This document shows positions 1 through 64,000 of a DNA stretch of 64,000 nt, piece by piece; positions within the stretch are counted from its first letter, which is position 1; each line of letters starts with the position of its first letter. The DNA lies in NCBI RefSeq assembly GCF_014764505.1, contig NZ_JACXWX010000006.1, forward strand, positions 124,001-188,000, in the 5' to 3' direction. The translations under genes were made by a program, and so were the position numbers. The notes below the pieces were generated by a model. The model had not been told where the DNA came from. It saw only the letters and a program-made list of their open reading frames with translations, and ran no database searches. Origin of the DNA: Phormidium tenue FACHB-886 (GTDB lineage: Bacteria; Cyanobacteriota; Cyanobacteriia; Elainellales; Elainellaceae).

Positions 1-81
1 TACATGCTGCAACAGATTGCCCATCAAGAATTTCATCTCCAGCAGATTCATCGTCAACAGCTTTTGCTGAGGCAAGCTTAA
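1..81 (+). CDS. Possible 3' end of an upstream gene (partial)
   Basis: Frame 1 is open from the window edge to a TAA at 79-81 and gives a 26-residue Gln/His/Leu-rich tail ending in LLRQA. In many cyanobacteria the gene before rne encodes a B12-binding radical SAM protein (TIGR03960), and this could be its C-terminus. The fragment is too short to recognise, so that identity is only inference from gene order. Confidence 0.3.
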   Translation, partial: YMLQQIAHQEFHLQQIHRQQLLLRQA

Positions 82-609
82 ACTTCAGAGGCATCAAGCT
101 TTTCTAGTTGCTTTTTAAGGCGCTTTTTAAGGCTCAGTTTGGGCTGAATTAGACGCTTGTACTTATATTTTCACAAATTATTTACTTCTACTGATAGCGC
201 GATCGATTTGACGCGCTATAATTCCAATCAAGAGAGCCGTTGCAGACAGGTATCTCTCAAGCCGCCAGTGGTTTAATCGGCGCTACGGATTGAGCCGTCT
301 GCTTCAGCAAAGCTTTTACTTTAACCGTCGATTGTTAGATGCCTATCTCTTAGGGAGGGTATCTATCGAAGGGCTAGCTACCCGTCGTTGATTCGATCGT
401 TCGTTGTTTGCCTAGCCATCTGAGCATTTCGGATAGGTGCGGGCTAGACCTTTCCCTGCCTAGAGCTGCCTTATTAAAGGTTTCACAGGATAAGACAACT
501 CTGTGGCTCCGTCCCAGCATCCCAGATTTTTTACTTAGCCATGTAGCACAGCACGAACGGCACAGATGAAGCCACTGCCGTTATGGCTGACCGTTTTTGA
601 GGAAATTGA
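82..609 (+). promoter_or_regulatory. Long leader region upstream of rne
   Basis: This 528-base stretch has no convincing open frame. It contains an A/U-rich patch around 165-195 and ends in a GAGGA ribosome binding site just before the rne start. Cyanobacterial and enterobacterial rne genes commonly have long 5' leaders through which RNase E limits its own synthesis; a similar role here is inference. No specific riboswitch family was recognised. Confidence 0.4.
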
Positions 610-2697
610 ATGTCCAAGCAAATTATTATTGCCGAACAGCACCGAATCGCTGCTGTTTTCTCAGAAGATCAGATCCAAGAGCTGATTGTCGCCAAAGGAA
701 ACCTTCAGGTTGGTGACATCTACCTTGGAATTGTGGAAAACGTTTTACCCGGAATTGATGCTGCTTTCGTCAACATTGGAGACAGTGAGCGCAACGGGTT
801 TATTCATGTCTCTGACTTGGGACCACTGCGGCTGAGAAAATCGGCTGGCTCGATCACCGAGCTGCTGGCTCCTCAGCAAAAAGTATTGGTGCAAATCATG
901 AAAGAGCCGACGGGCAATAAAGGTCCTCGGCTGACCGGTAACGTTAGCTTACCGGGTCGATATCTAGTCCTGATGCCATTTGGGCGGGGTGTCAATCTCT
1001 CTAGCCGCATCCGCAATGAAGCAGAACGCAACCGGTTGAGAGCCCTAGCAATTTTGATTAAGCCGGCAGGTATGGGGCTCCTGGTACGAACAGAAGCTCA
1101 AGGCATGGATGAAGAAGCCATCCTGGAGGATCTGGAAGCGCTGCAAAAGCAGTGGGAAAATATCCAGCAGGAGGCCATGTCTACTCGTCCACCTAGCTTG
1201 CTGAATCGAGATGATGATTTCATTCAGCGCGTCCTGCGGGATGTTTACAGCGCAGATGTCAATCGGATCGTCGTAGACTCACATACCGGTTTGAAGCGGG
1301 TAAAGCAGCACTTGATTAACTGGAGTGGTGGCAAAACGCCTCAGGGAGTGCTGGTCGATCATCATCGCGAACGCACTTCAATCTTGGAATATTTCCGCGT
1401 CAATGCGGCGATTCGAGAAGCGCTCAAACCTAGAGTTGATCTGCCCTCAGGTGGTTATATCATCATCGAGCGCACAGAGGCATTGACGGTGATTGACGTG
1501 AACTCTGGCTCCTTTACGCGATCGGCAACCGCCCGTGAAACGGTGCTATGGACTAACTGTGAAGCTGCTACTGAAATTGCTCGCCAGCTGCGTCTCCGCA
1601 ACATCGCGGGGGTGATCATTGTAGACTTCATTGACATGGACTCGCGCCGCGATCAGCTACAGGTATTGGAGCAGTTCAACAAAGCTCTCCGGGCAGATAA
1701 AGCCCGACCGCAGATCGCTCAGCTCTCTGAGCTGGGATTGGTGGAGCTAACGCGCAAGCGCCAAGGACAAAACATTTATGAGCTGTTTGGACGACCCTGT
1801 CCTACTTGCGGTGGTTTAGGGCATTTGGTACACCTGCCCGGTGAAACGGATGCGGTGGATACCCTAGAGCCGATCGAAGCGCTTCGATCGGCTCCGGCTC
1901 ATGAGGCTCGCAGCGATGCCCGCAGTGACGCTCGCAACGATCGCAATGAGGTGCGTGTGCCCCAGCTCCGTGAAACCTGGGAAAAATCTAACGGCGATGA
2001 TTTGGAGCTAGACGCCTCTCCAGATTTGCAAGAGCTAAACCTGACAAACCATCCCAGCTACCAAGAACGCAACCGGGGCGACAATCGGCGGCGGCGGCGG
2101 AGTCGGCTCAAGGTGGGTGAACCAACCGTGCGGAACGGTGCGCCAAAGCTGGAAACAGAGCCAGAAGCAGAGCCAGCGGTAGGGCTTGAAGAACCAGCAG
2201 TTAGTTTGCCATCGCGGCAGTTGCGTGAGGGACGACCAGAAAAGCCCGATCGGGGTAGCCGAGTCACCCGCCGCGAAAAGCCAATGGCAGAGCCGCCCCA
2301 GGTTATTTCGGTTGAGATGACGCAAGAAGAACAAGACGTGTATGCGCTCATGGGCATCTCGCCATTAGTGCTCTCGTCTGAAACCGTCAAAGACCCGAAA
2401 ACCACGATCGTCTCAGTTACGTTGCCAGGGCAAGCTCCTCGTCCTGTCATCGCTCCGTCTACTGCGACGGCTGCTCCTGCTACGACAATCTCTGTCACAA
2501 CGGACCTAGACCACTCCGTCGATGAGCAAACAGACGAACAAGTTACTAACGCTGAGCCTGTGGAGCTAGAAGAACCGATCGTCTCTACCCCTGAAGCAGC
2601 CCTTGACTCACAGCCTGATGATGTACCTAGTGATGCAGATACTGCCCGTCGTCGCCGTCGCCGCCGCTCTTCGGTTGGTGCGTCTGACGTGATGTAG
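610..2697 (+). CDS. rne: Ribonuclease E/G family protein (RNase E)
   Basis: Endoribonuclease that cleaves single-stranded A/U-rich RNA and starts mRNA decay and rRNA/tRNA processing. The 695 residues show an N-terminal S1 RNA-binding domain (about 36-120), the DNase I-like catalytic part with metal-binding Asp296 (IDVNSG) and Asp339 (VDFIDM), and the Zn-link Cys397/Cys400 (CPTCGG). These match E. coli D303, D346, C404 and C407 by spacing. The long charged tail is typical of cyanobacteria and ends in an Arg-rich stretch (680-686) followed by SSVG; a conserved nonapeptide of this type binds polynucleotide phosphorylase in cyanobacterial RNase E. The linker contains three 12-bp repeats and a perfect palindrome (separate entries). 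rnhB follows after 19 bases, so the two are probably cotranscribed. Confidence 0.97.
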   Translation: MSKQIIIAEQHRIAAVFSEDQIQELIVAKGNLQVGDIYLGIVENVLPGIDAAFVNIGDSERNGFIHVSDLGPLRLRKSAGSITELLAPQQKVLVQIMKEPTGNKGPRLTGNVSLPGRYLVLMPFGRGVNLSSRIRNEAERNRLRALAILIKPAGMGLLVRTEAQGMDEEAILEDLEALQKQWENIQQEAMSTRPPSLLNRDDDFIQRVLRDVYSADVNRIVVDSHTGLKRVKQHLINWSGGKTPQGVLVDHHRERTSILEYFRVNAAIREALKPRVDLPSGGYIIIERTEALTVIDVNSGSFTRSATARETVLWTNCEAATEIARQLRLRNIAGVIIVDFIDMDSRRDQLQVLEQFNKALRADKARPQIAQLSELGLVELTRKRQGQNIYELFGRPCPTCGGLGHLVHLPGETDAVDTLEPIEALRSAPAHEARSDARSDARNDRNEVRVPQLRETWEKSNGDDLELDASPDLQELNLTNHPSYQERNRGDNRRRRRSRLKVGEPTVRNGAPKLETEPEAEPAVGLEEPAVSLPSRQLREGRPEKPDRGSRVTRREKPMAEPPQVISVEMTQEEQDVYALMGISPLVLSSETVKDPKTTIVSVTLPGQAPRPVIAPSTATAAPATTISVTTDLDHSVDEQTDEQVTNAEPVELEEPIVSTPEAALDSQPDDVPSDADTARRRRRRRSSVGASDVM
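1867..1894. repeat. 28-bp perfect palindrome inside rne
   Basis: The half-site GAGCCGATCGAAGC is followed directly by its exact reverse complement with no spacer. It lies in the codons for the linker just after the Zn-link and contains CGATCG twice, the core of the HIP1 octamer. In RNA it could form a stem of about 12 bp. It is placed in frame and encodes EPIEALRSA, so it does not disrupt the gene. Confidence 0.85.
1906..1941 (+). repeat. Three 12-bp in-frame tandem repeats in the rne linker
   Basis: Three successive 12-base units (GCTCGCAGCGAT and close variants) encode ARSD, ARSD and ARND at residues 433-444, followed by RNE. They begin 11 bases after the palindrome. Repeat expansion in the disordered, poorly conserved linker of RNase E is the likely explanation. 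Confidence 0.8.
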
Positions 2698-2716
2698 GCT
2701 AACCAGGTGGATTCGT

Positions 2717-3373
2717 GTGGCTCAGCAGCTTAGTTTAGAGTTTAGTCTGGCGTTGTCCAGTGGATTCACTGGGTTAGATAATTGCATCAAAAATTCTGAA
2801 CAATGGGTCGCTGGTATTGATGAGGTGGGACGCGGCGCTCTGTTTGGTCCAGTTGTGGTGGCAGCCGTGATTTTGCCTCCAATGGCTCAGGCAGGTCTGA
2901 TTAGCGCTGGCATTACTGATAGTAAACTGCTGTCGGCTGCGCAACGGCAGCAGCTTGCTCAGCAAATTCAAGCAGTGGCAATCGGCTCTTGCATTGGTCT
3001 TGCTTCAGTCCAGGAGATTGATCGTCTTAATATTTTGCAAGCTACATTTCTGGCGATGCGGCGGGCGATCGCTCGGTTGCAGCCCCAGCCCACTCTTTGC
3101 TTGGTGGATGGCAACCAAAAGATTCCGCATCTATCGATTCCCCAGCAAACGATCGTGAAGGGTGACCGGCAGGTGGTGGCAATTGCAGCTGCTAGTATTC
3201 TGGCAAAGGTTTGGCGTGATGCCTTAATTGTCCGGTTAGCCCGTAAGTATCCGGGTTATGACCTTGCTGCTAACAAAGGATATGGCACTGCTAAGCACAA
3301 GCTAGCGCTTCAGCAACTTGGTGCTTCATCCCAACATCGGCGATCGTTTAGCCCTTGCCGAGAACTCAGGTGA
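2717..3373 (+). CDS. rnhB: Ribonuclease HII
   Basis: Removes RNA from RNA-DNA hybrids, including single ribonucleotides embedded in DNA. The 218 residues begin with GTG at 2717 and carry the type II signature GIDEVGRG (33-40) with catalytic Asp35 and Glu36, a third acidic residue in LVDG, and the GYGT/KH substrate-binding segment near the end. Length is normal for the family. It sits 19 bases after rne. Its last 8 bases overlap the convergent DUF1997 gene, so the two stop codons lie inside each other's 3' end. Confidence 0.96.
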   Translation: MAQQLSLEFSLALSSGFTGLDNCIKNSEQWVAGIDEVGRGALFGPVVVAAVILPPMAQAGLISAGITDSKLLSAAQRQQLAQQIQAVAIGSCIGLASVQEIDRLNILQATFLAMRRAIARLQPQPTLCLVDGNQKIPHLSIPQQTIVKGDRQVVAIAAASILAKVWRDALIVRLARKYPGYDLAANKGYGTAKHKLALQQLGASSQHRRSFSPCRELR

Positions 3374-3953
3374 CAGACCGATTGGGAGAGAGGAGGGGAG
3401 CATTTGCATTCGCCTCTTCTCTAACCTGAATCAATGCCCACTGGCGATAGTCTTGCAGCAGTTGATACATTAAACGCTGTTTAATTGTAAGCAGCACACT
3501 GCGAAGGAGACCATTTCCAGTTGCTTCCAGAATAGGTTTTGGAGTGAATAGCAAGGGAGGTGGCACATCAACCTGAACTTCTAAATCAGCTTTGCCTTTT
3601 AGCCAAGTGACACCGTTTATTACTGTTGGAGTCAGCTTGCCAACGAGCTTAAGATTAAAGCGCTGATTAATATATTCAACTCCAAGGATTTCACAGGCGA
3701 TCGACTCTACAGCAATAGAACCGTCAGCATTTGCCAAAATTCGCAAATCCACGGTGGGCTGTAGGCTCAATACCAAAAAGCTTAGAGGACGCATCTTTAA
3801 CCGGAATGTATCTTCGCTTAATTGCTCAACCCGAGTAGGATCAACCAAAGCGTTAATTAACCGCTGAGGTTGGCGCAGATAGTGTTGAATGGGGATGGGC
3901 TGCTCTGGAACACTCAGTGCAACTGACTGGGACGCAAATAAGCGAATTTCCAT
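3366..3953 (-). CDS. DUF1997 family protein
   Basis: A 195-residue soluble protein of a family found in cyanobacteria and plastid-bearing eukaryotes, of unknown function. It starts MEIRLFASQS and has alternating beta-strand-like segments (LSFLVLSLQPTVDL; GVTWLKGKADLEVQV) without obvious catalytic residues, a membrane segment or a signal peptide. The fold may be a lipid- or ligand-binding beta-rich fold of the START/SRPBCC kind, but this is a guess. The order rne-rnhB-DUF1997-pheA is common in cyanobacteria. It is transcribed away from pheA and towards rnhB, sharing 8 bases with the latter. Confidence 0.85.
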   Translation of the reverse strand: MEIRLFASQSVALSVPEQPIPIQHYLRQPQRLINALVDPTRVEQLSEDTFRLKMRPLSFLVLSLQPTVDLRILANADGSIAVESIACEILGVEYINQRFNLKLVGKLTPTVINGVTWLKGKADLEVQVDVPPPLLFTPKPILEATGNGLLRSVLLTIKQRLMYQLLQDYRQWALIQVREEANANAPLLSPNRSVT

Positions 3954-4161
3954 ATCAAGATGGCTTAAATTAGGTTAATCAAATTTTACAATTTTTCCAA
4001 GATTTCTACCTTGACCTTCCAGAGTATAGAAGGTTTACACTGTCTAACCTGAATTTGCTTAACCGAATGTTTCAATCAGTGCGCCTAATTCTGATTGTTC
4101 GCATTGATTTTCCCATAGGCTACTGTTTCAATACTTTACTTAGCTCTAATTAGCTTTATTT

Positions 4162-5055
4162 ATGCCAATCTCGATCGCCCATCTAGGACCTTCTGGAACT
4201 TATACTGAAGCGGCTGCCCTTGCTTGCGCTAACTGGCTTTACCAGAAAACCGGGCAGCCTTCCGTGCTTAGCCCTTATGCCAGTATTGCTCAAACGATTC
4301 GAGCAGCGGCAGAAGGTAAAGCTCAGCTGGCAGTGGTTCCTGTGGAAAACTCGATCGAAGGCAGTGTTACAATCACGTTGGATACGTTGTGGCAGCTTGA
4401 TCGGCTACAGGTGCAGCAGGCAATCGTCCTGCCGATCGCTCACGCGTTGTTGTCCTATGCCGAGGCAATCGACCAGATTCAGAAAGTTTATTCTCATCCG
4501 CAAGCGCTAGCGCAATGTCAAGTTTGGCTAGCCAATGCCTTGCCCTCTGCTCAGCCGATTGCCATGAGTTCCACCACGGAAGCCCTGCAGCACCTTAAAG
4601 ATGACCCTACTGCTGCTGCAATCTCTTCTCTGAGGGCAGCAAACCTTTATCAAATTCCTATCCTTGCTCATCCCATCAACGATCATCCTGATAATTGCAC
4701 TCGCTTCTGGGTGCTGAGCTTAGAAGAAACAGCAGGAGGAAGCTGTACTTCACTTGCCTTTAGCTTACCCGCCAATATTCCAGGCGCGTTGGTAAAGCTA
4801 CTTCAAATCTTTGCCCAGCGCAATATCAACCTGAGCCGGATTGAATCTCGCCCCACCAAGCGATCGCTGGGGGACTACTTATTTTTCATTGATATTGAAG
4901 CGAATCTACAGTCTGCTGCCGTTCAATCTGCTCTAGCAGAGCTAAAGCCGCATACAGAAACACTTAAAATATTAGGCAGCTATGACATTACCTCAGCTGC
5001 TAAGACGGCAAAAGAGGCTGTTCAACTAAGTAATCCACCACAGAATCTGTTGTAA
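4162..5055 (+). CDS. pheA: Prephenate dehydratase
   Basis: Converts prephenate to phenylpyruvate in phenylalanine synthesis. The 297 residues show the catalytic PDT domain with GPSGTYTEAA (9-18), NSIEGSV (63-69) and the NCTRF motif whose Thr180 is the family's catalytic residue. A C-terminal ACT domain starts near residue 197 and carries GALV (208-211) and ESRP (228-231), the phenylalanine-binding motifs behind feedback inhibition. There is no chorismate mutase domain, so this is the monofunctional form. It is divergent from DUF1997 and convergent with the Lon-domain gene. Confidence 0.97.
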   Translation: MPISIAHLGPSGTYTEAAALACANWLYQKTGQPSVLSPYASIAQTIRAAAEGKAQLAVVPVENSIEGSVTITLDTLWQLDRLQVQQAIVLPIAHALLSYAEAIDQIQKVYSHPQALAQCQVWLANALPSAQPIAMSSTTEALQHLKDDPTAAAISSLRAANLYQIPILAHPINDHPDNCTRFWVLSLEETAGGSCTSLAFSLPANIPGALVKLLQIFAQRNINLSRIESRPTKRSLGDYLFFIDIEANLQSAAVQSALAELKPHTETLKILGSYDITSAAKTAKEAVQLSNPPQNLL

Positions 5056-5134
5056 GAAGCAGATATTTAAGTGGCTAGTGGGGACCATTACAGCAGCAGG
5101 TTGCTGATTAGGTTAAGCAGTGAGAGGATAAGCT

Positions 5135-5788
5135 TTATGCATCCGACCTAAAAACATCTTTGAGGGCAGCCCTCGCCGCTAGATGATTCCGAGTGGAAGT
5201 AAGAATCTCAGCTTCCCGTTCTAAACGGGCTGCAGTGTCCTGTAGTTCTAGCAAAGCTTGTTGCTCCTGCGGAACCCCTTGCAGGTTGCTAGCGACCCAG
5301 TAAGATAACTCCACCGGCAGGTCTGGAATATCGCTGGGCAGCTCAATTTCCTGCCCGGTTAGCTTGGCAGAGAGATGAACCACATCCCGAAGGAGTTGAT
5401 CGACATCTGTTGCCAACGAGTCTAAATCTTGCTCGGGGGGTTGATCTGCAATCCACTCTACTAGCCCAATGTAGTAAGGCTTTTCTCGGACGTATTCCAG
5501 AACGCGAAACCGCTGCTGTCCGATCGTTTGGATCTTCATACGATCGTCCGGCATCCGATAGTGCTGAATCACTTCCGCACAGCACCCTACTTCTGCCACG
5601 GTTCCCTTCGTTGGATCAACCATCAGCACCCCAAAGCGACCGTCGCTTTGCAGGATGGTGTTCATCATGATCCGATAGCGGAACTCAAAGATGTGCAGAG
5701 GAAGATGACTCCCCGGAAATAGAACAAGCTCGGGGAGCGGAAATAGGGGAAGTTCTCGGACGGCAACGGAGGAAGATGAAAAAGCCAT
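5135..5788 (-). CDS. LON peptidase substrate-binding domain protein
   Basis: A stand-alone version of the N-terminal domain of Lon protease, without ATPase or protease parts. It opens with ELPLFPLPELVLFPGSHLPLHIFE, split here as the hallmark PLFPL and HIFE elements, and continues with GRFGVLMVD and GCCAEV, which are typical of this domain. Its role is unknown; substrate or adaptor binding is assumed. I use the ATG at 5788 (MAFSSSS) instead of an upstream in-frame TTG. It lies downstream of rpsJ on the same strand, 144 bases away, as in other cyanobacteria. Confidence 0.9.
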   Translation of the reverse strand: MAFSSSSVAVRELPLFPLPELVLFPGSHLPLHIFEFRYRIMMNTILQSDGRFGVLMVDPTKGTVAEVGCCAEVIQHYRMPDDRMKIQTIGQQRFRVLEYVREKPYYIGLVEWIADQPPEQDLDSLATDVDQLLRDVVHLSAKLTGQEIELPSDIPDLPVELSYWVASNLQGVPQEQQALLELQDTAARLEREAEILTSTRNHLAARAALKDVFRSDA

Positions 5789-5932
5789 GTCAAGTTTAAT
5801 TCCCAAAGGAAGCTGAAAGACTAAAACCTTTGCTAACTGTCTAAAAAAAGAGCAGTTAACCTAAATGGTTAAGCTACTCTTAACAGTCTATCGTATTGTT
5901 CTCGTCTACCGGAGCTGAGCAGATGTGTTTTA

Positions 5933-6250
5933 CTACAGCTTCACTTCGATATCAACGCCAGCAGGCAGGTCGAGCTTCATCAAGGCATCGATTGTCTTGG
6001 AAGAAGGCTGGTAGATGTCGATAATCCGGCGGTGAGTACGCGTCTCAAAGTGTTCGCGCGAATCTTTGTCGACGTGGGGCGATCGCAGTACACAATAAAT
6101 ACGGCGCTTGGTTGGAAGAGGAATAGGACCCACTGCTGTAGCGTTCGTGCGATTGGCGGTATCGACAATCTTTTCGCAGGAGGTATCAAGCAAGCGGCGA
6201 TCGAAGGCCTTGAGGCGGATGCGGATTTTTTGCTGCTGAATAGTTGCCAT
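5933..6250 (-). CDS. rpsJ: 30S ribosomal protein S10
   Basis: Component of the small ribosomal subunit head; in other bacteria it also acts with NusB in antitermination. The 105 residues ([17 protein letters not shown]) are full length and contain the conserved PLPTK and HFE segments. In cyanobacteria and plastid genomes rpsJ follows tuf in the str operon instead of heading the S10 operon, as here. A strong hairpin lies between tuf and rpsJ. Confidence 0.98.
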
Positions 6251-6409
6251 TTGAAATGTTAGCGGTAGGTTTTCAAGGTTCTGTGGTGGAATCGGTTAGG
6301 CTTTTGCACTGCCAGTCTAGTCTTACTGATTTGCTGGTTCACTTGATAGAGCAAAGAGCGCCTCTCAATTAAACAAAGCCGGAGAAGTACATGAAGCAAG
6401 CTTCAAGAC

Positions 6410-6444
6410 AATCAGCAGCTAGCGGATTAAGCTAGCTGCTGATT
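6410..6444 (-). terminator. Strong hairpin between tuf and rpsJ
   Basis: Perfect 14-bp stem (AATCAGCAGCTAGC and its complement) with a 7-base loop, placed 24-58 bases after the tuf stop. No long T-tract follows on the minus strand. It may be a partial terminator or a stabilising/processing structure that adjusts tuf relative to rpsJ expression. Confidence 0.6.
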
Positions 6445-6467
6445 ACTAATCATTCAGGCATCCAAGA

Positions 6468-7697
6468 CTAGGTAAGAATCTTGGAAACCACGCCTGCACC
6501 AATCGTCCGACCACCTTCACGGATTGCGAAACGCATTCCCTGTTCAATAGCGATCGCGTTGATCAGCTTTACAGTCATTTTGATGCGGTCACCCGGCATG
6601 ACCATTTCGGCAGAGCTGCCGTCATCTGCGGTGAAGGACTCAATAGAACCCGTCACATCAGTTGTCCGCACATAGAACTGCGGCTTGTAGCCTGCAAAGA
6701 ACGGTGTTTTACGACCACCCTCTTTCTCCTGCAGGACGTACACTTCACCCTCAAACTCCGTGTGAGGTTTAATCGAACCTGGCTTGGCTAGCACCATACC
6801 ACGCTCAATGTCTTCCTTCTTCAGACCCCGGAGCAGCAGACCAGCGTTGTCGCCAGCGAATCCTTCATCCAGCGTTTTCTTGAACATCTCGATCCCGGTG
6901 ACGGTTGTGCTACGGGTATCACGGATACCAACCAGCTCAACAGTTTCGTTGATTTTGATCTTGCCACGCTCAATCCGACCCGTTGCTACAGTTCCCCGAC
7001 CCGTGATGGTGAAGACATCTTCAACCGCCATCAGGAACGGCTTGTCTACATCGCGCTCAGGCGTCGGGATGTAAGAATCTACTGCATCCATCAAATCATA
7101 GATCTTATCGACCCACTCATTGGTGCCACGACCAGTTTTGGGGTCTTTTTGCATAGCTTCCAACGCCATCAATCCGGAGCCCCGGATTACGGGAAGGTTG
7201 TCGCCATCAAAATCGTTGTCGCTCAGCAGCTCGCGCAATTCTAGCTCAACTAGCTCTAGCAGCTCTTCGTCATCGAGCTGGTCAATCTTGTTGAGGAAAA
7301 CCACGATGCTAGGAACGCCAACCTGACGCGCCAACAGGATGTGCTCTCTGGTCTGGGGCATAGCACCATCGGTTGCTGCAACCACCAGGATTGCACCATC
7401 CATCTGAGCTGCACCCGTGATCATGTTCTTCACATAGTCAGCGTGACCAGGGCAATCCACATGGGCATAGTGGCGGCTCTCCGTCTCATATTCAACGTGG
7501 GCCGTGTTGATCGTGATTCCCCGCGCTTTCTCTTCGGGCGCTGCGTCGATTTCATCGTACTTCCGCGCTTGCGCCTGTCCGAGAGCTGCCAGCGTCATGG
7601 TGATAGCAGCCGTCAGGGTTGTTTTGCCATGGTCAACGTGACCGATCGTACCGATGTTAACGTGGGGTTTAGTCCGTTCAAACTTTGCGCGTGCCAT
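6468..7697 (-). CDS. tuf: Elongation factor Tu
   Basis: GTPase that delivers aminoacyl-tRNA to the ribosomal A site. The 409 residues contain GHVDHGKT (19-26), DCPGH (81-85) and NKID (136-139), followed by the two beta-barrel domains. The insertion around residues 183-200 ([10 protein letters not shown]) is usual for cyanobacterial and plastid EF-Tu. It lies 25 bases after fusA in the str operon. Confidence 0.99.
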
Positions 7698-7722
7698 GTA
7701 TCTCTCTGTTCCTCTTTACTGA

Positions 7723-9798
7723 CTATGCGTTCCCTTTGCTTTTCGCAATGATGGTCTCAGCAACGTTGCGAGGAACCTCGTCGTAGTTGCTGAACTCCAT
7801 AGAAAATATGCCACGACCCTGAGTCTTCGACCGGATGTCAGTTGCATATCCAAACATCTCTGCCAGCGGGACTTTAGCAGTCACCTTGGCATTCCCCTGC
7901 TCGGTGTCTTGCCCCTCAATCTGTCCCCTACGGGAATTGAGGTCACCAATGACGTTGCCAATGAAGTCTTCGGGAACTTCGACTTCAACCTTCATCGTAG
8001 GCTCTAGCAGGACTGGCGACGCCTTCATCACGGCTTCTTTGATTGCCATAGAACCTGCAATCTTGAACGCCATTTCGGAGGAGTCTACATCGTGGTAAGA
8101 ACCATCGACCATGGTCACTTTCAGGTCAATCACAGGATAGCCTGCTAGGATACCTGATTCACAAGCTTCTTTCATGCCTTGTTCTGCCGGACCGATGTAT
8201 TCCTTAGGAACCACACCGCCCACGATCTTAGACACAAACTCGAAGCCGGTTCCAGGTTCGCCGGGTTCTAGCTCAATGACCACATGACCATACTGCCCCT
8301 TACCGCCGCTTTGACGAACGAACTTCCCTTCAGCACGGACAGGTTTGCGGACAGTTTCGCGGTACGCCACCTGCGGCGCGCCCACGTTCGCTTCCACCTT
8401 ATATTCCCGCTTCATCCGATCGACCAGGATATCCAGGTGGAGTTCGCCCATGCCAGCGATCACCGTTTGGTTAGTTTCAGCATCCACGCTAACGCGGAAT
8501 GTCGGGTCTTCTTCTGCCAATGCCTGGAGCGCTTTGGAGAGTTTCTCCATGTCCTGCTTGGTTTTGGGTTCAACCGCTACAGAGATCACAGGCTCTGGGA
8601 TAAACAGCGACTCCAGAATGATTGGAGAGGCGTCATCACAGAGTGTGTCACCCGTGAAAGTATCTTTCAGACCCAGCGCTGCGCCCAAATCACCTGCCCG
8701 CAGTTCGTCTACTTCCTGACGATCGTCAGCTTTAAGGATAATCAGGCGAGAGATCCGCTCTTTCTTATCTTTAGAAGCGTTGTAAACGTAGCTGCCTTTA
8801 GTTAAGACACCAGAATAAACACGAACGAAGGTAAGACGACCATATGGGTCAGCCATGATCTTGAACGCCAGTGCCGCCGTCGGTTCCGAATCGCTTGCCT
8901 TACGAACCGCAGTGCTGCCATCTGGAAGCTCACCCTGAATCGGGGGAACGTCAATCGGTGCGGGTAGATAATCTACTACTGCATCTAGCAGCGGCTGAAC
9001 GCCCTTGTTCTTGAAGGCAGAGCCACAGATCACAGGGACGATGGTTCTAGTTAGCGTTCCTGCCCGTAGACCTGTGCGAATCTCTTCTTCGGTCAGTTCC
9101 TCGCCGCCAAGATACTTCTCAATCAGCGCATCATCGGTTTCAGCAACCGACTCAATCATTTTGTTGCGATATTCTTCAGCAAGTTCTTTTAAATCGTCAG
9201 GAATATCAGTGATTGACGGTTCTGCGCCCATTTTATCGGTGTAGATATGCGCTTTCATCGTGACTAAGTCAACGATGCCTGCGAATTTATCTTCACTACC
9301 GATGGGAATTTGAATGGGCACGGCATTTGCCCGCAACCGATCCCTGATCTGCTCATAAACCTTGAAGAAGTTTGCGCCGGTGCGATCCATCTTGTTGATA
9401 AAGACGATGCGCGGAACGCTGTAGCGATCGGCTTGCCGCCAAACCGTTTCGGACTGAGGCTGAACACCACCCACTGAGCAGAAAACTGCAATTACCCCAT
9501 CAAGGACACGCATGGAACGTTCGACCTCGATTGTGAAGTCTACGTGACCAGGTGTATCAATGATGTTAATGCGGTGATCGTTCCAGCTTGTACTAATGGC
9601 AGCAGCAGTGATTGTAATACCCCGCTCCCGCTCCTGTTCCATCCAGTCGGTAACGGCTGTACCCTCGTGAACTTCACCAATTTTATGAACCACACCTGAA
9701 TAGAATAGAATCCGTTCGGTGGTGGTTGTTTTGCCTGCATCAATATGCGCGGCGATCCCAATATTACGTACCCGTTCGAGCGGGATAGTACGTGCCAC
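7723..9798 (-). CDS. fusA: Elongation factor G
   Basis: GTPase that drives ribosomal translocation. The 691 residues contain AHIDAGKT (17-24), DTPGH (82-86) and NKMD (136-139), and the five-domain layout is complete to the C-terminal GNA. It is the central gene of the str operon, between rpsG (148 bases upstream) and tuf (25 bases downstream). The purine-rich segment just before its start on the coding strand serves as the ribosome binding site. Confidence 0.99.
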
Positions 9799-9946
9799 AG
9801 CTACCTCCTTAGTTGTGCCGCAGCCTCCTTTTGCGCTGCGTCTGTTAAGATTTTATACTTTTTATCCCTATTCAGGGTTAGTCTTCACAAAGTGGTAGCC
9901 ACCCATTAGCGGTAGTGTTTTCTGCACCTGTGAGACACAACCTAGC

Positions 9947-10417
9947 CTAGTAGCGATAGTGGGCAAAGGCTTTGTTAGCTTCTGCCATACGGTGCGTTTC
10001 CTCACGCTTGCGGATTGCGCTACCCGTCTCGTTTGATGCATCCATCAGCTCGTTCGCCAGCCTGCCAGCCATCGTCCGTCCGGAGCGTGAGCGTGAATAT
10101 TGCGATAGCCAGCGGAGCGCCAGTGCAGTGCCCCGATCGGAGCGGACTTCCATAGGAACCTGGTAAGTTGCACCGCCCACGCGACGTGCCTTAACTTCAA
10201 CGAGTGGCGTTGCGTTCTTGACTGCTCGCTCAAACACTTCTAGCGGTTCGGAGCCTGTGCGTTCTTCAATGATCTTCAGCGCATCGTAGATGATGCTGTA
10301 GGCGATCGACTTTTTGCCGCTCTTCATCAGTCGAGCCACCATCATGGTGATGACTCTGCTGTTGTAAACCGGATCAGGCTCAATCGGGCGCTTCTGGATG
10401 ACTGTACGACGAGACAT
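9947..10417 (-). CDS. rpsG: 30S ribosomal protein S7
   Basis: Primary binding protein of the 16S rRNA 3' domain and nucleator of the small-subunit head. The 156 residues ([16 protein letters not shown]) are full length, with the conserved [10 protein letters not shown] core and a C-terminal helix ending FAHYRY. Second gene of the str operon; 245 bases separate it from rpsL, more than is usual within this operon. Confidence 0.99.
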
Positions 10418-10662
10418 AAGTAAACCTTCAACAATAAACTTTCGTTTCTACAGAATTGCTCTTCTTCTTTACTGCATTTCTTCGGTCAGCGTTAAACGAT
10501 CGACCTGGTAGAAGAAGATAGGCTTAAACGCCTACCAATTTGAACTGAACAAACATCAAATTGATCTCTGCCCGTTCGTTTTCTACTTGCCAACTGTCGA
10601 TCGTTTACGCCGAGCAATCTCCAGATTCGGAGTCTGCCAGCCAACAATAAACCAGCACTCCT

Positions 10663-11070
10663 CTACCGTTTCTTGCCAGTTGTAGCCGCAGCTGCCCCTG
10701 GCTTGGGACGCTTTGCACCGTACTTGGAGCGACCCTGCTTACGGTCTTTCACGCCTGCTGTATCTAGAGTTCCGCGAATAATGTGATAGCGGACGCCCGG
10801 CAAGTCTTTTACCCGTCCACCCCGAATCATTACAACGGAGTGTTCTTGCAGGTTATGTCCAATACCCGGAATATATGCTGTAACCTCAAAGCCAGAGGTA
10901 AGCCGCACCCGTGCCACCTTACGGAGAGCAGAATTAGGCTTTTTAGGCGTAGTGGTGTAGACCCTTGTACAAACGCCGCGGCGCTGAGGACAGCTTTTCA
11001 GCGCAGGAGATTTCGTTTTCTTCTTTGCTTTACTGCGTTCTTCGTGGATTAGTTGCTGAATCGTTGGCAT
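10663..11070 (-). CDS. rpsL: 30S ribosomal protein S12
   Basis: Decoding-centre protein of the 30S subunit. The 135 residues include [19 protein letters not shown], the region where streptomycin-resistance substitutions occur (wild-type Lys at PKKPN), and a basic C-terminal tail ([11 protein letters not shown]) that is longer than in E. coli, as usual in cyanobacteria. First gene of the str operon, preceded by a good promoter at 11130-11159. Confidence 0.99.
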
Positions 11071-11129
11071 GAGCTAGAGCAGACTTTGCCTCTTGTCTAT
11101 AGAGTTAACCTAACTTTTCACAGTCTTTA

Positions 11130-11159
11130 ACTATACCGATTTTATCGAGATTCTGTCAA
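11130..11159 (-). promoter_or_regulatory. sigma70-type promoter of the str operon
   Basis: On the minus strand a perfect -35 TTGACA (11159-11154) is followed after 18 bases by TATAGT (11135-11130). The predicted start lies about 50 bases before rpsL. The next upstream gene on this strand ends at 11329, so this is the natural promoter for rpsL-rpsG-fusA-tuf-rpsJ. Confidence 0.75.
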
Positions 11160-11328
11160 TTTGTGTTTTATATTGAGCTATGGAATCTGAAAAGCCTGAG
11201 TAATGGTTCAGATGCGTTCAAGTTAGGGCTGTGCATGAGTCAGCCTTGAAGATTCTAACTTGTTGTGAGCTTAACTGTGGGCTTTTGAAATTGAGGCTTT
11301 TAAATTTGGGGAAATATCCCTAACCTCC

Positions 11329-12438
11329 CTATCGTTTGAGTAAGAGAACTGTGTCGTTATCGATCGGCTCGTGCTTACCCTCAGAATTGACTGCGCCAAA
11401 CTGCGTGAAGTATTGACCAACAGCAGGGGGAAAGTCTGGGAAGTGAAAAAGAGTATCACCGTCAGCAATATCTGCCCAGAAATAGCGGAGAGTGGGGGCA
11501 AGTTCCTCGGCTTTAGCCTGAGTGAGGTTCAGTGGGGGCTGGGTCAGCAATTTCAGCATAAAAGGCAGAGAGCGATCGCCCATCCATTCCCTAGACAAAG
11601 CTTGCAAATCTGCTTCGGTTGGAACTGCCCTGACTCGCCCGGATTCAATTTTGATCTGGCGTCCACGATCGTCCTGCTCAAACCGGAGAATGCGATACGG
11701 GTGGGGGTAGCTAACGAGCGAACCAGTCGTAATCTCATAAATATCTTTGTACTGGGCGACATCTTGCACATGTAGATGTCCTGTGAACAGAAGCTGTGCA
11801 TTAAATTCTTGCAGCACCTCTAAAAGAGCAGAGGAGTTATCCAGCATATAGCGCCGCCCTAGTGGGCTTTTGGCTTGGTTTGGCAAATGCTCAATTACGT
11901 TGTGGTGAATCATCACTAGGACAAGATCGCCTGCCACCTGCTGAAGAGTTTGCTGGAGCCAAACGAGCTGCGTCTCGTCGAGGTGTCCTGAATAGGCTTG
12001 TTTGCCTTGTGAATCGAAAGCATTGGAATTGAGCCCGATCACCTGTACCCCGGGTAGGATTTCTCGGCAATAGCAAAGACGAGTGGGGTCATCGTAGCCA
12101 AACTTTTGATAGTACTGGGGAAAATCCAGCAGCCCGATCGATTGCCCGGTTGCTTCCCGTTCGATAACATCGTGATTGCCTGGAATCACACAGACTGGAT
12201 AGGGAAGCTGGGCGAGGCGATCGGCAAGCCAAGCATGATTCTCGGGTTCACCATGCTGCGTTAAATCACCGGGGATCAAAAGAAAGTCTAGATCTAACGG
12301 CTCCAACTCTTGAAGTACCACTTCTAATGCAGGAATACTAATCTCCACTAAATGGAAGCGGCTGGGGTGATTCCAAATAGTTTGAGGCAGAGCAATGTGG
12401 GGATCGCTAAGAACAGCGAAGCGGAAGGAGAAGGGCAT
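11329..12438 (-). CDS. Metallophosphoesterase (CpdA/calcineurin-like)
   Basis: Binuclear-metal phosphoesterase, probably acting on cyclic nucleotides or other phosphodiesters; the substrate is not predictable. From the ATG at 12438 the 369 residues show the family motifs in order: DPH (Asp12, His14), GDLTQHG (Asp58), GNHD (Asn88, His89), IHHN and TGHLH. The C-terminal roughly 100 residues after the catalytic domain are an extension seen in cyanobacterial relatives. An in-frame TTG at 12453 is a less likely start. No signal peptide. Confidence 0.85.
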   Translation of the reverse strand: MPFSFRFAVLSDPHIALPQTIWNHPSRFHLVEISIPALEVVLQELEPLDLDFLLIPGDLTQHGEPENHAWLADRLAQLPYPVCVIPGNHDVIEREATGQSIGLLDFPQYYQKFGYDDPTRLCYCREILPGVQVIGLNSNAFDSQGKQAYSGHLDETQLVWLQQTLQQVAGDLVLVMIHHNVIEHLPNQAKSPLGRRYMLDNSSALLEVLQEFNAQLLFTGHLHVQDVAQYKDIYEITTGSLVSYPHPYRILRFEQDDRGRQIKIESGRVRAVPTEADLQALSREWMGDRSLPFMLKLLTQPPLNLTQAKAEELAPTLRYFWADIADGDTLFHFPDFPPAVGQYFTQFGAVNSEGKHEPIDNDTVLLLKR

Positions 12439-12478
12439 AGGAAGGGACGGCAATGAAGTGGAAGTAAGGCTCTTTGTC

Positions 12479-12526
12479 TTGGCAAGACCTAGTCTTGGTA
12501 GAACCTAGTCTTGGCAAAACCTATAG
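12479..12526. repeat. Three tandem copies of a 16-bp unit
   Basis: TTGGCAAGACCTAGTC, TTGGTAGAACCTAGTC and TTGGCAAAACCTATAG follow each other without gaps, starting 41 bases upstream of the phosphoesterase start. One of four loci in the window with three copies of a locus-specific unit of this size. Confidence 0.85.
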
Positions 12527-12696
12527 CCTAGTGAATAAAGAGAAGTTTCACCCTCAGTTTGTATTGTAGATGTCCTGTCTGTTTCAGGCTGTAAGGCGAT
12601 CGGACCTACTTATAGAAGGTAATAGATTAATAAAGACATAGAATTGCTGCTCTGCCTTAGGCTGAGAATTGACATTCGTTTAAGGAGAGTGGGTAA

Positions 12697-13353
12697 TTGG
12701 GTATTGTGCGTGTGCGTCAGCATGTCAATCCGCTGAGCGATAAGTATCAGCAGGTGGTGAATCCACCGCAGTGGGATAAGGTGTATGCGGAGCTGGGGCT
12801 GCCGCTGCATTTAGATATTGGCTGTGGACGGGGGGCATTTTTGTTGAAGATGGCGCAGCAGCAGCCGGAGTGGAACTATTTGGGATTGGAGATTCGGGAG
12901 CCGTTGGTGATCGAAGCAAATGCGCGACGGGATGCATTGGGGCTGGAGAATTTGCACTACATTTTTTGTAACGTCAATTTATCACTGCAATCGCTGCTTG
13001 CCTCCCTGCCGTCCCAGGGCCTGCGCTGCGTCAGCATTCAGTTCCCCGATCCCTGGTTTAAGAAACGGCATCAGAAGCGGCGCGTGGTGCAGCCAGAGTT
13101 GGTAGAAGAGATCGCAGCGTACTTGGCAGCTGATGGCTGGGTGTTTTTGCAATCTGATGTGGAAGCGGTAGCGGTGGAGATGCGCGATCGCTTTGCCGAG
13201 CATCCGGCGTTTGTGCGGCAAAAGTCAGAGCAAGCTTTAGCTTGGCTCACTGAGAATCCGTTGCCTGTGCCTACGGAGCGGGAGCAGTCTACGATATCGC
13301 GGGGTGAGCCGGTGTATAGGGCAATGTTCACCAAGAATCAAGAAGACCGCTAA
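12697..13353 (+). CDS. trmB: tRNA (guanine-N7)-methyltransferase
   Basis: Methylates N7 of G46 in the variable loop of tRNAs using S-adenosylmethionine. The 218 residues show the SAM site [11 protein letters not shown] (from residue 39) and the family's [14 protein letters not shown] catalytic and RNA-binding segment. The start is a TTG at 12697, supported by an AAGGAGAG ribosome binding site (12682-12689) at ideal spacing; no ATG fits. It is divergent from the phosphoesterase and followed by clpB. Confidence 0.95.
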
Positions 13354-13498
13354 ACCGTATCAACAGAGGGAGGAACACCGATCCTGCTGATCGCGAAGCT
13401 GCCAATACAATGAATGCAAGGCGAGAAAGAGTTCTGAGTTCTTTACCCCTTGTTTTAGCAAGACTCAGCGCTCGGCATTTTTAAGCAGTTCGGAGTCT

Positions 13499-16120
13499 AT
13501 GCAACCTACTAATTCTGATCAATTTACTGAAAAGGCTTGGGAAGCGATCGTTCGGACGACTGAGATCGCCAAGCAGGCGCAGCATCAACAGATTGAACCA
13601 GAGCATCTGATGCTGGCGCTCTTAGAGCAAAATGGACTGGCAACCAGTGTGTTGAATAAACTGGGGGTTAACGTCCAACGAGTACGGGACTATACAGAAG
13701 AGTTTATTCGTAACAAGCCCAAAGTTTCGGGCGGCGGCAGTTCGGTTTACCTGGGGCAGGCGCTTGATAAGCTGCTCGACCGCGCTGAGTCAGCCCGCAA
13801 AGAGCTGGGCGACGAGTACATCTCCGTCGAACATATGCTGCTAGGCTTCCCGAAGGACGATCGGTTTGGGAAGGCACTTCTGCAGGAATTTAGGCTGGAT
13901 GAAAGAAAGTTAAAGACGGCTGTGGAACAGGTTAGAGGCAACCAAAAGGTGACGGATCAAAACCCCGAAGGCAAGTACGAAGCGTTAGAGAAATATGGGC
14001 GCGATCTCACTGAGTCTGCCCGCAAGGGCAAGCTTGATCCAGTGATTGGGCGCGACGATGAGATTCGCCGCACGGTGCAGATTTTGTCTCGTCGGACGAA
14101 GAACAACCCGGTGCTGATTGGTGAACCGGGCGTGGGTAAGACGGCGATCGCAGAAGGGCTAGCCCAGCGGATCGTCAAGGGTGACGTGCCAGAATCCCTG
14201 AAAGACCGCAAGCTGATAGCGCTAGATATGGGTGCGCTGATTGCAGGCGCAAAATATCGCGGTGAATTTGAGGAGCGGCTTAAAGCGGTTCTCAAAGAAG
14301 TGACCGAATCAGAAGGCAACATTATTCTTTTTATTGACGAGATTCATACGGTTGTGGGAGCAGGAGCAACGCAGGGAGCCATGGATGCTGGCAACCTGCT
14401 GAAACCGATGCTGGCACGGGGCGAACTGCGCTGTATTGGTGCAACCACGCTGGATGAGTACCGCAAATATATCGAGAAGGATGCGGCGCTAGAGCGACGG
14501 TTCCAACAGGTGTATGTGGATCAGCCCGATGTGGAAGATACCATCTCGATTCTGCGGGGCTTGCGCGAGCGCTATGAAGTTCACCACGGGGTGAAAATTT
14601 CTGACAGTGCGCTAGTAGCAGCGGCAACGCTGTCTGATCGTTACATCAGCGATCGGTTCTTGCCGGACAAGGCGATCGACCTGGTAGACGAAGCGGCTGC
14701 CAAGCTGAAGATGGAGAAGACCTCGAAGCCCGAAGGGCTAGACGAGATCGATCGGAAGATCTTACAGCTAGAGATGGAGCGGCTATCGCTGCAGAAAGAA
14801 ACCGACGCAGGCTCTAGAGATCGCTTAGAGCGGCTGGAGCGAGAGCTGGCAGACCTGAAAGAAGACCAAAGCACCCTTAATGCGCAATGGCAAGCTGAAC
14901 GTGGCGTCATGGACAAAATCCAAGAGCTGCGGCAAGAGATCGACCAGATCAACATCCAGGTTCAGCAGGCAGAGCGCGACTATGACCTCAACCGGGCAGC
15001 AGAGCTGAAGTACGGCAAGTTGACCGATCTGAATCGTCAGCTAGAGGAGGCAGAGGCGAACCTAGCGCGGACCCAAACCAGTGGCAAATCGATGCTGCGT
15101 GAAGAAGTCACGGAGTCGGATATTGCCGAAATCATCTCGAAGTGGACGGGCATTCCGATCAGTAAGCTGGTGGAATCCGAAATGCAAAAACTTCTGCATC
15201 TCGAAGATGAGCTGCATCAGCGGGTGATTGGTCAAGATGAGGCAGTGACGGCTGTTGCAGATGCGATTCAGCGATCGCGGGCAGGCTTGGCTGACCCCAA
15301 TCGACCGATCGCCAGCTTTATCTTCTTAGGTCCGACAGGTGTGGGCAAAACTGAGCTGGCAAAAGCGCTGGCTGCCTATCTGTTTGATACGGAAGAAGCA
15401 ATGGTGCGGATCGACATGTCGGAGTACATGGAGAAGCACGCTGTCTCGCGGTTGATTGGTGCACCGCCGGGATATGTGGGCTACGAAGAAGGAGGTCAAC
15501 TAACGGAAGCGGTACGTCGTCGCCCTTATTCGGTGATCCTGTTTGATGAGATCGAGAAGGCACACCCAGACGTGTTCAACATCTTCCTGCAGATTTTGGA
15601 CGATGGGCGTGTCACCGATTCGCAAGGGCGGACGGTGGATTTCAAAAATGCGATCATCATCATGACCAGCAACATCGGGTCGCAGTACATTCTGGATCTG
15701 GCAGGGAATGAAGATCGTTATGAAGAAATGCGCCACCGCGTTATGGAAGCTATGCGGAACAACTTCCGTCCAGAATTTCTCAACCGTGTGGATGAGACAA
15801 TTATCTTCCACGGCTTGAGCAAGGCTGAACTACGCCGGATCGTGCAGCTGCAGGTGGTGCGGCTGAGCCAGCGCTTGGCAGACCGCAAGATGACCCTGCG
15901 CCTGTCTGATGCAGCACTCGACTTCCTCTCGGAGGTAGGGTACGATCCAGTGTACGGAGCGCGTCCGCTGAAGCGCGCTATCCAGCGGGAGCTAGAAACC
16001 CAGATCGCCAAAGCGATCCTCCGTGGCGAATTTATTGACGGAGACACGATCTTTGTGGATGTGGGTGAGACAGAGCGATTGGAGTTCAAGCGGCTCCCAG
16101 CCGAACTAGCGACGATCTAG
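13499..16120 (+). CDS. clpB: ATP-dependent chaperone ClpB
   Basis: Hexameric AAA+ disaggregase that works with DnaK to rescue aggregated proteins. The 873 residues contain the N domain (about 1-145), AAA-1 with Walker A GEPGVGKT (208-215) and FIDEIH, the long coiled-coil middle domain that distinguishes ClpB from ClpC (about 400-520), and AAA-2 with GPTGVGKT (611-618) and [12 protein letters not shown]. Cyanobacteria usually have two clpB genes; which one this is cannot be decided. I found no CIRCE element upstream, so HrcA control is not indicated. A good terminator follows. Confidence 0.98.
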
Positions 16121-16141
16121 CACAATTTTGCAAGGCAAACG

Positions 16142-16166
16142 GGGACGGTATAGCCGTCCCTTTTTT
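16142..16166 (+). terminator. Rho-independent terminator of clpB
   Basis: Stem GGGACGG / CCGTCCC with loop TATAG, followed by six T. Located 22 bases after the clpB stop. Confidence 0.85.
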
Positions 16167-16218
16167 ATGTCTGCCTAGCGAAGCGCTATAAATAATAGAG
16201 TCTCAAATCATAATCACT

Positions 16219-16806
16219 ATGCCCGTTCTTGTTGTTGCTACTAGCAATCCTGGTAAGCTGCATGAAATGCAGGCCTGTCTCGCAGATGCAGATTTGGGCT
16301 GGGAGCTAAAGCTGAAACCCAAGGAGATCGAAGTAGAAGAAACTGGTGTAACTTTTCTAGAGAATGCTTGCCTGAAAGCATCGGAGGTGGCAGCGGCGCT
16401 GGGCGAATGGGCGATCGCGGATGACTCTGGCTTGTCAGTTGAGGCGTTGGACGGGGCACCGGGCATCTACTCTGCTCGCTATGCTGAAACGTCAGCGCTG
16501 CGAATTGAGCGGCTGTTGCGTGAGCTAGAAGAAACGACTAATCGCGCTGCCTTTTTCACCTGTGCGGTGGCGGTGGCTCGTCCGGATGGGACGATCGTGC
16601 TGCAAACAGAAGGAATTTGCTACGGTGAAATTTTGCGATCGGTACGCGGAGCAGGCGGTTTTGGCTATGATCCAATCTTTTATGTGCCTGAACAGCAGAT
16701 GACCTTTGCAGAAATGCCGCCAGAGTTAAAAGACAAGATTAGCCACCGTGGGCTAGCGTTTCAGGCGATCTTGCCGCAGCTCAAGCAGCTAGCCAGGGAG
16801 ATATAA
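16219..16806 (+). CDS. rdgB: XTP/dITP pyrophosphatase (RdgB/HAM1)
   Basis: Hydrolyses non-canonical purine triphosphates (XTP, dITP, ITP) to monophosphates, keeping them out of DNA and RNA. The 195 residues carry ATSNPGKLHEM (7-17), the catalytic DDSGL (68-72) with Asp69 as general base, and the C-terminal GYDPIF and SHRG...AF nucleotide-binding elements. Complete and typical in length. Convergent with the DUF4240 gene, only 17 bases apart. Confidence 0.96.
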   Translation: MPVLVVATSNPGKLHEMQACLADADLGWELKLKPKEIEVEETGVTFLENACLKASEVAAALGEWAIADDSGLSVEALDGAPGIYSARYAETSALRIERLLRELEETTNRAAFFTCAVAVARPDGTIVLQTEGICYGEILRSVRGAGGFGYDPIFYVPEQQMTFAEMPPELKDKISHRGLAFQAILPQLKQLAREI

Positions 16807-16823
16807 ATCCGCTGCACCTGATG

Positions 16824-17315
16824 CTATAAGACATATCGTTCGGCAATTTTGGGAAACCGAACTGGCAGATCCTCTGGCTGCCACGGTTCTCCGGTGGGGG
16901 CGATCGGCTCAGTGATTTCGGAGGTGGGCATCGCTTCGCCCATGACATCCTCATAGGTGTTGCTGCTGGCATGAAGCAGCGCCTCACACTCCAGCTCTTC
17001 CTCATCGCCCGTCAGAAACTCCAAAATCCTTTGTGGGTCAGCCAAAATCGCCTTATAAGCCTGTTGCCCCTGAGCAATCAACCAGCCCCGAAAGTAAACA
17101 AAGCCATCCTCTGAGCAGCCACCATTGATCAAATAGGCAACGCCCCACAAGTCCCAGCGATAGGACTCGATGAGCTTCTGGCGCAAGCAGCGATCGAACG
17201 CCACAATCTCTTGGGGCGATCGCTCAAACAAAATTGCCTGTAGTCGATTTCCCTGAGATTCACAGCCACCCTTGCGGCTCAGTTCAATAATTTCCCAAAA
17301 CTGCGCTTCCGTCAT
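16824..17315 (-). CDS. DUF4240 domain protein
   Basis: A 163-residue soluble protein beginning MTEAQFWEII (ATG at 17315; the frame extends upstream but without a better start). It shows the family's characteristic segment YRWDLWGVAYLINGGCSEDG followed by FxYFRGWLIAQG. Function unknown; related proteins are scattered through bacteria, often in accessory loci. It follows glnB on the same strand after 65 bases, so cotranscription is possible, but a functional link to PII is not supported by anything in the sequence. Confidence 0.85.
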   Translation of the reverse strand: MTEAQFWEIIELSRKGGCESQGNRLQAILFERSPQEIVAFDRCLRQKLIESYRWDLWGVAYLINGGCSEDGFVYFRGWLIAQGQQAYKAILADPQRILEFLTGDEEELECEALLHASSNTYEDVMGEAMPTSEITEPIAPTGEPWQPEDLPVRFPKIAERYVL

Positions 17316-17380
17316 AGCAGCTCTCAAGAGCATAAACTTTACAGGGGGGTGGTTTTCCACTCCCCCTGCAGCATCTGGTG

Positions 17381-17728
<348 letters not shown>

Positions 17729-17790
17729 TCACTCCCTGAAAAGATATGGTGTTATTTGGCTCAAGTAATTGGGGTGATTCTGCTGCCGTA

Positions 17791-17828
17791 CTACAGAAAC
17801 TACAGACTGTAGAGTCTACATGTTGTAG
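17791..17828. promoter_or_regulatory. Clustered CTACA/TGTAG dyads upstream of glnB
   Basis: Within 38 bases there is a half-site CTACAG (17791), a 13-bp perfect dyad CTACAG-A-CTGTAG (17800-17812) and a second 13-bp dyad CTACA-TGT-TGTAG (17816-17828), the two centres 16 bases apart. It lies 72-109 bases upstream of the glnB start. The spacing resembles a multi-site operator; the binding factor is unknown. Confidence 0.45.
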
Positions 17829-18015
17829 AAACTGCGCTCAGCGGAGCAAACACCAGTCCTTTATTGTGCCACTGGCAAAGACTAGCCATATTACCTCGTA
17901 AGCATATCTCTATAGTGTGTGGGTGGGAATAGGGTACGGCTGGGATGTCGTTAAGACGTGACATCTAGCGTAGTATTTTCCGAAGATGGCAGGGAATCTC
18001 TCCTGGATGTCCCTC

Positions 18016-18420
18016 TTATAGATGAGTCGAGATCGCCTGAACCGGACAAGTGGGGATGCACTGCTCACACACAACACAGCGCGATCGCGTGAACATTAGC
18101 TTGAAGCTCTGTGGGTCGAGGCTGAGCGCCGTAGTCGGACAAACACCCGTGCAGAGCCCACAGTCCACGCAAACATCTTCGTCAATCACGATCTCGCGGT
18201 TAGCCAGCGAAACGCCAATTCCTTGCGATCGCACCCAATCTAGCGCTGCATCTAGCTGATCAATATCGCCCGATAGCTCCACAACCAGTGTGCCTTCCTG
18301 GTTCGGTGTAACTTGGGCGCGGAAGATATTTGTTGCCACATTGAAGTCTTTGGCAAGCCGATAGGTGACGGGCATTTGCACCAGTCGCTTTGGAAACGTG
18401 AGGGTAACGCGCTTTTTCAC
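18016..18420 (-). CDS. NIL-domain 4Fe-4S ferredoxin-like protein
   Basis: A 134-residue protein with an N-terminal NIL domain (about 1-75, the ACT-like ligand-binding fold also found in MetN) and a C-terminal bacterial-type ferredoxin domain with two cluster motifs: Cys84, 87, 90, 94 and Cys115, 118, 121, 125. In other bacteria such fusions occur near methionine or cysteine metabolism; in cyanobacteria the role is not settled and electron transfer with amino-acid sensing is inference. The start is a GTG at 18420. It is divergent from the thioredoxin-like gene, with 88 bases between them. Confidence 0.85.
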   Translation of the reverse strand: MKKRVTLTFPKRLVQMPVTYRLAKDFNVATNIFRAQVTPNQEGTLVVELSGDIDQLDAALDWVRSQGIGVSLANREIVIDEDVCVDCGLCTGVCPTTALSLDPQSFKLMFTRSRCVVCEQCIPTCPVQAISTHL

Positions 18421-18508
18421 GGCAGGAGGCCTGAATTTTGTAAACTAAAGATCGTCTAGATCTTTTCCCTCAATTCTAGGAAACTCATTTCAAAACCGCG
18501 CGACTGCT

Positions 18509-19117
18509 ATGACCGCAAATCTGCCTGAATCCAACGATGCATCCTCTGATGTTTCTACGCCTGTCTCCACCGAGCTTGCGACCCGCCTCCGCAATCTTGT
18601 CATCGTGCTTGTGGCAGTGGTGCTGAGCGTTGCTATCTTCCTTGGCTTGCAGACTGGCTCTAGCTCTGGTTCTTTGGCAGCTATGGCAGAAACCGCTACA
18701 CCGCTAGAAACCGCCCTAACGAACGGCAAACCCACGCTAATGGAGTTTTATGCCGACTGGTGTACCTCTTGCCAAGCCATGGCAAAAGACATGAGCGATC
18801 TCAAGCAGTCCTATGGCGAACAGATTAATTTCGTGATGCTGAATGTTGATAACTCTAAGTGGCTACCAGAAATGCTGCACTACCGAGTGGATGGCATTCC
18901 CCATTTTGTGTTTCTCGATCGCCAGGGTGAAGCGCTCGCCAGCACAATTGGTGAACAACCCCGATCGATCATGGCCTCTAACCTAGATGCGATGCTTGCC
19001 GAAGCAGAGCTGCCTTATGTGCGCGATCGCGGTCGGGTGTCGCAGGTAGAAGCGCCGCTCGCACCGGGTGCAAGTCCAGACGATCCACGTGGGCATGGTG
19101 CTCAGGTGGTTCAGTAA
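18509..19117 (+). CDS. txlA: TxlA/HCF164-like membrane-anchored thioredoxin
   Basis: A thiol oxidoreductase of 202 residues: an N-terminal cytosolic stretch, one membrane helix (about 29-47), then a thioredoxin domain with EFYADWCTSCQAM, active-site Cys85 and Cys88. Chloroplast HCF164 and cyanobacterial TxlA carry reducing power to the thylakoid lumen for cytochrome b6f assembly; the same role is likely here. The C-terminal tail (after about 175) is low complexity, rich in Ala and Pro. Confidence 0.88.
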   Translation: MTANLPESNDASSDVSTPVSTELATRLRNLVIVLVAVVLSVAIFLGLQTGSSSGSLAAMAETATPLETALTNGKPTLMEFYADWCTSCQAMAKDMSDLKQSYGEQINFVMLNVDNSKWLPEMLHYRVDGIPHFVFLDRQGEALASTIGEQPRSIMASNLDAMLAEAELPYVRDRGRVSQVEAPLAPGASPDDPRGHGAQVVQ

Positions 19118-19157
19118 AGTACCCAGCCAACAGAAAGCCGCACCCCTGCTGTCTCAA

Positions 19158-19208
19158 AACCCGCCCGCCGCTTTACCTTCTAACTTTTTAGAATAGTAAA
19201 GGCGGGTT
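19158..19208. terminator. Long bulged hairpin after txlA
   Basis: AACCCGC (19158-19164) pairs with GCGGGTT (19202-19208), CTTTAC (19171-19176) with GTAAAG (19196-19201), and TTCTAA (19178-19183) with TTAGAA (19188-19193). A six-base bulge CCGCCG lies on the 5' side. It probably ends txlA transcription; there is no good T-tract, so an RNA element in the mfd leader is an alternative. Confidence 0.5.
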
Positions 19209-19294
19209 AATTACTGTATCATCATCCTTCTACTCCTGATCTTTGGACCTGCCTCCAGAACCCCAACTGCCTATCCCCACTGCTTCCTGCACCT

Positions 19295-22200
19295 ATGGCT
19301 TTTTCTTCGATTACCCGCGCTTTAGGGCGATCGCCCCTGACTGCCGAGCTGCTGACCAAACTAGAGCAGCAACATGTCTTAACGCTGAATGGCGTTCCGC
19401 GTTTGCCCAAAGGGTTGATTGCCTCAGCGCTTGCTCAAACTCAGCAGCGCTCTTTGCTGGTGGTGGCGGCTACGCTAGAGGAAGCCGGACGCTGGGCAGT
19501 GCAGCTAGAAGCAATGGGCTGGCAAACGCTGCATCTCTACCCCACCTCAGAAGCTTCTCCCTATGAGCCGTTTGACCCAGAATCTGAAATGACCTGGGGG
19601 CAGCTCCAGGTGCTGGCAGATCTGGTACGGGCAGAGAGCAAAGGCCGGATGGCTTTAGTGACAACCAATCGCGCCCTCCAGCCCCACTTGCCGCCTGTGG
19701 AGGTGTTTCAGCAGTTTTGCTTAACCTTGCAGCGCGGTATGGAGGTTGATCTTGAAGGGTTGAGCCATCAGCTTGCCAATTTGGGCTATGAGCGGGTGGC
19801 GCTAGTGGAGACAGAGGGGCAGTGGAGTCGGCGGGGCGACATTATTGATGTATTTCCGGTGGCATCGGAGCTGCCGGTGCGGCTAGAGCTATTTGGCGAT
19901 GAGCTAGACCAGATCCGCGAGTTCGACCCTTCCACGCAGCGATCGCTCGACAGCATTCAGCAGCTTGTGCTGACTACGACAGACTTTAGCCCGATGATTC
20001 TGGCAGAGCTGCGGCAGAAGCTTGATCGCTTGGTAGGCTTAGCGCCAGAAGACACTGAGCGACTGCAGGCAGGGCAACCGCTGGAAGGAATGCGTCGCTT
20101 TTTGGGTGTAGCGTTCGATCGTCCTGCTTCGCTGCTGGATTATTTGCCTGTTAACACGCTGGTGGCAATCGATGAGCCAGAGCAGTGCCGGGCGCATGGC
20201 GATCGCTGGTTTGAGCAGGCTGACGAACAGTGGCAGGAGCTAGGGCAGGGTGGACTGTCTGTTCCTAAGATTCATCACCCGATTGCCGAGTTGATGACGG
20301 AGGTCGAGCGATTCGATCGGCTGCTGCTGTCGGAGCTGGCAGAAGAGGGAAACGGACTTAATTTGGCGAGCCGTCCGGTTCCGGCAACGCCGCATCAGTT
20401 TGGCAAGCTCGCGGAGACTCTGCGGCAAGAGCGCGATCGACAGTTTGGTATCTGGCTGGTGTCGGCGCAGCCTTCGCGATCGGTGGCACTGCTGCAGGAG
20501 CACGACTGTCCGGCGCAGTTTGTGCCAAACCCCAGAGATTATCTGGCGATCGACAAGCTGCAAAGCCAGCGGATTCCCACAGCCGTCAAATATTCTGGGC
20601 TAGCAGAGCTAGAAGGGTTTATTCTGCCGACGTTTCGCTTGGTGGTGGTCACCGATCGCGAGTTTTTTGGGCAGCACACCCTGGCAACGCCGACCTACAT
20701 CCGCAAGCGCAGGCAGGCAGCCTCGAAGCAGGTTGACCCCAATAAGCTGCAGCTAGGCGATTATGTCGTGCATCGCAATCACGGCGTGGGGCGGTTTCTC
20801 AAGCTAGAGAGCCTGACGCTCAACAATGAGACCCGTGAATATTTGGTGCTGCAATATGCAGACGGACTGCTGCGTGTGGCTGCCGATCAGGTGGGGGCGC
20901 TGTCGCGCTTCCGGGGGGTGGGCGATCGCGTCCCTGAGCTGAATAAGATGTCGAGCAAGGCTTGGGAGAAGACAAAGAGCAAGGTTCGCAAAGCCGTCAA
21001 AAAAGTGGCGATCGATCTGCTCCAGCTTTATGCCAACCGGGCTCATCAGCAGGGCTTTGCTTACCCGATGGACATGCCGTGGCAGGAAGAGCTAGAAGAT
21101 TCATTTCCCTATCAGCCCACCCCCGACCAGCTCAAAGCGGTGCAGGATGTGAAGCGAGACATGGAAGCCGAGCGCCCGATGGATCGCTTAGTCTGTGGCG
21201 ATGTGGGCTTCGGTAAAACCGAGGTGGCGATTCGGGCGATCTTCAAGGCGGTGACGGCGGGTAAACAGGTGGCGCTGCTGGCACCCACCACAATTCTGAC
21301 GCAGCAGCACTACCACACTTTAAAGGAACGGTTTGCGCCCTACCCGATTCAGGTTGGTTTGCTGAACCGATTTCGGACTGCCGAAGAACGTAAAGAGATC
21401 CAGCAGCGCTTGGCAACGGGTGAGCTAGATGTAGTCGTAGGGACGCATCAGCTTCTGGGCAAGGGCGTGCAGTTCAAAGATTTGGGACTGCTGGTGGTCG
21501 ATGAAGAACAGCGGTTTGGCGTCAACCAGAAAGAGAAGATCAAATCTCTGAAGACTCAGGTGGATGTGCTGACGCTGAGCGCCACGCCGATTCCCCGGAC
21601 GCTCTATATGGCGCTGTCAGGCGTGCGTGAGATGAGCTTGATTACTACCCCGCCGCCTTCTCGCCGCCCGATTAAAACGCATCTGTCGCCTTATGACCCG
21701 GAAGCGGTGCGGACGGCAATTCGGCAAGAACTCGATCGCGGTGGACAAATCTTTTACGTTGTGCCGCGCGTGGAAGGCATTGAAGAAACTTCAGCCAATC
21801 TGCGCGAAATGCTGCCAGGAGCAAGAATTGCCGTGGCGCATGGGCAGATGGAGGACGGTGAGCTGGAATCAACGATGCTGGCATTTAGCAATGCCGAAGC
21901 CGAGATCCTGGTTTGCACGACGATCATTGAATCTGGACTGGATATTCCCCGCGTCAATACGATCATCATCGAGAATGCTCAGAAGTTTGGTTTGTCGCAG
22001 CTCTATCAGCTGCGGGGGCGCGTTGGGCGGGCCGGTATTCAGGCGCATGCGTGGCTGTTTTATCCGAAGCAAAGTCAGCTCACAGATACGGCTCGTCAGC
22101 GTCTCCGCGCCATTCAGGAATTTACACAGCTCGGCTCCGGTTACCAGCTTGCGGTACGCGATATGGAAATTCGGGGTGTGGGTAATTTACTGGGTGCGGA

Positions 22201-22762
22201 ACAATCTGGACAAATGGATGCGATCGGCTTTGACCTCTATATGGAGATGCTAGAGGATGCAATTAAGGAGATTCGCGGACAAGAAATTCCTCAGGTAGAC
22301 GATACACAAATTGACCTGAACCTGACCGCCTTCATTCCTGCCGATTACATTGGCGATCTTGACCAAAAGATGAGCGCCTATCGAGCGGTGGCATCCGCGC
22401 AGTCTAAGAAAGAGCTGACCGAAATTGCTGCAGATTGGAGCGATCGCTATGGCGCGATCCCTTCTGCTGCGCTGCAGCTGTTGCGCGTAGTGGAGCTGAA
22501 GCAGATCGCCAAATCGCTTGGCTTTAGCCGTATTAGACCCGAAGGCAAACAGCACGTCAATTTAGAAACGCCGATGGAAGAACCTGCCTGGAACCTGCTG
22601 AAGGAAAACCTGCCGGAGTACCTGAAAACTCGCTTTGTCTACACTGCTGGCAAAGTAACAGTGCGCGGCTTGGGCGTCCTCAAAGCGGAACAGCAGCTCG
22701 AAAACCTGATCGAGTACCTCAGCAAGATGAAGGGCGGTTTGCCGGAGCCAGCCCTAGTTTAA
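19295..22762 (+). CDS. mfd: Transcription-repair coupling factor Mfd
   Basis: DNA translocase that removes stalled RNA polymerase at lesions and recruits UvrA. The 1155 residues show the UvrB-like N-terminal module (about 30-350), the RNA-polymerase-interacting domain starting [15 protein letters not shown] (about 485-555), the RecG-like helicase with Walker A GDVGFGKT (635-642), DEEQ (736-739) and QLRGRVGR, and the C-terminal TRCF domain that masks the UvrA site. Complete. Confidence 0.98.
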
Positions 22763-22850
22763 TAGGGTGCAGCTATCTCTGGTGCGTGAGTAAAGCTTGA
22801 CGTAGCAACAAGCGATGTGTGGTAGCGCGTCAGCTCTTGAATGGTGGGTT

Positions 22851-22869
22851 AGGTGGGCACTGCCCACCT
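22851..22869. terminator. Hairpin between convergent mfd and tyrS
   Basis: AGGTGGGC / GCCCACCT with loop ACT; 8-bp G/C-rich stem and no T-tract on either side. Its position between two convergent stops suggests a bidirectional terminator. Confidence 0.55.
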
Positions 22870-22883
22870 TACTAAGGCACGGC

Positions 22884-24116
22884 TCAAATCAGCCGGACAA
22901 ATTTGTTTTTGCCGACCTGCAGCACCTTTCCCTGCAGTGCTGTGGCGCTCTCAAAGGTGAGATTGGGATCTGAAACGCGATCGCCCTCTAGTCGCACCGC
23001 ACCGCCCTGAATTTGCCGTCTTGCCTCTGAGCTGCTAGGGCACAGCTTGGCAGCGCTCACAAGGTAAAACAGCTTGACTGGAAACTGAATCGACTCCATC
23101 GAGAATTCCGGCACAGCGTCGGTGGAGACACTGTTCCCCTGAACAAGCGACAGGGCGGCTGTTTGGGCTGCTTGGGCTGCTGCCTCCCCGTGATATTGGC
23201 GAACTACCTCTAGCGCCAGCAGCTTTTGGCGATCGCGTGGCTCTGCTGGTAGCTGATCAAGCGGCAGATTTGTGAGTAGCTCAAAGTAGGACTCGATTAG
23301 GCGATCGGGCGTTTTTTCTAGCTTTGAGTACATGGTGAGGGCATCTTCCTGTAGCCCGACGTAGTTGCCCAGCGATTTTGACATCTTCTGCGTGCCGTCT
23401 GTGCCAATCAAGATTGGCATCAGCAAGCCAAACTGGGGACGTTGTCCAAAGTGGCGCTGGAGATCGCGCCCTACCGCCAAGTTAAATTTCTGATCTGTGC
23501 CGCCCAGCTCTACATCTGCTTCGAGCGCCACCGAGTCATAGCCTTGCATCAGCGGGTAGAGGAACTCATGCAGGTAGATCGGCGTTTGCTTCTCGTAGCG
23601 ATCGGCAAAGCCTTCTTTGGCTAGCATCTGCCCCACGGTCATCGTAGAGAGCAAGTCTTGAATTTTGCCCAAGTCCAGCTGAGACAGCCACTCGGAGTTG
23701 TAGCGAATTTCCAGGCGGCCGGGCGTATCGAAGTCAAGGATGGGACGGACTTGCTCAATGTAGGTCTGAGCGTTTTGCTTCACCTGCGCCTCGGTGAGCT
23801 GCTTGCGAACTTCCGATTTACCGGTAGGATCGCCAATGCGGGCGGTGAAGTCGCCAATCAGCAAAATGGCAGTATGTCCGGCATCCTGAAAGGCCCTGAG
23901 CTTGCGAACCACGATGCTGTGCCCCAGGTGAATTTCTGAACCGGTTGGGTCGATGCCAAACTTAATGCGGAGAGGGCGATCGCTCTTGAGGAGCCGCTGC
24001 TCTAAATTTTCATCTGGATCAGTAGAATTGGGCTGATTTGGGAAGATTTCGACGGTGCCCCGGCGCAGCCATTCAAAGGATTGAGGTACAGTTTTTAGGA
24101 ATTCTTCAGCAGCCAT
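22884..24116 (-). CDS. tyrS: Tyrosyl-tRNA synthetase
   Basis: Class I synthetase that charges tRNA-Tyr. From ATG 24116 ([10 protein letters not shown]) the 410 residues contain the HIGH-type motif HLGHS (63-67), KMSKS (244-248) and a C-terminal S4 RNA-binding domain (about 340-405) ending GKNKFVRLI. It is the TyrZ-like subclass with an S4 domain. A GTG at 24131 in the same frame is the alternative start. No T-box or other leader structure was seen upstream. Confidence 0.96.
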
Positions 24117-24131
24117 CGACACAACATCCAC

Positions 24132-24436
24132 TTTGATTAAATTAACCTGGTATAGGCTGACTGGCGATTGTCAGAATCGCTTGATCACCAAATTCCAGAT
24201 CTTTAGGTTAAACTCTCTGCATTACAAACTGGACGCTAATACCCTTCACAATTGGTGAGATGAGGCAATTTTCTTGTCTACAGGCATTTCTACGCGACTT
24301 TAGTACGGGTTAATCCCTCCGCACTACTATCCTGCCTTTCCCCATCTGGAACATTACCTATTAAAGTTGAGTAATATATTTAGGCTCTCGGCAGCCAGAC
24401 TACTATAATCGCAGAACTCTAAGGAAGAAACACGTT
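24132..24436. promoter_or_regulatory. Divergent tyrS/PBP intergenic region
   Basis: No open frame is convincing in these 305 bases. A perfect -10 element TATAAT lies at 24404-24409 and an AAGGAAG ribosome binding site at 24421-24427, both directed at the penicillin-binding protein gene. No matching -35 was found at the usual distance. Confidence 0.5.
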
Positions 24437-26374
24437 GTGTCGTCGAATCCTGCCAGCCACAAACAAGGAAATTCTCCGGCAAGCCGCAAGCTAGCCAAAT
24501 CTGATGCGTCTGTGCTGCCCTATATGCAGGGGATAGCACAAGTGACCGCAGGAACGATTCTCGGCGTCACGATGTTAGCCAGTTCTGTGGTTGCAGGCGG
24601 CTTAGTGGGTTTAGCCTTGAGTTTCCGCAACCTGCCAGATGTGCGCGTTTTGCGGACTTATATTCCCTCAGAAACTAGCTACATCTATGATTCGAACGGC
24701 ACCCTGCTCGACAGCATCCACGACGAAGCTAACCGGGAAGTCGTAGATTTTAATGACATTTCGCCGAACTTGAAGCGGGCGGTGCTGGCGATCGAAGATA
24801 GCAATTTTTATGCTCACCACGGTATCAACCCGGTTGGTGTGGTGCGTGCCTCGATCGCCAACTTCACCACTAAGCAAACCGTAGAAGGTGGCTCCACGGT
24901 GACGATGCAGCTCGTGAAGAACCTGTTTCTCAACCCAGAGCGGACGCTGAACCGCAAAGTTGCAGAAGGAGTGCTCTCCCTACGGCTGGAGCAAGTCTTC
25001 AAAAAAGACCAGATTTTGGAGATGTATCTGAATCAGGTCTATTGGGGGCACAACACCTACGGCGCCGAAACCGCCGCGATGAGCTATTTCAGCAAACATG
25101 CCTCAGAGCTAACGTTGGGCGAAGCGGCAATGATGGCAGGCATCATCCAAGCGCCAGAGGCATATAGCCCATTTGTCAACTATCAGGTGGCAAAACGGCG
25201 GCAGGCGGTAGTTCTCGATCGGATGCGCAAGCTGAACTGGATTACGGCAGAGGAAGAGTCCGCTGCTAAAGCCCAGCCCATCCAGCTAGGACAGATTACC
25301 TCGTTCCGGCAGAGCCAAGCGCCCTACATCACCGACGCCGTGATTGCAGAGCTGAGTGATCGCTTTGGCAGAGATGCTGTCCTTAAAGGGGGCATGCGAG
25401 TGCAGACAACGATCGATCTGAATATGCAGCGAATTGCTGAAGAGACTGCGCGGGAGGGGTTAGGGTCGGTGCAGGGGCAGGGGCTGTATGCCGATCAAAT
25501 TTCGCTAGTGGCAGTCGATCCCAGAACCCATTTTGTTAAAGCTATGGTGGGCGGGGTGGACTACAAGCAAAGTCAGTTTAACCGTGCAACTCAAGCATTG
25601 CGGCAGCCCGGCTCGGCGTTCAAGCCGTTCGTCTATTACGCTGCTTTTGCAACGGGCAAATTTGCCCCTGACTCAACGATTTCCGATACGCCTGTGAGCT
25701 ATCCCGATGGCGACGGCTGGTATACGCCGCAAAACTATGACGGTGGCTTCTACGGTGGAATGTCGATTCGGCAGGCGCTGGCGCAGTCGCGTAATATTCC
25801 AGCGATTCGCTTGGGGCAAGAAGTAGGGATTAATCGCGTTATTGAAATTTGCCGGACGCTGGGCATCAAAAGTCCGATGGAGCCAGTTACATCACTGCCG
25901 CTTGGCTCGGTTGACCTAACGCCTCTGGAGATGGCGGCATCCTATGCCACCTTTGCCAACGGCGGCTGGCAATCGCCTACAACAACGATTGTTCAGGTGG
26001 TGGACAGCAAAGGCAATGTCCTGCTAGACAACACACCTAACCCGCAGCTCGTCCTCGATCCATGGGCAGTGGCAGCACTCAACGAAACAATGCAAGGCGT
26101 CATTAATAGCGGGACTGCCACCGCTGCTCGTATTAATCGTCCTGCCGCAGGGAAAACTGGAACCACATCATCGGAGCGAGATATTTGGTTTGTAGGTTTT
26201 GTGCCGCAGCTTTCGGTTGCGGTTTGGGTGGGTAATGATGACTACAGCCCGATGGGTGTGGGGGCTACGGGCGGAAGCTTTGTGGCTCCAATCTGGCGCA
26301 ACTTCATGAATCGAGCGCTAGAGGGCGTGCCGGTGGAAAACTTTAAACCGCGATCGGACTTCCAGCGCCCATAG
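24437..26374 (+). CDS. Class A penicillin-binding protein (PBP1A type)
   Basis: Bifunctional peptidoglycan synthase. The 645 residues have a short cytoplasmic tail, one membrane anchor (about 36-62), a GT51 glycosyltransferase with catalytic Glu120 in EDSNFYAHHG and GGSTVTMQLVKN, and a transpeptidase with SAFK (Ser393, Lys396), SRN and KTGT (573-576). Full length without the extra C-terminal modules of some cyanobacterial paralogues. GTG start at 24437, supported by AAGGAAG nine bases upstream. The stop codon lies in the first of three 17-bp tandem repeats. Confidence 0.95.
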   Translation: MSSNPASHKQGNSPASRKLAKSDASVLPYMQGIAQVTAGTILGVTMLASSVVAGGLVGLALSFRNLPDVRVLRTYIPSETSYIYDSNGTLLDSIHDEANREVVDFNDISPNLKRAVLAIEDSNFYAHHGINPVGVVRASIANFTTKQTVEGGSTVTMQLVKNLFLNPERTLNRKVAEGVLSLRLEQVFKKDQILEMYLNQVYWGHNTYGAETAAMSYFSKHASELTLGEAAMMAGIIQAPEAYSPFVNYQVAKRRQAVVLDRMRKLNWITAEEESAAKAQPIQLGQITSFRQSQAPYITDAVIAELSDRFGRDAVLKGGMRVQTTIDLNMQRIAEETAREGLGSVQGQGLYADQISLVAVDPRTHFVKAMVGGVDYKQSQFNRATQALRQPGSAFKPFVYYAAFATGKFAPDSTISDTPVSYPDGDGWYTPQNYDGGFYGGMSIRQALAQSRNIPAIRLGQEVGINRVIEICRTLGIKSPMEPVTSLPLGSVDLTPLEMAASYATFANGGWQSPTTTIVQVVDSKGNVLLDNTPNPQLVLDPWAVAALNETMQGVINSGTATAARINRPAAGKTGTTSSERDIWFVGFVPQLSVAVWVGNDDYSPMGVGATGGSFVAPIWRNFMNRALEGVPVENFKPRSDFQRP

Positions 26375-26414
26375 TCTTCTAGCGCCTATAGTCTTTCAGC
26401 ACTCATAGTCTTTC
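26364..26414. repeat. Three tandem 17-bp units spanning the PBP stop codon
   Basis: AGCGCCCATAGTCTTCT, AGCGCCTATAGTCTTTC and AGCACTCATAGTCTTTC are contiguous. The gene's TAG stop (26372-26374) is part of the first copy, and the ATAGTCTT core is identical in all three. Confidence 0.88.
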
Positions 26415-26486
26415 GACGCTCATCACAGGCATAGGTGGAGCGATCAGTTCGTTCCACCGCAATTGACAACTAAAGAGAGCCTTTAA

Positions 26487-26810
26487 CTAAACTTGTCTTT
26501 CTAATTCTGCTTTCATGCGATCGAGCGTTAGCTGAGTCTGGTCAAACATCTGCTGAAACGAGACCCCAAATTGGCTAAGCTGGGTTTTTAGCTGCTCGAT
26601 GCTCATCTGCGCCATGAAGTCTTCTGAAAGTTCAGCACGCTTCATAAAAATACGGTAGCGCTCCATGACCGACTCCATCTGTTCGATATAGAGCTTTTTG
26701 CCTTCGCGGTCGAACTTGCCATAGTCGCCGCCGAGCTTCATCAGCGACTGGTAATCTTCAAACAGCTTTTTGGCTTCTTGTTGAACAACTTCTGAATCAA
26801 AGAATCCCAT
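26487..26810 (-). CDS. DUF1825 family protein
   Basis: A 107-residue, mostly helical, charged protein of a cyanobacterial family of unknown function, beginning MGFFDSEVVQQEAK (ATG 26810; the frame continues upstream but conserved members start here). Heptad-like segments (LFEDYQSLMKLG; QMFDQTQLTLDRMKAELE) suggest coiled-coil packing or a helical bundle. No membrane segment and no catalytic motif. Confidence 0.85.
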   Translation of the reverse strand: MGFFDSEVVQQEAKKLFEDYQSLMKLGGDYGKFDREGKKLYIEQMESVMERYRIFMKRAELSEDFMAQMSIEQLKTQLSQFGVSFQQMFDQTQLTLDRMKAELERQV

Positions 26811-27016
26811 CGTTCCTATCGTCCGCTTGTAATCTTGCTGATAAATTACTAGCGATCGCTCCGCCTCTTGCTGCAATGCGTTGCGCCAGTAGCCTTATTG
26901 TAATCCAGAGTACTGACGGGCCTGCGGATCGGTTATCTCTACACAAGCAGGTGAGGAGCCAGGGAGACCGACACTGCGGTTGCTTGGAAGCTGCAGCTCA
27001 ACGATTCAACATACCA

Positions 27017-28825
27017 TCACTCCACTCCTACCGATCGCCCCCGCTGCCGTACCTGAATATCCTCCAGCGTGGCATCTGGAATTGCCCGAATTAGCTGACG
27101 CGTATACTCGCGGCTGGGGTTGCCATAGACCTGCTCAGCCGGACCAATCTCCTCGATCTTGCCTTGGTTCATCACCATAATCCGATCGCTGACAAACTTG
27201 ACCACGCTTAGATCATGCGAAATAAAGATATAAGTTAAGCCAAAATCCTGCTGCAAATCTTTCAGCAGGTTCAACACCTGTGCTTGCACCGACACATCCA
27301 GCGCCGATACCGACTCATCGCAGATGATAAAGCGGGGATTGCAGGTGAGGGTGCGGGCAATGCAGATGCGTTGCTGCTGCCCTCCCGAAAACTCATGCGG
27401 CATCCGGTCCATGGCGCTGGCATCCAGCCCGACTCTTTCCAGCAGGGCGATCGCTCTTTGTCGTCGTTCTTGATTTGAGCTGCCGATGTTGTGAATCACC
27501 ATTGGTTCGATGAGCGCCGAGCCAATCCTTTGACGCGGATCCATAGAGCCGTACGGGTTTTGGAAGACGATCTGCATCTCTTGGCGCAGGCGACGCATCT
27601 GCACCTCGTTGAGCCGAAACACCGACTTACCATCAAATTTCACTTCACCAGCGGTGGGTTCGATCAGGCGCAGCAGCACCCGGCTCAGAGTTGTTTTGCC
27701 GCAGCCCGATTCGCCTACCAATCCCAGCGTTTCACCCGGATACACATCGAAGCTAACCTGATCCACAGCATTGAACTCGACTTTGCGCCCAAACAGTCCT
27801 GTGCGAATGGGATAGGTCTTGGTGAGCCGATCGACCGTCAAAATGGGGGTTTGCTGCAAGAGGTGCTGGGCGTGTTCGAGCTGTTCTGCCTCTGTAACTA
27901 GCGCAAAGCGGGGATTTGTTTCTACTACGCTCAGCGGCTGCGGCAGGATTTCGACGGCTCCATCTTGACCCGGAACCACCTGCATAAAATCTGAGACGGT
28001 CGGCAGCCGTTTGCGCTGCAGATCGGGGCGGGGGCGGCAGTTGAGCAAGCCTTTGGTATAAGGGTGCTTAGGATCGGCAAACAGCTCGTAAACTTGGGCA
28101 ACCTCCATCACCTGACCGCGAAACATAACCACCACGCGATCGGCAACTTCCGACACCACGCCCATATCATGCGTAATGAACAGCACCGACATATTGCGGC
28201 GATCGCGGATCTCCCGCAGCAGATCCAGAATTGTTGCTTGAATTGTTACATCTAGCGCGGTAGTGGGTTCGTCGGCAATCAACAGTGCCGGGTTGCCGCT
28301 CAGCGCCATGGCGATCATGATGCGCTGAATCTGTCCTCCCGAAAGCTGGTGCGGGTAACGCTCCATCATGCCTTCTGGGTCGGGCAGCTTCACCTCACGG
28401 AATAGATCGACTGCCTGCCCATAGGCTTCTTCTTTGGAGGCTTGGGTATGCAGCCGCAGCGCTTCCATCACTTGGTTGCCGCAGGTGTAGACCGGGTTCA
28501 ACGAAGACATGGGCTCTTGAAAGATCATGGCGATCTGCCCACCCCGATAGGAACGGCGCTCCTCTGGGTTTAGGGTCAGCAGATTGACGGCGCTATCTTT
28601 GCTGGGATTATGAAACCAAATTTCGCCTTGCGTCATGGCGGAGGGAGCTAGCAAGCCCATCGTGGCTAGCGAAGTCACTGATTTTCCCGATCCTGACTCT
28701 CCCACCACACAAACTGTTTCTCCGGGCATGACTTGGAACGAGATGCCCTTGACCGCTGGAATGATGCGATCCTCTTGCTTGAATTCTACGATTAGGTTGC
28801 GGATGTCGAGAATCGGAGTTGGCAT
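27017..28825 (-). CDS. Duplicated ABC ATPase of the oligopeptide/dipeptide family (DppD-DppF fusion)
   Basis: One polypeptide of 602 residues carries two complete ABC ATPase domains: the first with GESGSGKS (42-49) and LSGGQIQR, the second with GESGCGKT (371-378) and FSGGQQQR. Each is followed by the oligopeptide C-terminal extension; the first contains the HPYTKGLL motif. It would power uptake of peptides, glutathione or nickel-type substrates, as in GsiA or YejF. No permease or binding protein is adjacent, so partners must be encoded elsewhere. Confidence 0.93.
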   Translation of the reverse strand: MPTPILDIRNLIVEFKQEDRIIPAVKGISFQVMPGETVCVVGESGSGKSVTSLATMGLLAPSAMTQGEIWFHNPSKDSAVNLLTLNPEERRSYRGGQIAMIFQEPMSSLNPVYTCGNQVMEALRLHTQASKEEAYGQAVDLFREVKLPDPEGMMERYPHQLSGGQIQRIMIAMALSGNPALLIADEPTTALDVTIQATILDLLREIRDRRNMSVLFITHDMGVVSEVADRVVVMFRGQVMEVAQVYELFADPKHPYTKGLLNCRPRPDLQRKRLPTVSDFMQVVPGQDGAVEILPQPLSVVETNPRFALVTEAEQLEHAQHLLQQTPILTVDRLTKTYPIRTGLFGRKVEFNAVDQVSFDVYPGETLGLVGESGCGKTTLSRVLLRLIEPTAGEVKFDGKSVFRLNEVQMRRLRQEMQIVFQNPYGSMDPRQRIGSALIEPMVIHNIGSSNQERRQRAIALLERVGLDASAMDRMPHEFSGGQQQRICIARTLTCNPRFIICDESVSALDVSVQAQVLNLLKDLQQDFGLTYIFISHDLSVVKFVSDRIMVMNQGKIEEIGPAEQVYGNPSREYTRQLIRAIPDATLEDIQVRQRGRSVGVE

Positions 28826-28992
28826 AGCCCATCCTGCTGAAGATGAGAGGCATTCTAGAGAAGAATCAATGCCTCTGCTGTAGCTTTTGCTGGATTTTAA
28901 GCTTTTTGAGATCTTTTAGCGTAGCTCCTATCGGGTGATTGTGAGCGATCGATAGCTTCGCTTCTCTCTGGGCAACACGCCTTACACCAAGT

Positions 28993-29137
28993 TCTACACT
29001 GCGTTATTTCGGTGTTGCTATTTCGGGGATGATTTTTGAGTGAGAGGGGCGCTCTGCGCCCCTCTCACTCAAAAATCATCCCCTATTAAGCAGTTAAGCA
29101 ATGCCCTTCTTTTTACACTGCGTTATTGGGTGTATTG
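28993..29137. repeat. Imperfect direct repeats flanking a perfect hairpin
   Basis: TACACTGCGTTATT occurs at 28995-29008 and again at 29114-29127, 119 bases apart, and similarity continues on both sides (TTC/TTT before; GGTGTTGC against GGTGTATTGC after). The second copy includes the end of the downstream histidine kinase gene, so the first looks like a duplicate of that gene end. The segment between contains the 28-bp hairpin. Confidence 0.7.
29025..29083. repeat. Perfect 28-bp hairpin with TCT loop
   Basis: Arms 29025-29052 and 29056-29083 are exact complements (the left arm begins GGGGATGATTTTTGAG and ends GGGGCGC). The loop is three bases. It lies downstream of the histidine kinase on its strand and upstream of the ABC gene. 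It may act as a terminator, or be a palindromic mobile sequence. Confidence 0.92.
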
Positions 29138-30718
29138 CACCTCTAGGTATTTTGCCAATTTTGTAAGCAACGTCTGTTCCTTAAATGGTTTGTAGAGCAG
29201 ATCGTCGCAGCCTGCCGTGAAAATGGCAGTGCGTTCTTCATCCAAAGCATTGGCAGTCACGGCGATGATGGGAGTTCTGCTGCCTCTGGTGTTGGCTTTG
29301 ATCTGACGAGTGGCTTCGTAGCCATCCATCATCGGTAGCTGCATGTCCATCAAAATCAACTGTGGATTCCAACTATCCCAGCAGTCGATTGCCCTTCGTC
29401 CGTCTTCGGCTTCCTGCACCTCAAACCCAAACCTTAAGAGAAATTGCACCAGCAGTCGCCGATTTTCTGGCACATCTTCAACGACTAGAATTCGAGAGGG
29501 AGGCTGCTTAGGAGCGAATGCAATTGCTTGCGTGGCAGCCGTTGCTAATTCAATGATGGGCAGGCTGACCGGAACTTCAACCCGGAAGCAAGTTCCTTGT
29601 CCCACTGTGCTGTTGACTTCAATTCTGCCGCCCAAAAGCTGTACGAGCTGACGGCTGATGAATAACCCCAAACCGCTGCCCTTGCAAGTCTGACGACCCA
29701 TCTCAGTTTGGGTAAATGCCTCAAACACCCGATCGAGTTCTTCAGGGGCAATGCCTGAACCAGTGTCTTCAACCTCAAAGCATAGGGTGGGGGCCGCAGA
29801 AATGGAGCTAGCTGAAGCGGCTGAGGCGATCTGCATCCGCAGCGAAACGCTGCCTTGAGAAGTAAATTTGATGGCATTGCCTAGCAGGTTCAGCAAGATT
29901 TGCCGCAGCTTTGCTTCGTCTGTTTGGATTTGCGAAGGAAGATCGTCCGACAGGTGAAAGTGAAGCTGGATGCCTTTGGTGGCGGCTCGCAGCTGCAGCA
30001 GCTCTTCGAGGTTTGCCAGCAGACGGTGGAGGTTTACCGTTTTAGAATTGACGGTTGCTTTGCCAGCCTCAATTCTGGAAACTTCCAGCACATCGTTGAT
30101 TAGCGCCAGCAAGTGTTCCCCACTGGTATTGATGATTTCGATGCTTTCGCGCTGAGAAGCAGTTAGGCTTTCCTCAAGCCCCAACAGCTCTGCAAACCCC
30201 AAAATGGCGTGCAGCGGTGTTCGTAGCTCATGGCTCATGTTGGCAAGGAAGACGCTTTTTGCCTGATTAGCGATGTCAGCGGCTTCTTTGGCTTGCTGGA
30301 GTTCAATTTCTATCTGCTTGCGATTGGTGATGTCAATACAAGTGCCGATCAGGCGATAAATCCGCCCTTGGGCATTGTAAAGGGGTGTGAGGCTAGTAAG
30401 CCACCAGTAGCTTCTGTCCTGAAATGGCAGAAATTCCTCATAGGTAATGGTTTTGCCCGCATTAATGCAGTTTTGGTAATTTTGACAGAGGACTTTGGCA
30501 ATGTCAGGTGGGAAGATTTGATCCATCCGCTTGCCCTGATGATATTCACTGCTAAAGCCGCTGTAGCGTGAGTGAGTTGGATTAACACCACCTCCGTAGA
30601 ACTCACCGTTCTCTTGCACCTCAATGATGAAGACGGATTCGCCTAACCCCTCGTAAATGCTGCGGAAGAACTCTTCCTGTTCTGCTAGCGTTCCAGTTGC
30701 CTGATTGCTGCTAACCAT
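29123..30718 (-). CDS. Hybrid histidine kinase (PAS-HisKA-HATPase-REC)
   Basis: A 531-residue soluble sensor. The order is: PAS/PAC sensor (about 14-133, with [13 protein letters not shown] at its end), HisKA with phospho-acceptor His163 in [13 protein letters not shown], HATPase with N-, G1- and G2-box motifs ([22 protein letters not shown]), and a C-terminal receiver from about 407 with the acceptor Asp near 458 (LILMDMQLP). No membrane segment, so the signal is probably cytosolic. There is no dedicated output regulator next to it. Its 3' end is duplicated downstream (direct repeat entry). Confidence 0.94.
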
Positions 30719-31850
30719 AGTGTGAGTCCTTGCCAGATCCAGGTTAGATCGCTAAATTGAAATACTTCTAACGACATCGACGGGATACATTTCCCTATGT
30801 TGGCTCAGAGGTGTAGCCTCTGTTGACTCACTTCTCCTACAGATTGCAGGCTGTAGAAAAAGCGATCGCGTATTCGCGGATCGACCCAAAGCCCTAGTTT
30901 TATTGTTTTACCCGAAATTTCTTCGGCTGTATAGGGAGTTAGGCTAAAGAATGATTGATCTGAATCTATGAATCGCCTTGCCCCCTGAGTATTTCTGCTG
31001 CAGCCAGATCAGCATAGATTGCCTTAGCAGTTTGTTCTAATGCAAGATTCATAACACGGTACAAATCGTCCATCGAAAATGATCAAGCAAATTTGTGATG
31101 TACCCTCAACGCTGTAATCATAGTTGCAAATACTCCTAACAACTCTGATAAACCTTCAGAAGGGATCGATTTTTGCCAGCAGCAATTTAATCTCTTATTG
31201 TGGCAAATTTAGGTCAGACTGAAAACTGTTTGCTTAGTTCTTAACTATATTTGCTCTACAATGTTTCGCTCTACAAAGCTGAAGGCAATTTTGGTAGCCA
31301 TTTTAGAATTACCCCTGTTGGTGATCGCTAAAGATTGTTATAAAATGCTGACCTTATCCTGGCTTCAAATATCGCCTGCTAAAACTGATAGCGCAAGTAG
31401 CCTGCAGCTACCAATCAATTTTGTTATCTTGCAGACACGCCTTTAGAAAGGTGCAAAATCAAAGTCTCTAGACCAGGAGTGAGTTTCTAGATTAGGAGGG
31501 GTACCTGTCATACGCCTTTCTAAATTAGATATAAAAAGAGTGGTTTTTATTGGGCGCCGCGCGAAGTGTGGTACGCAATAAAAGCTTAGGCGTCGCGCAG
31601 TTGAGAATCACTACAATATCGGACTTATTCTATCTTCTAGAAATGCGAGCGGTATCTAACTAATTAACGAATTGGACGCAAATTTTATTCAGGCTTTGCA
31701 CCTTCTTGAATCAGCAAACTTTACCGTTTTGCAATGTCCTGATAATTCGTATCTCTTCGTATCTTGATGTGTGGCTGCAGCCTGTAAACGCAAAAATGCA
31801 AAAGAGATAGCTGCACAGTAAAATAGTCCAGCACCTCTAGATCGATTGCC
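30719..31850. other. 1.1-kb intergenic region with structured segments
   Basis: This is the longest non-coding stretch of the window. It holds a very small open frame on the minus strand (separate entry), a dyad CTACAG...CTGTAG near 30838-30857, an inverted pair TTTAGAAAGG (31442-31451) / CCTTTCTAAA (31515-31524), and a hairpin TTTTATTG (31545-31552) / CAATAAAA (31576-31583) that on the minus strand is followed by a T-rich run. A 61-codon frame at 31261-31446 looks non-coding. Unannotated small RNA genes are possible. Confidence 0.4.
30966..31073 (-). CDS. Possible very small protein (35 aa)
   Basis: An ATG-initiated frame encoding MDDLYRVMNLALEQT and continuing through AIYADLAAAEILRG to a TAG. 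The composition is that of an amphipathic helix with sensible codon use. An in-frame TGA lies three codons upstream, so it cannot be longer at the N-terminus. There is no clear ribosome binding site and no family is recognised. Confidence 0.3.
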   Translation of the reverse strand: MDDLYRVMNLALEQTAKAIYADLAAAEILRGQGDS

Positions 31851-32402
31851 ATGACGCTTCCTCAAGGCATCAACCTTTACCTGATCGGCATGATGGGATC
31901 GGGAAAAACTACTGTTGGGCAACAGCTAGCTGCCAAGCTGGGCTATCGCTTTTTTGATACAGACGCAGTAGTTGAACAAGTCGCGAAACAAACTGTTTCA
32001 CAGATTTTTACCAGCGCCGGCGAAGCAACATTCCGCGACTTGGAAACTCAAGTTTTGGCAGAGCTATCTGCCTATCGTAGGCTAACGATTGCCACGGGTG
32101 GCGGCATCGTTATGCAGCGGCAAAACTGGAGCTACCTGAGGCATGGAGCGATCGTTTGGCTGGATGCATCCGTCGAGCAAATCTACGAGCGGCTCCAAGG
32201 AGACACCCACCGCCCGCTGCTGCAAACTGCCGATCCTGTTGCAACACTCAAGACGCTACTTGACCAACGCCGATCGCTCTATGCTCAAGCTGATTTGCAG
32301 ATCACCGTCCTGCCCGGCGAGTCAGCCGAGCAGATTGCTGCGCGAATTTTGACTGAAATTCCTAATATTCTTGAGCCGGGTTCTGTCTTAGAGCAGTCTT
32401 AG
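31851..32402 (+). CDS. aroK: Shikimate kinase
   Basis: Phosphorylates shikimate at O3 in the chorismate pathway, which supplies pheA in the same window. The 183 residues show Walker A GMMGSGKT (13-20), the shikimate-binding FDTD segment (35-38), the GGG motif (ATGGGI), and the lid region with RPLL. Complete. The last codons and the stop lie in the first of three 17-bp tandem repeats. Confidence 0.96.
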   Translation: MTLPQGINLYLIGMMGSGKTTVGQQLAAKLGYRFFDTDAVVEQVAKQTVSQIFTSAGEATFRDLETQVLAELSAYRRLTIATGGGIVMQRQNWSYLRHGAIVWLDASVEQIYERLQGDTHRPLLQTADPVATLKTLLDQRRSLYAQADLQITVLPGESAEQIAARILTEIPNILEPGSVLEQS

Positions 32403-32437
32403 CCTTAGAGCAGTCTTAGCCTTAGAGCAGTCTTAAC
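32387..32437. repeat. Three tandem 17-bp units spanning the aroK stop codon
   Basis: CTTAGAGCAGTCTTAGC occurs twice exactly, followed by CTTAGAGCAGTCTTAAC. The aroK stop TAG (32400-32402) falls in the first copy. Same layout as at 26364. Confidence 0.9.
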
Positions 32438-32487
32438 GCCTTCCAGACTAAATTCTACTTACAACTATGGGTAAATTCACCTCAAAA

Positions 32488-32532
32488 ATTTCTTGTGAAA
32501 AAGTCGGCGTAGCCGACTTTTTCACAAGAAAT
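32488..32532. repeat. Perfect 21-bp hairpin with GTA loop
   Basis: Arms 32488-32508 and 32512-32532 are exact complements (left arm ATTTCTTGTGAAAAAGTCGG plus C). It lies downstream of aroK and downstream of the small minus-strand gene at 32625. The right arm has a T-tract inside the stem, so it could terminate transcription in both directions. Confidence 0.9.
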
Positions 32533-32624
32533 CTCAAGAAATCTTTGGTTCTACTAAATTTGTGCTGCTTAATGCTTAACTGAAGAGGTTCGTACTGCAA
32601 TTCTCTTCGGCTAAAAACTCAACT

Positions 32625-32756
32625 CTAAAACTCAAGGACACAGGCAATCGTCTTCTGCTGAAGCCGTTTACAGGTATCAAAGCGAGACTGGGCATGTCCT
32701 ACGACTAAAACCACGCCAATCAGAAATATCACAAAGAATGCTGTATTGCCTTTCAT
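32625..32756 (-). CDS. Small secreted or membrane protein (43 aa), hypothetical
   Basis: An ATG-initiated frame encodes MKGNTAFFVIFLIGVVLVVG, a signal-peptide or anchor-like hydrophobic stretch ending in an HAQS cleavage-like site, then RFDTCKRLQQKTIACVLEF with two cysteines. The layout (Lys after Met, about 15 hydrophobic residues, polar tail with a Cys pair) argues for a real gene. The ribosome binding site is weak (GGTTAGGTT). No family is recognised. Confidence 0.5.
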   Translation of the reverse strand: MKGNTAFFVIFLIGVVLVVGHAQSRFDTCKRLQQKTIACVLEF

Positions 32757-32908
32757 GCAACCTAACCCGAATTAACATATTGGGAGTAGATCAGTTTATC
32801 CATCCCTGATACTTCTTAGCTAACCATAGGTGCGATGAAGATACAGATGAATTGAGTTGAAGCTTTGGTAAAGTCTCCGTGGAATTACGATCACTGCTGC
32901 AAACTCAA

Positions 32909-34453
32909 TCAGGTAGCACTTGGATATGTTTCTTGGGGTGCTACTTGCTTTGTTGCCTTCTGTCGCTGCACCGGATTCATCCGCTTTTCTAGATAGCTAA
33001 AAACTTGCGACGAAAGCAACGTAAGCACCAAGTAAATTAACGCTACGAGGGCATACAGCTCGAATGGACGATAGTTCTCAGCTACGATAAGCTGCCCTTG
33101 GCGGAACAGTTCTTCAAAGCCAATGATGGCAACGAGGCTAGTGTCTTTCAGAAGCGAAATGAATTCATTTCCTAGCGGGGGCAACATCCGCCGGATTGCC
33201 TGCGGAAAGATGATATACCGCATTGTTTTGTTGGGGCTGAGTCCCAATGACTGAGCTGCCTCTGTCTGCCCAGGATCGATTGATTGAATTCCAGCCCGAA
33301 CCGTTTCAGCCACATAAGCGGCACAGTTAAGCGTCAGCGCTAAGACCGCCGCAAAGAAACGATTGAAGGAAAAATCAAATCCTAACTGCTGCACCAGCGC
33401 TGGAAGACCAAAATACACCATAAAAATTTGTACCAGCAGCGGTGTTCCCCGGAAGAAATCAATGTAGGCTCTAGATAGCCAGCGGAGCGGGGCGACTGGG
33501 GAGAGGCGAGCAATGCCGATTAACGAGCCAGCAACTAACCCTAGAACGGCCGCCAGAATCGCGAGCTGCAGCGTTACTAATGCGCCTCTCAGCAGAATCG
33601 GCAGCGAACCCATCAGCACACTTGCTGAAGCCTGTCTAGCCGGGTTTCCGGTTTCAATACCGGGTGCGGTGGTGGGCAACTGAGGTGGCTGAGCATTGAA
33701 CCATTTGCGATATAGCCGCTCGTAAGTGCCGTTTCCCAGAATAGTTCCAAGCCCCTGGTTGATCAGCTGCAAGTCAGAAGAATTGAGCGGTGTCGGAATT
33801 CCATAGAGTTCTTCGGTGACCAGCTGATCATTGACTTTAATCCCTTGAAGATTGCCTGTTTTGATCGCGTACAGCATCACCGGTGCATCGCTGAGTGCTG
33901 CATCCACGTTGCCATTACTAAGTTCTTGCAGCGTTAAAACAGCCGCATTGAAGGTGCGAACGTCTGCATCAGGAACTTGTTTGATGGCTTCTGCACCTGT
34001 CGTGCCGATCTGCACTGCTACCCGCTTTCCAGCTAAATCTTCTATGGTGTTGATGCCTTGCGTTCCGTCTAAGGTGGCAATTGCTACGCCTGCTTTGAAA
34101 TAAGGACGGGAGAAGGAAACCGCTTTGGCTCGTTCTGCGGTAATTGTCATGGCTCCCACAGCCGCATCCACCGTTTTAGCCTGCAGGGCTGGAATGATGC
34201 CGTCAAAAGCAATGCTTTGGAACTCTACTTGAAAACCTGCCGCCTTGCCAATCTCCCGAATGATATCGATATCAAATCCTTGGATATCACCGCTGGGCGC
34301 TTTGAATTCGAAGGGTGGGTAAACCGGCTCTACCGCAACTCTCAATGTTTTGTTCTCTGTTGCCCTCCCCACCGTACACACAAAGACCAGCAGCAATCCA
34401 CTCAAGCCTAGTAGCAACGATCGCAAAATTTTCTTTCTAAAGAGCTGAAGCAT
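32909..34453 (-). CDS. Amino-acid ABC transporter: binding protein fused to permease
   Basis: A 514-residue fusion of the GlnH-GlnP type. A signal or anchor helix (about 11-30) leads into a periplasmic solute-binding domain (about 35-262; RVAVEPVYPPFEF, GFDIDIIREI, DAAVGAMTIT). This is followed by a HisM/GlnP permease (about 283-495) with several membrane helices and the EAA-type loop (AAQSLGLSPNKTMRYIIFPQA). The substrate is probably a polar amino acid such as glutamine; specificity cannot be read. The ATPase is encoded divergently 219 bases away. Confidence 0.93.
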   Translation of the reverse strand: MLQLFRKKILRSLLLGLSGLLLVFVCTVGRATENKTLRVAVEPVYPPFEFKAPSGDIQGFDIDIIREIGKAAGFQVEFQSIAFDGIIPALQAKTVDAAVGAMTITAERAKAVSFSRPYFKAGVAIATLDGTQGINTIEDLAGKRVAVQIGTTGAEAIKQVPDADVRTFNAAVLTLQELSNGNVDAALSDAPVMLYAIKTGNLQGIKVNDQLVTEELYGIPTPLNSSDLQLINQGLGTILGNGTYERLYRKWFNAQPPQLPTTAPGIETGNPARQASASVLMGSLPILLRGALVTLQLAILAAVLGLVAGSLIGIARLSPVAPLRWLSRAYIDFFRGTPLLVQIFMVYFGLPALVQQLGFDFSFNRFFAAVLALTLNCAAYVAETVRAGIQSIDPGQTEAAQSLGLSPNKTMRYIIFPQAIRRMLPPLGNEFISLLKDTSLVAIIGFEELFRQGQLIVAENYRPFELYALVALIYLVLTLLSSQVFSYLEKRMNPVQRQKATKQVAPQETYPSAT

Positions 34454-34672
34454 AGATTTCTATATCGTCCGCAGGGAGAACAATAGCGGTAGCGCTTGCT
34501 TCGCATCTTGAATGATTACGCTCAGAGAGATATCTATCTACAGATAAATATATGAATCTACACAAGTGCTGAAAAATCATCAACAAACATTGTGTATAAG
34601 TAGATTATTCGTTTTAGCCTTGTGACGATCAGCCGACGATCAGCCCTAGGTGCAACCATCCTAAATACAGCC

Positions 34673-35437
34673 ATGAACAACCCTGCTATCCAGTTTGAGC
34701 AAGTTGAGAAGAATTATGGAGCTTTGCAGGTGCTAAAGGGCATCACAGGCTATGTCGATATAGGGGAAGTATTGGCGGTGATTGGCACATCCGGCTGTGG
34801 CAAAAGCACACTGCTGCGCTGCCTGAATCGGCTAGAAACCATTAGCAGGGGGCGGATTGTGGTAAACGGTATGGATTTATCACAACCACGCCTTAGCCAG
34901 CAGCAGCTGCGAGAGTTGCGATCGAATGTGGGCATGGTGTTTCAGCAGTTCAATCTGTTTCCACATCTGAATGTTTTAGATAATCTGACGATCGCGCCTC
35001 AGCAGGTGTTGGGCAAATCTGTGTCAGAAAGCCGAGACCGCGCCCGGTTTTACTTAGAGCAGGTTGGGCTATCAGATAAAGTTAAGGCATACCCTGAGCA
35101 GCTTTCGGGTGGACAAAAGCAACGGGTCGCAATTGCTCGTAGCTTGTGTATGGAACCAAAGATCATGCTGTTTGACGAACCGACAAGCGCCCTTGATCCA
35201 GAACTTGTTGGAGAAGTGCTAGAGGTGATGCGACAGCTAGCAGAACAGGGCATGACAATGGTGGTGGTAACGCATGAGATTCAGTTTGCCCGCGAGGTTG
35301 CCAACCGAGTTATGTTTCTCGACCAAGGAGGGGTTGCTGAAGAAGGAATTGCCCGCGAAGTGTTGGTAAATCCTCAAAGCGATCGCTTGCGCACCTTCTT
35401 GAGTCGAATGCGGCAAGGACAGCTAGCAGGCGTTTAA
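34673..35437 (+). CDS. Amino-acid ABC transporter ATP-binding protein (GlnQ-like)
   Basis: The ATPase for the divergent binding protein-permease. From ATG 34673 the 254 residues contain Walker A GTSGCGKS (38-45), the Q-loop FQQFNLFPH, the signature LSGGQKQR, Walker [14 protein letters not shown] read as [13 protein letters not shown], and the switch His in VVVTHE. A GTG at 34622 lies in frame, but the ATG matches the family's usual N-terminus ([16 protein letters not shown]). Three degenerate 16-bp repeats follow the stop. Confidence 0.95.
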
Positions 35438-35439
35438 GG

Positions 35440-35487
35440 CTAAAGTTCTTTGAAGTTGAAGATCTTTAAAGTTGAGCTTTCTTAAAG
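35440..35487. repeat. Three degenerate tandem 16-bp units after the glnQ-like gene
   Basis: CTAAAGTTCTTTGAAG, TTGAAGATCTTTAAAG and TTGAGCTTTCTTAAAG are contiguous and start two bases after the stop. Less well conserved than the other three triplets. Confidence 0.65.
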
Positions 35488-35586
35488 TTGGATGTACCTC
35501 CAGGTAGAGCGATCCTTCCGCCTTTTGAAACATAATTGAACTGATTCCTCTGGTCAGATTTTTATTACAGGCAGAGGTTAAAGGTG

Positions 35587-38433
35587 ATGCGGCAAGAGAT
35601 CGTCCCAAGCGAAGATACTACGCAGGGGGACACAGATGAACTGCCAGGTAGTGAACCAGACCCTACTACGCTAAGCTTTCCAGCGCTGTTTGAGGCAGCG
35701 CCCGACCCCTATTTGGTCTTAACGCCAGAGCTGACGATTGCAGCAGTTAACGCCGCCTATCTGCAAGCAACCCTGACAAAACGCGAAGAAATTTTGGGGT
35801 GCTACCTATTTGATGTCCTTTTGGGCGATCTCGACGGTTCCACAGCGAGTAGCAAGCAAAATCTGCGGGCTTCCCTGGAACATGTTTCACAGTACAAAGC
35901 GCCTGATGCAATTGCAGTGCAGCGGTATGATGTTCGCCGTGCTGAAGTGGGCTGCTTTGAGGAGCAGTATTGGAATATTGTCAATTCTCCTGTTTTTGGC
36001 ACAAATGGCGAATTGACTCATATCCTCCACTGCGTCAAAGATGTGACTGAGTTTGTGCAGTTGAAGCGGCAGAGCGAAACAACCCTGCGCCAAAGTCAGG
36101 AACATTTGCGCCAGCACCACACTGAGCTAGAAACGCTCTATCAAACGGCGCCGATCGGACTTTGTGCAGTCGATCGAGACTTTCGTTTTTTGCGGCTCAA
36201 CCACAAGCTCGCTGAAATTGATGGCACTACGGTAGAGCAGGCGATCGGTCGTACGATCTACGAAGTTGTGCCAGAGTTGGCCAGTACTCTGGAGGCAATT
36301 TATCAGCAAGTCCTGACAACAGGTGAACCGGTGCTAGATATCGAAGTGCAAGGCACAACGCCAAAACAGCCCGGTGTGTTGCGCGATTGGAAATCTAGCT
36401 ATTTCCCCATTAGGACTGCTGAGGGCGTGGTGCAAGGCATCGGCGCAGTGATTGAAGAAGTCACCGAACGCAAACGCATTGAGCGTGAGCTGCGGCAGGT
36501 CAGCGATCGGCTCACGACGATTCTAGAGAGCATGAGCGATGGGTTTATTGCGCTCGATCGCGACTGGCGAATTACCTATATCAATCAGCAAGCTCAGCGG
36601 ATGACTCACTTGTCATCGGCAGATGTTTTAGGCAAAACCCACTGGGAAGTTTGGTCTTGGTCAGTGAGCCAAGTTCCTGAACAGCAGTATCGGCGGGCAG
36701 TGGCAAAACAAACGCCAGCGCACTTTGAATTTGTCTACGAACCGACTCAAACCTGGTACGAAGTTCACGCTTATCCATCGGAGGTTGGGCTAGGGATTTT
36801 CTTCCGGGATATTACCGCAGCCAAGCACGATGAAGACGTTCGCCAACAAGCCGAGGCAGCGCTGCGGGCGAGTGAGGCTCGCTTTCAGGGATTCATTGAT
36901 GCAAACGTGATCGGCATCCTGTTTGGCGATGTCTATGGCAATGTTCACCAAGCCAACCAAGAGCTACTGAGGATTATTGGCTATAGCCGTGAAGATCTGG
37001 AGATGGGACGGGTGCGTTGGATTGATATTACTCCGCCAGAGTACTTGCTACTCGATGCGGATCGGGTAGCTGAGGCACAGGCGAGGGGAGCCTGCACTCC
37101 CTACGAAAAAGAATACATCCGCAAAGATGGCAGCCGCATTCCGATTCTGATCGGCTATAGCCTGGTTGGAGAAGCAAGAGAAGAAACGATCTGCTTCATT
37201 TTGGATTTGACGGTGCAGAAGCAGCTGGAACAAACGCTGCGGCAACAGGCAGAAGCATTGGCTCATGCCAATCGGCTGAAGGATGAGTTTCTGGCAGTGC
37301 TGTCTCATGAGCTACGATCGCCGCTGAATCCCATTTTGGGTTGGGCAAGGCTGCTGCAAACGCGCGAGTTTGAGCCAGCTAGCCTCAAAAACGCCATTGC
37401 CATCATTGAGCGGAACGCTAAGCTACAGGCGCAGCTCGTTGAAGACCTGCTAGATGTCTCTCAAGTCTTGCAGGGAAAGCTGCATCTCGATCATGTTCCG
37501 GTCAATTTAGCCGCTCCGCTAGAGGCAGCGCTGCAAGCAGTCCGGCTGGCGGCAGAGGCAAAAGTTGTGCAGCTCGATGTCCGGCTAGACACTGCTGCAG
37601 GGCAGGTTTTGGGTGATGCAGATCGGCTGCAGCAGGTGTTTTGGAATCTCTTCTCGAATGCAGTCAAATTTACTCCGGCTGGGGGCCGGGTTCAGGTGCG
37701 GCTGTCTATCGGTCGGACTGGCAGCGATCGCAGCCAAACTCATGAACCCCAAGCAATATTGGGCTACTATGCCGAAATTACGGTAAGCGATACAGGCAGA
37801 GGCATCACGCCTGATTTCTTGCCGCATGTATTTGATTATTTTCGCCAAGCCGACAGCACTGCTACCCGCAAGTTTGGGGGGTTGGGCTTGGGACTAGCGA
37901 TCGTCCGACGGATCGTGGAGCTGCACGGCGGCACAGTCGAAGCCGAAAGCTCGGGAGAGGGACAAGGGGCAACCTTCACTGTACGTCTGCCCCTGCTGCA
38001 AACGGTTGACGACTTGCAACAACAGGAGTCGCCTCCTGCTAGCTTAAGTCTCCAATCTTCACCGCTGGCAGGTGTACAAATTTTGGTAGTTGATGACGAG
38101 GCAGACGCCAGAGATTTGCTGGTGTTTGTCTTGGAGCGGGCTGGGGCGACTGTGACGGCAGTAGATTCGGCGGCAGCCGCAATGGCAGCATTCATGCAAT
38201 GCCAGCCGGATGTGTTGATTAGCGATATTGGAATGCCGGAGCAGGATGGCTATGGGCTGATGCAGCAGATTCGGGCGATCGCGCCTGATAACAGGATTCG
38301 GGCGATCGCCTTGACTGCTTTTGCAGATAAAGCAAATCAGGAGCAGGCGATCGCTTCAGGATATCAGCTGCATCTGGCGAAACCGGTGGAACCAGATGTT
38401 TTGCTTGAGGCAATTTTAATGCTGCTGGATTGA
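35587..38433 (+). CDS. Multi-PAS hybrid histidine kinase
   Basis: A 948-residue soluble sensor kinase with four successive PAS/PAC units (about 25-160, 175-300, 310-425, 440-550). They are followed by HisKA with acceptor His near 574 in [18 protein letters not shown], HATPase ([22 protein letters not shown]), and a C-terminal receiver from about 828 with acceptor Asp near 880 ([11 protein letters not shown]) and KP at its end. The stretch after His is the form common in cyanobacterial kinases. Start ATG at 35587; a GTG directly before is also possible. The signal is unknown. Confidence 0.94.
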
Positions 38434-38440
38434 GCCTGCA

Positions 38441-38902
38441 CTAAAGAGTTTGGTGAGTGTAGGCGTGCTGCTTGACGTTGTCTTCGGCCTTAACGATGCG
38501 ATCGGAGTTTAAGACCCGCTTCCGCTCGATCGAGTAGTTGAAGTCTGTTTTTGTGGTGCCTTGGGGAATGTGCGCCTGTGCATCAGGATGGCTTTTGTAG
38601 GTGCGAGCAGCGGCGGTGGCACGGTAAGCAAAATCGTCGCAAAACTGCGCTTCGGCTGGGAAATTTGCCGGAAGCTGGGGGTCTTCAGCAGGCAAGACTG
38701 CGCCGATCGTCGTCGCATAAGCTAGCTCGTAGGAGGTGGGGATGCCGTGCAGCAGCGTTTCCAGTGCTGCCGAAGGAATTGGCTCAACCACTCTCACCTG
38801 ATGGACTTCTCCATCAACTTTGATGAAGCAAGTAGCAAGCCCCAAGACAAGGTAGTCTTCGGCAGTTATATCAGATGCGTTGGGGTAAGTGGTGGTTGTC
38901 AT
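38441..38902 (-). CDS. Hypothetical protein
   Basis: A 153-residue soluble protein beginning MTTTTYPNASDITAEDYLVLG. It seems to have an N-terminal acidic half with LGLATCFIKVDGEVHQVRVVEPIPS and a polar C-terminal half with many His, Lys and Gln. No motif I recognise, and no signal peptide or membrane helix. It is convergent with the multi-PAS kinase (7 bases apart). It is probably a cyanobacterial conserved hypothetical, but I cannot name a family. Confidence 0.7.
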   Translation of the reverse strand: MTTTTYPNASDITAEDYLVLGLATCFIKVDGEVHQVRVVEPIPSAALETLLHGIPTSYELAYATTIGAVLPAEDPQLPANFPAEAQFCDDFAYRATAAARTYKSHPDAQAHIPQGTTKTDFNYSIERKRVLNSDRIVKAEDNVKQHAYTHQTL

Positions 38903-39066
38903 ATTGAAGGGATGGAGGATAAGGAATGTTGATTATTAGGGGGAGTAATGGCAGGCTTGGCTTGCCCTAGACTTTGCATTCTACCGTTTAATCTTTCCGC
39001 TTTGCGCTGCAGACGATTTCGTTGCTAAATCTGAGACGATTAGGGTAGTCGTTACTTTACCTGCCT

Positions 39067-40092
39067 GTGCTAGCTGCCCTGCTCTACGGTCAAGAAGATT
39101 TGCGTTTAGAAACGATCGCTGACCCCACCCCTGCTGCTGGGGAAGTGGTGATCAAAGTTGGAGCTGCGACAACCTGTGGCACCGACCTCAAAGTCTGGCG
39201 GCGCGGCGGACATGCCAAGATGCTGAAGCCGCCGACGTTGTTTGGGCATGAGGCAGCAGGGCGAATTGTGGCGATCGGAGAAGGGGTGACGGGTTGGCAG
39301 GTGGGCGATCGCGTGGTTGCTAACAACTCTGCGCCTTGTCTGGGCTGCTTCTTCTGCAAGAAACAGGAATATTCGCTCTGCACCAACCTCAGCTTCAATA
39401 ACGGCACGTTTGCCGAATATCTCAAGATTCCCGCTCCCATCGTCGAGCGCAACCTGCTGTCTATTCCAGACGATCTACCGGATGCGATCGCCGCAATGAC
39501 TGAGCCGCTTGCCTGCGTCCTGCATGGGGCGGCAAGGTCGAATGTGCGGCCGGGCGATCGGGTGGTGCTGCTGGGCGATGGCGCGATCGGCTTAATGTTT
39601 GCCGGGGCGCTGGTGCAGCGAGGCGCGGAGGTGTTTTTGTTTGGCGGCAGCGAGGCGCGGCTGCGCGTTGGGGAGGCGTTTGGGGTGGCTAAAACATTCA
39701 TTCATCGGGACTTGCCGGATTTGCCGGGAGTTGTGAAAGGGTTGACTGAGGGCTGGGGCGCTGATGTGGTGGTGGAGGCGACTGGCTCGCCTGCCGTTTG
39801 GGAGATGGCGATCGCCTCTGCCCGACCGGGAGCTACGGTCAACCTGTTTGGCGGCTGTCCGCGCGATACAACAATCACAGTTAGCACAGAGCAGCTGCAT
39901 TACAGCGAGCTGACCCTCAAAGGTGTGTTTCACAGTACGCCGCAGTATGTGCGGGAAGCGCTGGCGCTGCTGGCAGGGCGATCGCTCCCGTTTGAGCAGC
40001 TAATCAGCGATCGGCAGCCGCTCCAGCAGCTAGAGCAGGTCTTTCAGGATATGAAAGACCGCAAAGTGATAAAAGTAGCAATGCAGCCTTAA
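39067..40092 (+). CDS. Zinc-dependent medium-chain dehydrogenase
   Basis: NAD(P)-dependent alcohol or polyol dehydrogenase of the MDR superfamily, 341 residues. Catalytic zinc ligands are Cys37 (CGTD) and His61-Glu62 (GHEAAG); the structural zinc site is Cys91, 94, 97 and 105. The cofactor loop is LLGDGAIGLMFAG near 169. Closest in style to sorbitol or threonine dehydrogenases; the substrate is unknown. GTG start at 39067, with no better ATG. A BMP lipoprotein gene follows in the same direction after 134 bases. Confidence 0.9.
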   Translation: MLAALLYGQEDLRLETIADPTPAAGEVVIKVGAATTCGTDLKVWRRGGHAKMLKPPTLFGHEAAGRIVAIGEGVTGWQVGDRVVANNSAPCLGCFFCKKQEYSLCTNLSFNNGTFAEYLKIPAPIVERNLLSIPDDLPDAIAAMTEPLACVLHGAARSNVRPGDRVVLLGDGAIGLMFAGALVQRGAEVFLFGGSEARLRVGEAFGVAKTFIHRDLPDLPGVVKGLTEGWGADVVVEATGSPAVWEMAIASARPGATVNLFGGCPRDTTITVSTEQLHYSELTLKGVFHSTPQYVREALALLAGRSLPFEQLISDRQPLQQLEQVFQDMKDRKVIKVAMQP

Positions 40093-40226
40093 ATACACCC
40101 TTAGAAGCCGTCTTAGTTGGCGTTCCTCGGGGGCAATCTGGCGGTGCTTGCAGCAAAAGTCTTGGGTTTTCTGAGAGTTACCGCTATCTTGGATTCTACG
40201 CCTCTACCTTGCTAAGACAGCTTGTA

Positions 40227-41258
40227 ATGATCACTCATTTTAGTCGGCGTCGTTTCTTGGTTTATAGCTCAGCCGCTTTAGGAGCAAGTCTGCTGCCTGC
40301 CTGTGCGCCTCCCACTAGCCCACTGACTGGAAATTCTATCAGCGGCAAACTTAAAGTTGCAGGCATCTATACGCTCCCCGTGAGCCAGCAGTGGATTAGC
40401 TGCATCCACCGGGCGCTAGTCGTTGCCCAAAACCGCGGTGAGATCGAATACCGCTATGCCGAAGCTATCAGCAGTCTTGACTACGATGCGCTGCTGCGTC
40501 AGTATGCCGATGAAGGACAGCAGTTGATTGTTGGCGAATGCTTTGCGATCGAAAAAGCTTGTCGCATGGTCGCTGCTGACTATCCTGATGTGGCATTTTT
40601 GATGGGATCGGGCGGCAAACCGGCTGGACATAACCTGTCTGTGTTTGACAATTACATCCATGAACCGTCCTACCTGACGGGCATGATTGCGGGCGGTATG
40701 ACGCGCTCGAAGCGAATCGGCATGGTGGGAGGCTATCCCATCCCCGAAGTAAACCGCCTGATGAATGCGTTCATGGCGGGTGCAAAAGCCGTCACGCCGG
40801 ATGTGAAATTCCTTGTTTCTTTTATCAACAACTGGTTTGACCCTACCAGTACCAAAGCCGCTGCCTTTGCTCAAGTTGATGCCGGAGCTGATATTCTCTA
40901 CGCCGAGCGAATCAGCGTAGCTGAGGTGGCTGAAGAGCGCAAGGTACTGGCGATCGGCAGTGTCATCAACATCCAGCCCGATTATCCAGATACCGTTGTG
41001 GCTAGCGCTCTCTGGCATGTAGAACCTACGATCGATCGGGCGATCGTGGCAGTAAGGCAAGGTACGTTCACAGCTGAAGACTATGGGCAATTCAGCTATG
41101 TCAAATATGAGGGGGCTAGCCTTGCGCCGTTTGGCACCTTCGAGAACAAAATTCCTGCTGCCCTTAAACAGAAGGTTAGAGCCAAAGAAGCTGAGATCAA
41201 AACAGGCAAGTTCACCGTTGAGGTCAATAACGAAGAACCCCGATCGACGGTGTCATAG
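40227..41258 (+). CDS. BMP-family substrate-binding lipoprotein
   Basis: Probable nucleoside-type ABC substrate-binding protein of the BmpA/Med family, 343 residues. The N-terminus combines a twin-arginine-like SRRRFL (6-11) with the lipobox LLPAC (22-26), so it is probably exported and lipid-anchored at Cys26. The body shows family segments GKLKVAGIY, the YPDVAFL strand, and SYLTGMIAGGM. No matching permease or ATPase genes are nearby. An upstream in-frame TTG at 40209 is unlikely because the Tat signal starts after the ATG. Confidence 0.85.
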   Translation: MITHFSRRRFLVYSSAALGASLLPACAPPTSPLTGNSISGKLKVAGIYTLPVSQQWISCIHRALVVAQNRGEIEYRYAEAISSLDYDALLRQYADEGQQLIVGECFAIEKACRMVAADYPDVAFLMGSGGKPAGHNLSVFDNYIHEPSYLTGMIAGGMTRSKRIGMVGGYPIPEVNRLMNAFMAGAKAVTPDVKFLVSFINNWFDPTSTKAAAFAQVDAGADILYAERISVAEVAEERKVLAIGSVINIQPDYPDTVVASALWHVEPTIDRAIVAVRQGTFTAEDYGQFSYVKYEGASLAPFGTFENKIPAALKQKVRAKEAEIKTGKFTVEVNNEEPRSTVS

Positions 41259-41317
41259 CCAGACGTTGCGATACTGTGAAAGAAAGCGTCTTCTCGCTGC
41301 CGCTCAGGAGAACCAAC

Positions 41318-41893
41318 ATGCATTCCTCTGATATTTCTGTTACGCGAACTGCTGATCGTCCTGCTGCCTGGCAACGAGTTGCGCAGAGCCGGATTTGGCT
41401 TTTGTTGCTGCTGTCGATCGGCACTCTGGGCAGTGTGGTCTACCCACATCCGCCGCTGGTGGCGCTGGGCGCGATCGCGGCTACCACCCTGAAGCCCAGT
41501 CGTGCTTTTGGCGTGGCGATCGTCTTTTGGCTGTCCAATCAGCTCTGTGGCTATGGATGGCGAGGTTATCCACTGAGCGCTGAATCTTTGAGCTGGGCAG
41601 CGGTAATGGGCATCGGGATGCTGTTGGTCGTGGGTTTGGTGGCGGTGGGACGGTGGCGCTGGCAGCCTACCACGAGGCAAAACGACTGGCTCTATCTGTC
41701 TGCAGCCCTTGTCAGCGGGTTTGTGCTGTTTGAGGGATTAATTCTTTCGCTGGGGTTTTTGCTCACTGGCTCCCATGTGCTGACTGGAACGGTGTTGGGC
41801 TGGCTGTTCTTTAAAGAAGCGATCTGGGCGATCGGGCTGGGTCTGCTGCACGGTGGCTTGATGCAACGAGCCTTTCGTGCGGCAAGGATATAG
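41318..41893 (+). CDS. Multi-pass membrane protein of unknown function
   Basis: From ATG 41318, with AGGAG at 41306-41310 seven bases before it, 191 residues (MHSSDISVTRTADRP). There are about five hydrophobic segments: WLLLLLSIGTLGSVVY, FGVAIVFWLSNQLCGYG, AAVMGIGMLLVVGLVAV, LYLSAALVSGFVLFEGLIL, and GTVLGWLFFKEAIWAIGLGLL. Size and layout recall integral substrate-binding (S) components, but no motif identifies one. It follows the BMP lipoprotein in the same direction and may be cotranscribed. Confidence 0.75.
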   Translation: MHSSDISVTRTADRPAAWQRVAQSRIWLLLLLSIGTLGSVVYPHPPLVALGAIAATTLKPSRAFGVAIVFWLSNQLCGYGWRGYPLSAESLSWAAVMGIGMLLVVGLVAVGRWRWQPTTRQNDWLYLSAALVSGFVLFEGLILSLGFLLTGSHVLTGTVLGWLFFKEAIWAIGLGLLHGGLMQRAFRAARI

Positions 41894-41896
41894 CTT

Positions 41897-42673
41897 TTAC
41901 CAGGGCAAACGGCTACCATCCCAAGAGAAAAACTGCCCGCTGTCCTCTGGCTGCAGTCCCTCAATCACGTCTAGTAGCTGGGTGACGGTTCGATCGACTG
42001 AAAACAGCTTTTCTGGCGGTACATTCCGCTGAAATGGCTTGGAGAGCTGTGTATCTGTTGTGCCGGGGTGCAGCATCACCACCAGGGTTTTGGGGCTTTT
42101 GCGGCTGTATTCGATCGCGGCCGTCCGCATCAACATATTCAGCGCTGCTTTAGAAGCCCGATAGCCATACCAGCCACCCAGCGCATTGTCGCCAATGCTG
42201 CCCACTTTTGCCGAAATACTCGCTAAAACGCTGCGATCGCTATGCTTTAGCAACGGCAACACCTGTTTTGCCAGCAGCACTGCCCCAATGCTGTTGACCT
42301 GAAAGTAGCGCAACAGCGGTTCGGGTTGAATCTGCTGGAGGCTTTTCTCGGGCTGGATGGTGTCATTGTGCAGAAAGCCGACGCAGTACAGAACGAGATG
42401 GAGGCGATCGACCTGCTGCTGGATTTGCTTTACGCCTGCGGCAATTTGCGCTTCGTCCGTGATGTCCATCGCCATCAGGCTGAGGCGATCGGGGTGCTGT
42501 GCGGCAACTGCAGAAATTTCAGGTGTTGGCTGCTGTCGATAGGTGGAAAACAGGTGATTGATAGATAGCCCTGAGCGGTTGCCCAATAGGTGCTGCACAA
42601 AGCCCAGACCGATTCCGCGATTTGCCCCAACGATCAGCGCATTTATCGATTCAATCTCTGCAAATACAGACAT
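41897..42673 (-). CDS. Short-chain dehydrogenase/reductase
   Basis: Classical SDR of 258 residues with NAD(P) motif VGANRGIGLGF (about 16-26), the NxAG region replaced by LYCVGFLH, and the catalytic YxxxK in WYGYRASKAALN with an upstream Ser. Similar proteins are often annotated as C-factor or cell-signalling SDRs. Substrate unknown. It is convergent with the membrane protein, with stops 3 bases apart. Confidence 0.9.
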   Translation of the reverse strand: MSVFAEIESINALIVGANRGIGLGFVQHLLGNRSGLSINHLFSTYRQQPTPEISAVAAQHPDRLSLMAMDITDEAQIAAGVKQIQQQVDRLHLVLYCVGFLHNDTIQPEKSLQQIQPEPLLRYFQVNSIGAVLLAKQVLPLLKHSDRSVLASISAKVGSIGDNALGGWYGYRASKAALNMLMRTAAIEYSRKSPKTLVVMLHPGTTDTQLSKPFQRNVPPEKLFSVDRTVTQLLDVIEGLQPEDSGQFFSWDGSRLPW

Positions 42674-42774
42674 TCCAGCCCTCGATCCTTACTGCCTTCT
42701 CATCATACAGGCCATCCCCTAAAGGGCATCCTGTGTGGTTCGCTGTGCTGCCTGTGTTTTTGGGAAGTCTACAT

Positions 42775-42866
42775 GAAAGAACTTACGCACTTTCTTGAAG
42801 TGGATTGAGCTTCGTCTGCTGATTTCAAGAAAACGCACGACAGAAGCCACGTGTAAGTTCTGCGAA
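42775..42866. repeat. Nested inverted repeat, possible miniature element
   Basis: GAAAGAACTTACGCAC at the left pairs imperfectly with GTGTAAGTTCTGCGAAAG-type sequence at the right (42851-42868). Inside it TTTCTTGAA (42791-42799) pairs with TTCAAGAAA (42824-42832). Total about 90 bases, non-coding. It may be a miniature inverted-repeat element or a large hairpin in the leader of the TPR gene. Confidence 0.45.
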
Positions 42867-42894
42867 AGAATGCTTTGGAATTGGAATAGTTGCT

Positions 42895-43656
42895 ATGCTA
42901 CCGCTGCTCTATAGTCTGCTGGGGTCATTTTGGTTAGTTGGTACGGTGTTTTGGGTCTGGATGCTGTATGACTGTCTGAAGCACGGATTTAGCGATCGCC
43001 ACCTCTGGGTCTGGGTTTTGCTGTTGCTGAATGTGGTTGGGGCAGGGCTCTACTTTGTGATCTGCTGGCTGCCTCGTCATCCCAGTCCGTTTCCCATGCC
43101 GCGTTTCACAAATCGCTGGCGGCTGCGAGATGCCTTGTGGCAGGCAGAGGCAGAGGTCAAAAACATTGGTAAAGCGCATCAATATGTGAAACTGGGCGAT
43201 GTGCTGTCTGAAATGGGTGAAACGGAAAAGGCGGCAGCGGCTTACCAGCAAGCCCTAGAAAAAGAGCCACATCACACCAAGGCATTGTGGGGAGCGGCTG
43301 GTACTGCGATCGACTGCAAAAACTTAGCAAATGCCAGTCTGCATCTACGAACGTTAGTGCAGGTTTGCCCGGATTACTCCTATGGCGATGCCTCGCTCGC
43401 CTACGGGCAGATTCTGTTTGAGCAAGGCGATCTAGAAGCGGCAAAAGCCCATCTTCAAACGCATCTAAAGCAGTGGAGCCATCCCCAAGGCTACCTGATT
43501 TTGGCAAAAGTTCAGCAGAAACAGGGGCAGTTTGCCGAAGCCCGCGAGATGCTAGAAACGATGATCATCAAAATCAAAAGCTCGACTCCGTTTCAGTACC
43601 GGAAAAATCAACGATTTGTCCGACAGGGCGAAAAGATGCTAAAGGCTCTGTCCTAG
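42895..43656 (+). CDS. TPR protein with N-terminal membrane anchor
   Basis: 253 residues. Two membrane helices open the protein (about 5-26 and 37-58) in the PLD-nuclease N-terminal style (WMLYDCLKHG...LWVWVLLLLNVVGAGLYFV). A cytosolic part follows with tandem tetratricopeptide repeats (about 95-230; LGDVLSEMGETEKAAAAYQQALE is the clearest, split here as LGDVLSEMGE and AAAYQQALE). Probably a scaffold at the membrane; the partner is unknown. A comparable layout is widespread in cyanobacteria. Confidence 0.82.
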   Translation: MLPLLYSLLGSFWLVGTVFWVWMLYDCLKHGFSDRHLWVWVLLLLNVVGAGLYFVICWLPRHPSPFPMPRFTNRWRLRDALWQAEAEVKNIGKAHQYVKLGDVLSEMGETEKAAAAYQQALEKEPHHTKALWGAAGTAIDCKNLANASLHLRTLVQVCPDYSYGDASLAYGQILFEQGDLEAAKAHLQTHLKQWSHPQGYLILAKVQQKQGQFAEAREMLETMIIKIKSSTPFQYRKNQRFVRQGEKMLKALS

Positions 43657-43687
43657 CGTTTTGAGCGGCGAGTTTCTGTTGGCTTAC

Positions 43688-43965
43688 TCAATCTAGATAT
43701 ACGAGTCCCATCTTAAGATCGCAGATGTATAGCCCCGACGTCAGCGATCGCATTGCTTCCTCCCAGACGGGCACAAACTTATCGAACTCATCTGCCCAGC
43801 AGTCCATTGTGACAGAGCATCGAATCTTTGACCCCAATCCCCAGTAAATTCGCGACGAAACCAACTGCGCCTCTGTCAACTTATTCCAGCCAGACTCACC
43901 AAGGTCAATCGTTCGCTCTGTAAATTCATCTGTTATACGGCAAGCTTAATGAGCTGATGAGCCAT
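43688..43965 (-). pseudogene. Small gene apparently broken by a one-base frameshift
   Basis: The frame ending at 43688 encodes TDEFTERTIDLGESGWNKLT and then EAQLVSSRIYWGLG to GLYICDLKMGLVYLD. It looks protein-like but has no start codon at its N-terminus, only a TTG internally (43879). Ten codons of another frame, beginning ATG at 43965 (MAHQLIKLAV), run into it if one base is missing near 43935. I read this as a gene of about 90 residues with a recent frameshift. It is unrecognised; alternatives are a shorter TTG-started gene or a sequencing error. Confidence 0.4.
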
Positions 43966-44057
43966 AAAGTTAATTTATCGTGTGAGATTGCAGAATTTTC
44001 AGAACCAGATTACTGCGTGGGCTGTCACAGAAACCTGATAAAGCGACAAAGAAAGCG

Positions 44058-44118
44058 GAGAGGGCATTCTAGAATAGCTAATATTGCTACAGTTTGCCCT
44101 CTCGTTTCTTTTCTTTTT
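44058..44118 (+). promoter_or_regulatory. Attenuator-like hairpin before leuA
   Basis: GAGAGGGCA (44058-44066) pairs with TGCCCTCTC (44095-44103) in a perfect 9-bp stem; a pyrimidine-rich tract of mostly T follows (44104-44118), 11 bases before the start codon. The loop contains a near-palindrome TAGCTAATATTGCTA. The arrangement is that of a terminator placed in the leader, or a hairpin occluding initiation. Confidence 0.45.
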
Positions 44119-44129
44119 AGTCGATCCTT

Positions 44130-45746
44130 ATGAGTACCCAACCCTCAGACCGCATCCTCATCTTCGATACCACCCTCCGCGATGGCGAACAATCGCCCGG
44201 AGCCACGCTCAACGTGGAGGAAAAGCTGACGATCGCACGGCAACTGGCAAGGCTGGGGGTAGACATCATTGAAGCAGGCTTCCCGTTTGCTAGCCCTGGC
44301 GACTTTGAGGCAGTCAGCAAAATCGCCCAATTTGTTGGCACAGAGACGGGTCCAACGATTTGTGGGCTGGCGCGAGCGACTCGGCAAGACATCGAAGCTG
44401 CCGCTAAGGCGCTGAGTCCAGCAGCTAAACCCCGCATTCATACCTTCATTGCTACTTCGGATATTCACCTGGAGTACAAGCTCAAGAAGTCTCGCAAAGA
44501 AGTGCTGGAAATTGCACCTGAAATGGTTGCCTATGCCAAGTCCTTTGTGAACGACGTTGAGTTCTCGCCCGAAGATGCCGGACGCTCTGACCCAGAGTTT
44601 TTGTATGAAGTGCTGGAAGCAGCGATCGCCGCTGGCGCAACCACTGTGAATATTCCGGATACGGTCGGCTACACCACTCCTGCCGAGTTTGGGGCAATCA
44701 TCAAAGGCATCAAAGAGAACGTCCGCAACATCGATCAGGCGATCATTTCGGTTCATGGGCACAACGATTTGGGGCTAGCCGTTGCTAACTTCTTGGAAGC
44801 GGTTAAGAACGGGGCACGACAGCTAGAATGCACAATCAACGGCATTGGCGAACGGGCGGGGAATGCCGCACTGGAAGAGTTAGTGATGGCGCTGCATGTG
44901 CGGCGGCAATATTTCAATCCGTTCTTGGGTCGATCACCCGACTCAGAAGCGCCTCTCACTCAAATTGACACCAAGCAAATCTACAAAACCTCCCGCCTCG
45001 TTTCGAATTTAACGGGAATGCTGGTGCAGCCCAACAAGGCAATTGTAGGTGCCAATGCCTTTGCGCATGAGTCTGGCATCCACCAAGACGGTGTGCTCAA
45101 GCACAAGCTCACCTACGAGATCATGGATGCTCAGTCGATCGGCTTAAACGATAATCAGATTGTGTTGGGCAAGCTCTCTGGGCGCAATGCCTTCCGCGCT
45201 CGGCTGAAGGAACTAGGTTTTGAGCTGGGTGAACAGGAGCTAAACCGCGCCTTCCTCCGCTTTAAGGAGATGGCAGACAAGAAAAAAGATATCAGCGATT
45301 GGGATCTAGAAGCGATCGTCAACGACGAAACGCAGCAGGCTCCGGAGCTATTTAAGCTGGAGCATGTACAGGTGTCCTGTGGCGATCATTCGCGCCCGAC
45401 TGCAACGGTGATTCTGCGAACGCCAACGGGAGAAGAGCTGATGGATGCGGCGATCGGCACAGGTCCGGTAGATGCGGTTTACAAAGCGATTAACCGAGTC
45501 ATCAATGTGCCCAACCAGCTGATTGAATATTCCGTGCAGTCGGTAACGGCAGGCATTGATGCGCTGGGAGAAGTGACCATTCGGCTGAAGCATGACGATC
45601 GCATCTTCTCAGGTCATGCTGCCAACACTGATATCATCGTTGCATCGGCGCTAGCGTATGTGAATGCGCTGAATCGCCTGTCGGCTAGCCTGCAAAACGG
45701 CAAGGTGCTACACCCTCAACATGATGAGGCCCAGCCTGTTGCCTGA
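44130..45746 (+). CDS. leuA: 2-Isopropylmalate synthase
   Basis: First committed enzyme of leucine synthesis; condenses acetyl-CoA with 2-oxoisovalerate. The 538 residues have an N-terminal TIM barrel opening [16 protein letters not shown], the metal ligands His209 and His211 (VHGHND), and a C-terminal LeuA regulatory domain (about 395-520) responsible for leucine feedback inhibition. Full length, long-chain form. No clear ribosome binding site precedes the ATG, and a hairpin lies just upstream. Confidence 0.97.
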
Positions 45747-45796
45747 TATTGCGGCAAAGCGCGATCAATCGAGAGGATGCAATTGCAAAAGAAGCC

Positions 45797-46384
45797 ATGA
45801 CTGCACTTCCCTTACCCCTGATGATGAATTTACATCAGGTTCACCTTACCGATGAGCAGTTCTATCAGCTCTGTGTCAATAATCCAGAGCTGAACATCGA
45901 ACGCAATGCTAAGGGAGCGCTAATTGTCATGCCGCCTGTGGGGGGAGAAAGTGGAAACCGAGAAGCAGATTTCATCATTGATTTAGGCAACTGGAATCGG
46001 CAAACTGGTTTGGGAAAGGTTTTCAGCTCCTCCACGGTGTTTATGCTACCTGCTGGAGGAGATCGATCTCCTGATGTAGCTTGGGTGGAATTGTCTCGTT
46101 GGCAAAGCTTGACGCCAGAGCAACGCCAAAAATTCCCACCGATCGCCCCAGATTTTGTGATTGAGTTGCGGTCGCGTACAGACAAGCTAGAACTGCTCCA
46201 GGAAAAGATGCAGGAATACCTGGATAGCGGTGTGCGGCTAGCTTGGCTGATCAATCCTCAAGATCAACAAGTGGAGATTTATCGTCAGGAGCAAGCGAAA
46301 GAATTACGGACGTTGCCGACACAGCTCCTTGGTGAACAAGTTTTGCCGGGATTTGTGCTGCAGGTGGATCGGTTTGCTGATTAG
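45797..46384 (+). CDS. Uma2 family endonuclease-like protein (DUF820)
   Basis: Restriction-endonuclease-fold protein of a family greatly expanded in cyanobacteria; cellular role unknown. From ATG 45797 the 195 residues show LTDEQFYQLCVNNPELNIER, the strand GDRSPDVAWV containing the active-site Asp, and PDFVIELRSRTD, where the E-x-K pair of the PD-(D/E)xK fold reads E-x-R. The substitution of Lys by Arg occurs in the family. The C-terminal LLGEQVLPGF is typical. The gene is complete. Confidence 0.88.
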   Translation: MTALPLPLMMNLHQVHLTDEQFYQLCVNNPELNIERNAKGALIVMPPVGGESGNREADFIIDLGNWNRQTGLGKVFSSSTVFMLPAGGDRSPDVAWVELSRWQSLTPEQRQKFPPIAPDFVIELRSRTDKLELLQEKMQEYLDSGVRLAWLINPQDQQVEIYRQEQAKELRTLPTQLLGEQVLPGFVLQVDRFAD

Positions 46385-46400
46385 TTTCTGGCATAAACTG

Positions 46401-47261
46401 CTAATTCCTGGACTCTTTGCCGATCGCCTCTTCCAGACCGAACCCGGAGTTCAGTGTTGGCAGCTCACAGGCATCGCCCACTTTAACGAGCGATTTGCCA
46501 CAAATTTTGCAGAAGCGGGCGTCTGTATCATGTTCAGTTAGCCCACAGTTGCTGCACAGAGTTTCTGCAGCAGTTTGCTTAGAGGTTTTGACAAGCTGCC
46601 GGATCAGATCGCCCACCTGCCAGGGAATCAGAGCAATCCCGGTTAGGATCATCATCACCGCCAGCAGCCGACCAATTTGGGAGATGGGCGTAATGTCCCC
46701 ATAGCCAACGGTGGTCATTGTGGCAACAGCAAAGTATACGGCGTCTAGAAAAGTGGCAAACGCTTTGGAATTTATCGGGTGTTCCACCTGATAAATCAAG
46801 CCAGAATAGATAAAAACAATACTGAATAAAGTAAATAGAATGCGGACAAAAATAGCGCTATCCTCACGGCTGACATAGCCCAGGATCGTCTTGCCTTCAA
46901 TGTAGCGGAGCAAGCGTAAGATTCGAAACCAGCGAAAGATCCGAATAAAGCGAATATCGATCGCTGTGAATAAGAATGGCAAAATTGCCACCAAATCGAT
47001 TAGTGCATACAGGCTAAAGAAATAGCGCAGCTTATGCTCTGCGCTCCAAAACCGCAGTAGATACTCAATGGTGAAGAGAATTAGAATGAACTGATTCAGA
47101 AAATCAATCTGAACTCGGACGGGCTCTGGAATTACATAGGTCTCTACAATAAAGATTGCCGAAGACAACAGTACCAAGCCAGCGATCGTTAAGTTGATGG
47201 CTTTGCCCAACGGTGTCTCAATATCTTCTAGGTAAAACCTAACTTTTTGCTGTAATTCCAT
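46401..47261 (-). CDS. Voltage-gated-type potassium channel with C-terminal zinc ribbon
   Basis: 286 residues from ATG 47261. Six membrane segments are visible: S1-S3 (about 20-100), S4 with regularly spaced Arg (RFIRIFRWFRILRLLR, 104-119), S5, a pore loop with the potassium filter TTVGYGD (183-189), and S6. The C-terminus carries a zinc-ribbon-like CxxC-x11-CxxC (Cys236, 239, 251, 254), unusual but seen in some cyanobacterial channels. A TTG 10 codons upstream is an unlikely start. It probably conducts K+ across the plasma or thylakoid membrane. Confidence 0.9.
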   Translation of the reverse strand: MELQQKVRFYLEDIETPLGKAINLTIAGLVLLSSAIFIVETYVIPEPVRVQIDFLNQFILILFTIEYLLRFWSAEHKLRYFFSLYALIDLVAILPFLFTAIDIRFIRIFRWFRILRLLRYIEGKTILGYVSREDSAIFVRILFTLFSIVFIYSGLIYQVEHPINSKAFATFLDAVYFAVATMTTVGYGDITPISQIGRLLAVMMILTGIALIPWQVGDLIRQLVKTSKQTAAETLCSNCGLTEHDTDARFCKICGKSLVKVGDACELPTLNSGFGLEEAIGKESRN

Positions 47262-47369
47262 GCAGTCATTAAAGATTTGGAGAAATAACAAAGAAATAAC
47301 TTGGGCTACGGTCTATTCATAGCGTACCCTGTTGTTATCAGTGCAGATTCACTATAATAGCCAAATCCT

Positions 47370-47792
47370 ATGCAATTTCGTCTTGCCTACGTTGTGGCTC
47401 CACTTGCCCTCGGTTTCGTCGCGGCAACTGCCCAACCCTCGATCGCCCAAACTGCACCACTTGCAGAGTCAATTGCTCAAACGCCATCTACCGACTCAAT
47501 GCCTGCAATTGCTGAGAAATTTGTGACGCTTTCTTCCCAAGGCGATTTTGTTGGGGCTTCGCAATATCTCCATCCTACTATGCGGCAAAACTGGTCGCCC
47601 ACAGATATGGAGAACGCTTGGCGAACCTTGCAAGAGCGCACAGGTGCGTTTCAGCAGTTCTTGAGCTATGAGCAGGCAGGCAACGATGTGGTGCTGGTGA
47701 GCACTCAATTTGAGAACGTCACGGATGATTTAGTCGTCATTTTTGACGACACTCAGCAATGGATCGTTGGCGTAGACTTTCCTCAGCCCTGA
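47370..47792 (+). CDS. Secreted DUF3887 domain protein
   Basis: 140 residues with a signal peptide (MQFRLAYVVAPLALGFVAAT, predicted cleavage after SIAQ) followed by a small alpha+beta domain of the DUF3887 type (FVTLSSQGDFVGASQYL; LVVIFDDTQQWIVGVDF). Function unknown; the fold resembles NTF2-like dimers. Probably periplasmic. It is transcribed away from the potassium channel and converges on the VOC gene. Confidence 0.82.
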   Translation: MQFRLAYVVAPLALGFVAATAQPSIAQTAPLAESIAQTPSTDSMPAIAEKFVTLSSQGDFVGASQYLHPTMRQNWSPTDMENAWRTLQERTGAFQQFLSYEQAGNDVVLVSTQFENVTDDLVVIFDDTQQWIVGVDFPQP

Positions 47793-47810
47793 TCGCTGCG
47801 TTGCCCATGC

Positions 47811-48242
47811 TCAAGCCCGATCGCCAATCTGCGTGAAGGCCGCTTCACCAAAGATGGCAGAAGCATGGGCGTAATATTTGAACTCCATCAAATTGTGGAA
47901 GGGGTCTTCTAAAAAGAAAGTGCGGTGTTCTAACGGTAGACCCGTAAAGCGATATTTGGGCTGCTGATAAAACGGCAGCCCGCGTCGCTGTGCTCGCTCT
48001 AGCAGTTCCTGCCAATCGGCTTCGGCAGTGAAAATTAGCCCGAAGTGGCGCGGATAGATGCCTTTCTGAGGAACGATCGGTTCTGAAGTGAGATGAGCAA
48101 CAAGCTGGTGCCCATACAGGTTGAGGATTACAGAGCTAGCGTTTTCTCGCCCGACTTGGCAGCCCAACCCCTCCACATAATAGGCTTTGGCTTGGGCTAC
48201 ATCGGCGATTGGGAAGGCAAGATGAAAAAGAACCTGAGACAT
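47811..48242 (-). CDS. VOC family protein (glyoxalase/dioxygenase superfamily)
   Basis: 143 residues with paired beta-alpha-beta-beta-beta modules. Likely metal ligands are His8 (LFHLAFPI), His near 67 (RHFGLIF) and Glu near 119 (NLMEFKYY). The ending DPFHNLMEFKYY is typical of a subgroup often annotated as glyoxalase-like or dioxygenase. The substrate cannot be inferred. Confidence 0.88.
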   Translation of the reverse strand: MSQVLFHLAFPIADVAQAKAYYVEGLGCQVGRENASSVILNLYGHQLVAHLTSEPIVPQKGIYPRHFGLIFTAEADWQELLERAQRRGLPFYQQPKYRFTGLPLEHRTFFLEDPFHNLMEFKYYAHASAIFGEAAFTQIGDRA

Positions 48243-48416
48243 AGCTTAAAGGCGATTAAAGTCAATGTTTTGCTTCTGACAATAGCGCATTTGCCAAATC
48301 AAGTTCTACAACAGCTACTTTGTTACCAATGCTTCAATGCTTTGTGATCGCTCAAAAGCACCTTGCACTTCACGCTTGAGACCAGACGCTCTACAGAACA
48401 CCAATCCCAAAACTAC

Positions 48417-49154
48417 TTAGCCCTCTTTCACAAATGTCCATTCCAAGATCCTAATTGGCGCCTCCTTAAGCGCTTTAATCAGTGCCTCGTTGCTTTCATA
48501 TTTCAGTTCCGAGAGGTGGCAAGCTTCTACATTCACCGTGAACTTGTCTGATTCAAAGGGCCAAGGTTCAACCGTGACATGTTCTTTCCCTTGCCCTACT
48601 TGATGAATATCGTAACGCTGTCCATCAATGCCGCTAGTAATTTCCAATGCTCGCCCGACATCTGGGATTTGACGCTGCGCCAAAATCAAAGAAGTGCGAT
48701 CGCACCATCGCATAAACTGGTAGGCGCGTTCGGTTTCTTCCGGTGTGGTTTCTAGTTCTTTTTGCAGCTTTGCCTGCAGTTCGGTCTGCTTTTGCAAAAA
48801 CTTTTTCAAAGTTGGCTTTGGGTCTGAATTACCTTCGTTTAAGAAGGAGATGTGCTTAGAAGTGAGGAGGGTGACCCAGCGTCCCCGATAGCGAGAACTC
48901 TCGATCTGCTCCTCTAACTGAGCCACAGAAGTATCTTGAATTAGCGTAAAATCCAGCGGTGCGCCTGCTTCGGTAATCTGGTTTCCTTCCCATTCTCGTT
49001 CTAGGTCATCGTGATGAGAAATTGCGGCTAGTGTTTCGTAGAACCGTTTGGGAACATTTTGGCGATCCCAGTGACCACCAATCTGAGCGGCTAAGAGAGC
49101 ATGGGCGCGGTGATAGATTACTTCCCAGCCATTTTCCAATAAATTAACAATCAT
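48417..49154 (-). CDS. DUF3891 family protein
   Basis: 245 residues starting MIVNLLENGWEVIYHRAHALLAAQIGG; conserved features are HRAHALLAAQIG near the start and SHHDDLEREWEG (from about 46), which resembles the metal-binding His-His-Asp of an HD-like fold. A hydrophilic middle with Lys/Glu-rich helix and a C-terminal beta-rich part follow. Function unknown. No membrane segment. Confidence 0.85.
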   Translation of the reverse strand: MIVNLLENGWEVIYHRAHALLAAQIGGHWDRQNVPKRFYETLAAISHHDDLEREWEGNQITEAGAPLDFTLIQDTSVAQLEEQIESSRYRGRWVTLLTSKHISFLNEGNSDPKPTLKKFLQKQTELQAKLQKELETTPEETERAYQFMRWCDRTSLILAQRQIPDVGRALEITSGIDGQRYDIHQVGQGKEHVTVEPWPFESDKFTVNVEACHLSELKYESNEALIKALKEAPIRILEWTFVKEG

Positions 49155-49257
49155 AAGTTGGAAGCAGTTTAATCAACGCTGTAAATTACTTCAATCAACT
49201 GGAGTGTAAAGCCCTTTTTTCAAAAAATGCATCCTTCCAAAGTAAAAGCCGTCGCTG

Positions 49258-49479
49258 TTAAGAGCAGCACTCCTGCAACGTAGATATTCTCTTCAACTGC
49301 TCCTGATCCCCGCTTCTACCTTTTGCCAGACCTAGGATCGCAACCTGCAGTAGAGGAGATAATTCGTCTTCTTCTATACCGTTTAAGGTGAAATCTTGCA
49401 ATCGAGCTGTAAAATCTGCTGACTCCGTTAGATCGGGGGCAGCTCAAATTAAGACTTTGATTGCAATGCTGACGCACAT
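49258..49479 (-). pseudogene. Possible small gene interrupted by a nonsense codon
   Basis: One frame reads MCVSIAIKVLI, a TGA (49446-49444), then AAPDLTESADFTARLQDF and onward to LKRISTLQECCS and a TAA at 49260-49258. The second part has protein-like composition with several acidic helices. The ATG is only 9 bases from the divergent carotenoid-protein start, leaving no room for a promoter, so this could also be chance. No family is recognised. This and the surrounding 334 bases hold nothing else I can support. Confidence 0.3.
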
Positions 49480-49488
49480 GAGGTAGCT

Positions 49489-49989
49489 ATGACTTATACA
49501 ACTTCCAACACAGAAAGCGGTTTACTGCAAGCTTTTCAAGGGCTAGATGTTGATCAGCAGCTCGCGGTGTTCTATTTCATCTATAAAGAAATGGGCAACT
49601 CTGTCACCCCTGCGGCACCGGGCGCTAGCACTGTCTCCCCTGAAATTGCTGAATCCCTATTCAACCAGGTGAAGGATATGTCCCAGGACGAGCAGCTGCA
49701 GCTGCAACGGGATCTGCTTTCCGGTAAAAACTCCCTAATCGCTCGTGAATATGGTTCATTTAGCGACACGACCAAACTGCTGTTTTGGTACCGGCTTGCC
49801 CAAGGCATGGACGATGGAACGATCATCCCCCTCCCACCCAACTACCAGCTTTCCGAGCAAGGCAATCAAGTCTTTGAACAAGTTAAAGCGATAGAGTTTG
49901 AGCAGCAAATCACGCTATTCCGTAACATTGTTGCTCCATTAGGCGTTGACCCAGCTCAAGTAGAACCTGACTCAGAGTCAAATATCTAA
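49489..49989 (+). CDS. Helical carotenoid protein (OCP N-terminal domain homologue)
   Basis: Single-domain relative of the N-terminal domain of the orange carotenoid protein, 166 residues; such HCPs bind a ketocarotenoid and quench singlet oxygen or excitation. FYFIYKEMG (28-36) aligns with OCP IWFAYLEMG, so Tyr29 replaces OCP Trp41, while Tyr32 (OCP Tyr44) and Trp100 (OCP Trp110) are kept. The AAPGA and PLPPNYQLS elements are conserved. No C-terminal domain (CTDH) gene is adjacent. The HCP clade cannot be assigned by eye. Confidence 0.92.
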   Translation: MTYTTSNTESGLLQAFQGLDVDQQLAVFYFIYKEMGNSVTPAAPGASTVSPEIAESLFNQVKDMSQDEQLQLQRDLLSGKNSLIAREYGSFSDTTKLLFWYRLAQGMDDGTIIPLPPNYQLSEQGNQVFEQVKAIEFEQQITLFRNIVAPLGVDPAQVEPDSESNI

Positions 49990-50035
49990 TCTCTGATTCA
50001 GATATGGCGTCATGCGCCTTAGTTGAAAGTTCTTC

Positions 50036-50070
50036 TGTGTAGAAGTCGTATGCTGCGCGGCTTCTACGCA
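50036..50070. terminator. Hairpin between the carotenoid protein and the GTPase
   Basis: TGTGTAGAAG (50036-50045) pairs with CTTCTACGCA (50061-50070), including one G-U pair, with further pairs inside. Located 47 bases after the carotenoid-protein stop, between convergent genes; no T-tract. Confidence 0.45.
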
Positions 50071-50139
50071 TGAAGCTGTTCTAATCTTTGCGCGTGCTTT
50101 GCCGTCGCGCTGATGGCAGTCGCTATAAAAGATAGTGGA

Positions 50140-51612
50140 CTAACACCGATCGAGTTTCGTTCTCAGTTCTGTCTTAATCCGGTTCAGAATAGAAGTCTCG
50201 TCCAGCGACGATAGAATACGATTTACAACTGCCTTGGGGCTTTCATCTCCCCAAGATGCGCCATTGACCAGATATGTTTTAGCCACTTGCGCGATTGCAT
50301 AGGTCGAAACTCCAGCAACACCCGCCTGTGCTAGCGCCACAGAAATATAAGGGGCGATCGAAATTCCACCTGTAGCCGGAGCTGCCAGCCCCAGCAGGCT
50401 TTTCAGCGACCCTAGCCCGAATGTGATGACAAGCTCACTAATCGTGATGCCGCCCATGCTGAGCGCAATTTTTTGCAAAAGTGCGGCTGCTGCTTGCTGA
50501 GTCATCGGAAAGCCATAAAGCTTGGCTAACGCTGTGATCAGAGCAATATCGACTACGGCTCCACCCATTAGATCTAGAACGGTGATGGGGTTGAGTGCAA
50601 CCGCCACTGCTTTTGTCATTACTGTGCTCCAGATGAGCTGATCAGCAGCCCGATCGCGGATGTCTAGCTTGCGTTGCACCACCTGCTCATTCACATCATC
50701 GGCATACAGCATTGTGTTTAATGCCACAAGTGCTTTGCCCTCTCGTTGCAAAACCTCCAGAATTTTTAGCTTTACGTCCTCCACGTGCGGCGTTCCTCGC
50801 GTTAGGCGGGCTGTCATTTTGCCATCCTCCCGCCGCATTGCCTTTGCTACCAGCGGCGAAGCTGCTGCCATGACAATTTCATCTGGCGACAACAGCTCTT
50901 TGACCCGCTCATCGCGGATTTTTTCGTAAATTGCTTGGCGATCGGCTGCCGGATACTGATCGATCTTGTTTAGCACCAGCAAAATCGGCTTGCTGGCTTG
51001 CCGCATCTCCGAGAGTGCCTCAAATTCAACGCGGGTCATATCACCCGCCACTACAAAGAGAATTAGATCGGCTTGCTTTGCTAGCTGCCGTGCCATTGCT
51101 TCGCGGGTTTCACCATCGACTTCATCAATTCCGGGGGTGTCGATCAGTTCTACCTGCGAATTGCCTACACCAGGCAGCGAAACTCGCCATAGATCGCCAC
51201 CACGGCTTCCTTCTAAGGCTTCCCGCTTGGCGCTCCACTGTGCCGTTTGGATAGTTTGGGTTACACCGTGAATAGCCCCTGTTTCAAAGACTTCCTGCCC
51301 TAAAAGCGCATTGAGCAACGAAGACTTGCCTCGCCCCACCATACCAAAGACAGCAATCTGCACGACTTGTCGGTCGAGCTTGTCTAGCAGCGTTTGCAGG
51401 CTTGTTAGCTCTGTTTCTAAGCCCGATCGCTCTCTCGGAGACAGGTCGAGCTTGTTGACCAGCTCTCGTAGCACCATTTGAGCCTGTTGATAGTTGAGGT
51501 CGGCTTGCAGGTCACTGAAGTCGGCAACCGTACTTTCGAGCTGGCGATCGAGGTCAGAATCGGGCATCAGGTCAGAGGTCATGGCCATCGGATCAAGTTC
51601 TCTCTTGATCAT
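50140..51612 (-). CDS. Dynamin-like/Era-type GTPase with DUF697 C-terminal region
   Basis: 490 residues. After a helical leader, the GTPase domain contains G1 GMVGRGKS (90-97), G3 DTPGIDEVDGE (about 158) and G4 NKID (about 213). The C-terminal third is hydrophobic, with helical pairs (TVMTKAVAVALNPITVLDLM; GGISIAPYISVALAQAGVAG) of the DUF697 kind that place it at a membrane. Such GTPases are common in cyanobacteria; a role in membrane remodelling or cell-envelope stress is inference. It follows the sugar kinase on the same strand after 43 bases. Confidence 0.86.
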   Translation of the reverse strand: MIKRELDPMAMTSDLMPDSDLDRQLESTVADFSDLQADLNYQQAQMVLRELVNKLDLSPRERSGLETELTSLQTLLDKLDRQVVQIAVFGMVGRGKSSLLNALLGQEVFETGAIHGVTQTIQTAQWSAKREALEGSRGGDLWRVSLPGVGNSQVELIDTPGIDEVDGETREAMARQLAKQADLILFVVAGDMTRVEFEALSEMRQASKPILLVLNKIDQYPAADRQAIYEKIRDERVKELLSPDEIVMAAASPLVAKAMRREDGKMTARLTRGTPHVEDVKLKILEVLQREGKALVALNTMLYADDVNEQVVQRKLDIRDRAADQLIWSTVMTKAVAVALNPITVLDLMGGAVVDIALITALAKLYGFPMTQQAAAALLQKIALSMGGITISELVITFGLGSLKSLLGLAAPATGGISIAPYISVALAQAGVAGVSTYAIAQVAKTYLVNGASWGDESPKAVVNRILSSLDETSILNRIKTELRTKLDRC

Positions 51613-51655
51613 GGCTCAAAGCTGCCCGAATTGCCCATTGTCGAGCTGCGACTAC

Positions 51656-52642
51656 CTATGCCCCTTGCAAGTACAAGAATGCTTCCACTTCTGGCGCTGT
51701 GGGTTGAGCATCGATCGCGCCGGGTCTGGTAGTGGTTAAAGCTCCCACAGCGCTAGCATACCTGACGATAGATCGGGCTGCTTCTGAGTCACGCAGTGCA
51801 GCGGTTCCTCGTTGACAAAGCTGATGGATGAACCCTGCGACAAAGCCATCGCCTGCACCAGTGGTATCTTCTACTTCTATTTTAAAGGCCGGGACGCTCC
51901 CTTGATTTTCCCCAAAGCAATAGGTGCAGCCGTGTTCGCCTGCAGTCACCAGCACACCGCTAAGGTGAGTATTTTGCTGAGCAATTGCTCCGGCATCTGT
52001 AGCATCGTATAGCCATTCGGCTTCTTCGATTGACAGCTTCAAAAAATTGATTCGCTGGACTAAATCCAGGATGGTTGATTTTGCGGTATCTGGCGTTGTC
52101 CAAAACATCGATCGCCAGTTGACATCCATCACCACCTGTAGAGAGTGTTGATTTGCCAGCGCTAATGAATGGGTAATTGCCTTTCCGGTCTCTTCATAAG
52201 CAGCCTCTAGCGTTCCCATCGTTAAGAACTTAGCTGTGCTAAACAAATGTTCAGGAATCAGCTCGGCTTGCAGATAAGCATCGGCAAACTGAGTGGTATC
52301 GCCGCCTGCAAACCCAGCGAATTGTCGATCGCCTGCTGCATCTCGCAGCACTTCCACCAACCGAGTGGGATGACTGGCATGGCGTTGGATGCCTTTGGTG
52401 TTGATGCCAAGCGACTGCAGCAGTTCTACGAGTACCTGCCCTGCTTCGTCTTCACCCACACAGCCAATGAAGCCAGCCGGAGTGCCCAGTTTGACTAGCG
52501 CACAGGCGACATTAGCAGGTGCACCACCAGGGTAGCGTGTCCAAGAGGTAACTTCACTGACAGAAGCAGCGGGATGATCGGCTAAGTAATCCCAGAGGAT
52601 TTCGCCTAGACATAGCACTTGCGGCGGCGTTTCTTGTTTCAC
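51656..52642 (-). CDS. PfkB-family carbohydrate kinase (fructokinase-like)
   Basis: Phosphorylates a sugar, probably fructose. The frame is open further upstream and overlaps the DUF4168 gene, but the GTG at 52642 has an AAGGA box seven or so bases upstream and matches the family's N-terminus (QVLCLGEILWDYLAD), giving 328 residues. Signatures: PGGAPANVACAL (substrate side), and DTTGAGDGFVAGF near the C-terminus with the catalytic Asp. The group is close to cyanobacterial fructokinases. Confidence 0.92.
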   Translation of the reverse strand: MKQETPPQVLCLGEILWDYLADHPAASVSEVTSWTRYPGGAPANVACALVKLGTPAGFIGCVGEDEAGQVLVELLQSLGINTKGIQRHASHPTRLVEVLRDAAGDRQFAGFAGGDTTQFADAYLQAELIPEHLFSTAKFLTMGTLEAAYEETGKAITHSLALANQHSLQVVMDVNWRSMFWTTPDTAKSTILDLVQRINFLKLSIEEAEWLYDATDAGAIAQQNTHLSGVLVTAGEHGCTYCFGENQGSVPAFKIEVEDTTGAGDGFVAGFIHQLCQRGTAALRDSEAARSIVRYASAVGALTTTRPGAIDAQPTAPEVEAFLYLQGA

Positions 52643-52727
52643 GGGTTGTCCTTCGAGCGGGGATGCTTGTTCCTTTTCATAGTTTGCTGGGCATGAGGAA
52701 CTGCCTGCACCTACAGGTGGGCTGAAT

Positions 52728-53135
52728 TTACTCGATCGCTTCCTGCAGTTGCAGAGCAATGCGATCGCTAAATTCTGGGTCAAGGTTCGCCAAACTGAGG
52801 AGCTGTAAGTACTCCTGGAGAGTTAAGCCGCTAGTCTCGATTAGAGCGATCGCCTGTGCTTCGATGTCTTGCTGGATGCGCTGAGAGTCCGAATCGGTTT
52901 CGGCGGCCTGCAGTTCGCCTTCGCGCTGTTCTAGTAGGGTAGTTACCTGCAGGTAGGAGTGGACAAATTGGTTAATTTTTTCAGGCGAGATAGCATCCGT
53001 GTTTAGTCCGACTGAGACAGTTGGTTCGGCTTCGGGGATGGGTGCTGCATCTGCCCAACTCGGCAGACTGCTTAAAGTGAGTAGCAGCAGCACAAGCAGC
53101 AGTGATCGACCAATGCGGGAAAGAATGGCAGACAT
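52728..53135 (-). CDS. Secreted DUF4168 domain protein
   Basis: 135 residues with a signal peptide (positive start, then LLLVLLLLTLSS, predicted cleavage after SWA). A helical domain of the DUF4168 family follows, with INQFVHSYLQV and LTLQEYLQLLSLANLDPE. Function unknown; periplasmic location inferred. It precedes the sugar kinase on the same strand. Confidence 0.85.
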   Translation of the reverse strand: MSAILSRIGRSLLLVLLLLTLSSLPSWADAAPIPEAEPTVSVGLNTDAISPEKINQFVHSYLQVTTLLEQREGELQAAETDSDSQRIQQDIEAQAIALIETSGLTLQEYLQLLSLANLDPEFSDRIALQLQEAIE

Positions 53136-53175
53136 GAAACGAGCGGATACAAATTAGTCACAAGTTTACTGCGTT

Positions 53176-54012
53176 TTACAAAGATCGGACGCTGGCAATG
53201 ACGCCTTGGCATACGGCTGCCAGAAAATCTAAATCCAGCGTTTCTAGGCGATCGCTAGGCGCATGATAGTGAGGGTTTCGCAAGTTTGCTGTGTCTGTAA
53301 CTAGGACAGCCCGGTATCCAGCATCCCAGAAAGGAACATGATCACTGCGGCGCGTATCTGGCACAATCAGGCCACGCCTGCCGGCAGGTAACCACTCGCA
53401 GGGCACTTCGCGGCGGAACGTGCGGCTCAGCCGAATCAAATCGGGAATGGTCTTGATTGTGCCGATCAGGGCAATGAAATCGCCCCGATCGGGATAAAAC
53501 CGCTCTAAACCGGCTGGATAAGTTTGGGACTGAGGAGCGTGATTGCAGTATCCCAGCATTTCCAAAGACAGCATCAGCCGTAGCGCTTGCTGTTGTCGCT
53601 GCAGTTCTGCAACATAGCGCTGGCTGCCCACATACCCCAACTCCTCCAGGTCAAATGCTACCAGACGCACGGGATGGCGAGCAGGCTGACGGGCGATCGC
53701 ACGCGCCAGCTCCAGCATTACTGCCAGCCCCGTTGCATTATCATCTGCTCCGGGAGAGCCGATCACGGTATCATAGTGTGCCCCCACCAAAATCGGCGGA
53801 CGCCGGGTAGGCGATCGGGCAGGCAGGTCTAGCACCCAGTTGAAATGGGTCTTGCCCTGAAATTCAAAGGCGTGGGCGTTCACTTCTCCCCAGTGCTGCC
53901 ACTCCTGCTGGATGTATTGCTGCACATAGAAGTGTCCTTCGGTGGCAAGGAAGGGGTCGCGTTCGCGGCTGAGCTGCTGGAGGTGCGTTAGAAGATTGGC
54001 TTGTAGGGACAT
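53176..54012 (-). CDS. M28 family zinc peptidase
   Basis: Aminopeptidase of the bacterial leucyl/glutaminyl-cyclase-like group. From ATG 54012 (MSLQANLLTHLQQLSRER) it has 278 residues; a TTG-initiated 301-residue form is less likely. Two-zinc site residues appear in GAHYDTV (His, Asp), ADDNATG (Asp), DLEELGYVGS (Glu-Glu), SLEMLGY and the C-terminal HYHAPSD. No signal peptide, so it may be cytosolic. It is divergent from glyQ. Confidence 0.9.
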   Translation of the reverse strand: MSLQANLLTHLQQLSRERDPFLATEGHFYVQQYIQQEWQHWGEVNAHAFEFQGKTHFNWVLDLPARSPTRRPPILVGAHYDTVIGSPGADDNATGLAVMLELARAIARQPARHPVRLVAFDLEELGYVGSQRYVAELQRQQQALRLMLSLEMLGYCNHAPQSQTYPAGLERFYPDRGDFIALIGTIKTIPDLIRLSRTFRREVPCEWLPAGRRGLIVPDTRRSDHVPFWDAGYRAVLVTDTANLRNPHYHAPSDRLETLDLDFLAAVCQGVIASVRSL

Positions 54013-54105
54013 AAATACAGAGACAGCCATCAGCCTCAGGAAAGGCTGGATTGGGCGATAAAATGAATTGATTGTACTCAATTGCGTTTGTTAGGAGCTG
54101 GGTTT

Positions 54106-54993
54106 GTGAACTTTCAGTCAGTTATTGCGGCACTGCATCAGTTTTGGAGCGATCGCGGCTGTTTGATCGTCCAGCCCTACGATACTGAAAAAGGAGCTGG
54201 AACCAAGAGTCCGCACACGTTTCTGCGGGCGATCGGCCCGGAGCCTTGGTCGGTTGCCTATGCCGAGCCATGCCGTCGTCCTGCTGACGGGCGCTATGGC
54301 GAAAACCCTAACCGGGTGCAGCACTATTTCCAGTACCAGGTGCTAATCAAGCCCTCACCAGATAATATTCAGGAGGTCTATCTCGACTCGCTGCGGGCGT
54401 TGGGCATTAAACCCGAAGACCACGATATTCGCTTCGTGGAAGATAACTGGGAAGATGCGGCAGTCGGCGCGTGGGGTGTGGGCTGGGAGGTATGGCTAGA
54501 CGGTATGGAGGTGACGCAGTTTACCTATTTTCAGCAGTGTGGCGGTATTGACTGCCGTCCGGTATCTGTTGAAATCACTTACGGGCTGGAACGCCTAACG
54601 ATGTATCTGCAAGGTGTAGACTCGATTTTTGAAATTCGCTGGAACGACGAACTCACCTATGGCGATGTTTATCTGCAAAGCGAGATCGAAAACTCCACCT
54701 ACAACTTTGAAGCTTCTGATCCAGAGCTGCTATTTACCCTATTTAGCCTGTACGAGAAGGAAGCCGGGCGGTTAATGGAGCGATCGCTCGTATTGCCTGC
54801 CTTCGATCATGTCCTCAAATGCTCCCACACGTTCAACCTGCTGGATGCTAGGGGGGTGATCTCTGTGACAGAACGGACGCGCTACATCCTCCGGATGCGC
54901 AATTTAGCGAGGCAGGTTGCTCAGCTTTACCTGAAGCAGCGAGAGGAGCTGGGCTTTCCGCTGCTGAAAAACGAGACAGCAAAAGCTGCTTGA
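54106..54993 (+). CDS. glyQ: Glycyl-tRNA synthetase alpha subunit
   Basis: Catalytic class II subunit of the tetrameric bacterial GlyRS; the beta subunit (glyS) is encoded elsewhere, as usual in cyanobacteria. The GTG at 54106 ([14 protein letters not shown]) has a TTAGGAG box eight bases upstream and gives the normal 295 residues. Class II motifs are clear: [19 protein letters not shown] and the tail with [11 protein letters not shown] hairpin terminator follows. Confidence 0.97.
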
Positions 54994-54997
54994 AGCC

Positions 54998-55029
54998 TCA
55001 GGGCTGATGAAGCTCTGCATCAGCCCTGA
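54998..55029. terminator. Terminator hairpin between convergent glyQ and methyltransferase
   Basis: TCAGGGCTGATG (54998-55009) and CATCAGCCCTGA (55018-55029) form a perfect 12-bp stem with an 8-base loop. It sits between two convergent stop codons; no T-tract. Confidence 0.7.
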
Positions 55030-55033
55030 CTCC

Positions 55034-56101
55034 TCACCCGAAAGCCGATTGGTTTGGTGGGGCTACATCCCGCCGTTGAAGCACAAATCGCATCAGCAAT
55101 AAGTCTCGATCGTCAAACAACCGCCAAGCCTCAGCTAAGTAGCACAAATACAGGTTGTAAGTGGAGATTCCGACTAGCTCAACTGCCGCTTCCTGGTTTG
55201 TTGCCAATCGATTGAACCAGGCTACCAGCGTTGGTCTGTAATCGTGAACGGAGTGGTGAACGATCTGCAGCCCTGCCTGTTCAAACGCTTTCAGGTGTCG
55301 CTTCAATGAGGAAAGCTCTGCGCTTGGGAAAATTTCCGTTCCGGCAAACAGCAGCCTTGCCGGAGGAAACTCACTTAGCTGGCAAAAGAAATGATGAACG
55401 ATGCGACCTGTCGGACTCAGTGCCCTGGCTAAGGTTTGCGAGAGCGGCAGCAGCTTCGATTTAGGTACATGCTCGATCGCCCCCACAGAGTAAATTTTAT
55501 CCAGCGACTCTCGTCCATACTCGGCGGTGATGAAGTCTTTCAACTCAACCTTAAATCCATACTGTTCATCAATCCATCGCTTTTGCTCCGCAGAGAGCGT
55601 ATAGCCACAAAGATTTTCTCGATCGCCTGTCTTCTCATAGATCCTTTTTAGCATTCCACCCCAACCGCAGCCCAAATCTAAAATCCTTTCTCCTGGCTGA
55701 GGATTGATTAGATTCAGAAGATAATTTGCTTTATGTTCTTGAGCGTCTTCTAGCGTATCTGCGGCGTTTAAAAAATCAGCGCAGCTATAGAATAAATCTT
55801 TATCCAGAAATAGCTGATAAAAATTATTGGAAAGATCATAGTGCTTTGCAATTCCAGATACTCGATCGATTGCAAACGCATAAAAATCACAGAGTATTTG
55901 CCTGGTCAGTCCGGGTGGATAATGCGTCAGGCTCCATTCAAAAGCAGGATTGCTGAGCTGAGTAAATTGCTGCCAAACGTTCTGCGCATCCAGAAGCTGG
56001 CTGCTTCTTGACCAATATAAAAATCTGGCGTAGCTAGGACCGCAAATTAAAGCAACGGGCAGTAGCGAAGCAAACCGTTTGAAGTGCAGTGGAACTATCA
56101 T
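55034..56101 (-). CDS. Cyclopropane-fatty-acyl-phospholipid synthase-like methyltransferase
   Basis: SAM-dependent methyltransferase of the CFA-synthase family, 355 residues. The SAM motif is ILDLGCGWGG (140-149), preceded by the family's HYDLSNNFYQLFLD (87-100) and followed by SVGAIEHVPKSK. The N-terminus has a hydrophobic stretch (about 10-25). It probably acts on unsaturated acyl chains or another lipid; the actual substrate is not certain. It is divergent from the nuclease-helicase gene, and an A/T-rich region lies between the two starts. Confidence 0.88.
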   Translation of the reverse strand: MIVPLHFKRFASLLPVALICGPSYARFLYWSRSSQLLDAQNVWQQFTQLSNPAFEWSLTHYPPGLTRQILCDFYAFAIDRVSGIAKHYDLSNNFYQLFLDKDLFYSCADFLNAADTLEDAQEHKANYLLNLINPQPGERILDLGCGWGGMLKRIYEKTGDRENLCGYTLSAEQKRWIDEQYGFKVELKDFITAEYGRESLDKIYSVGAIEHVPKSKLLPLSQTLARALSPTGRIVHHFFCQLSEFPPARLLFAGTEIFPSAELSSLKRHLKAFEQAGLQIVHHSVHDYRPTLVAWFNRLATNQEAAVELVGISTYNLYLCYLAEAWRLFDDRDLLLMRFVLQRRDVAPPNQSAFG

Positions 56102-56263
56102 AGGTATAATGCAGCGCTTTGCGCCTTAGCAAAATACAAATTATTTTTGGACAGCTTCTAATCAAAACCAATATCTAATTCAAGTATCCGATCAAAGCTT
56201 TTTCATTGAGCTTCTGTTATTAAATCTTCGATCTTGTGCTAACTTCACCTTGCTCAATTTAGA

Positions 56264-58159
56264 ATGACCGATCGCCTAACCCAACTTTCTTTACTGCACA
56301 GTGAACCAATACTTAACTACGGCTGGATGGGCACCATTGCTCAGTTCCTTGCAGTTTCCCTGGCAGGCTGGCAAGAGGAGCTCGGCAAGAATTATCAGCA
56401 GCTTTACCGCCAGCAGGCAACTGCGACCCAGCAGCAAGCTTGGCAAGATTGCGGCGAAATATTGCAAAACCAATTGAGGCAATTGATAGTCGATCAATCT
56501 GAAAGTCGAAGCTGGACGCTAATTTTTGAATATGAACTGCCGCGTGAAGGGGGTCGTCGTCCGGATTTGGTGTTGCTGGGAGCCGGACGAATTCTAGTCT
56601 TCGAGTTTAAGCAAAAAGCAACGCCTTCAGCAGCAGATTTAGATCAAGTTGCTGCCTATGCGCGAGATCTATCTGAATATCATGGTGGCTCAAGCCAGAA
56701 TCCAGTTCAAGCAATCCTGGTTCCCACTCGCCGAACGAAGCCCGGTGAGCAGCATGAATCCATTAAAATCCTCGGTTCGTCTGAAATAAAAGATTATCTT
56801 TGTGCCTTAGAAGGAACTTTGCCTGAAGTTGATCCAATTGCCTGGGTAAATGCAGACTATGAGCCGTTGCCCACGGTTGTCCAAGCCGCTCGCCGCATCT
56901 TTCAACAAGAGCCATTGCCAAGTCTCAAAAGTGCTCGCAGTGCTGGTATCCCAGAGCTGATTGCGTATCTCGATCGCCTTGTTATTCAAGCACAGCAGCA
57001 AAAACAGCGGCATTTAGTCTTGATAACAGGAGTGCCGGGGGCAGGCAAAACGTTAGTCGGGCTGCAGTTTGTTTACCAGAACCCGCTTCAGCAAGCAGAC
57101 AAACCGAGCAACAAGCAAGCCGTCTTTCTCTCAGGCAACGCGCCGCTGGTGGCGGTGCTGCAGTACGCCCTCAAAAGCCGCGTGTTTGTGCAGGCAATTC
57201 GCAACTTCTACATCGATCACCAAGTCCGTCGTCAAAAAGCACCCAAAGAACACATCATTGTATTCGATGAAGCCCAACGGGCGTGGGATCTGCGGCGGAT
57301 GAGCGAGGAATATGGGATTGACAGCGCTGCGCCTGGGATTATTTTGCAAATTGCCGAACGAGTGCCAGATTGGTGCGTTTTGCTGGGATTGATTGGTGAA
57401 GGACAAGAGATTCATGTAGGCGAAGAAGAAGGCATTGGGCAGTGGAATTCGGGACTGCAGTCCGTGGCAAGTTCTTGGCAGGTGCATTGCCCTCCAGAGC
57501 AAGCCAGCACTTTCACGGCGATCGCCCCTCCTCATCTCCACACGCATCCCCAGTTCAACTTGACCACTTCTCTCCGCACCCACCTTGCTAAAGACTTACA
57601 AACCTGGGTGTCACACCTGCTCTCTGGTGCCCTCGAAGCAGCAGCTGCGCTCTTCCCGGTTTTAACTGCTGCTGGCTATGATGCTTATCTCACTAGAGAC
57701 TTAGAGACTGCCAAAGCCTACTGCCGCGATCGCTACCAGTCAGAACCCGATAAACGATACGGGCTGATTGCTTCCTCCCGGGCTCGCAACCTCAGCGACC
57801 ACGGTATCCAGAACGATTACATGGCAACCCAACGCGTCAAAATGGGCGCTTGGTATATCGATCCACCCGATTCGCTGCTGTCTTGCTGTGCCCTCAGCAG
57901 CACTGTTACCGAGTTTGGCTGTCAGGGGTTGGAGCTAGATTTTCCAATCGTCGGCTGGGGGGATGATCTGGTGTGGCAGGATGCCTGGGTGGTGACGCGC
58001 TCGCAGCGAAATGTCCGCGATCCACTGCGCCTACGGCTCAACAGCTATCGAGTCTTGCTAACTCGCGGCCGCGACGGCTTCATGATCTTCGTGCCGCCTA
58101 CCTCAAAAATGAATAGCACATTTGCTGCACTGAGATTGGCAGGGCTACAAGTGCTGTAA
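56264..58159 (+). CDS. PD-(D/E)xK nuclease - DUF2075 helicase fusion
   Basis: 631 residues. The N-terminal third contains nuclease-like Asp101 (RRPDLVLLG), Glu114-x-Lys116 (FEFKQ) and Gln128-x3-Tyr132, the arrangement of RecB/Cas4-type nucleases. The C-terminal two thirds form a DUF2075 superfamily 1-like ATPase: Walker A GVPGAGKT (256-263), Walker B FDEAQRAW (334-341), TEFGCQGLELD and LLTRGRDG near the end. A DNA- or RNA-processing role is likely, possibly defence. It stands alone, without a methylase or toxin neighbour. Confidence 0.88.
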   Translation: MTDRLTQLSLLHSEPILNYGWMGTIAQFLAVSLAGWQEELGKNYQQLYRQQATATQQQAWQDCGEILQNQLRQLIVDQSESRSWTLIFEYELPREGGRRPDLVLLGAGRILVFEFKQKATPSAADLDQVAAYARDLSEYHGGSSQNPVQAILVPTRRTKPGEQHESIKILGSSEIKDYLCALEGTLPEVDPIAWVNADYEPLPTVVQAARRIFQQEPLPSLKSARSAGIPELIAYLDRLVIQAQQQKQRHLVLITGVPGAGKTLVGLQFVYQNPLQQADKPSNKQAVFLSGNAPLVAVLQYALKSRVFVQAIRNFYIDHQVRRQKAPKEHIIVFDEAQRAWDLRRMSEEYGIDSAAPGIILQIAERVPDWCVLLGLIGEGQEIHVGEEEGIGQWNSGLQSVASSWQVHCPPEQASTFTAIAPPHLHTHPQFNLTTSLRTHLAKDLQTWVSHLLSGALEAAAALFPVLTAAGYDAYLTRDLETAKAYCRDRYQSEPDKRYGLIASSRARNLSDHGIQNDYMATQRVKMGAWYIDPPDSLLSCCALSSTVTEFGCQGLELDFPIVGWGDDLVWQDAWVVTRSQRNVRDPLRLRLNSYRVLLTRGRDGFMIFVPPTSKMNSTFAALRLAGLQVL

Positions 58160-58260
58160 TCTAGCAGCCAGACTCAGTCGATCGAAAATTAACTTTTGGA
58201 GAGCTGCAAAAGCTTTTTGAATAACTGGGTTTGGCAATCGTGTCATGGAATCATAGCAAA

Positions 58261-59727
58261 ATGATGTGGAATCGCGCTTGGAGTTGGGGATCACTGGTGC
58301 TATTGCTGCAAATAGGGTTGAACTTTCATTCAGCACAGCCGGCATCACCTTCCGAACCTGAAGAAATTTGTCCAGCTCAGCTAGAGGAGGCGATCGCTCA
58401 AATCACAGACGCGCCTCAATTTCGCCAGGTGCGCTGGGGAATCTTAGTGCAAACCATCGGTGATGCCCAAACGCTCTATGCCGAAAACGCCAATCGTCCC
58501 TTCATTCCTGCCTCCAATGCCAAGCTGCTGACGACTGCTGCTGCCTTGACTCAGCTCACTCCATCCTTTCGCTTTCGCACATCGATTTATCAAACGAGTC
58601 TACCTGGAGAACCAATCCAGTTGAGGGTCATTGGGCGAGGCGATCCCAGCCTAACTGAAATAGAGCTGCAGCAGCTCGCCCAGCAGCTCCGTAGTCAAGG
58701 CGTCACCCAGGTCAATCGCCTTATTCTGGATGACCAATATTTCCGTGGCAATCCGGTTCATCCCTCTTGGGAAGCAGAAGATCTTCAGCAAGGCTACGGC
58801 GCGCCCGCCAATAGCTTAATTCTTAACCAGAACGCGATTAATCTGACGCTTATACCACGGCAGCTAGGTGAACCGCTACAAGTTGTTTGGGAAAATCCTA
58901 ACGATCGCCAAGGCTGGCAAATTAACAACTACTCGCAGACGGTTGCAGCAGATGCACCAGAGTTTATAGAGGTAGGGCGCAATTCTTCCCGTCGCATTAT
59001 CTGGATCAAAGGGCAATTGCGGGCTGGGTCTGCAGCAGAACCCGTTGCCGTCTCAGTGCCACAACCTGTTCAGCATTTTGGGGATCGATTCCAGCAGATT
59101 CTAGAGGCTAAGAGGATCCAGATTCGACAGAAGCTAATCGCTGATGATCCTCTTCCGGCTGGAGCAAACGAAATTGCTGCTGTTGAATCAGCACCTCTAG
59201 TAGATTTACTGAGGGAAACGAACCAAAAAAGCAATAACTTATATGCAGAAGTACTGCTGCGATCGCTCGGAATGACTCACACTGCTAACGCAAGCGACAG
59301 CCGTGCTGACGGACTTGAAGCAACTCATGCAATCTTGACAGACTTAGGGATCGCTACAGCTCAATACAGCCTGCTCGATGGTTCAGGGCTGTCGCGGCAA
59401 AACCAAGCGAGTCCTCTAGTGCTAGTGGAAACTCTGCAGGCAATGGTGCGATCGCCTTACGCAGAGGCTTACAGCAGCTCACTTGCGGTTGCCGGAATCA
59501 GCGGTACACTCAAAAACCGCTTTCAGGCTAGTGAGGTACGAGGGCGTCTCCAGGGCAAAACAGGATACATGGGCGGTGTTGCTGCTTTGTCGGGCTATCT
59601 TCAGCCATCAGGCTTTCAGCCACTTGGATTTAGCATCCTAGTCAATCAGCCAAGGCACTCAGTCGTACAGGTAGAACAGGCGATCGATCAGATTGTAGAG
59701 ACCCTGTTTGACCTGCGATCCTGTTGA
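58261..59727 (+). CDS. dacB: D-alanyl-D-alanine carboxypeptidase/endopeptidase (PBP4, S13 family)
   Basis: Trims peptidoglycan cross-links and pentapeptides. From ATG 58261 the 488 residues have a signal peptide (about 1-28), the active-site SNAK (Ser85, Lys88), SNN as the SxN motif, and KTG in GKTGYMGG. The insert between the first two motifs is typical of PBP4. TTG 58231 and GTG 58240 are in-frame alternatives. Confidence 0.93.
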   Translation: MMWNRAWSWGSLVLLLQIGLNFHSAQPASPSEPEEICPAQLEEAIAQITDAPQFRQVRWGILVQTIGDAQTLYAENANRPFIPASNAKLLTTAAALTQLTPSFRFRTSIYQTSLPGEPIQLRVIGRGDPSLTEIELQQLAQQLRSQGVTQVNRLILDDQYFRGNPVHPSWEAEDLQQGYGAPANSLILNQNAINLTLIPRQLGEPLQVVWENPNDRQGWQINNYSQTVAADAPEFIEVGRNSSRRIIWIKGQLRAGSAAEPVAVSVPQPVQHFGDRFQQILEAKRIQIRQKLIADDPLPAGANEIAAVESAPLVDLLRETNQKSNNLYAEVLLRSLGMTHTANASDSRADGLEATHAILTDLGIATAQYSLLDGSGLSRQNQASPLVLVETLQAMVRSPYAEAYSSSLAVAGISGTLKNRFQASEVRGRLQGKTGYMGGVAALSGYLQPSGFQPLGFSILVNQPRHSVVQVEQAIDQIVETLFDLRSC

Positions 59728-59839
59728 AGCAGACTAGGCGACAATGAGTCCCTGAATTGCCCCTTCAGATGCCTTGGTAGTATTGATGGCAGCCTGGCTT
59801 CCAGCTTTAGCTATGCCCTAGCGGATTGCTACTCCGGTA

Positions 59840-60184
59840 TTAAAGCGCTTTGACTAGGGTTGGACGGGCTTCAGACGGCTTAATTTGGAACTTGACGAGG
59901 TTTGCTAGGTCTTGAAGCTGGCTGATGGCTTCTGCACCCTCCAGCTTCATTAATTCGCGGTCGTCTCGCATCTCTGTCCAGGTGATGCCATAGTCAGACA
60001 CCAGGAAGCGAATCAAATGGTTTTCGCCTAAGCTCACCATGAACGAGGCGCTATTCATTTGTCCGCCGCAGGTGTAGCAAGAAGCGAGGTATCCCCGTTG
60101 TTCCAGCACGGTTGCCAGAGCCTGAAGATTCATCACCAAATCTTGAACAAATCTGCGGTGTTGTTCTGCAAGTCTTAAAAACAT
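59840..60184 (-). CDS. DUF1815 family protein
   Basis: 114 residues of a cyanobacterial family of unknown function. It contains a CxxCGG motif (CYTCGGQ) in a soluble alpha-beta protein, reminiscent of a metal or redox site. A strong GGAGG ribosome binding site precedes the ATG on the minus strand. Its 660-base upstream region is non-coding. Confidence 0.88.
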   Translation of the reverse strand: MFLRLAEQHRRFVQDLVMNLQALATVLEQRGYLASCYTCGGQMNSASFMVSLGENHLIRFLVSDYGITWTEMRDDRELMKLEGAEAISQLQDLANLVKFQIKPSEARPTLVKAL

Positions 60185-60845
60185 AACTTGACCTCCTAAT
60201 CACCACACTTAACACAATTCTAAAGCCTTTTATGATTTCTTAAGCATTTAGTCCTAGCCTCTTGGGGTGTATGGTAGTTATAAATACAAAAACCAACTAA
60301 GGGCAGCACTGAAAGGCTGCCAATGCCAATTTTTTGCTTCAAGTCTAGCGTAAAGATAGCACTCTTGACCCGAAGCCACTAACCCTGAGGACTACCTTCA
60401 TCTATAAAGCCTAAACTGTTGGGTCAGACTTTGCGAGTCTTGCCACTTAAGGCTAAATGGATGATGCAGCGATGAACATCCTACCTAAGAAATAGACAAA
60501 TAATCTGTCAAGCGTAGCGAACTATTTATTTAGATAAAGTATCGTGAGCAACAAATGCCAAAATAGCTGGGCAATGCACCAGTAGATGGCTCTTATGCTT
60601 ACATTAGCGCGCCATTCTGATCTGCACCCAGATATTTAAGGTTTTTGATACATATTTTTAATATAACGCTACAGACACATTAAGAACCCAAGAATATGCC
60701 TGCTTAATTGAGCATTTAGTTCGATTCACCTCTATGGACAGTACTTCGTGCGCAATTGGCAGGCGTTTTCTGATCCCAATCTTTTTGATTCCTGGTGATT
60801 ACGATCAAAAAACGCCGAATTAAAGATTTCTCAAACGCTTAATTC
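60185..60845. other. 660-base non-coding region between DUF1815 and DUF2839
   Basis: No open frame is convincing. It holds a small stem GGCAGC/GCTGCC (60302-60321) followed eight bases later by six T, preceded by a TATAAA element at 60279, which could mark a short RNA gene. It also holds a larger hairpin near the DUF2839 stop (next entry). TGACCC and GGGTCA near 60367 and 60422 could also pair. Otherwise I see nothing recognisable. Confidence 0.35.
60762..60816. terminator. Hairpin downstream of the DUF2839 gene
   Basis: GGCGTTTTCTGATC (60762-60775) and GATCAAAAAACGCC (60803-60816) pair over 13 of 14 positions; AATC and GATT inside the loop can pair too. It begins 30 bases after the DUF2839 stop on the minus strand. 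Confidence 0.6.
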
Positions 60846-61058
60846 CTAGTTTACCTGCCACAATCCCAATGCAGGACCTAAAAACCGAACAGTAACCCAA
60901 TAGGCAACAAGTAGACCAATGCCAATCCACGCGCCTCTTGTACTCCAGCTTACAAACTGCTGTGCCTGACTCTTTTTAAAGGGCAACCAAGGAAGAACAT
61001 TCTCTTCCTGTCCGTACTTGTCACCCAGTGTTTCTTTGCGTCGTTTTGAATCTCCCAT
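60846..61058 (-). CDS. DUF2839 family membrane protein
   Basis: 70 residues of a small cyanobacterial family: MGDSKRRKETLGDKYGQEE, a loop with LPWLPF, then one membrane helix (WIGIGLLVAYWVTVRFLG). Function unknown; some proteins of this size sit in thylakoids. Full length, with a GGGAGA-like purine-rich leader. Confidence 0.9.
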   Translation of the reverse strand: MGDSKRRKETLGDKYGQEENVLPWLPFKKSQAQQFVSWSTRGAWIGIGLLVAYWVTVRFLGPALGLWQVN

Positions 61059-61105
61059 TTTTAACCTGCTCTTACTAAAAATTGCTCCTAAATTTGATGA
61101 TATCG

Positions 61106-62713
61106 CTAGCTTTCATCGATCCTACCGCTGATCCCCTCTAATCTTTCCATTTGGATGAACAAGCTAGCATCAACATAGCTAATGCGGGCGAGAGGACTAA
61201 GGGCTGAGAGGACATGCTGCCCATAGCTGCGATGGTTAACTCGGTTATCAAGCAAGGCTACGACTCCCTGAGTTTCCCGCATAGATGCAACTGCCCGCTG
61301 CAGCGATCCCAGCGCTTCTGGTAGCAAATAAAGGCGGAACCAATCTTGGCGCGATCGCTTGTAGTGTGCCACCCGACCTGCCACCAGCGGATCTTCCAGC
61401 GAAGGGAAGGGTAGCGTTGGTATGATCAGCAGCCGGGGTGCAGGTAAAACGGCCTGGTGCTGTCTCCAAAAATCCCATCCTGCTACCAGAATGCCGTGGT
61501 CGTCTAAACAAGTTTTTTCAACCTGTACTCGTGAGCCAAACTCGGCTGCCAGCAGTGATCCCACCTGTGCTTTTAGCGGTGTATCGCTCACCAGAATTAC
61601 AATCAAACCCTGGGTTGCCGTTGCAGTAGCGCTGAGCAAGGCGCGAATCTCCTGCATCAATACAGGTTGAAACTGAGGGGTGTTTGGCATTGGGATGCCG
61701 TCTGGTAGATAAAGCTGGATCAGCTCATGCTGGCGATCGGGATTAAATTTGAGACAGGTCAGCTCCTCTGTGTCCAAGCCAAGTCGCTGACGATAGGCAC
61801 TAGCTTGGGCATCTAGATCCAGAAAATTGCCGACCAGCACAATTGGCTGCTTTGCCCAAATCAAATTTAGTGCCGGAGCCACCTCTACGGGCGCACAATG
61901 CAGAGAAAATTGCCCCTGCCGCCGCACCATTTCCGTCCAAAGCAACTGCCCGTCTTGCTGGAGCAATCGCCCAAACTGCTGCCATGTGGCTGGCAAAAAT
62001 CCTGAGTTGAGCCAGTCTCCATTGGTATCGCCCTGCAAGGCAGCGCTGAGCTGCAGCGTTTGATAGAGCTGGGACAAAATTTCTTGTTCAGGCTGTTCTA
62101 GCAAATAGCGATCGTAGGGATTGGCTGGATGCTGGAACAGAGCGCGAGTAAGCTGGACGCGTGCGTCACGAATGGCATCAACCTGCGAAGGGAATGCCAG
62201 CATCAGCTCATCCCAATTGTGCGGTTGCAATGCGGTTGTCATCTGCTGCTGTGCCCAAGACTCCAGATCATCGGCGCCATCGATCAGCGTCGGGATGCCT
62301 GCTGGGAAGCGCTCTGTACCCGCCAGCCGATCGGACAGCCAAGCTTGAGGGGAGGTGAGCAGCAGCCCGCGAAAGCCTTCCGGATAGCGATCGCCTGTCT
62401 GAATTGCTTTTTGAACTGGTAGCCACTGGCGCAGGCGCGGAATTTCAACCATCAACAGGCGCTGCTGCACGGCTTCTGAAGCCACTAAAACCGCTGGCTC
62501 TTGCCATAGCAACAGCGACATTAAATAGCTCAAGCGATAGCAGCCTTGATAGCCTGTTGGCGCACCCGCCTGAATTAAGGCGCTCCGACCTAAGCGCAGC
62601 GCACGCGCCACCAGTCGCGCCATCGTTAGATGATGGTGCCAGTAGGGTTCTCCTTGCTCTCGTAGAAAGGCACGGAGTTGCTGATGGACTTCGACCTCAA
62701 TCACGCGGCTCAC
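61106..62713 (-). CDS. DinG/XPD-like helicase with degenerate motifs
   Basis: 535 residues related to cyanobacterial proteins annotated as helicase C-terminal (DinG type). The Walker A position reads GAPTGYQGCY (50-59): the GK[S/T] of active DinG is missing. The Walker B position reads LIDGADDL (143-150) in place of DEAH. The C-terminal motif VI region (LQRAVASMRE, then GVVALLDNRV) recalls QGxGRxIR...GVVxxLDxR but lacks GR. There is no four-Cys iron-sulfur cluster. It is probably a non-catalytic DNA- or protein-binding relative. The start is a GTG; V4 is an alternative. Confidence 0.75.
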   Translation of the reverse strand: MSRVIEVEVHQQLRAFLREQGEPYWHHHLTMARLVARALRLGRSALIQAGAPTGYQGCYRLSYLMSLLLWQEPAVLVASEAVQQRLLMVEIPRLRQWLPVQKAIQTGDRYPEGFRGLLLTSPQAWLSDRLAGTERFPAGIPTLIDGADDLESWAQQQMTTALQPHNWDELMLAFPSQVDAIRDARVQLTRALFQHPANPYDRYLLEQPEQEILSQLYQTLQLSAALQGDTNGDWLNSGFLPATWQQFGRLLQQDGQLLWTEMVRRQGQFSLHCAPVEVAPALNLIWAKQPIVLVGNFLDLDAQASAYRQRLGLDTEELTCLKFNPDRQHELIQLYLPDGIPMPNTPQFQPVLMQEIRALLSATATATQGLIVILVSDTPLKAQVGSLLAAEFGSRVQVEKTCLDDHGILVAGWDFWRQHQAVLPAPRLLIIPTLPFPSLEDPLVAGRVAHYKRSRQDWFRLYLLPEALGSLQRAVASMRETQGVVALLDNRVNHRSYGQHVLSALSPLARISYVDASLFIQMERLEGISGRIDES

Positions 62714-62814
62714 TGTACTTGATTTACGGCATGCACTTCATTTTGACACAAAGCATAGAGGCTGCGGGGAAAGCGGCAGCCGGAATTGGAGATCAATTGC
62801 TTAAGCCAAGGTAT

Positions 62815-63162
62815 TTAGCCAAACTGGTCTAAATACTGGTTGAGGTCTTCGGTGATGCGGGTCAACTCCGCTTCGGTAGTGAGGCGGATGCGGTCGTCTC
62901 TCAAGGTAATCAAAACTTTGGCGGCAAAAGGACTTGACCAGATATTGGGGTTGCAGAAAACCTCCAGGAAGACCTCGCCTGTGTGCTGATATTCCATTGG
63001 CTGTTGCGGCTGGGGCTTGCCGCCTGCTGTGTTAGATGCAGTGGCTTTGAGACTATTCATCAGCGAGGCAATTGCAGCTTGCAGTTCTCGTGCTGCGTTG
63101 GGTGTAAAGCTAAAAGAAACTGATCCTTCGGAGAGATTGAGGCGCAGAGGAGCAGAGGACAT
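62815..63162 (-). CDS. Hypothetical protein
   Basis: 115 residues, soluble, beginning MSSAPLRLNLSEGSVSFSFT. The middle has a Pro/Gln-rich linker (GGKPQPQQP) between an N-terminal strand-helix unit and a C-terminal strand-rich part (VFLEVFCNPNIWSSPFAAKV). No catalytic motif, signal or membrane segment. It is downstream of the peroxiredoxin on the same strand, but a terminator lies between. Not recognised. Confidence 0.7.
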   Translation of the reverse strand: MSSAPLRLNLSEGSVSFSFTPNAARELQAAIASLMNSLKATASNTAGGKPQPQQPMEYQHTGEVFLEVFCNPNIWSSPFAAKVLITLRDDRIRLTTEAELTRITEDLNQYLDQFG

Positions 63163-63330
63163 AAAGTTGTGTGTGTAGCTACTGTCCGATCGTATCGGCT
63201 AAGGGGACGGCAGCATCGAGAGAAGCTGCATTTTAAATTCTTTTTGTGTAAAAGGTTTGTCCTATACATATGTGCATAGCGTCATAACTTGCAGCGTCAT
63301 AAATGCAATGGTGGCAGCTATAGAGCTGAG

Positions 63331-63366
63331 AAAAACAAAAAAGGGTGAGCACCGCTCACCCTTTTT
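63331..63366 (-). terminator. Rho-independent terminator of the peroxiredoxin gene
   Basis: Stem AAAAAGGGTGAGC / GCTCACCCTTTTT with a three-base loop. On the minus strand it is followed by more T residues (63337-63331). It begins 20 bases after the peroxiredoxin stop. Confidence 0.85.
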
Positions 63367-63385
63367 GCTTGAGGTATTTTAGCTC

Positions 63386-63988
63386 TTACACAGCCGCAAA
63401 GAATTCTTTCGACTTCACAGGGTCAGGGCTCATCGTGGCATCACCTGGCTTCCAGTTTGCAGGGCAAACTTCATCAGGGTGAGATTGCACATGCTGAATC
63501 GCTTGCAGCGTCCGCAGAGTTTCATCAACGCTCCGACCAAACGCCAAGTTGTTGATAGTGGAGTGCTGGATAACACCGTCTTTGTCAATCAAGAACAGAC
63601 CACGCAGCGCCACACCTGCTTCTGGATCGAGGACGTTGTAAGCGGTGCTGATTTCTTTCTTGATATCTGATACCAAGGGGTAGTTGAGATCGCCAACACC
63701 GCCTTGCTTGCGGTCGGTTTGCGTCCAAGCGAGGTGGGAGAATTCGCTATCCACCGATACACCCAATACTTCGGTGTTGATCGCCTTGAAATCTTCGTAG
63801 CGATCGCTGAATGCCGTGATTTCAGTCGGGCAAACGAAGGTAAAGTCCAGCGGATAGAAGAACAGGACAACGTACTTGCCGCGGTAGTCTGAAAGTTTGA
63901 TGGTCTTAAATTCCTGGTCGTACACAGCGGTTGCTGTGAAATCGGGGGCGGCTTGACCAACGCGGAGGCATCCTTCGTTGACGGTCAT
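63386..63988 (-). CDS. Typical 2-Cys peroxiredoxin
   Basis: Thioredoxin-dependent peroxidase, 200 residues. The peroxidatic Cys53 lies in DFTFVCPTE and the resolving Cys175 in [14 protein letters not shown] stands where the hyperoxidation-sensitive form has GGLG, and the C-terminus is KEFFAAV without the usual YF. It is the main chloroplast-type Prx in cyanobacteria, reducing peroxide formed by photosynthesis. The promoter lies beyond the window. Confidence 0.97.
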
Positions 63989-64000
63989 GAGTTATGCTCC

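What the first reader, a model, noticed from the sequence alone, without database searches (positions are those of the whole stretch)
61106..62713. DinG-like protein that has lost the Walker A lysine and the DEAH box
The sequence keeps the overall DinG order, with GAPTG at motif I and a GVVALLDNR-like motif VI region, but lacks the GK[S/T], the DEAH and the iron-sulfur cysteines. If conserved in cyanobacteria, it is a pseudo-helicase with a structural or regulatory role that, as far as I know, is not described.
Basis: partly seen in the sequence, partly recalled or inferred. Interest (0 to 1): 0.55.

Follow-up and report, generated by a model that had tools for sequence, protein, structure and literature searches.

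The report
Cyanobacterial dead helicase relative (sDinG)
This gene makes a protein built like the DNA-unwinding enzyme DinG but stripped of its engine; nearly all photosynthetic cyanobacteria keep it, and it was named once before, in 2025, without a known function.

Summary
Window 61106-62713, minus strand, encodes a 535-aa DinG/XPD-fold protein without Walker A lysine, DEAH box or iron-sulfur domain. It is not a decaying copy. A profile finds orthologues in 354 of 388 class genomes. None of 113 aligned orthologues has the motif I lysine; dN/dS is about 0.09 in 60 close pairs. Motifs Q, II, III, V and VI are eroded too. In the deepest lineages, probably Gloeobacterales, the copy still carries relics of motifs Q, II, V and VI and mostly sits beside an intact DinG: the decay was stepwise and ancient. 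What stays invariant is part of the domain-2 region that grips ssDNA in E. coli DinG: a P-motif proline and the Phe638 equivalent, each 113/113. I infer a non-motor nucleic-acid-binding scaffold; no function is shown. Added here: near-universality, relic motifs, coexistence with intact DinG in the oldest lineages, absence of intact DinG in most others, and the partly retained ssDNA path.

The parts
61106..62713 (-). sDinG pseudohelicase gene, 535 aa, GTG start
   Evidence: AlphaFold2 mean pLDDT 93.4, pTM 0.91
62618..62641 (-). Eroded Q-motif region, residues 25-32 WHHHLTMA; the Gln is His here
   Evidence: Gln kept in 3 of 114 crown and 9 of 9 deep-lineage copies
62543..62572 (-). Motif I (Walker A) remnant, residues 48-57 QAGAPTGYQG
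   Evidence: Lys in 0 of 113 orthologues
62261..62290 (-). Motif II remnant, residues 142-151 TLIDGADDLE in place of DEAH
   Evidence: Glu 14 of 113, His 1 of 113
61820..61837 (-). Motif III position, residues 293-298 LVGNFL in place of SATL
   Evidence: Ser 8, Ala 4, Thr 5 of 113
61460..61477 (-). Motif V position, residues 413-418 WDFWRQ in place of SSFWEG
   Evidence: Gly 0 of 113, Glu 1 of 113
61388..61414 (-). P motif, residues 434-442 LPFPSLEDP, aligned to the ssDNA-contacting P motif of E. coli DinG (614-619)
   Evidence: Pro435 113 of 113, Pro442 112 of 113; alignment; P motif from PMC6300356 passages
61337..61345 (-). DWF, residues 457-459; Phe459 aligns with E. coli DinG Phe638, which stacks on deoxyribose
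   Evidence: Phe 113 of 113; alignment; role from PMC6300356 passages
61277..61300 (-). Motif VI remnant, residues 472-479 QRAVASMR
   Evidence: The GR of motif VI is kept in 0 of 113
61220..61267 (-). Conserved GVVALLDNRVNHRSYG after motif VI, residues 483-498
   Evidence: Asp489, Arg491 and Gly498 each 111 of 113
60846..61058 (-). DUF2839 gene, 70 aa, next gene downstream on the same strand
   Evidence: PF10999 over cut-off at this place; same-strand downstream neighbour in 59 of 80 testable loci
59840..60184 (-). DUF1815 gene, 114 aa, further downstream on the same strand
   Evidence: PF08844 E 6.5e-54; neighbour in 39 of 77 testable loci

Best explanation
The protein is sDinG, an ancient paralogue of the DinG/YoaA helicase that has lost its ATPase engine and iron-sulfur domain but keeps the XPD-type two-lobed fold. 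Shown by sequence: loss of motifs Q, I, II, III, V and VI, near-universal retention under purifying selection, and retention of some of the helicase-domain-2 residues that hold ssDNA in E. coli DinG. Inferred: it cannot turn over ATP or unwind DNA, and works as a passive clamp or scaffold that binds single-stranded nucleic acid through domain 2 while its cyanobacterial-specific conserved surfaces (helix 25-40 with W25, H27, R33, R37, R40, and the 377-399 block) hold a partner, in the manner of the D. radiodurans PriA pseudohelicase. Which nucleic acid and which partner are unknown.
For: Fold: AlphaFold2 pLDDT 93.4, pTM 0.91; Foldseek top hits E. coli and S. aureus DinG; VIA-align Z 33.1 to S. 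aureus DinG, rmsd 3.6-3.8, 497-500 residues aligned. Engine loss: of 113 orthologues, motif I Lys 0, motif VI GR 0, motif V Gly 0, motif II His 1; all 15 canonical relatives have these residues except where the column varies among them. Retained grip: P435 113/113, P442 112/113, F459 113/113, aligned to EcDinG A614, P621 and F638; the EcDinG P motif, F615 and F638 contact ssDNA (PMC6300356, passages). Constraint: dN/dS median 0.095, maximum 0.285 in 60 pairs. Spread: 354 of 388 class genomes. Graded decay: the 9 deep-lineage copies keep Q-motif Gln 9/9, motif II Asp 9/9 and His 7/9, motif V Glu 9/9, but motif I Lys 0/9.
Against: No binding, knock-out or expression data. The P motif is only partly kept: F615's position is Leu or Ile in 97 of 113, and Y636 aligns with Asp457. 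F459 and the prolines are also conserved in active relatives and may be structural. The DNA-binding arginines R117 and R211 of the EcDinG iron-sulfur domain have no counterpart, as that domain is gone. The sDinG review could place DNA only partly, on domain 2, with poor metrics.
Confidence: 0.5

Rival explanations
1. A pure protein-protein adaptor: the helicase fold is kept only as a scaffold for a cyanobacterial partner and binds no nucleic acid.
For: In the joint alignment, 30 positions are at least 95% conserved in sDinG but not shared with canonical relatives, among them W25, H27, R37, R40, Q48, D377, G393 and R495, which suggests new surfaces. DNA-binding residues on domain 1 are reported absent in Nostoc sDinG (PMC11981726 section 3.9).
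Against: 22 other positions are shared with canonical relatives, including P435 and the DWF triplet on the ssDNA path. No partner is known: DUF2839 adjacency is not universal (59 of 80), and the f26 genomes tested carry DUF2839 without sDinG (8 of 8).
Confidence: 0.35
2. A residual or re-invented NTPase that uses non-canonical residues.
For: The strand-loop-helix of motif I is still modelled (E45-48, H60-69), and Asp of motif II is kept in 92 of 113.
Against: The catalytic Lys and the motif VI GR are absent in 113 of 113. The motif I loop is the least confident stretch inside the core (block 51-60, pLDDT 66). The review could not place ATP in Nostoc sDinG.
Confidence: 0.05
3. A decaying pseudogene.
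For: The motifs are lost; a few orthologue frames are broken in draft assemblies (L007, L047, L048).
Against: 354 of 388 genomes keep it, including genomes of 1.6-1.7 Mb; dN/dS median 0.095; the frame is intact here.
Confidence: 0.02

Closest known systems
sDinG (short-type DinG), PMC11981726 section 3.9
   Same: Cyanobacterial; two motor domains plus Arch; no iron-sulfur domain; ATP-site residues absent; function unknown.
   Different: The review lists only Nostocales, Chroococcidiopsidales and Pleurocapsales and describes an extra helix alpha3a in the ATP site of the Nostoc protein; the window model shows a loop there (residues 49-59). I could not compare with the Nostoc sequence itself.
DinG / YoaA helicases (E. 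coli DinG 6FWR/6FWS; NF053712 YoaA)
   Same: Overall fold and domain order, part of the domain-2 P motif and the Phe638 equivalent.
   Different: No Walker A, DEAH, motif VI arginine or iron-sulfur domain; about 100 residues shorter than the canonical relatives of the same phylum.
S. aureus DinG (8ZEF, 9II8)
   Same: Best structural match, Z 33.1.
   Different: That protein has an N-terminal exonuclease domain (PMC12345164, abstract start in a search listing); this one has none.
D. radiodurans PriA pseudohelicase (PMC4504706, abstract seen)
   Same: A helicase that lost ATP hydrolysis but is kept; a model for how this could work.
   Different: A different helicase family; there DNA binding was shown and evidence for DnaB interaction given, here neither.

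Membership tests
sDinG (short-type DinG) | Two motor domains, no iron-sulfur or pseudo-iron-sulfur domain | tested here: met
   Fold match to DinG motor domains; the canonical C180 column is a gap in 113 of 113
sDinG (short-type DinG) | Conserved ATP-binding residues absent | tested here: met
   Motif I Lys 0 of 113; Q-motif Gln 3 of 113; motif VI GR 0 of 113
sDinG (short-type DinG) | Cyanobacterial distribution | tested here: met
   All 65 genome-contig loci bear titles of cyanobacteria; plasmid and phage hits are partial, under 60% identity, none in a cyanobacterium among those tallied
sDinG (short-type DinG) | Extra helix alpha3a between beta1 and alpha3 (seen in the Nostoc model) | tested here: inconclusive
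   Residues 49-59 are loop, pLDDT 66 in block 51-60; the feature comes from one modelled protein
sDinG (short-type DinG) | Compact Arch domain | not tested
   Coordinates not at hand; helices at 164-226 lie where the Arch would be
Active DinG/YoaA helicase | Walker A GK[ST] | tested here: not met
   0 of 113 within residues 36-80; 15 of 15 canonical relatives have Lys
Active DinG/YoaA helicase | DEAH box | tested here: not met
   IDGADD here; Glu 14 of 113, His 1 of 113
Active DinG/YoaA helicase | Iron-sulfur cysteines | tested here: not met
   Domain absent
Active DinG/YoaA helicase | NCBIfam YoaA or DinG equivalog cut-off | tested here: not met
   96.6 bits against 680. The canonical control L160 also stays under it with 521, so the cut-off alone does not decide
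XPD/DinG superfamily fold | Full-length structural match | tested here: met
   Foldseek E 2.3e-21; VIA Z 33.1; hhalign E 8e-45
Pseudohelicase (works-like) | No ATPase or unwinding activity in vitro | not testable with these tools
   Needs purified protein

The most novel reading that the evidence does not exclude
The cyanobacterial ancestor carried an active DinG and a dead copy. Most cyanobacteria then threw away the active enzyme and kept the dead one as a core, non-motor ssDNA- or RNA-holding factor of their replication-stress or RNA machinery: a class-wide case in which the pseudoenzyme outlived the enzyme.
Probability: 0.3. Interest if true: 0.68.

Novelty: new member of a known kind. Interest (0 to 1): 0.42.

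Why it matters
Pseudohelicases are rare in print: the word is found in 3 held papers. This one appears to be the only DinG-family protein in most cyanobacteria tested, in genomes from 1.6 Mb to about 9 Mb, and its deepest copies preserve intermediate stages of engine loss. That makes an open question testable: what a DinG does when it cannot move. It also warns that an annotation of 'DinG helicase' in cyanobacteria should not be read as helicase activity.

Tried and rejected
Rejected: a link with thylakoids. So f50/f57/f58 are probably Gloeobacterales and have the gene; f26 (perhaps Pseudanabaenaceae, a guess) lacks it.

Rejected: DUF2839 as an obligate partner. 8 of 8 f26 genomes tested carry DUF2839 without sDinG.

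Led nowhere: a single-sequence AlphaFold2 model of the most divergent orthologue (pLDDT 35.6; not used). Paper searches for an earlier functional study: searches gave none on this protein in their listings; led to the review. The phmmer search of the PDB with the single sequence gave only what look like chance hits. A first RecA tree lost the four outgroup rows to a too narrow pattern and was redone. The trees are rooted at the midpoint, so whether sDinG arose within the class or before it is not settled.

Rows dropped: of 118 loci L002-L119, 5 short ones (L048, L060, L063, L064, L065) were left out of the 113; 4 of the 113 are copies of others, leaving 109 at 99% identity; the 60 dN/dS pairs contain some of these copies. 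Three of the 113 have a GK[ST] outside motif I. A1 holds the window protein and 97 others. In one search, 34 genomes had no match: one is G534 (same family as the window, 91% complete), 19 listed are f26, 14 are not listed by the tool.

Full report
What is there. Window 61106-62713, minus strand, is one open frame of 535 aa with a GTG start. It matches Pfam Helicase_C_2 in residues 427-506 and NCBIfam YoaA and DinG models at E 1.5e-27 and weaker, far below their cut-offs. The genome holds one copy, and a profile of canonical DinG finds nothing else in it (1 match in G000).

It is a DinG by fold. Orthologues against canonical relatives: hhalign probability 100, E 8e-45, 474 columns, with a long gap where the iron-sulfur domain should be. 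AlphaFold2 with 98 aligned sequences gives mean pLDDT 93.4 and pTM 0.91. Foldseek's best PDB hits are E. coli DinG (E 2.3e-21), S. aureus DinG and CasDinG, then XPD; VIA-align gives Z 33.1 to S. aureus DinG over about 500 residues. Even the most divergent orthologue aligned, from a 1.7 Mb genome, matches YoaA at 1.4e-14.

It has lost its engine in every orthologue aligned. In a joint alignment of 113 orthologues (109 non-redundant) with 15 canonical relatives, the motif I lysine is in 0 of 113 and 15 of 15; motif II Glu 14 of 113 and His 1 of 113; the motif V Gly 0 of 113; the second Gly and the Arg of motif VI 0 of 113 each; the Q-motif Gln 3 of 113; motif III Ser, Ala, Thr 8, 4 and 5 of 113.

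It is kept. With the sequence as query, 196 of 386 phylum genomes match, 183 of 186 within the class by my count of the listing; with the profile, 354 of 388 class genomes match. Of the 34 misses, 19 are listed as one family (f26), one is an incomplete assembly, and 14 are not listed. Close pairs give dN/dS 0.03-0.29, median 0.095, in the 60 pairs computed (192 pairs qualified by identity).

Where it came from. Seven of seven loci read from other classes of the phylum carry a canonical enzyme with a GTG(S/C)GKS motif I, DEAH and cysteines. Within the class, 8 of 291 genomes carry a full-length or near-full-length canonical DinG and a ninth a 164-aa fragment. All 8 also have sDinG. One of the 8 (G396) is divergent, and the DEAH pattern failed in it, though the Asp, Glu and His columns are filled in 15 of 15 canonical rows. 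In the tree, canonical and sDinG sequences are two groups split at 100/100, and the copies from f50/f57/f58 lie outside the crown group (100/97). Those deep copies are intermediate: Q-motif Gln 9 of 9, motif II Asp 9 of 9, Ala 8 of 9, His 7 of 9, motif V Glu 9 of 9, motif VI first Gly 8 of 9, but motif I Lys 0 of 9. So, on this sample, the Walker A lysine went early and the other motifs eroded later. A Helicase_C_2 search of 37 chosen genomes found strong, canonical-grade matches (E 1e-41 or better) only in the 5 from other classes; in the 32 of the class, matches were at best E 3.6e-9 and lay mostly in sDinG. Two other long frames (1093 and 1044 aa) matched weakly and were not studied.

What it may still do. 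In E. coli DinG the P motif (614-619), Phe615 and Phe638 on domain 2 hold the ssDNA (PMC6300356, passages read). HMMER aligns this stretch with residues 434-460 here. Pro435 is 113 of 113, Pro442 112 of 113 and Phe459 (Phe638) 113 of 113. The Phe615 position is Leu or Ile in 97 of 113, and Tyr636 aligns with Asp457, so the grip is not preserved in full. Another 30 positions are conserved only in sDinG, many on helix 25-40 and in block 377-399, and may mark a partner site. From this I infer a non-motor nucleic-acid-binding scaffold. A pure protein adaptor is the main rival.

Neighbours. DUF2839 follows on the same strand in 59 of 80 testable loci, DUF1815 in 39 of 77; a divergent TyrA-like gene precedes in 32 of 77; a convergent RecA-like gene follows in 14 of 68. 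The name TyrA comes from my reading of the sequences; RecA agrees with the PF00154 places in G107 and G205; DUF1815 and DUF2839 come from Pfam. The order reaches into the smallest genomes. DUF2839 does not depend on sDinG, so the link is weak evidence.

What is known. Cheng 2025 (PMC11981726; abstract, sections 2, 3.9 and 4 and passages read) names sDinG from Nostocales, Chroococcidiopsidales and Pleurocapsales, states that no study has addressed its function, and doubts it is an ATPase. A full-text search for sDinG found 53 papers; of the 10 listed, only this one is about the protein, by title and abstract. The protein of the finding belongs there by the features tested. What I add is the distribution, the graded decay, the coexistence with an intact paralogue in the deepest lineages, and the partly conserved ssDNA path.

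Noticed in passing
window 56264-58159 +: A 631-aa Schlafen group 3 type helicase-domain protein (PF09848, E 2e-64) near the gene; its motor reads GVPGAGKT and DEAQ in the translation.
   Followed up: partly
window 62815-63162 -: A 115-aa protein upstream on the same strand, without a Pfam match over cut-off; it did not cluster with the neighbours of the gene in the other loci compared.
   Followed up: partly
genomes of family f26: All f26 genomes listed lack sDinG, and all but one marginal match lack canonical DinG in the searches made, so these cyanobacteria may live without any DinG.
   Followed up: partly
genomes G409, G443, G417 of families f50, f58, f57: KaiB was absent in these 3 of 3 while present in the 17 other genomes tested, which served to correct their identity.
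   Followed up: yes
L204 (G459), motif II position: A dead copy that reads VDEAQ, the nearest to an intact motif II seen among the deep copies.
   Followed up: no
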